Shown piece after piece: positions 1 through 34,146 of a DNA stretch of 34,146 nt. Under the pieces are notes generated by a model. The model saw only the letters and a program-made list of their open reading frames with translations. It did no database searches and was not told the origin of the DNA. The position numbers and the translations under genes were made by a program. This DNA comes from Beijerinckiaceae bacterium (GTDB lineage Bacteria > Pseudomonadota > Alphaproteobacteria > Rhizobiales > Beijerinckiaceae), in the NCBI GenBank assembly GCA_019747375.1, contig JAIEQX010000191.1, positions 1 through 34,146 of the forward strand, in the 5' to 3' direction. Positions within the stretch are counted from its first letter, which is position 1. The number at the start of each line of letters is the position of its first letter.

Positions 1-579
1 GGCCCGCATGCGCTGGTAATGCGCCGCGAGGTTTTTCGGCATGGCCTGCTTGAGGCGGGAGTCGATCCAGAACTCGAAATAGAACAGGGCCGCGTCCGCG
101 ATGCTCATGTCGGCGCCGCCGAGATAGTCGCGGCCTTCAAGCTTTTCCTCGAAAGCCGCAAGACCCTTTTCGACGATCTCGTGACCCTTCTTCTTCACCA
201 CCGGATAATCGGCCTCCGTGGGGGTGAAGTGATCCGGGCGCCAGACGCGCGTGAATCCCTGCATGTGAAGGGTCGCGACGACATAGTCGACGGATTCGAG
301 CGTGCGCACGAGGGCCTCCGGATCGGTCGGCAGGAGCTTCCTGCCCGGATTGGTCAGCGCGAGCCAGGTGGCGATGGCGGGCCATTCGGTGAGCACGCTG
401 CCGTCGTCGCGCACGAGCGCCGGCACTTTCGACTTCGGATTCACGGCCACGAAAGCAGGCTCGTATTGCTGGCGCGCCATCAGGTCGACCTTGGCGAGCT
501 CATAGGGCTGGCCGACTTCCTCGAGCAGGACATGGATGCCGAGCGCGCAGGAGCCCGGCGAATAGAACAGCTTGGTCAT
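1..579 (-). CDS. Glutathione S-transferase family protein (3' end cut by window)
   Basis: The reverse frame is open from an ATG at 579 to the window edge, giving 193 codons without a stop, so the C-terminus is missing. The N-terminus begins with a thioredoxin-like strand and an SPGSCAL segment typical of beta/Ure2p-type GSTs. A VPAL cis-proline loop follows around residues 52-55, and an all-helical second domain comes after it. The usual Glu-Ser pair that holds the glutathione gamma-glutamyl group reads Glu65-Trp66 here, which is atypical. The family conjugates or removes glutathione; in aromatic catabolic clusters such proteins often act as isomerases or dehalogenases. It sits 18 nt downstream of a Bug receptor gene on the same strand, so the two are probably co-transcribed. 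The family call is firm; the substrate is unknown. Confidence 0.88.
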   Translation of the reverse strand, partial: MTKLFYSPGSCALGIHVLLEEVGQPYELAKVDLMARQQYEPAFVAVNPKSKVPALVRDDGSVLTEWPAIATWLALTNPGRKLLPTDPEALVRTLESVDYVVATLHMQGFTRVWRPDHFTPTEADYPVVKKKGHEIVEKGLAAFEEKLEGRDYLGGADMSIADAALFYFEFWIDSRLKQAMPKNLAAHYQRMRA

Positions 580-597
580 TTCATTCTCCGAAAGTGA

Positions 598-1626
598 TTA
601 CTTGACGCCGGTTTCCGAGATGATCTTGGCGAAACGGTCCGCGATGGGCTTGGGCGTCGCCACGATATCGGCCACGATCTTTTCGAGCTCCGGGCCCGAC
701 ACAGGATTGATGTCGAGACGCTCGCGTTCGGCCTCCTCCAGAAACGCCTTGCTCTTCACCATTTCGTCGAAGGCTGCGCGCAGCATCTTCACGCGCTCGG
801 GCGGCGTGCCGGGAGGTCCGAAGATCGGGCGGCCGATGGTGGCGGGCGCGGAGATCATGCGCAGGACCGCGCGGTCCTCGTCGTTCTTGGCGAGATCGAT
901 CAGCAGCGGCACGTCCGGCAGGTCGGGCGCCTTCGTCAGTCCGATCTGGACCAGAATGTTGATCTTCTTGTCCTTCACCCAGTCGGGCTTGGTGGCCTTC
1001 CACGACGCCCACGGATTGCTGCCGCGCGAGCCGATCTCGCCGCTCTCCATGGCGAGGTTCATTTCGTTGCCGCCCTTGTAGCCGCTCACGATCTTGAATT
1101 TCGTGCCGAGAATGGCGTTCATCACCTGCGGCAGCTGCGCCGAGGTGTTGGGGCCGGTGGCGCCGACGATGACTTCCTTCTGCTTGGCGTCGTCGATCGT
1201 CTTGACGCCGGTCGTATGCCAGGCGACCGCCGTGTTGTTGTCGGCCGACGGATTGCCGATCCAGACGAATTTGTTGACGTCGAACTGGATGGTGGGATCG
1301 CCGATCGCCTGCTGGAGAACGAGCGACTGGTCGGCGGTGGCGAGCGCCGTGCCGTCCTTGGGGGCGACGTTGTAGATGTAGCCCGCCAGCACGCGGCCGC
1401 CGCCGCCCGCCATGTTCTTGGGCACGATCTTGGGCTTGCCGGGCAGGAACTCGCCGAGATGGCGGGCGACGAGGCGCGCATAGGTGTCGTAGCCGCCGCC
1501 CGGCGCATAGCCGATATAGAGGTCGATCGTCTTGCCGCGATAGAAATCGGCGTCCTGCGCGACGGCGGGCGCGGCCGCGAGAAGCGCCGCGAAGGCCGCG
1601 CATGCCACGAGCTTGTTGTTCTTCAT
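598..1626 (-). CDS. TctC/Bug-type periplasmic substrate-binding receptor, copy 1 of a tandem pair
   Basis: This 342-residue protein has a clear Sec signal peptide (residues 1-24, ending APAVAQ). The mature part opens with the FYRGKTIDLYIGY strand seen in one subfamily of tripartite tricarboxylate transporter receptors. It then carries the family features: a glycine-rich GGGYDTYAR loop, a P-K-N-M-A-G-G-G-G segment and a PDLPDVPLL motif near the middle of the C-terminal lobe. Such receptors bind organic acids in the periplasm and deliver them to TctA/TctB. It is closely similar over its whole length to the next gene upstream, so the pair arose by duplication. No membrane subunits are adjacent; the nearest are at 12636-14658. 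It lies between the other receptor and the GST gene, on the same strand. The ligand cannot be told from sequence. Confidence 0.92.
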   Translation of the reverse strand: MKNNKLVACAAFAALLAAAPAVAQDADFYRGKTIDLYIGYAPGGGYDTYARLVARHLGEFLPGKPKIVPKNMAGGGGRVLAGYIYNVAPKDGTALATADQSLVLQQAIGDPTIQFDVNKFVWIGNPSADNNTAVAWHTTGVKTIDDAKQKEVIVGATGPNTSAQLPQVMNAILGTKFKIVSGYKGGNEMNLAMESGEIGSRGSNPWASWKATKPDWVKDKKINILVQIGLTKAPDLPDVPLLIDLAKNDEDRAVLRMISAPATIGRPIFGPPGTPPERVKMLRAAFDEMVKSKAFLEEAERERLDINPVSGPELEKIVADIVATPKPIADRFAKIISETGVK

Positions 1627-1664
1627 TTCGACGTGCTCCTGTTCGAGATTGCGCTGTCGCGGGC

Positions 1665-2741
1665 TTACTTCTTCTCGCGTTCGATCAGCGAGAGGATCGA
1701 AGCCAGACGCTCGGTGACGGGCTTGGGCGTATCGATGATGTCGCTGACGACCTTCTGCAGTTCGACCCCGGAAATCGGGTTGATGTCGAGACCGGTCTTG
1801 CGGGCCTCCTCAAGGAAGGCCGGATCCTTCATGGTGGCGTCGAAGGCGTCGCGCAGCGCCTTGACGCGCTCTTCCGGAACGCCGGGCGTGGTGAAGACCG
1901 GACGCCCGACATTCGGGGGCGCGGAGACGAGGCGCAGCGCGGCGCGGTCGTCCTCGTTGGCGGCGAGATCGACGAGCAGCGGCACGTCCGGCAGGTCGGC
2001 GGATTTCGACAGGCCGATCTGCACCAGGATGTTGAACTTCTTGTCGCGCACCCAATCGGGCTTGCTGGCCTTCCAGGACGCCCAGCTGTTCGAGCCGCGG
2101 CCCGCGACCTCGCCGTTCTCCATCGCGAGATTGACCTCGTTGCCGCCCGGATAGCCCATGATGATCTTGAATTTCGTGCCGACGAGCTGGTTCATCACCT
2201 GGGGATATTGCGACGAGGTGTTGAAGCCCGTGGCCCCGATGGCGACTTCCTGCTTGCGGGCGTCCGCGACGGTCTTCACCGGCGAGGTGTGCCAGGTGAC
2301 GAGCGTGTTGTTGTCGACGATGGGATTGCCGATCCAGTTGAACTTGCGCGAGTCGAACTGGATGCCCTTGTCGCCGATGGCCTGTTCGAGCGGGATCGAC
2401 TGGTCGGCGGTGGCCAGGACGGTGCCGTCCTTGGGGGCGACGTTGTAGACGTAATTGGCGGCCACGCGGCTGCCGGCGCCGGTCATGTTCTTGGGCACGA
2501 CGCGCGGCTTGCCGGGAATGTGCTCGCCGATGAAGCGCGCGACCGTGCGGGCGTAGATGTCATAGCCGCCGCCGACCGAGAAGCCGATGTAGAAGTCGAT
2601 CGTCTTGCCCTTGTAGAAATCCGCCACCGATTGCTGCGCGGCGGCCGGCGTGGCGGCGAGCGCGAGACCGAGGCTTGCGGCGATCCCGAGGCTCGCGGCG
2701 GCGCGCGCGGGCGTGAGGCAAGGGCGCTGAAAGCGGATCAT
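1665..2741 (-). CDS. TctC/Bug-type periplasmic substrate-binding receptor, copy 2 of a tandem pair
   Basis: This 358-residue protein has a long N-terminal export signal (about residues 1-36, ending AAAQ) followed by FYKGKTIDFYIGF. It aligns from end to end with the neighbouring receptor, with the same blocks: GGYDIYAR, PKNMTGAGSR, LATADQS, GNEVNLAMENGE and DLPDVPLL. I chose the ATG at 2741 because a GGAGG ribosome binding site lies 6 nt before it; another ATG 4 nt upstream is out of frame. The gene follows the AraC-type regulator by 120 nt on the same strand and precedes its paralogue by 38 nt. A regulated AraC-Bug-Bug-GST unit is plausible. The differing residues around the binding cleft may let the pair cover two related acids; that is inference. 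Confidence 0.92.
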   Translation of the reverse strand: MIRFQRPCLTPARAAASLGIAASLGLALAATPAAAQQSVADFYKGKTIDFYIGFSVGGGYDIYARTVARFIGEHIPGKPRVVPKNMTGAGSRVAANYVYNVAPKDGTVLATADQSIPLEQAIGDKGIQFDSRKFNWIGNPIVDNNTLVTWHTSPVKTVADARKQEVAIGATGFNTSSQYPQVMNQLVGTKFKIIMGYPGGNEVNLAMENGEVAGRGSNSWASWKASKPDWVRDKKFNILVQIGLSKSADLPDVPLLVDLAANEDDRAALRLVSAPPNVGRPVFTTPGVPEERVKALRDAFDATMKDPAFLEEARKTGLDINPISGVELQKVVSDIIDTPKPVTERLASILSLIEREKK

Positions 2742-2861
2742 TCATTTCCTCCGGAAGCTTGGTCTTGCCCTGTCGCGTGCTGGCGCAGCGCGGGCGTTGC
2801 TCCGGATATCCCCCGTTTTGGGGTCGGCTGGCAAGGGGATCGTGGTCCGGTGCGGACGGAC

Positions 2862-3914
2862 TCAGCCGCGCATGGTGCGTCGCGTCTCGCTCGGGGACTC
2901 GCCGAACGAGGCCCGGTAGTCGCGCGAAAACTGGCTGTCGCTGCAATAGCCCACGGATGTCGCGACCGCCCGGATGGAGGCGCCGCGGCCGTCGATCAGG
3001 GCGCGGCGGGCGAAGCTGAGCCGGATGTCGCGCAGGAAGGCCATGGGGGTGGCGCGGCGGTATTTGCGGAAGCCGTATTGCAGCGTGCGCGGGCTGACGC
3101 CGCTGCCCTGCGCGATGGCGCCGATGTCGAGCTGCTCGGCGTGGCGCTCACGGATGAGGCGCTCGGCGCGGCGCATATAGGCCGGGACGATGCGGTAGCG
3201 CTCGTGGATCGGGCGGCGCTCGACCTCCTGCCGCATGGTGCGCAGCAGGAGCTGAAGCAGGACGCGCTCGGCCTCGATGCCGACCGCCGGGTCGGAGAAG
3301 GCGGAATTGTCGGTCTCCAGATCGCGCACGATCATCTCGACGAAGCGGGTGAGCGTCTGCGCCCCGGCGAGGTCGATGAGGGTCAGGTCGGGGAAGTGCA
3401 GCACCCCGTCGGGACCCGCGAAGGCCTCGCGGGTGACGCTCTGGTCCAGCGCGTCGCGGTCGATCATGATGTTGAGGAGGTCGCAGGGGCCCTCCCAGCG
3501 ACGGCGCAGCTCGCCGGCGGCGCTCACCACCAGGGCGGCGCCGGGCGCGACCTCGATCCAGTCGCCGCCCTGGCGGGCCTCGAAACTGCCGCGCAGGGGG
3601 ATGTGGAGCGCCAGATGATGGTCGTGGGTGCGCCAGGTCGAGGTTTCGTAGCGGCCCTCGCAGTCCCAGCTCAGGAACTTGACGCTCATGCGCCCGACGC
3701 GGGCCTCGGCGCCGCGGAAACCCAGGAAACGGCCGGGCTCGATCATCTCGAAGATGCAGCGGCCCTTGGACATTTCCAGGATGCGCTGGCGGGCGCCGCC
3801 GTAATCGGCCGACAGCGGCGCGCCCGAGCGCAAGGCGAGGCTGGCGCAGCTGCGGATCCAGTCGGTCATGGGCGGCTGCGGGAGCTGGACTCCGGAGCCG
3901 GACGTGTTCGACAT
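2862..3914 (-). CDS. AraC-family transcriptional regulator
   Basis: This protein has 350 residues. The last 100 hold the two helix-turn-helix units of the AraC/XylS family, including LDIGAIAQGSGVSPRTLQYG in the first and the highly conserved VGYCSDSQFSRDYRASFGESP pattern at the end. The N-terminal 200 residues look like the AraC_binding_2 type of effector domain found in activators of aromatic-acid and amine catabolism (FeaR/NphR-like). It is transcribed away from the RibBX operon at 4166 and toward the tandem receptor genes, so either side could be its target. A GGAGGAA ribosome binding site precedes the ATG, and a short inverted repeat sits just upstream of it. It is probably the local activator for the first operon, the flavin operon, or both. 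Confidence 0.9.
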   Translation of the reverse strand: MSNTSGSGVQLPQPPMTDWIRSCASLALRSGAPLSADYGGARQRILEMSKGRCIFEMIEPGRFLGFRGAEARVGRMSVKFLSWDCEGRYETSTWRTHDHHLALHIPLRGSFEARQGGDWIEVAPGAALVVSAAGELRRRWEGPCDLLNIMIDRDALDQSVTREAFAGPDGVLHFPDLTLIDLAGAQTLTRFVEMIVRDLETDNSAFSDPAVGIEAERVLLQLLLRTMRQEVERRPIHERYRIVPAYMRRAERLIRERHAEQLDIGAIAQGSGVSPRTLQYGFRKYRRATPMAFLRDIRLSFARRALIDGRGASIRAVATSVGYCSDSQFSRDYRASFGESPSETRRTMRG

Positions 3915-3929
3915 GGCGCGCGTTCCTCC

Positions 3930-3946
3930 ATGCGCATAAGATGCGC
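3930..3946. promoter_or_regulatory. Short repeat element upstream of the AraC-type gene
   Basis: The hexamers GCGCAT (3932-3937) and ATGCGC (3941-3946) form a perfect inverted repeat around a 3-nt centre. ATGCGC is also present as a direct repeat spaced 11 bp (3930-3935 and 3941-3946), roughly one helical turn. It lies immediately upstream of the ribosome binding site of the AraC gene, inside the 251-bp divergent region shared with RibBX. AraC-family proteins often bind direct half-sites one turn apart, so an autoregulatory role is possible. GC-rich hexamers like these are common, so support is weak. I see no other clear element in the rest of 3947-4165. Confidence 0.3.
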
Positions 3947-4165
3947 GGCGTATTGCCGAGCTTGGCCCGGACCCTATCTAATCCGAAGGATGCGGAATCT
4001 TGCGCGTGCAGTCAAATGCTTGCGTTTTGAGGAAAGTCCTTCAACCTTCCGCCGCCACGGGCCTTGACCCTCCCTTGGCGTTCACTGCAAGTTTCGCCCC
4101 AACGAGCCCATGGCGTGGTCGGCCTCAGGCTCCCATCGGCCGGTTCTCCGGCAAGTCGGCGGTCC

Positions 4166-5311
4166 ATGTCCCCACATAACGCTTATCTCTCGTCCATCGA
4201 AGACGTCATCGAAGACGCCCGCCAGGGCCGCATGTTCATTCTCGTCGACGACGAGGGACGTGAAAACGAAGGCGACCTCGTCATTCCGGCCGAAAAGGCC
4301 GACGCCTCGGTGATCAACTTCATGGCCCGGCACGGCCGCGGCCTGATCTGCCTGTCGATGACGCGCCAGCGGGTCGAGCAGCTCGGCCTGCAATATATGG
4401 CGCCGAAGAACCAGTCGCCGCACCAGACCGCCTTCACGGTCTCGATCGAGGCGCGCGAGGGCGTGACCACCGGCATTTCGGCCGCCGACCGCGCCCGCAC
4501 CATCGAGGTCGCGGTCGACCCCAGCAAGGGGCGCGCCGACATCGTGTCGCCCGGCCATGTGTTCCCGCTGGTCGCCCAGGACGGCGGCGTGCTGGTGCGC
4601 GCCGGCCACACGGAGGCGGCGGTCGACATTTCGCGCCTCGCCGGCATGAACCCGTCGGGCGTGATCTGCGAGATCATGAACGACGACGGCACCATGGCGC
4701 GGCTGCCCGACCTCGTGAAATTCGCGCAGCTGCACGGGCTGAAGATCGCCACGATCGCGGATCTCATCGCCTATCGCCGGCGCAAGGAAAAGCTCGTCGA
4801 CTCGATCGCCGAGACGCAGATCGTCAGCCGCTTCGGCGGCGAGTTCAAGGTGAAGATCTACGCCAACCGCATCGACTATGCGGAACATCTGGCGCTGGTG
4901 TGCGGCGACGTGACCGGCGAGGAACCCGTTCTGGTGCGCATGCATCAGCACAATCTCCTGGCCGACAGCCTCGGCGACACGACGCCGGGCCAGTTCTTCG
5001 GCGGCGAGTCGCGCGGGCGCGGCGGCGAACTCGAAGCCTCGATGCGGCTGATCGCCGAAAAGGGCCGCGGCGTCGTGGTGATCATCCGCGAGCCGAACGC
5101 CACCAGCCTCAGCAACGCCGTGCGCGAGCGCGACGGGCATGCCGCGAGCGTGCCGATCGCGGAACTGCGCCAGTATGGCGTGGGCGCGCAGATCCTGCTC
5201 GATCTCGGCGTGCGCAACATCATTCTTCTTTCCAACACAAAACGCACGGTCGTCGGGCTGGACGGTTACGGGATCTCGCTCGTCGGGCAGCATCCCATCC
5301 CGATTCTCTGA
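4166..5311 (+). CDS. ribBX: 3,4-dihydroxy-2-butanone 4-phosphate synthase with degenerate GTP cyclohydrolase II domain (RibBX type)
   Basis: This protein has 381 residues. Residues 1-208 are a complete RibB domain: DDEGRENEGD at 28-37, the SPHQTAFTVSIEA strand, TTGISAADRA, RAGHTEAAVD and GVICEIMNDDG. RibB converts ribulose 5-phosphate to the four-carbon unit of riboflavin. Residues 209-381 keep the shape of GTP cyclohydrolase II but lack the three zinc-binding cysteines: the segment reads HQHNLLADSLGDTTPGQFF where CxxGD...CDCG is expected. This is the RibBX architecture known from Proteobacteria. I use Met at 4166 because conserved sequence starts at once; an in-frame ATG at 4064 would add 34 unconserved residues. 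The ribosome binding site is weak. No FMN riboswitch was recognised upstream. It leads an operon with an FMN-type monooxygenase, so local flavin supply is its likely role. Confidence 0.9.
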   Translation: MSPHNAYLSSIEDVIEDARQGRMFILVDDEGRENEGDLVIPAEKADASVINFMARHGRGLICLSMTRQRVEQLGLQYMAPKNQSPHQTAFTVSIEAREGVTTGISAADRARTIEVAVDPSKGRADIVSPGHVFPLVAQDGGVLVRAGHTEAAVDISRLAGMNPSGVICEIMNDDGTMARLPDLVKFAQLHGLKIATIADLIAYRRRKEKLVDSIAETQIVSRFGGEFKVKIYANRIDYAEHLALVCGDVTGEEPVLVRMHQHNLLADSLGDTTPGQFFGGESRGRGGELEASMRLIAEKGRGVVVIIREPNATSLSNAVRERDGHAASVPIAELRQYGVGAQILLDLGVRNIILLSNTKRTVVGLDGYGISLVGQHPIPIL

Positions 5312-5355
5312 GAGCGCCAAAACAACACCGGGAAACGCCAAAGGAAGGGCAGCAC

Positions 5356-6141
5356 ATGTCAACGAACGAGAGGAAAAAAACCTCCGTCAAACTAGGGGGC
5401 GTCACGCTGGAGGTCGAGCGCAGGGGCTCGGGGCGGCCGCTTCTGCTGCTGCTGGGCGAAGAGCATCTCGAACTCGACGCCCCCTTCGTGGACGAACTGG
5501 CGAAGAGCTTCGAGGTGATCATCCCGTCGGCGCCGGGCTTCGGACATTCCGAGCGGCCCGACTGGATCACCGGGCCGGACGACATCGCCTACATGTATCT
5601 CGACCTGATCGACACGCTGTCGCTGAAGGACGTGACCGTGGTGGGCTTCTCGCTCGGCGGCTGGATCGCGGCCGAACTCGCCACGAAAAACAACGGCGCG
5701 ATTTCCAAACTCGTGCTGGTCGACGCCTATGGCGTCAAGATCGGCGGCCCGACCGACCGCGACATCATGGACATCTGGACGTCGAACCCCACCAAGGTGG
5801 CGGCGGCCAAATGGGCGGATCCCGCCAAGGGCGAACGCGACTTCACCAAGATGAGCGACGACGAACTCACCATCGTGGCGCGCAACATCGAGAGTTTCGC
5901 GCGCTTCTGCTGGGAGCCCTACATGCACAATCCCAAGCTGAAGCAGCGTCTGCACCTCATCAAGGTTCCGACGCTGCTGATCTGGGGCGAGAAGGACGGC
6001 ATCGTCGAGACGCGCTACGGCGAGGCCTATGGCAAGCTCATCCCGGGGTCGCGCTTCGCGGTCGTGCCGGGCGCAGGCCATTATCCGCATCTGGAAGCGC
6101 CGCAAGCATTCATGACGACGTTGCGTGGTTTCATCGGCTGA
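5356..6141 (+). CDS. Alpha/beta hydrolase, first of two flanking the flavin monooxygenase
   Basis: This 261-residue alpha/beta-fold hydrolase has a complete catalytic set: nucleophile elbow GFSLGG with Ser99, Asp214 in WGEKDGIV, and His242 in GAGHYPHLEAP. The oxyanion loop, normally HG near residue 30, reads LLLGEEHLEL and lacks the HG pair, which hints at an altered active site. A GGAAGG ribosome binding site precedes the ATG at 5356. The gene follows RibBX by 44 nt and precedes the luciferase-like monooxygenase by 36 nt. Members of this group cleave C-C bonds (MhpC/BphD-like), esters, lactones or N-formyl groups (NicD/RutD-like). With an FMN monooxygenase next door, hydrolysis of its oxygenated product is the best guess. 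There is no signal peptide, so it is cytoplasmic. Confidence 0.9.
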   Translation: MSTNERKKTSVKLGGVTLEVERRGSGRPLLLLLGEEHLELDAPFVDELAKSFEVIIPSAPGFGHSERPDWITGPDDIAYMYLDLIDTLSLKDVTVVGFSLGGWIAAELATKNNGAISKLVLVDAYGVKIGGPTDRDIMDIWTSNPTKVAAAKWADPAKGERDFTKMSDDELTIVARNIESFARFCWEPYMHNPKLKQRLHLIKVPTLLIWGEKDGIVETRYGEAYGKLIPGSRFAVVPGAGHYPHLEAPQAFMTTLRGFIG

Positions 6142-6177
6142 CACGGCCCATCCTCACTTTTGCAGGAGAGACAGAAC

Positions 6178-7347
6178 ATGGAAGCCTGGCACTTCACGGA
6201 AATGCCCTACCCGAACCTTCCGCCGATCGACTCGCTCAGCACGATGCGCGTCTCGCTGTCGAACAAGCATTTCGATCCCAAGATCGGCGCCGATCTCTAT
6301 AACCGCTATCTCGACGAATATATGATCGCCGACGACGTCGGGCTGAACCTGCTCTGCAACGAGCATCACCAGACCGCGACCTGCATCGACGTCGCGGCTC
6401 CGCTGACCGCCGCCATCCTGGCGCGCCAGACCAGCAAGGGCCGGATCTGCATTCTCGGCAATCCGATCGCCAATCGCGGAGACCCGCTGCGCATCGCCGA
6501 AGAAATGGCGATGATCGACTGCATTTCGCGCGGCCGTCTCGACGTCGGTTTCGTGCGCGGCGTGCCCTATGAAATTTTCGCCGCCAACACCAACCCGACC
6601 ACCACGGTCGAGCGTCTGTGGGAAGGCATCGATCTCGTGGTCAAGGCCTGGGCCCCGACCGACGAGCCGTTCAATTTCGAAGGCCGCTTCACGCAGCGCC
6701 GCGCCATCAACCTGTGGCCGCGCCCCTACCAGACGCCGCATCCGGGCATCTGGATCACGGGTTCGAGCGATCTGGAAAACATCAAGCGCGCGGCCGGCCG
6801 CGGCTTCGTCTTCGCCACCTTCCTGCAGCCGCATGAAAAGGTGAAGTGGATGTTCGACGGCTATCGCAGCGCCTATCGCGACACCGGCCTGCCGGGCGGC
6901 GGCGGCACCGCCTACATGCCGCTCGTCTACACGGCCGACACGGAAGCGGAAGCCGAGAAGGGCGCGCAGGAACTGACCTGGTATCTCAACGCCAAGGCGG
7001 AGCCGCAATATCGCAATCCTCCGGGCTACGTGCCGGTCGAATTCAACGTCAACGCGCTCAAGGGCACGTTTACGGGCCGCACCGACGCCATGCGCAAGAA
7101 GAGCATGGAGTTCCTGAAGGAAGAAGGCGTGATGGTGTATGGCACGCCCGACAGCGTCGCCAAGCAGATCAAGCGCCTCTACGACCTCGTGGGCGGCTTC
7201 GACCACCTGCTGATGATGCAGCAGGCCGGCTGGCTCGACCACAAGCGCACGGCGTCCAGCATGAAGCTGTTCGCCAAGGAGGTCTATCCGCAGATCCGCG
7301 ACCTCGCCCGCACCAAGCCGCTCGAAACCCGCGCGGCCGCCGAATGA
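6178..7347 (+). CDS. LLM-class (bacterial luciferase-like) flavin-dependent monooxygenase
   Basis: This 389-residue protein of the luciferase-like monooxygenase superfamily is expected to use reduced FMN and O2. Signature segments are CNEHHQTA near residue 60-67, ISRGRLDVGFVRG near 115-127, a long PFNFEGRFTQRR strand and a PGIWITGSSD loop. The start at 6178 has an AGGAGA ribosome binding site at 6164-6169; a TTG 18 nt upstream is a less likely start. The gene overlaps the following hydrolase by 4 nt (ATGA), which indicates translational coupling. RibBX in the same operon fits an FMN demand. No flavin reductase partner (RutF- or HpaC-like) is encoded nearby, so reductant must come from elsewhere or from the PDR-type reductase at 21131. 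The substrate is unknown; relatives hydroxylate, open N-heterocycles (RutA) or desulfonate. Confidence 0.93.
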   Translation: MEAWHFTEMPYPNLPPIDSLSTMRVSLSNKHFDPKIGADLYNRYLDEYMIADDVGLNLLCNEHHQTATCIDVAAPLTAAILARQTSKGRICILGNPIANRGDPLRIAEEMAMIDCISRGRLDVGFVRGVPYEIFAANTNPTTTVERLWEGIDLVVKAWAPTDEPFNFEGRFTQRRAINLWPRPYQTPHPGIWITGSSDLENIKRAAGRGFVFATFLQPHEKVKWMFDGYRSAYRDTGLPGGGGTAYMPLVYTADTEAEAEKGAQELTWYLNAKAEPQYRNPPGYVPVEFNVNALKGTFTGRTDAMRKKSMEFLKEEGVMVYGTPDSVAKQIKRLYDLVGGFDHLLMMQQAGWLDHKRTASSMKLFAKEVYPQIRDLARTKPLETRAAAE

Positions 7348-8189
7348 GCACGCGCCATTTCGTCTCTGTCGACGGAGTGAAGACGCATTATCTCGAAGCG
7401 GGCGCCGACCATCGCGGTCGGCGCCCGAGCGTCCTCCTGCTTCATTCCGCGGAATTCGGCGGCGCCGCCGAGATTTCGTGGGAGCGCAACATCGACGTTC
7501 TGGCCGAGCGCTACCATGTGGTGGCGCCCGACCATCTCGGATTCGGACGCACCGACAAGGTGTTCGATTTCACCGGCCAGTTCGACCGGCGCATCACGCA
7601 TATCCGCCGCTTCATCGAAACGCTCTGCCTCGGCCCCGTGCACGCCATGGGAAGCTCGATGTCGGGAGGCCTGTGCATGACCGTGGCGGCGCGCGAGACG
7701 CCCGACTGGCCGCTGGTCAGCGTCACCTGCTGTTCGGGCGGCGGCGACGCGCCCAACAACGAGGCGCGCAAGACGCTCAACACCTATGACGGAACGCGCG
7801 AGCACATGCGCGCCATCGTCAAGGTGATGTTCGTCGACCAGGCCTATGCGGCGGACGAAGCCTATCTCGACCGCAGGCAGGAGATCGCGACCCTGCCGGG
7901 CGCCTGGGAGGCCACTGCGGCGGCGCGTTTCAAGGCGCCGTTCCGGGACGGTTCCGCCGAGCGCCGCGAGCGCGACTCGATCGACTATGGAAAGATCTCC
8001 GTGCCGGTGCTGGTGTTCGCGGGCCGCCACGACACGCTGCGGTCGCCCGGCTACACGGACGGCTTCGTGCCGAAGATCCCGAACGCCACTCTGCATATGT
8101 TCGAGACTGCCGGGCACATGGGCAATATCGAATGCGCGGATGAATTCAACGCGCGCGTGCTCGCTTTCCTGCGTGACATCGACGGCTGA
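7344..8189 (+). CDS. Alpha/beta hydrolase, MhpC-like, second of the operon
   Basis: This 281-residue alpha/beta hydrolase starts inside the stop codon of the monooxygenase gene (ATGA overlap at 7344-7347). The oxyanion segment LLLHSAEFGG, the nucleophile elbow GSSMSGG (Ser105), Asp230 in AGRHDTLRSPG and His258 in ETAGHMGNIE make a full triad. The elbow has Ser where the last Gly of G-x-S-x-G is usual. The overall pattern resembles meta-cleavage product hydrolases such as MhpC and BphD. The convergent operon encodes an extradiol dioxygenase, so this enzyme could act on the ring-cleavage product. It is the last gene of the operon and is followed by a hairpin. It differs clearly from the hydrolase at 5356, so the two are not a recent duplication. 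Confidence 0.9.
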   Translation: MSTRHFVSVDGVKTHYLEAGADHRGRRPSVLLLHSAEFGGAAEISWERNIDVLAERYHVVAPDHLGFGRTDKVFDFTGQFDRRITHIRRFIETLCLGPVHAMGSSMSGGLCMTVAARETPDWPLVSVTCCSGGGDAPNNEARKTLNTYDGTREHMRAIVKVMFVDQAYAADEAYLDRRQEIATLPGAWEATAAARFKAPFRDGSAERRERDSIDYGKISVPVLVFAGRHDTLRSPGYTDGFVPKIPNATLHMFETAGHMGNIECADEFNARVLAFLRDIDG

Positions 8190-8193
8190 CAAG

Positions 8194-8228
8194 CGCGCCT
8201 GCTCCTCCGCTCCGGACGAGCAGGCGCG
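8194..8228. terminator. Bidirectional hairpin between convergent operons
   Basis: Eleven-bp arms (8194-8204 and 8218-8228, core GCGCCTGCTC / GAGCAGGCGC) enclose a 13-nt loop in the 42-bp gap between two convergent genes. There is no T run on either side, so it is not a textbook intrinsic terminator. Its position and strength suit a shared transcription end or a 3' mRNA stabiliser for both operons. Confidence 0.65.
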
Positions 8229-8231
8229 GCT

Positions 8232-9845
8232 TCACAGCCTCGTCGCGGCCACCAGCCTGCGGCACAGTTCCACGAAGGTCCCGGGCGTCTGCGAGCCGCC
8301 GATTTTCGTCGCCACCGCGACATAGCGGTCGGGCCGCAGCAAGACCAGAATGTCGCCGGCCGGCGCGAGCGGACCGAAGAGATTGTCCAGATCGCGCCCG
8401 GCCACCACGTCCTCGTCGACGCGCGGCGCCAGGTTCATCTTCTGCGGCACGACCGCGATGCGCGGCAGCGGGCCGAGGCCGAGCGCCTCGGCGTCGACCT
8501 GCGCGGCGACGGCCTGCGCCTCCGGCCCGATGGCCACGATCGCAAAGCCGTGCCCTGCCGCGTCGTCGAGGCGCATGCGGCTGCGGTCGCGGCGCTCCAG
8601 CCAGGGTTGCGCGAGCATGCGGCCGCTGAGCGCGAGGCCGCCGTCATCGGCGAGGAAGCCATCCCGATAGAAGGGTTTGGGCTTGTATTTCATCTGGGCG
8701 AAATAGGCCTGCACGGGCGGCACGAGGCTCGCGGCCCGGAAGGCGTTCTGCACGAAAGCCGCCTGCCGCAGCGATTTCGGCATCATGATGCGGCCCATGT
8801 TCATCGCCAGTTCGATGAGCGCCCAGGCGTGCGGCGAACGCTCCTGCTGATAGGTCGACAGCAAGCCCGCGCCCGCCGCCCCCTTCACCACGGCGGCGAG
8901 TTTCCAGGCCAGATTATGGGCGTCGCGAATGCCGCTGTTCATGCCCTGCCCGGCGAAAGGCGGCGACAGATGCGCGGCGTCTCCCGCCAGATAGATGCGC
9001 TTCGAATTCCACCTGTCGGCCTTGCGCGCATGGAACGTATAGACCTGGCGGCGGACGACCGGCGAATCCGCATCCGGGCCTGCGGCGGCGAGCAGCGAAC
9101 GGGCGAATTCGGGCGTCGAGGACGCCTCCTCGTTCTCGTTCTCGTGCAGCATGAATTCGTAGCGGCGGATGCCGCCGGGTCCGGGAAGCGTGATGAAGGG
9201 CCGCGCCGGATCGCACATGACGCGCGTCTGGCGGAAGCGTTCCTTCGTCTCGGCCAGATCGACGATGAGCCAGCGTTGCCTGTAGGTCGAGCCTTCCAGC
9301 GTGGCGCCGATGATCTGACGCAGCTTGCTGCGCGCGCCGTCCGAGCCCACCACATAGGCGGCGCGCACCTGCTTCTCCTGCGCGCCCGCCCGCAGGGTCA
9401 GGCTGACGCCCGCCTCGTCTTCCACGACGCTTTCGCAATCATGCTCGAACAAGGGCTCCACATGCGGATAGCGGGCGAGCGCGGCGCGCAATGTCGCTTC
9501 AAGCCTGGGCTGCGTGAAGGCGTTGCGGCGCGGATAGCCATATTCGCGCGTCGTCGGTTCGACCTTGGCGAAGCAGACGCCATTGGGGGTGAAATAATTA
9601 GAGCCGTAATCCAGCATGACGTCGGCGATGACCTCGTCCGCCAGCTCGATCGCCTGCATGGTGCGCAGCGCCTCGTCGTCGATCGAGACGGCGCGCGGCT
9701 GCGACACCGTGCTGGCGTTGCGTTCGATCAGGAGCACGCGCAGGCCCGCCTGTCCGAGAAGATGCGCGATGGTCAGCCCTGTCGGACCTGCGCCCACGAT
9801 GGCGACATCGCAGGTCAGGGAAGCCGTTTCATTCGCGTCCGTCAT
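8232..9845 (-). CDS. FAD-dependent aromatic monooxygenase (MhpA/PheA-like)
   Basis: This 537-residue class A flavoprotein hydroxylase has all three FAD/NAD(P)H motifs: GAGPTG at 18-23, GSDGARS at 167-173 (DG motif) and GDAAHLSPP at 288-296 (GD motif, followed by GQGMNSGIRD). Its length and C-terminal thioredoxin-like tail match 3-(3-hydroxyphenyl)propionate hydroxylase MhpA and phenol hydroxylases, which add a hydroxyl ortho to an existing phenolic OH. It lies 10 nt after the IclR gene, which in turn lies 10 nt after the extradiol dioxygenase, so all three share a transcript. An ortho-hydroxylase feeding a catechol-type dioxygenase is the natural reading. The exact phenol cannot be told. MhpD and MhpE homologues are not in the window. 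Confidence 0.93.
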   Translation of the reverse strand: MTDANETASLTCDVAIVGAGPTGLTIAHLLGQAGLRVLLIERNASTVSQPRAVSIDDEALRTMQAIELADEVIADVMLDYGSNYFTPNGVCFAKVEPTTREYGYPRRNAFTQPRLEATLRAALARYPHVEPLFEHDCESVVEDEAGVSLTLRAGAQEKQVRAAYVVGSDGARSKLRQIIGATLEGSTYRQRWLIVDLAETKERFRQTRVMCDPARPFITLPGPGGIRRYEFMLHENENEEASSTPEFARSLLAAAGPDADSPVVRRQVYTFHARKADRWNSKRIYLAGDAAHLSPPFAGQGMNSGIRDAHNLAWKLAAVVKGAAGAGLLSTYQQERSPHAWALIELAMNMGRIMMPKSLRQAAFVQNAFRAASLVPPVQAYFAQMKYKPKPFYRDGFLADDGGLALSGRMLAQPWLERRDRSRMRLDDAAGHGFAIVAIGPEAQAVAAQVDAEALGLGPLPRIAVVPQKMNLAPRVDEDVVAGRDLDNLFGPLAPAGDILVLLRPDRYVAVATKIGGSQTPGTFVELCRRLVAATRL

Positions 9846-9855
9846 GCAATGTCCT

Positions 9856-10626
9856 TCACGTCATCAAGGGCGCGGCGATTTTCTCTTCCGACGGCATGAA
9901 TGTCGCGCGCAGCGCCGCTTCTATCATCGCGGCGGCCGAGACGAGAAGCAGGACGAGCCTGCGTTCCTCGGCGGCGTCAAGGCCGTCGGACTCCAGCACG
10001 AGGCTGAGGCTGGCGACGAGGCCCGCATCCTCGCAGACGATCGGGGCCGCGAGGCCCGCCAGACCGCGATCGATTTCGCCGCGACCGACGCAGAACCCCT
10101 GGCGACGGATCGCCGCGAGATCCGCCCTGAGGGCGTCGTCGGCGGACTTGCCCGCATGCGCCAGCAGTTTCGCAAGACGGCGCGCGGGCAGGCGCGCGAG
10201 AATGACCTTGGAGGTCGCGCCCTGCATCAGCGGCATCGGGCGTCCGCGCTCGTAGCTCGGGCGGAAATGCGCGTCGGGCGAGGCGCGGTCGGCGATGCAC
10301 ATGACCTGATCATCGTAGAGCCGCGACAACAGGCCGACGCAGGGACGGCGCGCCTGCGCGACGACATCCTCCAGCACCGGCATGGCGGCGCGCAGCAGCG
10401 GATCGGTCAGGCGCGTCAGCCGGTCGAACTCGATGAAGGCCGGGCCGAGCCGATAGCTGGCGTCGACGCCGGTTTCCAGCAGGCCGGCGGCGAGAAGATC
10501 GCGCACCGTGCGATAGACAGTGCTCTGCGGCGCGGCGAGCGCATCCGCCATGGCCTGCACGGTCCAGGCCCCTTCGGCCTCGCCGAAGAGGCGCAGCACC
10601 GCCATGTAGCGTTCGAGACCGGCCAT
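9856..10626 (-). CDS. IclR-family transcriptional regulator
   Basis: This protein has 256 residues. Residues 1-65 form the winged helix, with the recognition helix in AAPQSTVYRTVRDLLAAGLL. Residues 75-250 form the GAF-like IclR effector domain, with PMPLMQGATSKVILA and the LAAPIVCEDAGLVASLSL block. I use the ATG at 10626, where family similarity starts and a GAGG lies about 9 nt upstream; a longer frame to 10686 would run into the preceding gene. IclR proteins commonly control aromatic catabolism (PcaR, PobR, MhpR types). It is sandwiched between the two enzymes it presumably controls, with 10-nt gaps on each side, so it would regulate itself as well. The 35-bp palindrome at 11476-11510 is its most likely operator. 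Confidence 0.93.
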   Translation of the reverse strand: MAGLERYMAVLRLFGEAEGAWTVQAMADALAAPQSTVYRTVRDLLAAGLLETGVDASYRLGPAFIEFDRLTRLTDPLLRAAMPVLEDVVAQARRPCVGLLSRLYDDQVMCIADRASPDAHFRPSYERGRPMPLMQGATSKVILARLPARRLAKLLAHAGKSADDALRADLAAIRRQGFCVGRGEIDRGLAGLAAPIVCEDAGLVASLSLVLESDGLDAAEERRLVLLLVSAAAMIEAALRATFMPSEEKIAAPLMT

Positions 10627-10636
10627 GCGGGTCGCC

Positions 10637-11470
10637 TCAGCTGCGCAGGATCGCCTTGCCCCACAGATTGAGCGTGCGCTCCGCATGCGGCCATTCCTTC
10701 ACCTTGCGGTCGTGCACGATCTCGAGTTCGGCCGAGACCTCGATCCAGTTTCCGTCCGGATCGACGATGAAGATGAAGAGGTTGTTGCCGGGACCATGGC
10801 GGCCCGGACCCCACATGAGCTGGATGTCCTGCGTGGCGAAGTGATCGCACCAGTCGCGGATCGAGTTCCAGTCGCCGGCCTCGTAGGAATGATGGTCGAC
10901 GCCCTTCCGGTCCGAGCGGAAGCAGGCGAGCGAATGATGCTCGTGGTTCGAGCGCATGAAGCAGGTGGAGACTTCGCCGGTGGGCTTGCGCACGCGGTCC
11001 GACACGCCGAATCCGAGTTTGCCGGCGTAGAAGGCCTCGATGGCGTCGGGATCATGCGTGGCGAGCGTGAGATGCTGGGTCGGACCCTTGATGCCGGGGC
11101 GCGTCTCCGCCTCCTCCAGCGCGAGGCCGAACAGCATGCGGTTGCCGTCGGGATCGAGCACCGAGAAGGCCTGCTCCAACAGGATGGACGGCGCGTCCTG
11201 CGGGGCCAGGCCCTCGTTCTCGGCGCGGGCGCGAAGTTCGGCGAGCGAATCCTCGTCGCGGCACGCGAAGGCGCCGTGTTCGAGCTGCTTCGTGGCGCCC
11301 TTGCTGACCAGGAGACGACGGCCGGGACCGCGACAGATGAAGAGGTCGCCCTGCTGTTCCACGCTCATCTGCATGGCGTCGCCATAGAATTTGGCGAGGC
11401 GGGCCGGATCGGCGCTCTGGAACGCGACATGATGCAGATAGGCGGCTGCATTCAAGGTGGTGTAGGTCAT
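10637..11470 (-). CDS. Type I extradiol dioxygenase (VOC superfamily)
   Basis: This 277-residue protein has two vicinal-oxygen-chelate domains (about 8-117 and 128-250), the layout of 2,3-dihydroxybiphenyl and catechol 2,3-dioxygenases. The Fe(II) triad is visible in the second domain: His133 (TQHLTLA), His193 or 194 (VDHHSYEAGD) and Glu244 (DPDGNWIEVSAE). Such enzymes cleave the ring of catechol-type substrates next to the hydroxyls. The ATG at 11470 has a strong GGGAGGA ribosome binding site, which is also one arm of a large palindrome. It is the first gene of the operon with the IclR regulator and FAD hydroxylase. Ring-cleavage product would suit the MhpC-like hydrolase of the convergent operon. 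Ring cleavage is well supported; the diol is not known. Confidence 0.92.
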   Translation of the reverse strand: MTYTTLNAAAYLHHVAFQSADPARLAKFYGDAMQMSVEQQGDLFICRGPGRRLLVSKGATKQLEHGAFACRDEDSLAELRARAENEGLAPQDAPSILLEQAFSVLDPDGNRMLFGLALEEAETRPGIKGPTQHLTLATHDPDAIEAFYAGKLGFGVSDRVRKPTGEVSTCFMRSNHEHHSLACFRSDRKGVDHHSYEAGDWNSIRDWCDHFATQDIQLMWGPGRHGPGNNLFIFIVDPDGNWIEVSAELEIVHDRKVKEWPHAERTLNLWGKAILRS

Positions 11471-11475
11471 GAATT

Positions 11476-11510
11476 CCTCCCGTTTTACCGATATTCGATA
11501 AAACGGGAGG
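11476..11510. promoter_or_regulatory. 35-bp palindromic operator, probable IclR site
   Basis: Perfect 12-bp arms (CCTCCCGTTTTA at 11476-11487 and TAAAACGGGAGG at 11499-11510) surround an 11-nt centre that is itself nearly symmetric. The proximal arm contains the ribosome binding site of the dioxygenase gene. The element overlaps the spacer, -10 and transcript start of a TTGACA promoter. It is more symmetric than needed for a hairpin and lacks a T run, so an operator is favoured. The nearest regulator is IclR in the same operon. Confidence 0.75.
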
Positions 11511-11519
11511 CTATGTCAA
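11491..11519 (-). promoter_or_regulatory. Sigma70-type promoter of the dioxygenase-IclR-hydroxylase operon
   Basis: On the minus strand a perfect TTGACA (11514-11519) is followed after 17 nt by GAATAT (11491-11496), a 3/6 match to TATAAT. The start point would fall about 15-20 nt before the dioxygenase ribosome binding site. The 35-bp palindrome covers the spacer, -10 and leader, so a bound regulator should block polymerase. This separates the operon from the upstream tctBAC genes on the same strand. Confidence 0.55.
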
Positions 11520-11526
11520 CTTACTT

Positions 11527-11541
11527 TCTCAAAAATTGAGA
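11527..11541 (-). terminator. Small AT-rich hairpin after tctC
   Basis: Arms TCTCAA and TTGAGA with a 3-nt loop lie 9 nt past the tctC stop codon and just before the next promoter. On the minus strand the loop region is T-rich (TTTTT), but no T run follows the stem. It may weakly end tctBAC transcription. A 6-bp AT-rich stem alone is thin evidence. Confidence 0.3.
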
Positions 11542-11550
11542 TTTCAGGCC

Positions 11551-12510
11551 TTACTTGCTGGCTTTGAGCACCGGGTTCCAGCGCGCGACCTCGGAGGCCA
11601 CGAACTTGCCGAGCCATTCGCCGCCGCGCTCGTCCTTGGTGGGCAGCACGCCGCCCAGGTCCTCGAGGCGCTTGCGGGTGCCGGCGTCGTCGAGCGCGGT
11701 GTTGAGCGCGCTCGTCAACTTGGCGACGACGTCCTTCGGGGTGCCCTTGGGGGCGAAGACGGCGTTCCAGGCGGCGACCTGATATTCAGGCAGCCCGGCT
11801 TCCTTGGTGGTCGGGACGTCCGGCAGGGCCGGCGAGCGCTCGGCGCTGGCGATCGCCAGGGCCTTGATGGAGCCCGCCTTCACCTGGCTGACGAGGTTGA
11901 CGATCTGGTCGCACATGTAGTCGACCTGGCCGGACACGAGATCGTTGAGGGCCGGGCCGGTGCCGCCGTAGGGGACCGCCGTGGGCTTCACGCCGATCTG
12001 GCTGTTCAGCAGGATGCAGGTCATGTGCGACACGGCGCCGACGCCCGCATGGGCCTGGTTCACCTTGTCGGCATTGGCCTTCAGGTAGGCGACGAATTCC
12101 TTCATGTCGTTCGCCGGGAAGGCCTTTTTGGTGACGATCAGGATCGGGGTGCCGGCCGCCATGCCGACGGGCTCGAAATCCTTGACGGGATCGTATTTCA
12201 GGTTGGCGTAGAGCGCGGGAGCCGCGCCATGAGTGCCCATGTGGCCCATCATGATCGTATAGCCGTCAGGCTTGGCCTGCGACGCGCGGGTGATGCCCGT
12301 GGTGCCGCCGGCGCCCGCCACGTTCTCGACCACGATCTGCTGGCCGAGCGTCTTGGACATGTTCTCGCTGACCAGGCGCGCCACGATGTCCGTCGGTCCG
12401 CCAGCCGCGAAGGGCACGATCATGGTGATCGGCTTGGTGGGATAGGTCTGGGCGACAGACATGCCGGCAAAGGCCACGCTGGCGGCCAGCGCCAAAATCA
12501 GTCTCTTCAT
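11551..12510 (-). CDS. tctC: Tripartite tricarboxylate transporter substrate-binding protein TctC
   Basis: This 319-residue protein has a typical Sec signal peptide (1-20, ending SVAQ). The mature start YPTKPITMIVPFAAGGPTDIVARL is the hallmark of classical Bug receptors. VENVAGAGGTTG, PDGYTIMMGHMGTH and the PALPDVPTTKEAGLPEYQ block follow. It belongs to a different branch from the three other receptors in the window. It follows tctA by 125 nt on the same strand, with an intercistronic hairpin between them, so the order is tctB-tctA-tctC. It is therefore the most likely dedicated receptor for this transporter. Bug proteins bind di- and tricarboxylates and aromatic acids such as terephthalate; the ligand here is unknown. 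Confidence 0.94.
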   Translation of the reverse strand: MKRLILALAASVAFAGMSVAQTYPTKPITMIVPFAAGGPTDIVARLVSENMSKTLGQQIVVENVAGAGGTTGITRASQAKPDGYTIMMGHMGTHGAAPALYANLKYDPVKDFEPVGMAAGTPILIVTKKAFPANDMKEFVAYLKANADKVNQAHAGVGAVSHMTCILLNSQIGVKPTAVPYGGTGPALNDLVSGQVDYMCDQIVNLVSQVKAGSIKALAIASAERSPALPDVPTTKEAGLPEYQVAAWNAVFAPKGTPKDVVAKLTSALNTALDDAGTRKRLEDLGGVLPTKDERGGEWLGKFVASEVARWNPVLKASK

Positions 12511-12586
12511 GTTTCACTCCCTGATCAAATCGGATCCGTCAGCGCAAGCTTAAGCAACTCGGCTGCTTTCCATAGATAGGATCCGT

Positions 12587-12618
12587 CCCGCAGCAGTATA
12601 GGGCAGAGCTGCTGCGGG
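12587..12618. other. Intercistronic hairpin between tctA and tctC
   Basis: Perfect 10-bp arms (CCCGCAGCAG at 12587-12596, CTGCTGCGGG at 12609-12618) enclose a 12-nt loop, starting 18 nt past the tctA stop. No T run follows on the minus strand. Stable hairpins at this position often protect or partly terminate mRNA so that membrane and receptor genes are expressed at different levels. A regulatory binding site is an alternative. Confidence 0.55.
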
Positions 12619-12635
12619 GGGTCTAAGACTTTCGA

Positions 12636-14138
12636 TCACTCGACGAAGACTTCGTCCCTGCCCTTCCGGATCGACGGCAGGAGCGCGATGATCAGCATCA
12701 GCACCGCGATGGCGAGCAGCACGCCCGAGACCGGACGCTCCACGAAAGTCATGAAGCTGCCGCGCGACAGGATGAGGGCCTGACGCAGCTTCTCTTCCAT
12801 CAGCTTGCCGAGCACGAAGCCGAGCAGCATCGGGGCGGGCTCGAAGCCGAACTTGAGCAGCGTGTAGCCGACGAGGCCGAAGAAGGCCGTGAAGAGCACG
12901 TCGCTGGTCGAGTTGTTCACCGAGTAGATGCCGATGCAGCAGAAGATCATGATGGCCGGGAACATCATGCGGTACGGCACCTTGAGCAGGCGGATCCACA
13001 GGCCGATCAGCGGCAGGTTGATGACCAGCAGCATCAGGTTGCCGAGCCACATGCTGGCGATCATGCCCCAGAACAGGTCCGGGTTCTTGGTCATGACCTG
13101 GGGGCCGGGAATGATGCCGTGGATGGTCATCGCCCCGACCATGAGGGCCATGACGGCGTTGGGCGGGATGCCGAGCGTCAGCAGCGGGATGAAGGCCGTC
13201 TGGGCGCCCGCATTGTTGGCGGCCTCGGGTCCGGCGACGCCCTCGATGGCGCCGCGGCCGAAGCGGCTCGGGTCCTTGGCGAGCTTCTTTTCCATCGTGT
13301 AGGAGGCGAAGGGTCCGAGCACCGCGCCGTTGCCGGGCAGGATGCCCAGGATGGCGCCCACGAAAGTGCCGCGCAGGATCGGCCGGTAGGCCTGCTTGAA
13401 GTCCTCCTTGCCGGGGAGCAGCTTGCCCACCGCGCGCTGGACGACGTCGCGGGTCTCGGGATTCTCGAGGTTGCGGACGATCTCGGCGAAGCCGAAAATG
13501 CCCATGGCCAGCACGGCGAAATCGATGCCGTCGGAGAGATCCTGCAGCCCCAGCGTCAGACGCTCCTGTCCGGTCTCGAGATCGGTGCCGACCGTCGAGA
13601 GCAGCAGACCCGCGAGGATCATGCAGATCGCCTTGAGGATCGAGCCGCGCGCGAGCACGACCGCGAAGACCAGGCCCATGATCATCAGGGAGAAATATTC
13701 GGCCGGGCCGAACAGCTGCGCGAGCTTGGTGAGCGGCTGGCCGAGCGCCGCGATCAGCAGCGTCGCGACCGTGCCGGCGAAGAACGACCCGATGGCGGCG
13801 ATGCCGAGCGCCACGCCGGCGCGGCCCTGCTTGGCCATCTGGTGGCCGTCGAGGACCGTCACGACCGAGGTGGCTTCGCCCGGCAGGTTGACCAGGATGG
13901 CGGTGGTGGAGCCGCCATATTGCGCGCCGTAATAAATGCCCGCCAGCATGATCAGCGCGCCGGTCGGATCAAGACCGAAGGTGATAGGCAGCAGCATCGC
14001 GATGGTGGCGATCGGGCCGACGCCCGGAAGCACGCCCACAAGCGTGCCCACCATGCAGCCGATGAAGCAGAAGAAGATGTTGTTCAGCGTAAGCGCGGTG
14101 CCGAAACCGAGCGAAAGGTTTCCCAGAAAGGCTTCCAT
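12636..14138 (-). CDS. tctA: Tripartite tricarboxylate transporter large membrane subunit TctA
   Basis: This 500-residue polytopic inner-membrane protein has the usual TctA length and about a dozen hydrophobic segments. Family blocks are present: GTLVGVLPGVGPIATIAMLLP near residues 34-54, GIYYGAQYGGSTTAILVNLPGEATSVVT near 67-94, and a second PNGAVLGPFASYTMEKK-like half around residue 280. TctA is the ion-coupled channel of the TTT system and works with TctB and a periplasmic receptor. It is 13 nt downstream of tctB. It is the only TctA in the window, so the four receptors may have to share it or use a copy elsewhere. Confidence 0.96.
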   Translation of the reverse strand: MEAFLGNLSLGFGTALTLNNIFFCFIGCMVGTLVGVLPGVGPIATIAMLLPITFGLDPTGALIMLAGIYYGAQYGGSTTAILVNLPGEATSVVTVLDGHQMAKQGRAGVALGIAAIGSFFAGTVATLLIAALGQPLTKLAQLFGPAEYFSLMIMGLVFAVVLARGSILKAICMILAGLLLSTVGTDLETGQERLTLGLQDLSDGIDFAVLAMGIFGFAEIVRNLENPETRDVVQRAVGKLLPGKEDFKQAYRPILRGTFVGAILGILPGNGAVLGPFASYTMEKKLAKDPSRFGRGAIEGVAGPEAANNAGAQTAFIPLLTLGIPPNAVMALMVGAMTIHGIIPGPQVMTKNPDLFWGMIASMWLGNLMLLVINLPLIGLWIRLLKVPYRMMFPAIMIFCCIGIYSVNNSTSDVLFTAFFGLVGYTLLKFGFEPAPMLLGFVLGKLMEEKLRQALILSRGSFMTFVERPVSGVLLAIAVLMLIIALLPSIRKGRDEVFVE

Positions 14139-14151
14139 GTCGGGCTCCGGC

Positions 14152-14658
14152 TCAGAAAGGCAGAATGGGTTCGAGCAGCGAGCCGACGACCGGAATCGGA
14201 AGGCGCAGCAGAACTTTGAAAAGGAGGATGCAGATGGTGGTCAGGATGACCGCGAAGATCGCCGATTCCTTCCAGCGAAATTCGTCGCTGGCCATGGATC
14301 CGAAGAACATTGCGAGCGGCCCCGAGACCACGAGACCGAGAGGCCGGATGGTGAGGGCGAAGAGAACGATGCCGCCGAAGATGAAGAAGGCGCCGCGCAG
14401 CGACCAGCGCTCGAGACGCGGACCGTCGACCAGCAAGGAGGTGATCACGAGGCCGAGCCCGCCGACCGCCACCATGACGGCGAGCGATTGCGGCAGCATG
14501 CCGGCGCCCATGGCGTTCAGCGTGCCGCGCCCGAGCGTCTGGGCCTGCCAGAAGGCGAAGATCCCGAGGGCGATGAGGAAGAGGCCGGCTCCAAAATCCT
14601 GGCCTGAGCGAATCCCGAAGGATGGCTTGCGGTCATCCGGCGAAGTCTGTTCCGACAT
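14152..14658 (-). CDS. tctB: Tripartite tricarboxylate transporter small membrane subunit TctB
   Basis: This 168-residue membrane protein has four predicted transmembrane segments: FGAGLFLIALGIFAFW, LPQSLAVMVAVGGLGLVI, the paired hydrophobic stretch from FFIFGGIVLFAL into VVSGPLAMFF, and IFAVILTTICILLF. The conserved GTLNAMGAGMLPQ loop of TctB follows the first segment. The start at 14658 was chosen because the family begins near here, with AAGGTG about 9 nt before it. A longer frame to 14844 adds a charged, unconserved leader. It is the first gene of tctBAC. The 272 bp upstream hold a palindrome and a possible sigma54-type site. Confidence 0.9.
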   Translation of the reverse strand: MSEQTSPDDRKPSFGIRSGQDFGAGLFLIALGIFAFWQAQTLGRGTLNAMGAGMLPQSLAVMVAVGGLGLVITSLLVDGPRLERWSLRGAFFIFGGIVLFALTIRPLGLVVSGPLAMFFGSMASDEFRWKESAIFAVILTTICILLFKVLLRLPIPVVGSLLEPILPF

Positions 14659-14827
14659 TCTTGCAGCACCTTGTGTGATCGGCGCGGGAGAGCGGCTCCC
14701 GCGTTTGACTTGATCCATGCCGGCGCCGGGCGCCCCGCGGGTCCATGCATGACCCTGCGGGCTTGTTCGCCGACCCCGTACGTCTCGTCCCCTTGTTGAC
14801 ACAATCATAGCCGTCTCGGGCGCCCAA

Positions 14828-14844
14828 AGCCATCCGTATGCCAA
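14828..14844 (-). promoter_or_regulatory. Possible sigma54-type (-24/-12) promoter before tctB
   Basis: The minus strand reads TTGGCATACGGATGGCT. The invariant GG and GC dinucleotides have the correct spacing, and TGGCA plus the downstream GCT match the consensus. It lies about 170 nt upstream of the tctB start. No sigma54 activator gene is in the window and single matches occur by chance, so this is tentative. Confidence 0.25.
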
Positions 14845-14878
14845 GGGTCCAGACTAAAGTCGGATGATTGTGATAAAA

Positions 14879-14892
14879 GCACTCATGAGTGC
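14879..14892. promoter_or_regulatory. Perfect 14-bp palindrome between the epimerase and tctB genes
   Basis: GCACTCATGAGTGC is perfectly self-complementary and stands in a locally AT-richer stretch, 35 bp upstream of the sigma54-like element and 38 bp after the epimerase stop codon. It is a candidate operator or activator site for tctBAC. The binding protein is unknown. Nothing else was recognised in 14659-14930. Confidence 0.45.
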
Positions 14893-14930
14893 ATGAATCC
14901 GACAGCAAGGCGCCTTCGGGTCCTGCGCCT

Positions 14931-15887
14931 TCACCCCTTCGCCAGCGCCTTTCGGGCGGCCTTGAGTTCGGACAGGTAATCGGCGAAAGCCGCGTCCATG
15001 TCGAACTGCGGCGCCCAGCCCAGCTGCTCGCGGGCCGCCCCGATATCGAGATGCGCGCTCTTCGATTTTGGCGGCGCGCCCGGCATCACCTCATAGGACA
15101 GGCCCGGCAGCAGTCGCGACACGGAGGCGACGACATCGTCGAAGGGCGTCACATAGCCGTTGCCGATGTTGAAGAAGGCCTGGCGCGGCATGGGCGCGGT
15201 GACGGCAAGATCGACTGCCCGGCCCATGTCCCGCGCGTAGATATATTCGTTGGCCATCGTCTCGGCCGAGGTGATCTTCGCCTTGACGCCGTCGAGCCCG
15301 GCCTCCAGCAGCGCCTGCATCTTGGCCCCGCCCGAAGAGCCGGCCCAGAAGTGGCCGAAGCCGAAGACATTGGCGGGCCGCAGCATGATCAGTTCGAATC
15401 CGTGCGCGTCCGCATAGGCTTCCAGCAGCAGTTCCTGGCCGACCTTCAGGTTGCCGTATCCGCGGCCGCCGCCACGCGGAAAGCTTTCGTCGATGCTGCC
15501 GGTCGCGGGCCTGCGCCCGTCATAGACGCCGAAGGTGCTCATGTGGACGAGGCGCTTCAGGCCACAGAGCCTGACGCATTCGGCGACGTTGCGGACGCCG
15601 CCCAGATTGATGTCGAAGGCGAGGTTCAGCGACTGCTGCACGCGCCCGCCGATCAATCCGGCCGTATGGACGATGACCTCGACGTCATGCGCGCGCACGG
15701 CGGCCATCAGGGTCGGCAGATCGCGCACGTCGCCGCGCAGCAATTTCGCCTTTCCGGCGCCGAGCTTGAAATCGATGAAATCCGCGCGGGGCTCAGGATC
15801 GAAGAAGACGATCGTCTCGCCGCGCGCGATCGCCTCGCGGGCGAAGGCCGTACCGATCAGCCCTGCTCCGGTCACCAGAACCGTCAT
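14931..15887 (-). CDS. NAD-dependent epimerase/dehydratase family protein (extended SDR)
   Basis: This 318-residue extended short-chain dehydrogenase has the N-terminal nucleotide motif TGAGLIGTAFA (residues 7-17), a DVRD acidic block, catalytic Ser/Thr in HMSTFGVYDG, and the Tyr-x3-Lys pair in RGYGNLKVGQE. A RPANVFGFGH segment follows. The ATG at 15887 has a GGGAGAAAA ribosome binding site; a frame reaching 15938 is less likely. The family includes sugar epimerases and dehydratases, but in catabolic islands such proteins also oxidise hydroxylated acids. It is transcribed away from the isochorismatase-like operon and toward tctBAC, 272 bp away. The fold and cofactor are clear; the substrate is not. 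Confidence 0.88.
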   Translation of the reverse strand: MTVLVTGAGLIGTAFAREAIARGETIVFFDPEPRADFIDFKLGAGKAKLLRGDVRDLPTLMAAVRAHDVEVIVHTAGLIGGRVQQSLNLAFDINLGGVRNVAECVRLCGLKRLVHMSTFGVYDGRRPATGSIDESFPRGGGRGYGNLKVGQELLLEAYADAHGFELIMLRPANVFGFGHFWAGSSGGAKMQALLEAGLDGVKAKITSAETMANEYIYARDMGRAVDLAVTAPMPRQAFFNIGNGYVTPFDDVVASVSRLLPGLSYEVMPGAPPKSKSAHLDIGAAREQLGWAPQFDMDAAFADYLSELKAARKALAKG

Positions 15888-15981
15888 GCGTTTTCTCCCG
15901 ATGGCGCGGCCCGATCGTGCGACGGGCCCTGCCGCCATTGTGGTGACGACGGCCCCATGGTGTCAACGCGGTCGGCTCCGT

Positions 15982-15997
15982 CCGGTTTGCAAGCCGG
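15982..15997. promoter_or_regulatory. Near-perfect 16-bp palindrome in the divergent region
   Basis: CCGGTTTGCAAGCCGG is symmetric except for one base pair. It lies in the 275-bp region between the epimerase gene and the isochorismatase-like operon, about 95 bp from the former and 165 bp from the latter. It could be an operator for either. The region also holds a direct repeat of GCGCCATG near 16050-16072. No promoter was confidently identified. Confidence 0.35.
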
Positions 15998-16162
15998 CCG
16001 ATCCTGCGAAACGAGCGCGCAATACGGACGCTTCGCACCAAGCAAGCCATGCGCCATGTCGCGCCATGCGACCGACGACGTCGCCGGCGCCATTGTTTCC
16101 GGCGCGGTAAGCCGATATCGTTGCGCGCAACAGGCGCTCAACACAAAGGGAGAACAGCTCTG

Positions 16163-16807
16163 ATGGCGAGGATTTCGCGACTTGAAAAAGAACTTTCGGC
16201 GCAGCGCACCGGTCTGATCATGTTCGATTCACTGAACGGCTACCTGCACCCGCGCGATCCCAACAAGGTGAAGTTCCTCGAAGAGCGCAACATCCTCCCC
16301 AATCTGCAGCGGCTTCTCGGCGGCGCCCGCAAGGTCGGCATGAACGCCTTTTATCCGAGCGGAGCGCACACGCCCGACGGGTCCGACACGGTGGCGCGGC
16401 TGACCGACACCGACATGGACCTCGGGGCGACCGGCGAAGCCTCCAAGGCGATCAAGCCGCGGTTCTATGCCGGATCGGAAGATTCCAAGATCGCCCCGGA
16501 GCTTGCGCCCGTGGAAGGCGACGTCGTGATTCCGAAACATCGCTGGAACTCGTTCTTCCAGACCGATCTCGACCTGCAATTGCGGGTGCGCGGCATCGAG
16601 ACGATCATCATTGCGGGCGGCTCCACCGATGTGGGCATCGCCAGCACGGTGTTTGCGGCGCGGGATCTCGACTACGGGATCGTGGTGGCGCGCGACGCCT
16701 GTTTCTCGGCGCGCGGCAACAACAACCAGTTCTTCATGGAACGCGTGTTCCCGCGCATGGGCCGCGTCATGGATGTCGACGATATCATCGCGCTGATGCG
16801 CGCCTGA
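16163..16807 (+). CDS. Isochorismatase-family hydrolase lacking the catalytic cysteine
   Basis: This 214-residue protein has the cysteine-hydrolase/isochorismatase fold. The general-base Asp22 (LIMFDSLNGY) and Lys125 (VVIPKHRWNSFF) are in place. The position of the nucleophilic Cys in the T-x-V-C motif is Gly158 (GGSTDVGIAST). Glycine is also found there in the isochorismate-cleaving members EntB and PhzD, which hydrolyse a vinyl ether without a thiol. Amidases such as RutB and NicF need the Cys, so a simple amidase role is unlikely. The ATG at 16163 follows a GGGAGA at 16148-16153. It leads an operon with the dienelactone-hydrolase-like gene (10-nt gap) and an SDR. It may cleave or hydrate an enol ether or enol, but no substrate can be assigned. 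Confidence 0.87.
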   Translation: MARISRLEKELSAQRTGLIMFDSLNGYLHPRDPNKVKFLEERNILPNLQRLLGGARKVGMNAFYPSGAHTPDGSDTVARLTDTDMDLGATGEASKAIKPRFYAGSEDSKIAPELAPVEGDVVIPKHRWNSFFQTDLDLQLRVRGIETIIIAGGSTDVGIASTVFAARDLDYGIVVARDACFSARGNNNQFFMERVFPRMGRVMDVDDIIALMRA

Positions 16808-16817
16808 GGAGAGCGTC

Positions 16818-17621
16818 ATGACCAATATTGAAACCAGGACGCTCACCTGCGCGGGCGGCATGCCGGCATTCGTGGCCAAGCCCGAAGGTTCCGGCCGCAA
16901 GCCCGTCGTCGTGCTGATGCACGAGCGCTACGGCCTCGTCGACCATACGCGCGATCTCGCCAAGCGCTGCGCCAGCGACGGTTTTGTGGTGATCGCCCCG
17001 AACTTCTTCTTCCGGCATCCTGAGCAGGACGTGCTCAACGCCGGAAACTCGCGCTACGATCTGAGCGATCCGGAATCGATCGAACTGATCCAGGCGGCGG
17101 TCGACGCCATTTCAAAGGAGCCTTCCGCGGACATGAGCCGCCTTGCAGTCGCTGGCTATTGCCAGACCGGGCGTCACCCGCTGGTCTATGCGTCGCAGGC
17201 GAAGATCGCCGCCGCCATCGTGTGGTATGGCGCGGCCTCGAAACGTGAATGGAAGACCAGCGACCTGCAACCGCGCCCGCTGGAAGACGTGATCGCCGAC
17301 GTGAGCTGCCCGGTGTTCGGCGCTTTCGGGGCGGCGGATCACATCATCGCGGTCGAGGACGTGCGCTACATGCGCGACGTGCTCGAAAAGCACAAGAAGA
17401 CCTACGACATCCACGTCTATGCGGGCGCGCCGCATGGCTGGCTGAACGACACCATGCCGGGCCGGTACCGCAAGCCGCAGGCGGATGCGGGCTGGGCCGC
17501 GCAGCAGCGCTTTCTCGCCGAAGTGCTGGCCGAAGGCTACAAGACCGATCCGATCACGCAGCGTTACGACTGCAGCTTCGGGGCGGACTATGATTTCAGC
17601 AAGAATGTCCGTCTGGAGTAG
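16818..17621 (+). CDS. Dienelactone hydrolase family protein
   Basis: This 267-residue alpha/beta hydrolase has the dienelactone-hydrolase catalytic set: Glu36 (MHERYGL), Cys115 (AGYCQTGR), Asp174 (FGAADHII) and His206 (GAPHGWLN). The family opens dienelactones to maleylacetate in ortho-cleavage pathways and also includes other C-C or ester hydrolases. The nucleophile turn reads GYCQTGR instead of the usual GYCxGG, which suggests a modified substrate pocket. The ribosome binding site GAGGAGA overlaps the stop codon of the preceding gene, so translation is coupled. The SDR gene follows after 3 nt. A lactone or enol-ester intermediate is the most likely substrate type. Confidence 0.9.
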   Translation: MTNIETRTLTCAGGMPAFVAKPEGSGRKPVVVLMHERYGLVDHTRDLAKRCASDGFVVIAPNFFFRHPEQDVLNAGNSRYDLSDPESIELIQAAVDAISKEPSADMSRLAVAGYCQTGRHPLVYASQAKIAAAIVWYGAASKREWKTSDLQPRPLEDVIADVSCPVFGAFGAADHIIAVEDVRYMRDVLEKHKKTYDIHVYAGAPHGWLNDTMPGRYRKPQADAGWAAQQRFLAEVLAEGYKTDPITQRYDCSFGADYDFSKNVRLE

Positions 17622-17624
17622 GCC

Positions 17625-18380
17625 ATGTCAGGATTTCAAAAGGGCGATGCGCTTGTGGTGACGGGCGCGGCGCAGGGAATTGGCCGCGCCATCGCGGTCG
17701 AGATGGCGAAGCGCGGCGCGCGGCTTGCGTTGTGGGACGTCTCCGACGAGGGGCTGGCGGAAACGTCCGCCCTCTGTTCGGCGCTCGGCGCGACGCCGCT
17801 CGTCGCGCATGTGGATGTGGGCGACCCCGCCCGCATCGCGCAGGCGGCCGCGGAAGCCATCGCGCATTTCGGCGGGATTTTCGGACTCGTCAACAATGCC
17901 GGGATCTTTCCGCGCGTGCCGATCATGGACGTGACGCCGGAAACCTGGCGCCAGGTGCTGGGCGTCAACCTGATGGGCACGGTGTTCTGCTCGCAGGCCT
18001 TTGCGCGAGACATGATGACGCGCGGGCGCGGCGCCATCGTCAATATGGCGTCCGGACGCGCGCTTCAGGGCACGCCGCGCGGCGCGCATTATGCGGCCTC
18101 GAAAGCCGGCATCGTGTCGTTCACGAAAAGCAGCGCGCTCGAATTCGCCGAGAGCGGCATCCGGGTGAATTGCGTGATCCCGGGCGTGACCGAGACGGCG
18201 CAACCGCTCGCCGACACGACGCTCGAGGAATTGCACAGGCGCGGCAGGAAAATTCCGCTGGGCCGGATCGGCCAGCCGGAAGACATCGCCAAGGTGGTGG
18301 CGTTTCTGCTCAGCGACGACGCCGCCTACATGACCGGTCAGTCGGTGGCGGTGAACGGCGGCGCGATCACGATTCCCTGA
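17625..18380 (+). CDS. Short-chain dehydrogenase/reductase (FabG-like)
   Basis: This 251-residue classical SDR has the TGAAQGIG cofactor loop (13-20), Asp38 after the second strand (favouring NAD over NADP), NNAG at 90-93, and catalytic Ser143, Tyr156 and Lys160 (YAASK). The C-terminal MTGQSVAVNGG block is typical. It is the third gene of the operon with the isochorismatase- and dienelactone-hydrolase-like proteins, with a 3-nt gap. It probably oxidises or reduces a hydroxy/keto intermediate made by them. It converges on the nadC gene 33 bp away, and no clear terminator lies between. Confidence 0.92.
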   Translation: MSGFQKGDALVVTGAAQGIGRAIAVEMAKRGARLALWDVSDEGLAETSALCSALGATPLVAHVDVGDPARIAQAAAEAIAHFGGIFGLVNNAGIFPRVPIMDVTPETWRQVLGVNLMGTVFCSQAFARDMMTRGRGAIVNMASGRALQGTPRGAHYAASKAGIVSFTKSSALEFAESGIRVNCVIPGVTETAQPLADTTLEELHRRGRKIPLGRIGQPEDIAKVVAFLLSDDAAYMTGQSVAVNGGAITIP

Positions 18381-18413
18381 TCCCGCGCCGCGGACGACAG
18401 CGCGAGACCGGCT

Positions 18414-19268
18414 TCAGCCGATCTCGATGTCGAGGCCGAGATCCAGGATGGGAGCGGAATGGGTCAGCGCGCCTGAGGAGATCAGGTCCACGCCCGTTTC
18501 CGCAATGCCCTTCACGGTGTCCTTGTTGATGCCGCCCGACGCTTCCAGCTTCACCTTGCCGGCGCAGATTTTCACCGCCTCGCGCATGTCGGGGATCGAC
18601 ATGTTGTCGAGCAACACGAAGTCGGCGCCTTCGTCCACGACTTCGCGCAGCTGATCGAGATTGTCGACCTCGATCTCGACCTTGACGAGATGACCCGCCG
18701 CCGCCTTTGCGGCCCGCAGGGCGGCGCGGGTTCCGCCCGCCACGGCGATGTGATTGTCCTTGATGAGGAACGCGTCATCGAGGCCAAAGCGATGATTCAT
18801 CGCGCCGCCGCAGCGCACCGCATATTTCTCGAAAGCGCGCAGGCCCGGGGTGGTCTTGCGGGTGCAGCAGATTTTCGCATTGGTGTGGGCGACAAGCGCC
18901 ACATATTCGGCCGTCAGCGTGGCGATGCCCGACAGCCGGCAGGCGTAGTTCAGCGCGACGCGCTCCGCCGTCAGAATGGCGCGGGCATTGCCGACGATGC
19001 GGGCGACAGCGGTTCCGGCGGGCGCATGGGCGCCATCTTCCACCAGCGCCTCGAAGCGCAGCGACGGATCGATGATGCGGAACGCCGCTTCCGCCAGCGC
19101 CAGTCCGGCGATGACGCCGGGCTTGCGCGCAGCCATGACGGCGCTCGCCTGCATGGCGGCCGGGATGGTGGCCTGCGAGGTGATGTCGCCGGCGCGGCCG
19201 AGATCCTCGTCGAGCGCTGCGCGGACGGCCGTTTCGAGCAGGATGGGATTGAAGAAGGCGAGGGACAT
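18414..19268 (-). CDS. nadC: Nicotinate-nucleotide pyrophosphorylase (quinolinate phosphoribosyltransferase)
   Basis: This 284-residue protein is a complete quinolinate phosphoribosyltransferase, which makes nicotinate mononucleotide and CO2 from quinolinate and PRPP. Diagnostic segments are TRKTTPGLR at 136-144, EKYAVRCGGAMNHRFGLDDA from 147, LIKDNH at 168-173 and VEIEVDN at 197-203. The strict TRKTTPG and NHR patterns separate it from the molybdenum-associated paralogue ModD. NadA and NadB are not present, although nadABC often cluster in this group of bacteria. It lies 64 nt after the MarR gene on the same strand, so it may be the last gene of the reductase-dehydrogenase-MarR operon. It may be the only nadC of the genome or an extra copy tied to pyridine-acid metabolism. 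Confidence 0.94.
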   Translation of the reverse strand: MSLAFFNPILLETAVRAALDEDLGRAGDITSQATIPAAMQASAVMAARKPGVIAGLALAEAAFRIIDPSLRFEALVEDGAHAPAGTAVARIVGNARAILTAERVALNYACRLSGIATLTAEYVALVAHTNAKICCTRKTTPGLRAFEKYAVRCGGAMNHRFGLDDAFLIKDNHIAVAGGTRAALRAAKAAAGHLVKVEIEVDNLDQLREVVDEGADFVLLDNMSIPDMREAVKICAGKVKLEASGGINKDTVKGIAETGVDLISSGALTHSAPILDLGLDIEIG

Positions 19269-19332
19269 GGCGGGTTCCGGGTTGGCGTTTCGGGCTTTAT
19301 CGAAGGTCAGGGTGAAAGACGCAAGTTCGGCC

Positions 19333-19908
19333 TCACGCGTCGCCGGCGACGCGGCGCAGGCGGTCCGACAATTCGCGCGTGGAGGGAATGCGGCGGTGAT
19401 CTTCGGCCGCCCGGGCTTCGTCCTGCGCGAGATTGTCGATCATGGCCAGCAGGGCCTTTCGCATCACGGCGATTTCCTCCTCGGCGAGGCCGCTGACGGC
19501 GATGCGGTTCACCTCTTCGGCCTGAGGCACGAGCTTGTCGCGCAAGGCGCGGCCTTCCGGCGTCAGGTGGATGAACACCTGCTTGCGGTCGCCCGGCTTC
19601 TGCCGGCGCTCGACGTAGCCGAGCTTCTCCATCATACGCAAAGCCGAAAAGGTCGTGGGCTCCATGACGCCGGCCTGCTCGCTCAAGGCGCGCTGGGTGA
19701 TGCCGTCGCGATTCCAGAGGATTCGCAGGAAGGTCCAATGGCCGAAGGACACCGAATGTTCGGCGAGCCGCATTTGCAGCGCGCGGCCGAGACCGCGGCT
19801 CGCATCCTTGATGAGATGGGCGAGGCGATCGTCGGGCACGGATTCGCGCCAGTGATGCAGGATCGCCTGCGTCAGCGCCGGCGCCTTCTTGGGTGTGCGC
19901 TCAACCAT
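19333..19908 (-). CDS. MarR-family transcriptional regulator
   Basis: This 191-residue protein has a central winged helix-turn-helix: QRALSEQAGVMEPTTFSALRMMEKLGYVERR is the DNA-binding helix pair and GDRKQVFIHLTPEGRAL is the wing. The ATG at 19908 overlaps the end of the preceding dehydrogenase gene by 8 nt, so it is translationally coupled to the operon. MarR dimers bind short palindromes and release on binding phenolic or aromatic-acid ligands. The two matching palindromes at 22147-22166 and 22293-22312, in the promoter region of its own operon and of the Rieske oxygenase, are the obvious targets. A longer frame to 20046 would lie inside the upstream gene and is not used. Confidence 0.93.
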   Translation of the reverse strand: MVERTPKKAPALTQAILHHWRESVPDDRLAHLIKDASRGLGRALQMRLAEHSVSFGHWTFLRILWNRDGITQRALSEQAGVMEPTTFSALRMMEKLGYVERRQKPGDRKQVFIHLTPEGRALRDKLVPQAEEVNRIAVSGLAEEEIAVMRKALLAMIDNLAQDEARAAEDHRRIPSTRELSDRLRRVAGDA

Positions 19909-21109
19909 GCTGGCCCGTCTCCCCCGGCAGTCCGACCTGATGGCGCAGCTCGATCTCGCGCTGTTCCTGCGCGGACTGCAGGATCGCGAGGCAGACTTCC
20001 ATCGTGGCCATGCTCCACTCGCCCGAATGCAGCGGCGGCGTTCCATGCAGCACCGCGGCCACGAGTTCGTCCATCACTTCCGAACGCGGGACGCCCGGCG
20101 GCGGCAAAGCGGCGAAATCCTGGGCGAGATCGCCATAGATGCGCACGCCATCGGGAAAGGGACGCAGGTCGGCGCGTTCGCACGAGGCGATGAGGAGGCC
20201 GAACTGCTGGTGCTGGCGGCCGCTCGCCGCAGAGGCGTCGGCATAGGCGGCGCCGCCGTAGTTCTTGGCGTTCTTCAGCGCGGTTTCCTGCGCGATGTCC
20301 TTCGACTTCGCGAGCGCGGCGCGCGCAGCGCCGTAGTCGGCCGGGTTCTTCTTCAGCCCGCTCTCGGCGATCCAGCCGCAGAATTCATCCGAGTCGAAAT
20401 GGGCGTAGCCGCTGTAGGTCATGGTGGCGGAGAGCCCGTCCTCGAAGGTCAGGATGGCGTTATAGGCGCCTTCGGTCGGTCGCGCCGGATCCCAGATTCC
20501 CGTCGTGGCGCGTACGCTTTTGACGCGGCCGCCGCCGATCAGGCGGATCATCTCGACCTGGTGGGGCGCCTGGTTGTAGACGGCGCCGCCGCCCTGCCGG
20601 GTGTCGAGCTCTTCGGGCCTGCGCGGGCGATAGATGAAATCCGTGAAGTTCATGGCGGTGATCATGCGCAGCCGGCCATAGGCGCCGCCGGCGACGAGTT
20701 CGCGCGTCTTCACGATGGGAGCGTCGAAGGAATGGCTGTGGCCGACGATGACGCGCACGCCAGCGGCGCTTGCGGCGTCGATCATGGCGCGGCACTCGTC
20801 GAGGCTGAGCGCCATGGGTTTCTCGACCAGCGCATGTTTGCCGCGCGCCGCCGCGGCCGCCACCTGGGGCGCATGAAACTGATGCGGCGAGGCGATGTAG
20901 ACCGCATCGACTCCGTCATCGGCGCAGAGCGCCTCGATCGTGTCGAACGTGCGCGCGCCGAAATCCTCGGCAAAGCGCGCGCGGGCTTCCGGACGCGGAT
21001 CGAAGCCCGCGACGATGTCGATGCGCGGATCGCCCCGGAAGGTCGGGATCATGAACGAGAAGGCGCGGCCCAGCCCCGCGATCCCCAGTCTCACCTTGCG
21101 ATCGCTCAT
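19901..21109 (-). CDS. Gfo/Idh/MocA-family dehydrogenase, resembling phthalate cis-dihydrodiol dehydrogenase
   Basis: This 402-residue oxidoreductase has an N-terminal Rossmann fold (GIAGLGRA, residues 9-16), the catalytic EKP at 96-98 and a downstream His183 in NQAPHQVEM. Its length and its place beside a Rieske oxygenase and its reductase match Pht4/OphB, the phthalate 4,5-cis-dihydrodiol dehydrogenase, which also belongs to this family. It would rearomatise the cis-diol made by the oxygenase at 22343, using NAD(P)+. It follows the reductase by 21 nt and overlaps the MarR gene by 8 nt. Sugar dehydrogenases share the fold, so the assignment rests on context as well as family. Confidence 0.85.
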   Translation of the reverse strand: MSDRKVRLGIAGLGRAFSFMIPTFRGDPRIDIVAGFDPRPEARARFAEDFGARTFDTIEALCADDGVDAVYIASPHQFHAPQVAAAAARGKHALVEKPMALSLDECRAMIDAASAAGVRVIVGHSHSFDAPIVKTRELVAGGAYGRLRMITAMNFTDFIYRPRRPEELDTRQGGGAVYNQAPHQVEMIRLIGGGRVKSVRATTGIWDPARPTEGAYNAILTFEDGLSATMTYSGYAHFDSDEFCGWIAESGLKKNPADYGAARAALAKSKDIAQETALKNAKNYGGAAYADASAASGRQHQQFGLLIASCERADLRPFPDGVRIYGDLAQDFAALPPPGVPRSEVMDELVAAVLHGTPPLHSGEWSMATMEVCLAILQSAQEQREIELRHQVGLPGETGQHG

Positions 21110-21130
21110 GCGCTTGCGCCTTTCGGGACG

Positions 21131-22090
21131 TCAGACGTCTATGGTGATCTCATCGCCCAGCGCGCGCGACACGCACACCATGATGTTTTCGGGCTTCTCA
21201 TAATCGGAGAGCACGAGATCCCGGTGATCGACCTCGCCGGCGACGAGCTTCGTCCTGCACGAGCCGCAGGTGCCGCTCTCGCAGGAGCTCGGCACGACAT
21301 GGCCATTGTCGCGCAGCACTTCCAGGATGGTCTTGCCGACCGGCACTTCATAGGCGGCGCCGGATTTGGCGAGGCGCACCGTGAAAGGCTTGTCCTCCGG
21401 CTTGGTCATGGCGCCGGGCGGCGTGAAATCCTCGAAATGCACCTTGGCGGTCGACCAGTGGCCCGTCATGTCGCGCACCGCCTGCATCAGGCCGCGCGGG
21501 CCGCAGCAATAGAGATGCTGCGCGCCGGGCTTTTCCAGCACGGGCCAGAGATCGAGCGCATTGTCGGGGTTTCCCTCGTCGTGGTGGATCGTCACCATGC
21601 CGCGAAATTCGGGCTGCTTCAGCTCGTCGAGGAAGGCCGTCATGGCGGGCGTGCGCGACAGATAGTAGAGCTTGAAACGCCCCTCCCCGCGCGAGCGGAT
21701 GTGGCGGATCATCGACAGGATCGGGGTGATGCCGATGCCGCCCGCGATGAACAGATATTGCGGCGAAGGCGCGAGCGAAAAGTCATTGCGGGGCGCCTCG
21801 ACCATGATCTCGTCGCCGACCCTGGACTCGTCGATGAGGCTCACGGAGCCGCCGCGCCCGCCGACCTCGCGCTTGACCGCGATGCAGTAGCGGTCGCGCT
21901 CCTCCGGATCGTTGCAGAGCGAATATTTGCGGATCTCGCCATTGGGCACGCGCAGGGCGAGATGCGCCCCCGCGGTGAATTCCGGCAGGTCCGCGCCGTC
22001 GGGATGGCGCAACTCGAAAAATTCGATATCTTCGGCCGCGGGCTGCTTCTGCGTGATGCGCAGGGCCATCATGTCGGCTTGTTCGGACAC
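21131..22090 (-). CDS. PDR/VanB-type oxygenase reductase (FMN, NAD, C-terminal 2Fe-2S)
   Basis: This 319-residue reductase is in the phthalate dioxygenase reductase order: flavin domain (about 10-105, with the RKYSLCND motif), NAD domain (about 110-220, with FIAGGIGITPILSM and CCGPRGLM), then a plant-type ferredoxin domain. The iron-sulphur cysteines are 270, 275, 278 and 306 (SSCESGTCGSC...VC). It passes electrons from NADH to the Rieske oxygenase encoded divergently. I use the GTG at 22090, preceded 8 nt upstream by GGGGAGGAA. The in-frame ATG at 22159 would add 23 unconserved residues, and it falls inside a palindromic operator. It is the first gene of an operon with the dihydrodiol dehydrogenase and MarR. 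Confidence 0.92.
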   Translation of the reverse strand: MSEQADMMALRITQKQPAAEDIEFFELRHPDGADLPEFTAGAHLALRVPNGEIRKYSLCNDPEERDRYCIAVKREVGGRGGSVSLIDESRVGDEIMVEAPRNDFSLAPSPQYLFIAGGIGITPILSMIRHIRSRGEGRFKLYYLSRTPAMTAFLDELKQPEFRGMVTIHHDEGNPDNALDLWPVLEKPGAQHLYCCGPRGLMQAVRDMTGHWSTAKVHFEDFTPPGAMTKPEDKPFTVRLAKSGAAYEVPVGKTILEVLRDNGHVVPSSCESGTCGSCRTKLVAGEVDHRDLVLSDYEKPENIMVCVSRALGDEITIDV

Positions 22091-22146
22091 GTCGCATTCC
22101 TCCCCGCCGGGGCGCTCAAGGGGCCCGGTCCAGACGTCTTCACCCG

Positions 22147-22166
22147 GATACTTAGACATCTAATAA
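22147..22166. promoter_or_regulatory. Palindromic operator A (reductase side), probable MarR site
   Basis: GATA followed by CTTAGA-N2-TCTAAT and AA. The six-base arms are complementary except for the last base. It lies 57 nt before the reductase GTG. The same pattern recurs at 22293-22312, differing only at the two central bases and one arm base across 20 positions. Two such sites in one 252-bp divergent region, with a MarR gene in one arm, strongly suggest a shared operator. Confidence 0.78.
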
Positions 22167-22267
22167 TCATTGCGCAAGGGCAAAGGCGCCGCAGCCAGGC
22201 CCTTCGCCAAGCGCGCCGCAGCTTGACTGCGGCGGCGAAAAACCTTGGCGGCCGCGCAAAAACCGCG

Positions 22268-22296
22268 TGGACAAGACCGGGCTCGCGCGCTAGATA
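22268..22296 (+). promoter_or_regulatory. Candidate promoter of the Rieske oxygenase operon
   Basis: TGGACA (22268-22273, 5/6 to TTGACA) and TAGATA (22291-22296, 3/6 to TATAAT) are 17 nt apart. GATACT at 22293-22298 is a 4/6 alternative -10 with a longer, 19-nt spacer. Operator B starts within this -10, so a bound repressor would block open-complex formation. Confidence 0.45.
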
Positions 22297-22312
22297 CTTA
22301 GAGGTCTAAGAA
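22293..22312. promoter_or_regulatory. Palindromic operator B (oxygenase side), probable MarR site
   Basis: GATA, then CTTAGA-GG-TCTAAG (perfect six-base arms), then AA. It lies 30 nt before the oxygenase ATG, overlapping the candidate -10 and transcript start. It is 146 bp centre-to-centre from operator A and in the same orientation. The perfect symmetry suggests that this is the stronger site. Confidence 0.82.
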
Positions 22313-22342
22313 ACTGGCGCTCGATCGCTTCGGAGGAACCCC

Positions 22343-23650
22343 ATGCTCACCAGACAGGAAAACGATCTTCTGTGCCGTGTCGAGGGCGATGCTCCCATGG
22401 GCAAGATCATGCGCAGCCACTGGATCCCGGCCTGCCTGATCGAGGAAGTGCCGGAGCCCGATGGCGACCCCCTGAAGGTGCGCCTGCTCGGCGAGGATCT
22501 CGTGGTGTTCCGCGACACGGACGGGCGCGTCGGCGTGCTCGACGAAATGTGCCCGCATCGTCGCGCCTCGCTGGTGTTCGGGCGCAACGAGGAATGCGGA
22601 CTGCGCTGCCTCTATCACGGCTGGAAGATCGACGTGGACGGCAATGTCGTCGAAATGTCGTCCGAGCCGGCCGGCAGCGGCTTCGCCGAGAAGGTGAAGC
22701 ACAAATCCTATCCGGTGCGCGAAGGCGCGGGCTTCGTGTGGACCTATATGGGCCCGGCCGAGGAAATGCCGGAATTCGCCCCGCCGGTGTTCCAGCCGAC
22801 GCCCGACACGCGGATCGCCATCGCGAAGATCCACATCGACTGCAACTGGGCGCAGATTCTCGAAGGCGCGATCGATTCCGCCCACAGCTCCAGCCTGCAT
22901 TCCTCCGACATGGTGCCGGCGCGCGTGGCCGGGGCGGAGGCCACGGACGTCAACTGGCTGCGCCCGTCCACCGACAAGGCGCCGCGCATGCAGGTGCAGC
23001 TGACGAGCTTCGGGTTCCGCTACGCGGCGATCCGTCGTCCGATCAACAATCCGAACACGCATGACTACATCCGCACGACCCTGTTCATCGCGCCCTATTC
23101 GGTGCTGATCCCGCCCAACAACATGTACAATGTGGCGATCCTGCACGTCCCCACGGACGACACCCATACGGCGTTTCACTTCATCGCCTTCGGGGGGGCG
23201 ACGACGCCCAGCACCGAGGAATGGCGCAAGTTCCTGCACGCGCAGGTCGGCATCGACGTCGACAAGCACTTCCGCAAGGTGCGCACGCGCGCCAACAATT
23301 ACCTGCAGGACCGCAAGGCGATGAAGCTCGGGAATTTCACCGGCATTCCGGGCATCCCGAACCAGGACATCGTGATGTGGGAAACCATGGGCCCGATCGC
23401 CGACCGCACGTTCGACCGGCTCGGCGCCAGCGATCTGGCGATCGTCGAATTCCGCAAGCAGATGGTGGCGGCGGCGCGGACCAAACAGGAGGGCGGACCG
23501 TCGATCGGGACGGTCGAGCCGCGGATTCCGCAAAACCGGCTGATGTCCTTCGAGGGCGTCGTGCCGAAGACGACCGACTGGCGCGTCATGGGCGTGACGC
23601 CGGAAGAGATGGCGCATGGCGCGCAGCCGGCCACGACCGCGGCGGAATAG
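22343..23650 (+). CDS. Rieske aromatic ring-hydroxylating oxygenase, phthalate 4,5-dioxygenase-like
   Basis: This 435-residue oxygenase subunit has its Rieske cluster ligands at Cys70-x-His72 and Cys89-x2-His92 (CPHRRAS...CLYHGW). The mononuclear iron region EGAIDSAHSSSLH supplies Asp178, His181 and His186. The length and the NWAQILEGAIDSAH pattern place it with the phthalate 4,5-dioxygenase/vanillate demethylase group of single-subunit (alpha-only) oxygenases. The GGAGGAA ribosome binding site precedes the ATG at 22343. The reductase and a Pht4-like dehydrogenase are divergently encoded, which favours true cis-dihydroxylation over demethylation. The two following genes, EutA-like and bicupin, are on the same strand. 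The substrate is probably an aromatic or heteroaromatic carboxylate. Confidence 0.93.
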   Translation: MLTRQENDLLCRVEGDAPMGKIMRSHWIPACLIEEVPEPDGDPLKVRLLGEDLVVFRDTDGRVGVLDEMCPHRRASLVFGRNEECGLRCLYHGWKIDVDGNVVEMSSEPAGSGFAEKVKHKSYPVREGAGFVWTYMGPAEEMPEFAPPVFQPTPDTRIAIAKIHIDCNWAQILEGAIDSAHSSSLHSSDMVPARVAGAEATDVNWLRPSTDKAPRMQVQLTSFGFRYAAIRRPINNPNTHDYIRTTLFIAPYSVLIPPNNMYNVAILHVPTDDTHTAFHFIAFGGATTPSTEEWRKFLHAQVGIDVDKHFRKVRTRANNYLQDRKAMKLGNFTGIPGIPNQDIVMWETMGPIADRTFDRLGASDLAIVEFRKQMVAAARTKQEGGPSIGTVEPRIPQNRLMSFEGVVPKTTDWRVMGVTPEEMAHGAQPATTAAE

Positions 23651-23753
23651 CCGCATCGCATGACTCGGGCGCTCTGCGCCGCTACAAAGGGCGGGGGCGG
23701 CCATCGCGGGGCAACCGCCTCATGGTTCCACGCGCTCCGCCAAGAAGGTTCGA

Positions 23754-25259
23754 ATGCACGACCTCGATGAAGCCCATGACCACGCCGGCATGTCGGAGGA
23801 AGACAAGGCCGCCATGGCGGCCTGGATCTGGAGCCAGGAAACCGTCGAACTGAAGACGATCGGCATCGACATCGGCAGCTCGACGTCGCATCTCCTGTTC
23901 GCCAAGGTCACCCTGCAGCGGCAGTCGCAGGGACTTTCGAGCCGCTTTCTGGTGACGCGCCGCGACGTTCTGTGGCGCTCGCCCATCATGCTGACGCCAT
24001 TCCTGCCGAACGGCACCATCGACGCGCGCAGCCTGGAAGATTTTATCCGCGGCGCCTATGCGGCGGCCGGCTTCCGCCGCGAGGACGTGGACACGGGCGC
24101 GGTGATCCTGACCGGCGAGGCGATCAAGCGCACCAATGCGCGCGCCATCGACGAATTGTTTGCTGAAGAAGCCGGAAAATTCGTCTGCGCCACCGCCGGC
24201 CACAAGCTCGAATGCACGCTGGCGGCGCATGGATCGGGCGCGGTCGCGCTGTCCAAGGCGCAGGACGCCGTGGTGCTGCACATCGACATCGGCGGCGGCA
24301 CCACGAAACTGTCGCTCATCGACCGCGGCGTCATCCGCAGCGTCGCGGCCTTCGCGGTCGGCGGGCGCCTGCTCGCGCATGACGGCCGCGAGGGCTGGAC
24401 CCGCGTCGACGAATCCGCGCAACTCGTCGCCGACGAACTCGGCCTTTCGACGACGCCTGGCGCGCTGTCGAACCTGATGACCCGCAAGAAGATCGCCGAA
24501 CGGCTGGCCGATATCGCGGTCGACCAGATCACCGGCGCCAAGCTCGACGCTCTGGGGCAGAAGCTCGAACTGACCGAACCGCTCGACCGCAGCCTGACGC
24601 CCACGATCCTGACGTTTTCCGGCGGCGTGTCGGAGTATATTTTCGGCACGGAAGAAGCCGAATATGGCGACATCGCCAAGCTTCTGGCCGCGGCGATCCG
24701 CACCAAGCTCGCGGCGCGTTCGAGCCTGCCGATCAGCGATCCGGGCAATCGCATCCGCGCAACCGTGATCGGCGCCTCGCAGTTCACCGTGCAGGTCAGC
24801 GGCAAGACGATCTATCTTCCGCCCGACGGATCGCTGCCGGTGCACAATGTGCCGGTCATCCAGGTCGGCATGGACCTGTCGGACGACATCGCGCCCGAGG
24901 TCGTCACCAAGCGCATCCTCGAAAAGATCGCGCAGCTCGATCTCGAACCTTCGGACCGCATGGCCATTGCATTTCCATGGCATGGCGACCCGGAATACAG
25001 CCGCCTCGCTTCCGCGGCGCGCGCCATCCGGGATGCGGTCGCGCCCGAGGGACGCCGCAAGAACCTGCTGCTGATGATGATCGACGGCGATGTCGGCCGC
25101 ACGATGGGCCGGCTCCTTTCCGACGAGGTGGGACTCGACGGACCCCTCGTCTCGATCGACGGCGTGCAGTTGCAGGAGCTCGATTATGTGGATGTCGGCG
25201 AATTGATCTCGCCGCCCGGCGTCGTTCCGGTCGTCATCAAGTCGCTGCTCTTCTCATGA
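23754..25259 (+). CDS. EutA-like ASKHA-fold ATPase (ethanolamine ammonia-lyase reactivase family)
   Basis: This 501-residue protein is homologous over its length to EutA, the ATPase that exchanges damaged cobalamin on adenosylcobalamin-dependent ethanolamine ammonia-lyase. The actin/Hsp70-type phosphate loops are visible: GIDIGSST at 37-44 and HIDIGGGTTKLS at 176-187. The EutA blocks VILTGEAIKRTNAR at 117-130 and VGGRLL also appear. A 30-residue His/Asp/Glu-rich N-terminal extension precedes the fold. EutB, EutC and every other eut gene are absent from the window, as is any recognisable B12 enzyme. The gene follows the Rieske oxygenase by 103 nt and precedes the bicupin by 54 nt, with a hairpin between. 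It may reactivate an enzyme encoded elsewhere, or have been recruited to a new client in this pathway. Confidence 0.88.
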   Translation: MHDLDEAHDHAGMSEEDKAAMAAWIWSQETVELKTIGIDIGSSTSHLLFAKVTLQRQSQGLSSRFLVTRRDVLWRSPIMLTPFLPNGTIDARSLEDFIRGAYAAAGFRREDVDTGAVILTGEAIKRTNARAIDELFAEEAGKFVCATAGHKLECTLAAHGSGAVALSKAQDAVVLHIDIGGGTTKLSLIDRGVIRSVAAFAVGGRLLAHDGREGWTRVDESAQLVADELGLSTTPGALSNLMTRKKIAERLADIAVDQITGAKLDALGQKLELTEPLDRSLTPTILTFSGGVSEYIFGTEEAEYGDIAKLLAAAIRTKLAARSSLPISDPGNRIRATVIGASQFTVQVSGKTIYLPPDGSLPVHNVPVIQVGMDLSDDIAPEVVTKRILEKIAQLDLEPSDRMAIAFPWHGDPEYSRLASAARAIRDAVAPEGRRKNLLLMMIDGDVGRTMGRLLSDEVGLDGPLVSIDGVQLQELDYVDVGELISPPGVVPVVIKSLLFS

Positions 25260-25264
25260 CGGAT

Positions 25265-25286
25265 CGCCCGGCCGAAGAGCCGGGCG
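25265..25286. other. Intercistronic hairpin between EutA-like and bicupin genes
   Basis: Arms CGCCCGGC and GCCGGGCG form an 8-bp GC stem with a 6-nt loop, 5 nt past the stop codon. No T run follows; a GGGAGG ribosome binding site for the bicupin comes next. It is likely an mRNA-stability or partial-termination element. Confidence 0.5.
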
Positions 25287-25313
25287 GCCAAACAGCAAAA
25301 ACGGGAGGTTTGC

Positions 25314-26423
25314 ATGAGCACACAGGAACAGCCGCGCTATGGCGTGGATCCGTATCTCGACTGGGTCGCGCGGGAAGGCCTGCCGGTCACCGAGCATTAC
25401 GGCATCGACCTCTTCTCGGTCGAGACCAAGCCCTGGGCGCGCTACGGCGTGAAGGGCGCGGCCGTGCACCTGAAGGGCCGCGGCGACTTTTCGAACATGT
25501 TCCTGTTCGACATCGGACCGGGACAATCGACGACGCCGCAGCGGCACCTCTACGAAGACGTCATCTATGTGCTCGAGGGATCGGGTTCGACGCAGGTCGA
25601 GTTCGCGGACGGCACGAAGCGCAGCTTCGAATGGGGGCCGAAGAGCCTGTTCGCGATTCCGCTCAACGCCAGGCATCGCCACTTCAACGGCAGCGGCCGT
25701 GAGCGCGCGCTGCTGGTCTCCACCACCAACCTGCCGATGATCCTCAACGTGTTTCACGACGAGAGCTTCGTGTTCGGCACCGACCGCGACTTCATGGAGC
25801 GCGCCGGCAAGCAGGGCTATTTCGCCGGCGAGGGCGACCTCATCACGGTGCGGCCCGGAAACCATATGTGGGAGACGAATTTCGTCCCCGATCTGGCGGC
25901 GATCGAACTCAAGTCCTGGGGCGACCGCGGCGCCGGCGGCACCAACATCATGTTCGTGCTGGCCGACGGAATCATGCACGCGCATATTTCCGAAATGCCG
26001 GTCGGCACCTACAAGAAGGGCCACAAGCACGGGCCGAGCTTCCATGTGATGTGCGTCACCGGACATGGCTATTCGTTGCTTTGGTATCCGCACGAGAAGG
26101 ATTTCATCCGCATCGACTGGAAGCACGGCACGGTGTTTCCGCCGGCGGACCAGCAGTTCCATCAGCATTTCAACACGAGCCAGGCGCCCGCCCGCTATCT
26201 GGCGACCGCTGTCGGCGGCCTGCGTTATCCCACCATGCTGGCGCAGCGGCGCTCGCTGCTCGGCGTGAATGGCGAGAAAGGCGCGGTGTCGCTCTCGATC
26301 AAGGAAGGCGGCGACCAGATCGAGTATGAAGATCAGGATCCGCGCATCCATCGCGAGTGGCTGGAAGAAATGCGCAAGAACGACGTGACGCCGAAGATGG
26401 ACAAGTTCAAGGTCGCTTGCTGA
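25314..26423 (+). CDS. Bicupin protein linked to the EutA-like gene
   Basis: This 369-residue protein has two cupin barrels. The first (about 55-140) has H78, E81, H121 and H123 in RHLYEDVIYVLEG and ARHRHFN. The second (about 205-300) has H237, H239, H244, H283 and H285 in KKGHKHGPSFHVMCVTGHG and FHQHFN. Both barrels could bind a metal. There is no signal peptide. Bicupins include gentisate-type dioxygenases, oxalate decarboxylases and mannose-6-phosphate isomerases; none fits well. I recall that proteins of this type are sometimes labelled ethanolamine ammonia-lyase-activating protein, which I cannot check and which may only reflect neighbourhood. A strong GGGAGG site precedes the ATG, and a strong terminator follows. 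It may be a dioxygenase or decarboxylase of the pathway, or the client or partner of the EutA-like ATPase. Confidence 0.82.
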   Translation: MSTQEQPRYGVDPYLDWVAREGLPVTEHYGIDLFSVETKPWARYGVKGAAVHLKGRGDFSNMFLFDIGPGQSTTPQRHLYEDVIYVLEGSGSTQVEFADGTKRSFEWGPKSLFAIPLNARHRHFNGSGRERALLVSTTNLPMILNVFHDESFVFGTDRDFMERAGKQGYFAGEGDLITVRPGNHMWETNFVPDLAAIELKSWGDRGAGGTNIMFVLADGIMHAHISEMPVGTYKKGHKHGPSFHVMCVTGHGYSLLWYPHEKDFIRIDWKHGTVFPPADQQFHQHFNTSQAPARYLATAVGGLRYPTMLAQRRSLLGVNGEKGAVSLSIKEGGDQIEYEDQDPRIHREWLEEMRKNDVTPKMDKFKVAC

Positions 26424-26455
26424 GACGGCTCCGCCTTCGCTTCATGATCGAGATC

Positions 26456-26490
26456 GATCCCCGGAACGCGCGTTCCGGGGATCTTTTTTT
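26456..26490 (+). terminator. Strong rho-independent terminator after the bicupin gene
   Basis: A 28-bp perfect palindrome (26456-26483, arms GATCCCCGGAAC / GTTCCGGGGATC around CGCG) is followed by seven T residues (26484-26490). It lies 33 nt past the bicupin stop codon and ends the oxygenase-EutA-bicupin transcript. It is the only textbook intrinsic terminator I found in the window. Confidence 0.95.
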
Positions 26491-26582
26491 GGCGTTGGTT
26501 CCGGTGGGGTTTCGCCCCTACACTGCCTGCATAATCCGCGCCCGGCCCCGGCCAGAGACAGCGGAACAGCGGGAGGACGGCC

Positions 26583-27635
26583 ATGGATCGTAGACAGCTT
26601 GTCGCGGGGCTTGCAGCCACGGGCGCAACAGCAGGATTTTCGGGCGCCGCGCGCGCGCAGGATTCCGTGGCGGGCCTTTACAAGGGCCGGACGATCACGC
26701 TGTTCGTGCCGACGTCTCCGGGCGGCATCAACGATATTTCGGCCCGGCTCGCCGCGCGGCATATCGGGCGTTTCCTGCCGGGCGCGCCGAACGTGGTGGT
26801 GCAGAACATTCCGGGCGGCGGCGGACTCGTGGCGGCGAACCGCCTCTACAACACGGCTGAGCGTGACGGCAGCGTGATTTCGATCATCCAGCGCGGCGCC
26901 ATGCAGCTCGCCATCCAGGGCCACGCGAACGCGAAATTCGACCCGATGAAATTCACCTGGCTGGGCAGCCTGTCGTCCTATGAAGACGACGCCTATCTGC
27001 TGCTCGTCAACGCCAGCCATCCGGCGCGCACGGCGGCCGACCTGAAGAAGGGCGGCGCAGTGGTCAGGCTCGGCGGCGACCAGCCGGGCTCGACCAACCT
27101 CACCTTCGCGATCATCGCCAAGACGGTGCTGGGATTGAACATCGAGGTGGTGTGCGGATATCCGGGCGCCGCGCCGATGTTCCTCGCCATGCAGCGCGGC
27201 GAGATCGACGGACAGGTGATCGGGCTTCAGGCGGTGCGCGCCGGACAACCGAACCTCTGGGACGAGAAGAAGCTCAGGCCGCTGATCCAGTTCGGCCGCG
27301 TCAAGCGGCTCGCCGCTATGCCGGACGTGCCGACCGGACGCGAACTTGCGCCCGACGCCCGCATGCTGTCGCTGATCGAATTCGCGGAACTTCCGTTCTT
27401 CATGGCGCTGCCGTTTCTGGCGCCGCCTGACATTCCGGCGGACCGCGCCGGCGCGCTGCAGACGGCTTTCATGGAGATGACGCGCGACCGGGACTTCAGG
27501 GCGGACGCCGAGAAGATGAAGGTCGAACTTTCGCCGATCGACGGCGACGCGGTGAAGACGCTGGTTGAAAAAAGCGCCACGACGCCGAAGGACGTGGTGA
27601 CGCTCTATAACGAGATGGTGCCGGTCGGCACGTAA
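26583..27635 (+). CDS. TctC/Bug-type periplasmic substrate-binding receptor, single copy
   Basis: This 350-residue receptor has an N-terminal signal of about 26 residues that starts MDRRQLVAGLAA; the RR pair leaves Tat export open. The mature start GLYKGRTITLFVPTSPGGINDISARL places it nearer the tandem receptors at 598-2741 than the classical TctC at 11551. Family blocks NIPGGGGLVAANRLY and AAMPDVPTGREL are present. The ATG at 26583 has a GGGAGG ribosome binding site. It lies just past the strong terminator and so has its own promoter. It converges on the next gene with only 2 nt between stops. No TctA/TctB is adjacent. The ligand is probably a pathway substrate or analogue. Confidence 0.91.
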   Translation: MDRRQLVAGLAATGATAGFSGAARAQDSVAGLYKGRTITLFVPTSPGGINDISARLAARHIGRFLPGAPNVVVQNIPGGGGLVAANRLYNTAERDGSVISIIQRGAMQLAIQGHANAKFDPMKFTWLGSLSSYEDDAYLLLVNASHPARTAADLKKGGAVVRLGGDQPGSTNLTFAIIAKTVLGLNIEVVCGYPGAAPMFLAMQRGEIDGQVIGLQAVRAGQPNLWDEKKLRPLIQFGRVKRLAAMPDVPTGRELAPDARMLSLIEFAELPFFMALPFLAPPDIPADRAGALQTAFMEMTRDRDFRADAEKMKVELSPIDGDAVKTLVEKSATTPKDVVTLYNEMVPVGT

Positions 27636-27637
27636 GC

Positions 27638-28477
27638 CTATTTGCGCGTCCAGCCCGGAGGATTGGCGGCCTTGATGCGGCGGCCCTCCTTGACGAGTTC
27701 CTTGATGGCCCCGGTGACGGGCACGGAAAGCCCGGCCTGATCGGCCATTCTGGAGACGATCTGCATGTCTTTCAGAGCCCAGGTGAAGGTGGTCTGATCC
27801 CAGTCTTCCAGCGCCTGGCTCTTGCCGGAACTCATCATCAGGGCGTCGCGCAGGTTCGGCAGATCGATGCCGGTCGATTCGGCGATGCGGCCCGCCTCGA
27901 TCAGGCCGATCGAGGTGATCCAGAGCATGAGATTGTTCATCGCCTTGCCGACCTGACCATGCCCGACATCGCCGAGATGCGAAATGTCGGACGCGAACGT
28001 GCCGAAGACCTTGCGGCCGCGCGCCACCACATCGGGCTTGCCGCCGAACAGCGCCAGCAGCTTGCCTTCGTCGGCGAACCAGCGGCCACGGCAGATCGGC
28101 GCATCGAGAATGTCGACGCCCCGGGCGCGGGCCTTCTCATCGAGCGCCTTGACGGTGTCGGGCGCGACCGTGGAACAGACCGCAATGATGGCGCCGGGCT
28201 TCAGGGCGGCGAGCAGGCCGTTTTCGCCGAGCACGACGGCGTTGACTTCCTCGTCATAGCCGACGCCCAGAATCACGATGTCGCTCGTCGCGCTCACTTC
28301 GGCGGGCGAGGCCGCGATGACCGCGCCCATGTCTCGCACCCTGGCGACGTTCTCGTCATTGATGTCATGCGCGGTGACGGCATAGCCATGCCTGATGAGA
28401 TGTTTCACCATGGGCTGGCCCATGCGGCCGACTCCGATGACGCCAACGCGTTCTTTCGCGGCGATCTGTTCCGTCAT
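27638..28477 (-). CDS. NAD(P)-dependent oxidoreductase, 3-hydroxyisobutyrate dehydrogenase-like
   Basis: This 279-residue beta-hydroxyacid dehydrogenase has the cofactor motif GVIGVGRMGQPM at 12-23, the CSTVAP substrate strand at 101-106, and catalytic Lys178 in GQVGKAMNNLM. The substrate-binding loop that usually reads DAPVSGG is DAPICRGRWFADEGK here, with Cys, Arg and Trp replacing the Ser-Gly-Gly core. An unusual substrate is therefore expected. The ATG at 28477 follows GGGAGC; a frame to 28597 would run into hyuB. It lies 13 nt downstream of the hydantoinase B gene and is probably co-transcribed with it. The family oxidises 3-hydroxyacids, tartronate semialdehyde or succinate semialdehyde. 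Confidence 0.9.
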   Translation of the reverse strand: MTEQIAAKERVGVIGVGRMGQPMVKHLIRHGYAVTAHDINDENVARVRDMGAVIAASPAEVSATSDIVILGVGYDEEVNAVVLGENGLLAALKPGAIIAVCSTVAPDTVKALDEKARARGVDILDAPICRGRWFADEGKLLALFGGKPDVVARGRKVFGTFASDISHLGDVGHGQVGKAMNNLMLWITSIGLIEAGRIAESTGIDLPNLRDALMMSSGKSQALEDWDQTTFTWALKDMQIVSRMADQAGLSVPVTGAIKELVKEGRRIKAANPPGWTRK

Positions 28478-28490
28478 GTCGTGCTCCCTT

Positions 28491-30149
28491 TCAGAGAATT
28501 TTTTGCCCGTAGTCGCGTTCGGCCGCTTCCGGCGTGACGCGACGCTCGGCGATGTCGTCCGCAAGGGCTGCGGCGTCGCGCTCATGCGGATCGCCATAGC
28601 CGCCGCCGCCCGCGCTTTGCAGAAGGAAACGGTCGCCCGCCTGGAGGTCGAACCGCGCGGAGGCGCGCACCACCTGCTCGCGCTCCGTGCCCGGATTGAT
28701 CACGAAGCGGCCGGGTCCGCCCTCGCGGCCGCCCGCGACGCCATTGGGCGGAAAGCGGCTCTTGTCGAAGCGGCGGATGATGCTGGCGTCTTCCAGCAAT
28801 TCATATTCGCGCAGCATGCTGAGGCCGCCGCGCCAGCGACCGGCGCCGCCGGTGTCGGGCGCCATGTCGAAGCGCGTGATGCGGCATGGATATTCGGATT
28901 CGAGGATCTCGATCGGGGTGATGTGCAGATTGCTGAGATGCGCCGCGGTGGCGGAGGCTCCGTCATGCCCCATGCCGCCGCCATAGGCCGAGCCGACGAT
29001 CTCGTATTGCATGTTCGATCCGCCGGGGCGGCCGCGGCTCCAGTTGATCAGCAGCGCGCTGGACGAGCCCGCGCCGGCAATGGCGCGCGCCGGATGGAAA
29101 TGCGCCATGGCGTCGAGGATGACGTCCACGAGTTTCAGATTGACCATCTGGTAATTCGACACGGGGGCGGGCGCGCGCGCATCCGTGACGGTGCCGGGCT
29201 TCGTGACGATGCGCACCGCGTCGCGCATGCCGTCGTTGAAGGCGAAGCGCGGGCCGAGGCTGCCGATCAGCGCGTAGAAAACGCAGGCCTCCACCATGGA
29301 GGGGCGCAGATTGACCGGGCCCCTCGCCTGCGGATCGCTGTCTGAAAAATCGAAGGTCGCGAGCCCGTCCTGCATGGTGATCGTGACGGCGAGCTTGATG
29401 GGCTTGTCCATCACGACGCCGTCGCTGTCGAGCAGGCCTTCGGCGGACGACGTTCCCTCGGGCAGCTTGGCGATGGCGCCGCGCAATTCGTCCGTGGCGC
29501 CCTTGAGGATCGCCGCGAAGGCTTCCGTCATCGTGGGCGCGCCGAAACGCGCGCAGAGTTCGCCGACACGCGCGGCGCCCATCTCCGTCACGGCGATCTG
29601 GGCCGTCACGTCGCCGCGCACCAAGGCGGGCTGACGCGTGTTGGCGAGGATCAGACGCTCGATATCGTGCAGGATCCTGCCGCCCGCCCGAATCTTGATC
29701 GGCGGAATCAGCAGGCCTTCGTGGAACATTTCGGTCGCATTGGCGGAGGTCGATCCCGGCACGGTTCCGCCGATGTCGGCCTTGTGGGCGATCGATCCCG
29801 AAAAGGCGACGATCTTGCCGTCGGCGAAGACCGGCGCCACGAAGGCCATGTCGGACACATGCGGCAGGCCGCCTTCGTAGGGGTGGTTCGATACGAAGAC
29901 GTCGCCGGGCTCGATGCCGCCGTCACCGTAGACTTCAAGGATGCGGCCGACGAGATGGCGGTAGACCGGCGCGTGGAAAAACATCGGCGGGGCGACGATG
30001 AGGCGTCCCGTCGCGTCGACGATCACGCAGGAGAAATCACGCGATTCACGGATGATGGTCGAATAGCCGGAGCGATAGAAATGATAGTGCATTTCATCGA
30101 CCAGGCTGGCGATCTTGTTGCGCAGGATCTGGATGGTGATCGCGTCCAT
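28491..30149 (-). CDS. hyuB: Hydantoinase B/oxoprolinase family protein
   Basis: This 552-residue protein of the HyuB/AcxB family has the conserved blocks AIVSGYS-like RSGYSTIIRESRDFSC, PGDVFVSNHPYEGGLPHVSDM, FSGSIAHKADIGG and GGGGYGDPHERD. It is the partner of HyuA in ATP-dependent hydantoinases, 5-oxoprolinase and the acetone/acetophenone carboxylases. The start lies 3 nt after the hyuA stop. The dehydrogenase gene follows. With HyuA it could open a cyclic imide or lactam such as a hydantoin or pyroglutamate, or carboxylate a ketone. The third subunit of acetone carboxylase (AcxC) is missing, which argues against that option. Confidence 0.92.
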   Translation of the reverse strand: MDAITIQILRNKIASLVDEMHYHFYRSGYSTIIRESRDFSCVIVDATGRLIVAPPMFFHAPVYRHLVGRILEVYGDGGIEPGDVFVSNHPYEGGLPHVSDMAFVAPVFADGKIVAFSGSIAHKADIGGTVPGSTSANATEMFHEGLLIPPIKIRAGGRILHDIERLILANTRQPALVRGDVTAQIAVTEMGAARVGELCARFGAPTMTEAFAAILKGATDELRGAIAKLPEGTSSAEGLLDSDGVVMDKPIKLAVTITMQDGLATFDFSDSDPQARGPVNLRPSMVEACVFYALIGSLGPRFAFNDGMRDAVRIVTKPGTVTDARAPAPVSNYQMVNLKLVDVILDAMAHFHPARAIAGAGSSSALLINWSRGRPGGSNMQYEIVGSAYGGGMGHDGASATAAHLSNLHITPIEILESEYPCRITRFDMAPDTGGAGRWRGGLSMLREYELLEDASIIRRFDKSRFPPNGVAGGREGGPGRFVINPGTEREQVVRASARFDLQAGDRFLLQSAGGGGYGDPHERDAAALADDIAERRVTPEAAERDYGQKIL

Positions 30150-30152
30150 GGC

Positions 30153-32282
30153 TCAGCCCTTGCGTTCGAGAACGAGATTGCGGAAGCCGTCGACGCGTGC
30201 GCTCCAGCCGGGATTGACCACCGTGGTGGCGTCGAACTGCTCGATGATGGCTGGTCCGTCGAGGCTGACGCCGACATCGAGCCCGTCGCGCTCGTAGACG
30301 CGCGTCGCAACTGGCGTGCGGCCATCGAAATGGACGTTGCGATGTCCTTTTTCGGCTGCGGCGGCGGGCCTTTGATCGCGCGGCGGCGCCTCTTCGCGCG
30401 GCTCGTATTTCGGCACGGCGACGCGCAGGCGCAGGCGGTAGCTGACGATCTCGACCGGACGGTCCGCCGCGGCGTGGCCGTGGATCTGCGCGTGGCGTTC
30501 ATCGAAACGCGCGCGTGCGGCGGCCATCGAGGCGGCGTCGAGTTTTTCGCCGAACAGGCCGTCGAGCGGCGTGCGCAATTCGTAGCCCTGCCCCGTGTAG
30601 CGCAGGTCGAATTCGCGCGAGAAACGCGCGTCTTCGAGCTTCATGCCCTCGGCCACGAGTTCGCGACGGGCCTTGTCCTCCAGCAGGGCGAAAATGTCTT
30701 CGGCATGCTGCGGGGCGACATCCGCGAAGGGGCGCAGTTCGGAGCGGATGTAATCGTGCACGACATCGGTGCAGAGCAGTCCGAGCGCCGAGAAGGCGCC
30801 GGGGCGCATCGGCACGAGGATGCGTTTCATGCCGAGCTCCTCGGCCACGGCCGCCGCATGCACGGCGCCGGCGCCGCCGAACGGCAGCAGCGTGAAGGTC
30901 GACAGGTCGACGCCGCGTTTGGCGGCGAAGACCCGTACCTCGTCGGCCATGCGCATGTCGACGATGCGGCGGATGCCGGCGGCGGCTTCAAGCGCGTCGA
31001 GCCCGAGCGGGCGCGCCACATGATGTTCGAGCGCGGAGCGCGCCGCCGCGAGATCGAGCTTCTGCGCTCCGCCGAGAAAATAGTCGGGGTTCAGATAACC
31101 GCAGACGATGTCGGCGTCGGTGACGGTGGGGCGCTCGCCGCCGCGTCCGTAACAGGCGGGACCGGGATCTGCGCCGGCGCTCTGCGGCCCGACCGTGAGA
31201 AAGCCGCCGCCGTCGATCGACGCAATCGAGCCGCCGCCTGCCGAAATCGTCGTCATGTCGAGCGCCGGCACGTCGATCTGCCGGCGGGCGATCACGCCTT
31301 CGGTCACTTCCAGCGGCGCGCCGCCTTCGATGAAGGCGATGTCGGCGCTGGTGCCGCCCATGTCGAGCGTGACAAGTCCACGGCCGGCATCGGCGGCCGC
31401 CAGATAGGCGCTGGCCTGAGCGCCCGCCGCCGGGCCCGACAGAAGCGTGTGGACGGTGCGCCCGCCCTCGATGGCCGCCGTGAAGGGCATGACGCCGCCG
31501 TTCGACTGCATCAGAAAGCGCTGCTGCGTGCCGAGCCCGCGCTCGTCGAGCCCGCGATTGAGGTGATCGATGTAGCGCACCAGAACGGGCTCTAGATAGG
31601 CGTTGAGAAGCGTCGTCGAGAGGCGCGCCCATTCGCGAATGCGCGGCAGCACCTCGCTCGAAATGGAGACCTGAATCCCCGGCGCCTCCTCGTGGATGAT
31701 GCGGCGCGTCTCCTCCTCATGCTCGGGATTCATGAACGAGAAGAGATAGGAGACGGCGATCGATTCCACGCCGGCGTCGCGCAGGCTTCGCGCCGCCTCG
31801 CGCACGGCGTCGCGATCGAGCGGCACAAGAACCTCGCCCTGATAATCGGTGCGTTCCGGAATTTCCCGCGTGCGGCTCTGCGGCGCGATGGGGATCGGCT
31901 TTGCGTAGAAATAATCGAAGAGATTGCCGTCGCGCGCCTGCGACTGCACCTCCTGCACGGCCCGATAACCCCTGGTGATCAGCAGTCCGACCTTGGCGCC
32001 GCGCATTTCGAGCAGCGCATTGGTGGTGATGGTGGTGCCATGCGCAAAAAATTCGATGTCGTTCGGGCTGACGCCTTTCTCGACAAATTTGCCGACGCCG
32101 TTGAGCACGCCGAGCGCCGGATTCTTGGGCGTGGACGAAACTTTCTCGACCGCAAACGAGCCTGTGCGCGTGTCGAGAAGAACGAGGTCGGTGTGCGTCC
32201 CGCCGACATCGACGCCGAGGCGATAGCGCGCGCGCTGGCCACTGGCGTCTTTCCGGCCGTCCGCGTCGTCCTGGCGCTGCAT
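30153..32282 (-). CDS. hyuA: Hydantoinase A/oxoprolinase family protein
   Basis: This 709-residue ATPase subunit of the HyuA/AcxA family has an N-terminal phosphate loop VDVGGTHTD at 24-32, an HGTTITTNALLE segment at 81-92 and a second loop DMGGTSAD at 307-314. The LLPFGGAGAVHA and MRPGAFSALGLL blocks come later in the chain. It uses ATP to activate the ring or ketone substrate handled with HyuB. The ATG at 32282 has AGGGAAA before it; a longer frame to 32384 adds an unconserved leader. The 169 bp upstream (32283-32451) separate it from the DUF971 gene and must hold its promoter, but none is clear. It is the second actin-fold ATPase of the window, unrelated in detail to the EutA-like one. Confidence 0.92.
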   Translation of the reverse strand: MQRQDDADGRKDASGQRARYRLGVDVGGTHTDLVLLDTRTGSFAVEKVSSTPKNPALGVLNGVGKFVEKGVSPNDIEFFAHGTTITTNALLEMRGAKVGLLITRGYRAVQEVQSQARDGNLFDYFYAKPIPIAPQSRTREIPERTDYQGEVLVPLDRDAVREAARSLRDAGVESIAVSYLFSFMNPEHEEETRRIIHEEAPGIQVSISSEVLPRIREWARLSTTLLNAYLEPVLVRYIDHLNRGLDERGLGTQQRFLMQSNGGVMPFTAAIEGGRTVHTLLSGPAAGAQASAYLAAADAGRGLVTLDMGGTSADIAFIEGGAPLEVTEGVIARRQIDVPALDMTTISAGGGSIASIDGGGFLTVGPQSAGADPGPACYGRGGERPTVTDADIVCGYLNPDYFLGGAQKLDLAAARSALEHHVARPLGLDALEAAAGIRRIVDMRMADEVRVFAAKRGVDLSTFTLLPFGGAGAVHAAAVAEELGMKRILVPMRPGAFSALGLLCTDVVHDYIRSELRPFADVAPQHAEDIFALLEDKARRELVAEGMKLEDARFSREFDLRYTGQGYELRTPLDGLFGEKLDAASMAAARARFDERHAQIHGHAAADRPVEIVSYRLRLRVAVPKYEPREEAPPRDQRPAAAAEKGHRNVHFDGRTPVATRVYERDGLDVGVSLDGPAIIEQFDATTVVNPGWSARVDGFRNLVLERKG

Positions 32283-32451
32283 GGCGTTTCCCTGTCCCCA
32301 TGGCCGCCCCTTTTCGGGACGCGCCCGCGCGTGAACCGCGCTTGTTTCATTTCCCGCAGACACGCAAACGCGCTGCGACGCCAAACTAGCGCGTCGGCAC
32401 GTTCAGGTAAATTCAAGCCTGTCTGTATGTCGGGTAAAGCGGGCGTTTAGC

Positions 32452-32826
32452 TCAGCGCATGCCGAACTTGTCGCGGTCGAGCCCCTTGGCCGCGAGATCG
32501 TCGAGATAGTCCTGGAATCTGGCGTCCATGTTCTGGCCGAGGTCGCGCAGGAACGTCCAGGAGTAGATGCCTGTCGAATGCATGTCGTCAAAGCCGAGCC
32601 TGACCGCATAATTGCCGACAGCGTCCACCGACAGGATCGACACGTTGCGCTTGCCGCCGACGGTCTTGCGCTGCGCCGCCGAATGCCCCTGAACTTCCGC
32701 CGAGGGGCTGGCGACGCGCAGAAGCTCGGCCGGAAGGTCGAAACGAGAACCGTCGTCGAAAGCCACGCTCAACGTCCGGCGGTCCTTCGACAGACGCAGC
32801 TCGGTCGGCCAGATTTCGGCGCTCAT
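32452..32826 (-). CDS. DUF971 (gamma-butyrobetaine hydroxylase N-domain-like) protein
   Basis: This 124-residue soluble protein is of the DUF971 family, which corresponds to the small N-terminal domain of gamma-butyrobetaine hydroxylase. Typical features are the WPTELRLSKDRRTLSVAFDDG start, the PAELLRVASPSAEVQGHS core, and a C-terminal block with YAVRLGFDDMHSTGIYSWTFLRDLG. Standalone members are widespread and often lie near iron-sulphur or sulphur-relay genes. It overlaps the TusA gene by 4 nt (ATGA), which supports that association here. No catalytic residue can be pointed out. It is probably a housekeeping protein and not part of the catabolic cluster. Confidence 0.88.
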   Translation of the reverse strand: MSAEIWPTELRLSKDRRTLSVAFDDGSRFDLPAELLRVASPSAEVQGHSAAQRKTVGGKRNVSILSVDAVGNYAVRLGFDDMHSTGIYSWTFLRDLGQNMDARFQDYLDDLAAKGLDRDKFGMR

Positions 32827-33059
32827 GAGGGGGCTCCGGCTTTTTCGATGAGAAAGATCGTGCGCGCTTCGGCGCGCTCGGAAATCTCGACGCGGTCGCC
32901 GGTTTCACGAATGAGGTTGGGGATGTCGATGACCGCCATGGGGTCGGTGCAATGCACCTCCAGCCGGTCGCCCGGCGCAAGCCCCTTCAAGGCCTTCCTG
33001 GTCTTCAGCGCAGGCAGTGGGCATTTGAGCCCGGTGAGGTCGAGTTTCGTCATGGCCAT
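32823..33059 (-). CDS. tusA: TusA-family sulfurtransferase/sulphur-carrier protein
   Basis: This small protein has about 78 residues and the TusA fold pattern: LDLTGLKCPLPALKTRKAL at the N-terminus with the invariant CPxP cysteine (Cys13), then a GDRLEVHCTDPMAVIDIPNLI strand-helix block. TusA proteins relay persulphide sulphur for tRNA thiolation or molybdenum-cofactor enzymes. Two in-frame ATGs (33059 and 33053) are possible and neither has a good ribosome binding site; I use the first. The stop codon overlaps the start of the DUF971 gene. It is divergent from the WD40 gene, and the 142 bp between them hold both promoters, which I could not place. Confidence 0.87.
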   Translation of the reverse strand: MAMTKLDLTGLKCPLPALKTRKALKGLAPGDRLEVHCTDPMAVIDIPNLIRETGDRVEISERAEARTIFLIEKAGAPS

Positions 33060-33201
33060 GACGCATGAGATGGCCGAGGCGGGCGGCGCCGTCAACACAC
33101 AAGGCCGGAGGCGATGGACCGGCGGAGTTGGAAACACACTCCCGCCGCCCTAGTTTGTGACTGTGCGTCCTGCGAGCCTCGCGGGGCCGACGGGAGCGTT
33201 C

Positions 33202-34146
33202 ATGCGATTGCGACTTGCCCTGCTGGCGGCGCTGGCGATTTCGACGCCTGCGCTCGCGCAATCCGATCTGCGCGGCCATGGCGGGCCCGTGCGGGCCATC
33301 GCCACGAGTCCCGATGGCAAGCTGGCGCTCACGGGCAGTTTCGATCAATCGGCCATTCTCTGGTCGCTCGACCAGGGCGTCGCGCTTGCGGTGATGCGGG
33401 CGCATGAAGGCGCGGTGAACGCCGTCGCGGCCCTGCCGGATGGCGGCTTCGCGACCGCCGCGGAGGACGGCAAGATCGCGCTGTGGTCCGGCGGCGATCC
33501 GTCGAAGCCGTATGCGATGCTCGGCGTGCATGACGGGCCGATCTCGGCGCTGGCGATATCGCCCGACGGGCGTTCCATCGCATCGGCGTCGTGGGACTCC
33601 ACCGTGCGGGTCACCAATCTGGCAAGCCGCGAGTCGCGCGCGTTCACGGGCCATCAGGGCAACGTCAATGGCGTCGCCTTTTCGGCGGATGGCCGGACGC
33701 TCGTGAGCGCCGGCTATGACGCCACCCTGCGCCTCTGGCCGCTCGATGGCGGAACGCCTCGCATCGTCCGGCTCAACGCCGCCCTGAACGCATTGGCGCT
33801 CAGCGCCGCGGGAGACATGGCGGCCGGCGGCGCAGATGGTTCCGTCTTCATGCTTGGGCCGGATGGCGCGCTTGCGCGCACGATCGCCGCGGCCGAGACG
33901 CCCGTCATCGCGCTGGCCTTTTCACCTGACGGCGCCCGACTGGCGGCTGCGAGCCCGCGTGGCGCCGTCGCCGTGCTCGACGCCCGGACGGGCGCGCAGA
34001 TCTTCACGCTCAACGGCCCCGGACTGCCGGTCTGGTCGCTCGCCTATACGCGCGACGGCCGCCAATTGCTGACCGGCGGTGGCGACCGCATCGTACGCCG
34101 CTGGGATGCGCGAACCGGCGATCATCTCGGGCCGGTCGTGATCGAA
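33202..34146 (+). CDS. Exported WD40-repeat protein (3' end cut by window)
   Basis: The frame is open for 315 codons to the window end. A Sec signal peptide (1-20, ending PALAQ) is followed by about seven WD40 blades. Recurrent GH...V..(V/I)A.SPDG, SGS.D.....W units are visible, for example SPDGKLALTGSFDQSAILW, SPDGRSIASASWDSTVRV and SADGRTLVSAGYDATLRLW. The beta-propeller would therefore sit in the periplasm. Alphaproteobacterial proteins of this design often continue into a cytochrome c domain with a CxxCH motif, but that part is not visible here. A GGGAG lies shortly before the ATG at 33202. It is divergent from tusA, and its function is unknown. Confidence 0.88.
   Translation, partial: MRLRLALLAALAISTPALAQSDLRGHGGPVRAIATSPDGKLALTGSFDQSAILWSLDQGVALAVMRAHEGAVNAVAALPDGGFATAAEDGKIALWSGGDPSKPYAMLGVHDGPISALAISPDGRSIASASWDSTVRVTNLASRESRAFTGHQGNVNGVAFSADGRTLVSAGYDATLRLWPLDGGTPRIVRLNAALNALALSAAGDMAAGGADGSVFMLGPDGALARTIAAAETPVIALAFSPDGARLAAASPRGAVAVLDARTGAQIFTLNGPGLPVWSLAYTRDGRQLLTGGGDRIVRRWDARTGDHLGPVVIE

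Follow-up and report, generated by a model that had tools for sequence, protein, structure and literature searches.

A EutA-like ATPase and a bicupin encoded side by side in a Beijerinckiaceae genome form a dedicated two-gene unit, and the same pairing is found at most related loci in public genomes. The two proteins are probably an undescribed helper-and-client pair. The best reading that we infer is that the ATPase represents a novel EutA branch and would act as an ATP-driven activase or metal-loading factor dedicated to the bicupin. The unit is supported by the adjacency of the two genes (71/80 loci), their co-occurrence in whole genomes (49/49), the absence of EutB and EutC from the loci (0/80), an HxH motif ahead of the ATPase domain (81/93) and the ASKHA fold of the ATPase. 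The window referred to below is the whole stretch of 34,146 nucleotides that was analysed.

The ATPase and bicupin genes

The ATPase gene (23754..25259, + strand) encodes 501 residues and falls into a bicupin-linked clade in the tree. Residues 32-500 match the Pfam EutA family over its full length (positions 2-474 of the 475 in the profile, at 375.7 bits), in agreement with an earlier note on this DNA that had read the gene as EutA-type. The NCBIfam EutA equivalog cut-off of 598 is not reached, the best score being 304.5 bits. The structure model has an ASKHA fold. The ATP-site motifs are intact. They comprise a DIGSST loop (23868..23885, + strand), which we take to be the phosphate-1 loop and which is followed by a clade-typical H46, and a DIGGGTTK loop (24285..24308, + strand), presumably the phosphate-2 loop, which includes a clade-specific K185. 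The SGGV motif (24618..24629, + strand), presumably the adenosine-motif region, is near-invariant in the clade and in EutB-linked EutAs alike. Ahead of the ATPase domain lies the His/Asp/Glu-rich N-terminal extension that the earlier note had pointed out (residues 1-31; 23754..23846, + strand). This extension was confirmed and also occurs in relatives. It includes an HD...HxH motif at residues 2-10 (H2, D3, H8, H10; 23757..23783, + strand), a candidate metal-binding tail, and residues 1-11 have a pLDDT below 50 in the predicted structure. The window's genome encodes two more full-length EutAs besides the window copy.

The conserved partner is the bicupin gene (25314..26423, + strand), an open reading frame of 369 amino acids. 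The Pfam Cupin_2 match falls in the N-terminal half, while the AlphaFold2 model (mean pLDDT 94.3) and fold comparison give two cupin domains. In the PDB, its fold is matched best by cupins of two domains, with TM-scores of 0.41-0.52 among the 50 matches listed, and a portion of the C-terminal half aligns weakly to the gentisate dioxygenase 3bu7 (29.5 bits). No NCBIfam equivalog scored above its cut-off, the sole match being to the 5-aminosalicylate 1,2-dioxygenase model at 28.1 bits against a cut-off of 650. EutQ is the cupin of eut operons, and a relationship of the bicupin to EutQ was rejected because Pfam gave no EutQ match. Two possible metal sites had been proposed for the bicupin, but an invariant His site is present only in the C-terminal cupin. 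There, the HxH motif (H237, H239; 26022..26030, + strand) and the second His motif (H283, H285; 26160..26168, + strand) are invariant in 49/49 aligned bicupins. Residues of the N-terminal cupin vary, with H78 and E81 retained in 44/49, H123 in 27/49 and H121 in 18/49, and two full metal sites were therefore rejected. The metal is most likely held by the C-terminal cupin, with H237, H239 and H283 as predicted ligands.

Pairing across genomes

A bicupin gene lies within 2 kb of the EutA-like gene at 71 of 80 loci from public genomes, which were the loci nearest to the query with near-copies included, and a recheck agreed. Counts in 49 whole genomes bearing EutA-like loci, drawn from 50 of the 80 loci, gave a bicupin in every one. 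The two genes share a strand in 76 of 78 pairs; the bicupin gene comes second in 39 pairs (downstream) and first in 39 (upstream). The genome samples surveyed were draws. Among 150 genomes of the order, the bicupin and a full-length EutA occur in the same two, counting only full-length EutA matches; weak matches to the EutA model (at most 33 bits, over a short stretch) in most of these genomes were taken as other ASKHA proteins and left uncounted. A search starting from the bicupin found it in 3 of 346 genomes, and all five bicupins adjoin a EutA-like gene; one of the three genomes is the known centre G173, and excluding it leaves 3/3 bicupins in two genomes. In this search and in the survey of 398 genomes described below, at most 3-5 candidates were scored per genome. 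Plasmids bearing a near-full-length bicupin carried the two genes together in 4/4 cases. Viral contigs searched for the bicupin gave no match, and weak hits to prion chains, obtained with the bicupin profile in HMMER, were taken as chance.

Members without a nearby partner exist on both sides. Of the 91 clade sequences placed in the tree, ten lack a bicupin within 2 kb and had not been classed as lying at a contig edge, including both copies on contig C370 of the window's genome. The same genome carries five more bicupin copies with no EutA in their short flanks. EutA and cupin distances are correlated (Mantel test, r = 0.70, reached in 0 of 2000 permutations). This was not taken as proof, because shared ancestry alone would suffice and the EutAs of locus L076 share one nearest cupin.

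The pair might instead be a two-component enzyme, in which the ASKHA subunit would phosphorylate a substrate with ATP and the bicupin would complete the reaction. Substrate phosphorylation of this kind is ascribed to the HyuA-type subunits in caprolactamase, 5-oxoprolinase and acetophenone carboxylase. The ASKHA fold of the EutA-like protein would fit, as would the substrate-uptake and catabolic genes surrounding the pairs and the HyuA/HyuB-type genes of the window. Copy numbers bear on both sides, being equal in 18 of the 49 genomes and correlated overall (Spearman 0.76), but with bicupins outnumbering EutAs in 27/49. The largest bicupin count was 31 copies in one genome. The studied relatives, the EutAs, are reactivases rather than kinases, and it is hard to see what the flexible His-containing tail would do in an enzyme of this kind. 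We regard a two-component enzyme as possible but rather doubtful. An improbable alternative is that regulation, or the clustering of catabolic genes as such, accounts for the pairing, without direct contact between the proteins. The surroundings in the window, a catabolic island, are consistent with such clustering, but the pair persists across several phyla and in both gene orders while other neighbors vary by locus. The bicupin family itself was found in proteobacteria, actinomycetes and Chloroflexota. A helper dedicated to its client remains the preferred reading of the pair.

Separation from EutBC

The gene had been described as a EutA without its lyase, and a EutB profile search of the window's genome, an assembly that is 87.9% complete, indeed gave no match. 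Neither EutB nor EutC occurs at any of the 80 EutA-like loci, and EutB is found in 5 of the 49 whole genomes. These five genomes hold 16 EutAs, and none of the 15 listed (one of genome G150 is not) lies on a EutB contig. Hence, in the survey set beforehand as the refuting test, the clade was not strictly tied to eutBC. EutBC as the client was rejected on these counts, in line with the proposal of a different client. Among 398 genomes of the phylum, six encode a full-length EutA. Five of these have it beside EutB without a bicupin, and one, the window's own, has the bicupin without EutB. At 11 of 11 control loci with EutA beside EutB, EutB was confirmed and no bicupin was present. In a tree of 91 of the 93 clade sequences and all 11 EutB-linked EutAs, the latter form one side of a branch with an SH-aLRT of 100, using a quick method and with long branches flagged; L172, a further EutA beside EutB, was not recovered. 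By sequence, the bicupin-linked proteins are thus placed in a clade separate from EutB-linked EutAs.

The EutA-like protein might still reactivate a B12 enzyme in trans, either EutBC or another one. The full-length Pfam EutA match and the five genomes with EutB would be compatible with this role. The lack of a EutB match in 44/49 genomes and in the window's genome argues against it, as does the position of the clade in the tree. Furthermore, 74 of 79 EutB-bearing genomes among the 398 seem to get by without a full-length EutA, with at most three EutA candidates scored per genome. No B12 or radical enzymes were found among the neighbor families examined, which included the 25 commonest of 72. 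We consider reactivation of a B12 enzyme in trans highly improbable.

Surroundings in the window

As the earlier note had stated, the EutA-like gene sits between a ring-hydroxylating oxygenase and the bicupin. The upstream gene encodes a Rieske [2Fe-2S] oxygenase of the LigXa_C type (22343..23650, + strand; Pfam Rieske and LigXa_C). Divergent to it lies a Fer2/FAD/NAD reductase gene (21134..22159, - strand; Pfam; 13/80 loci), and a Gfo/Idh/MocA oxidoreductase gene (19904..21109, - strand; Pfam; 17/80 loci) is also present. All three are optional neighbors. The window is a catabolic island and also contains HyuA/HyuB-type genes. The unit closes with an intrinsic terminator 3' of the bicupin (26456..26491, + strand; 12-pair stem, 4-base loop, T-run), bearing out the strong terminator that had been noted. 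Placed at 26456-26483 for the stem and T-run, it has the longest stem among five terminator-like sites found in the region by a simple scan, where shuffled sequences gave 3.7 on average. The oxygenase had been named beside the bicupin as a possible new client, and only the bicupin emerged as a conserved partner. Activation of the Rieske oxygenase by the EutA-like protein is most improbable, since despite adjacency in the window a relative occurs at only 22/80 loci (within 3 kb in 10) and is missing from 58/80, compared to a bicupin present in 71/80; as an obligate partner it was rejected.

A possible role in metal loading

In the bicupin-linked clade, 81 of 93 proteins have the HxH motif ahead of the ATPase domain, versus 0 of 11 EutB-linked EutAs. 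The count covers at most 60 residues of the open frame on the N-terminal side of the ATPase motif, with putative start codons (the ATPase motif could not be placed in L067, at a contig edge). In the clade alignment, H2 and H8 are each conserved in 78/91 sequences, where EutB-linked rows show a gap or R. Similarly, H46 is found in 88/91 versus Q in 10/11 EutB-linked EutAs, and K185 in 91/91 versus N in 11/11. The 12 proteins without HxH are five members of one sub-branch, L071, four from permease loci and two cut at contig ends. A bicupin nonetheless adjoins four of the five sub-branch members as well as L071, hence the tail is not indispensable. Two relatives, one on C370 in the window's genome and one in G058, also have a very His-rich tail at their end. 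A NicO-family permease gene with an HX4DH motif lies directly 3' of the EutA-like gene at 4/80 loci. NicO relatives occur at 5/80 loci, all five without a bicupin, and thus link metal to the ATPase and not to the bicupin. TerC, which belongs to a family connected with the metalation of enzymes (PMC10246235), is present at 3/80 loci. The HxH tail suggests a role of the ATPase in metal loading of the bicupin.

We suggest that the EutA-like protein keeps a metal-dependent bicupin active through ATP-driven metal loading or exchange, a proposal to which we give an even chance. What we infer includes the physical contact of the two proteins, an opening driven by ATP, the transfer of a metal and which metal it is, and the reaction of the bicupin. 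The bicupin would be a metal-dependent enzyme, probably an oxygenase, in the breakdown of organic and often aromatic acids. The EutA-like protein would bind it, and ATP binding and hydrolysis might open it, as EutA does with ethanolamine ammonia-lyase during the cofactor swap. The correct metal could then enter, or a wrong or oxidized metal leave, with the flexible HD...HxH tail holding or passing on the metal. More tentatively, the ASKHA class could have here its first metal insertase or reactivase. The ATPase would have lost its B12 link, gained a metal-holding HD...HxH tail and come to load and repair, as a dedicated factor, a large and undescribed family of metal-dependent bicupin oxygenases.

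Implications and comparison with known systems

Reactivating ATPases of the EutA and diol dehydratase kind are known for B12 enzymes. If a EutA branch serves a metalloenzyme outside this group, the reactivase mechanism would reach further than thought, and some cupins at least would be served by an ATP-driven helper of their own. Expressing these bicupins alone might then give inactive protein. Where genes of the branch carry the label "ethanolamine ammonia-lyase reactivating factor EutA", as in a Phyllobacterium record, the name would then probably be wrong. Literature searches that paired EutA with cupins or Rieske proteins, or addressed cupin paralogs of SAR202, brought up nothing, among the portions retrieved, that joins a EutA-like protein to a cupin.

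According to PMC9426561, EutA acts on EutBC by exchanging AdoCbl for Co(II)Cbl. The window protein shares with the EutA reactivase (PF06277) a full-length Pfam match and near-invariant ATP-site residues. It differs in having no EutBC partner, in falling short, at 304.5 bits, of the NCBIfam cut-off of 598 and in belonging to a separate clade, which has HxH before the ATPase domain and H46 and K185 in place of mostly Q and N. The bicupin resembles gentisate 1,2-dioxygenase, MncA and oxalate decarboxylase in its two cupin domains, and its top fold matches are bicupins. However, TM-scores stay at 0.41-0.52 among the 50 matches listed and no NCBIfam equivalog exceeds its cut-off. Gentisate dioxygenase carries its iron in the N-terminal cupin, whereas the invariant His site of the window bicupin is in the C-terminal one. 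HyuA-type subunits, as in caprolactamase and acetophenone carboxylase, are ASKHA-type ATPases and likewise come with a partner gene, but their Pfam families and partners are not those of the EutA-like protein. HypB and UreG are G3E GTPases. Nickel chaperones of the HypB type use nucleotide in metal insertion (PMC4192464). The EutA-like protein differs from HypB and UreG in its ASKHA fold, in a cupin as putative client and in metal binding that is a candidate property here. It shares with them nucleotide binding, in many cases a flexible His-containing segment, and a gene position beside that of a likely metalloprotein.

Results

The EutA-like gene (23754-25259, forward strand; 501 residues) is the second of a compact three-gene run, placed between a Rieske oxygenase gene of the LigXa_C type (22343-23650, forward) and the bicupin gene (25314-26423, forward; 369 residues). 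A 12-pair terminator (26456-26483) closes the run, and upstream of the run genes for a reductase and a Gfo/Idh/MocA oxidoreductase are divergently oriented. Overall, the window looks like a catabolic island, encoding an FAD monooxygenase, a glyoxalase/dioxygenase-superfamily protein, a dienelactone hydrolase, an isochorismatase and an SDR, together with the transport genes TctA and TctC and the regulators IclR and AraC. The earlier note had placed the reactivase in a setting devoid of EutBC, and a search for EutB in the genome (G000, 87.9% complete) indeed returned no match. This genome encodes three full-length EutAs, the window copy and two on contig C370, which lie back to back and 3-5 kb away from two tandem bicupins with 44% and 39% identity to the window bicupin. 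The C370 region (L005, 11065-19905) comprises the two divergent EutA-like genes and the tandem bicupins, which share 77-79% identity; an ABC transporter gene lies between.

The pairing with a bicupin recurs widely. An alignment of six EutA-like proteins, run once against public genomes, yielded 528 loci, of which the best 80 were kept for locus counts. They represent alpha-, beta- and gammaproteobacteria, actinomycetes, Chloroflexota and a small number of other groups. Among these 80, which are closest to the query, include near-copies and are thus not independent, 71 carry a bicupin within 2 kb of the EutA-like gene, and 68 of those 71 within 500 bases. EutB and EutC were found in none of the 80 loci, with control locus L045 positive for both. 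Nine loci have no bicupin; three are cut by contig ends (L094, L098, L100) and the other six are L104, L105, L108, L111, L116 and L117. Of 78 pairs, half (39) have the bicupin downstream of the EutA-like gene and half (39) upstream, and the two genes share a strand in 76. The link has thus survived rearrangement. At L080, the adjoining bicupin (2015-3190) is interrupted by two in-frame stop codons, reflecting decay or sequencing error. Three EutA-like matches in a phage collection (H31-H33), 30-37% identical to the window protein, are short unannotated phage-labelled records and perhaps host DNA.

Genome-wide searches gave the same association. Among 150 genomes of the order, bicupins occur in exactly the two with a full-length EutA, G000 among them (Fisher p = 9e-5). 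Six of 398 genomes of the phylum encode a full-length EutA; in five, EutB adjoins EutA and no bicupin is present, and the sixth, G000, has the bicupin and no EutB. Separately, 74 of 79 EutB-positive phylum genomes gave no full-length EutA (at most three candidates scored per genome), suggesting that EutBC often works without this reactivase. A reciprocal search for the bicupin across 346 genomes of G173's family recovered five copies in three genomes, all adjoining an EutA-like gene; G173 was the already-known centre of this sample, and the fresh evidence is 3/3 bicupins in two genomes. All four plasmid records with a near-full-length bicupin have an adjoining EutA-like gene. The co-occurrence of this clade with EutBC, raised in the earlier note, was surveyed in 49 genomes reached via 50 of the 80 loci: bicupin and EutA are present in all 49, EutB in just five. 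Within those five, each of the EutAs listed (15 of 16) is on a different contig from EutB. In 27 of the 49 genomes there are more bicupins than EutAs, in 18 the numbers match, and in four EutAs are the more numerous. Five further bicupins on other G000 contigs (L009-L013) have no EutA within flanks of at most about 1500 bases per side. Unequal copy numbers and these bicupins argue against strict one-to-one pairing.

Other neighbours vary. Among the 80 loci, Rieske relatives occur in 22, the reductase in 13, the Gfo/Idh/MocA gene in 17, TctC in 31, TctA in 24, UbiD in 14 and TerC in three. A scan of 98 neighbour proteins (25 commonest of 72 families) recovered MFS (8), IclR (6), class II aldolase (3), amidohydrolase (3) and FAA hydrolase (2). 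Such neighbours suggest that organic acids, in many cases aromatic, are imported and degraded, with differences between loci; the EutA-like and bicupin genes form the constant core. At L105 (9977-12259), L108, L111 and L116, the EutA-like gene has a UbiD gene on one side and, on the other, a NicO-family permease gene with an HX4DH motif and a His-rich loop, and no bicupin is in the locus. L104 has a NicO relative at greater distance. The genomes of L105, L108 and L116 (G191, G192, G195) encode six bicupins each elsewhere. The UbiD/NicO setting possibly indicates a second client or a metal link. The L111 contig is labelled Flavobacteriales TMED123, yet its EutA-like gene nests among alphaproteobacterial-labelled ones and the contig is perhaps mis-binned.

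Discussion

Within the EutA family, the window protein belongs to a distinct branch. In a 102-sequence tree, made with a quick method and carrying flagged long branches, the split between 11 EutB-linked EutAs and the other 91, the window protein among them, has support 100. The 11 control loci all carry EutB and none a bicupin. Core ATP-site motifs are common to both groups. Near this site, H46 is found in 88/91 sequences on the window protein's side versus Q in 10/11 EutB-linked EutAs, and K185 in 91/91 versus N in 11/11. The AlphaFold2 model (pLDDT 88.8) matched ASKHA-type proteins in Foldseek (Ppx/GppA, 2-hydroxyglutaryl-CoA dehydratase component A, PilM, MreB and EutJ), and PDB sequence matches included no EutA-named structure. 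A Phyllobacterium gene (L043, NZ_CP104971.1, 14001-15506) annotated as "ethanolamine ammonia-lyase reactivating factor EutA" adjoins a bicupin, with no EutBC annotated in 29.5 kb, and is probably misnamed.

The His/Asp/Glu-rich N-terminal extension described earlier was borne out as a recurring HD...HxH motif ahead of the ATPase domain. HxH occurs in 81/93 sequences versus 0/11 EutB-linked EutAs, counted over up to 60 residues of frame ahead of the ATPase motif with start codons taken as unconfirmed. H2 and H8 are each aligned in 78/91. Residues 1-11 have pLDDT below 50 in the AlphaFold2 model, and such a predicted flexible yet conserved stretch is as expected for a binding tail. Two relatives, one on C370 and one in G058, have very His-rich C-terminal tails as well. 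The tail is unlikely to be indispensable since 12 sequences show no HxH, including bicupin neighbours: five of one sub-branch (four adjoining a bicupin), L071 (adjoining one), the four permease loci and two contig-end cuts.

Of the two possible metal sites suggested for the bicupin, conservation favours the C-terminal one. H237, H239, H283 and H285 are invariant over 49 aligned members; in the N-terminal cupin, H78 and E81 are kept in 44/49 and the second His motif is not. A fair reading of this conservation is therefore a single candidate metal site in the C-terminal cupin. The AlphaFold2 model (pLDDT 94.3) is closest to PDB bicupins such as vicilins, MncA and oxalate decarboxylase (TM-scores 0.41-0.52), and gentisate dioxygenase weakly matches part of the C-terminal half in sequence.

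We suggest, with moderate confidence, that the EutA-like protein could be an ATP-driven activase or metal-loading factor acting on the bicupin. Among readings that account for the pairing together with the intact ATP site, the HxH tail and the invariant His site of the cupin, this is the simplest. The main rival, which we consider rather unlikely, is that the two proteins form a two-component ATP-using enzyme. An activase or metal-loading role would have counterparts in known systems. EutA replaces the inactive cofactor of EutBC with an active one (PMC9426561), and nickel chaperones, HypB among them, spend nucleotide during metal insertion (PMC4192464). In the open-access papers surveyed, we found no account of an EutA-like protein described together with a cupin. 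The EutA fold and family are already known; the branch and the partner are new.
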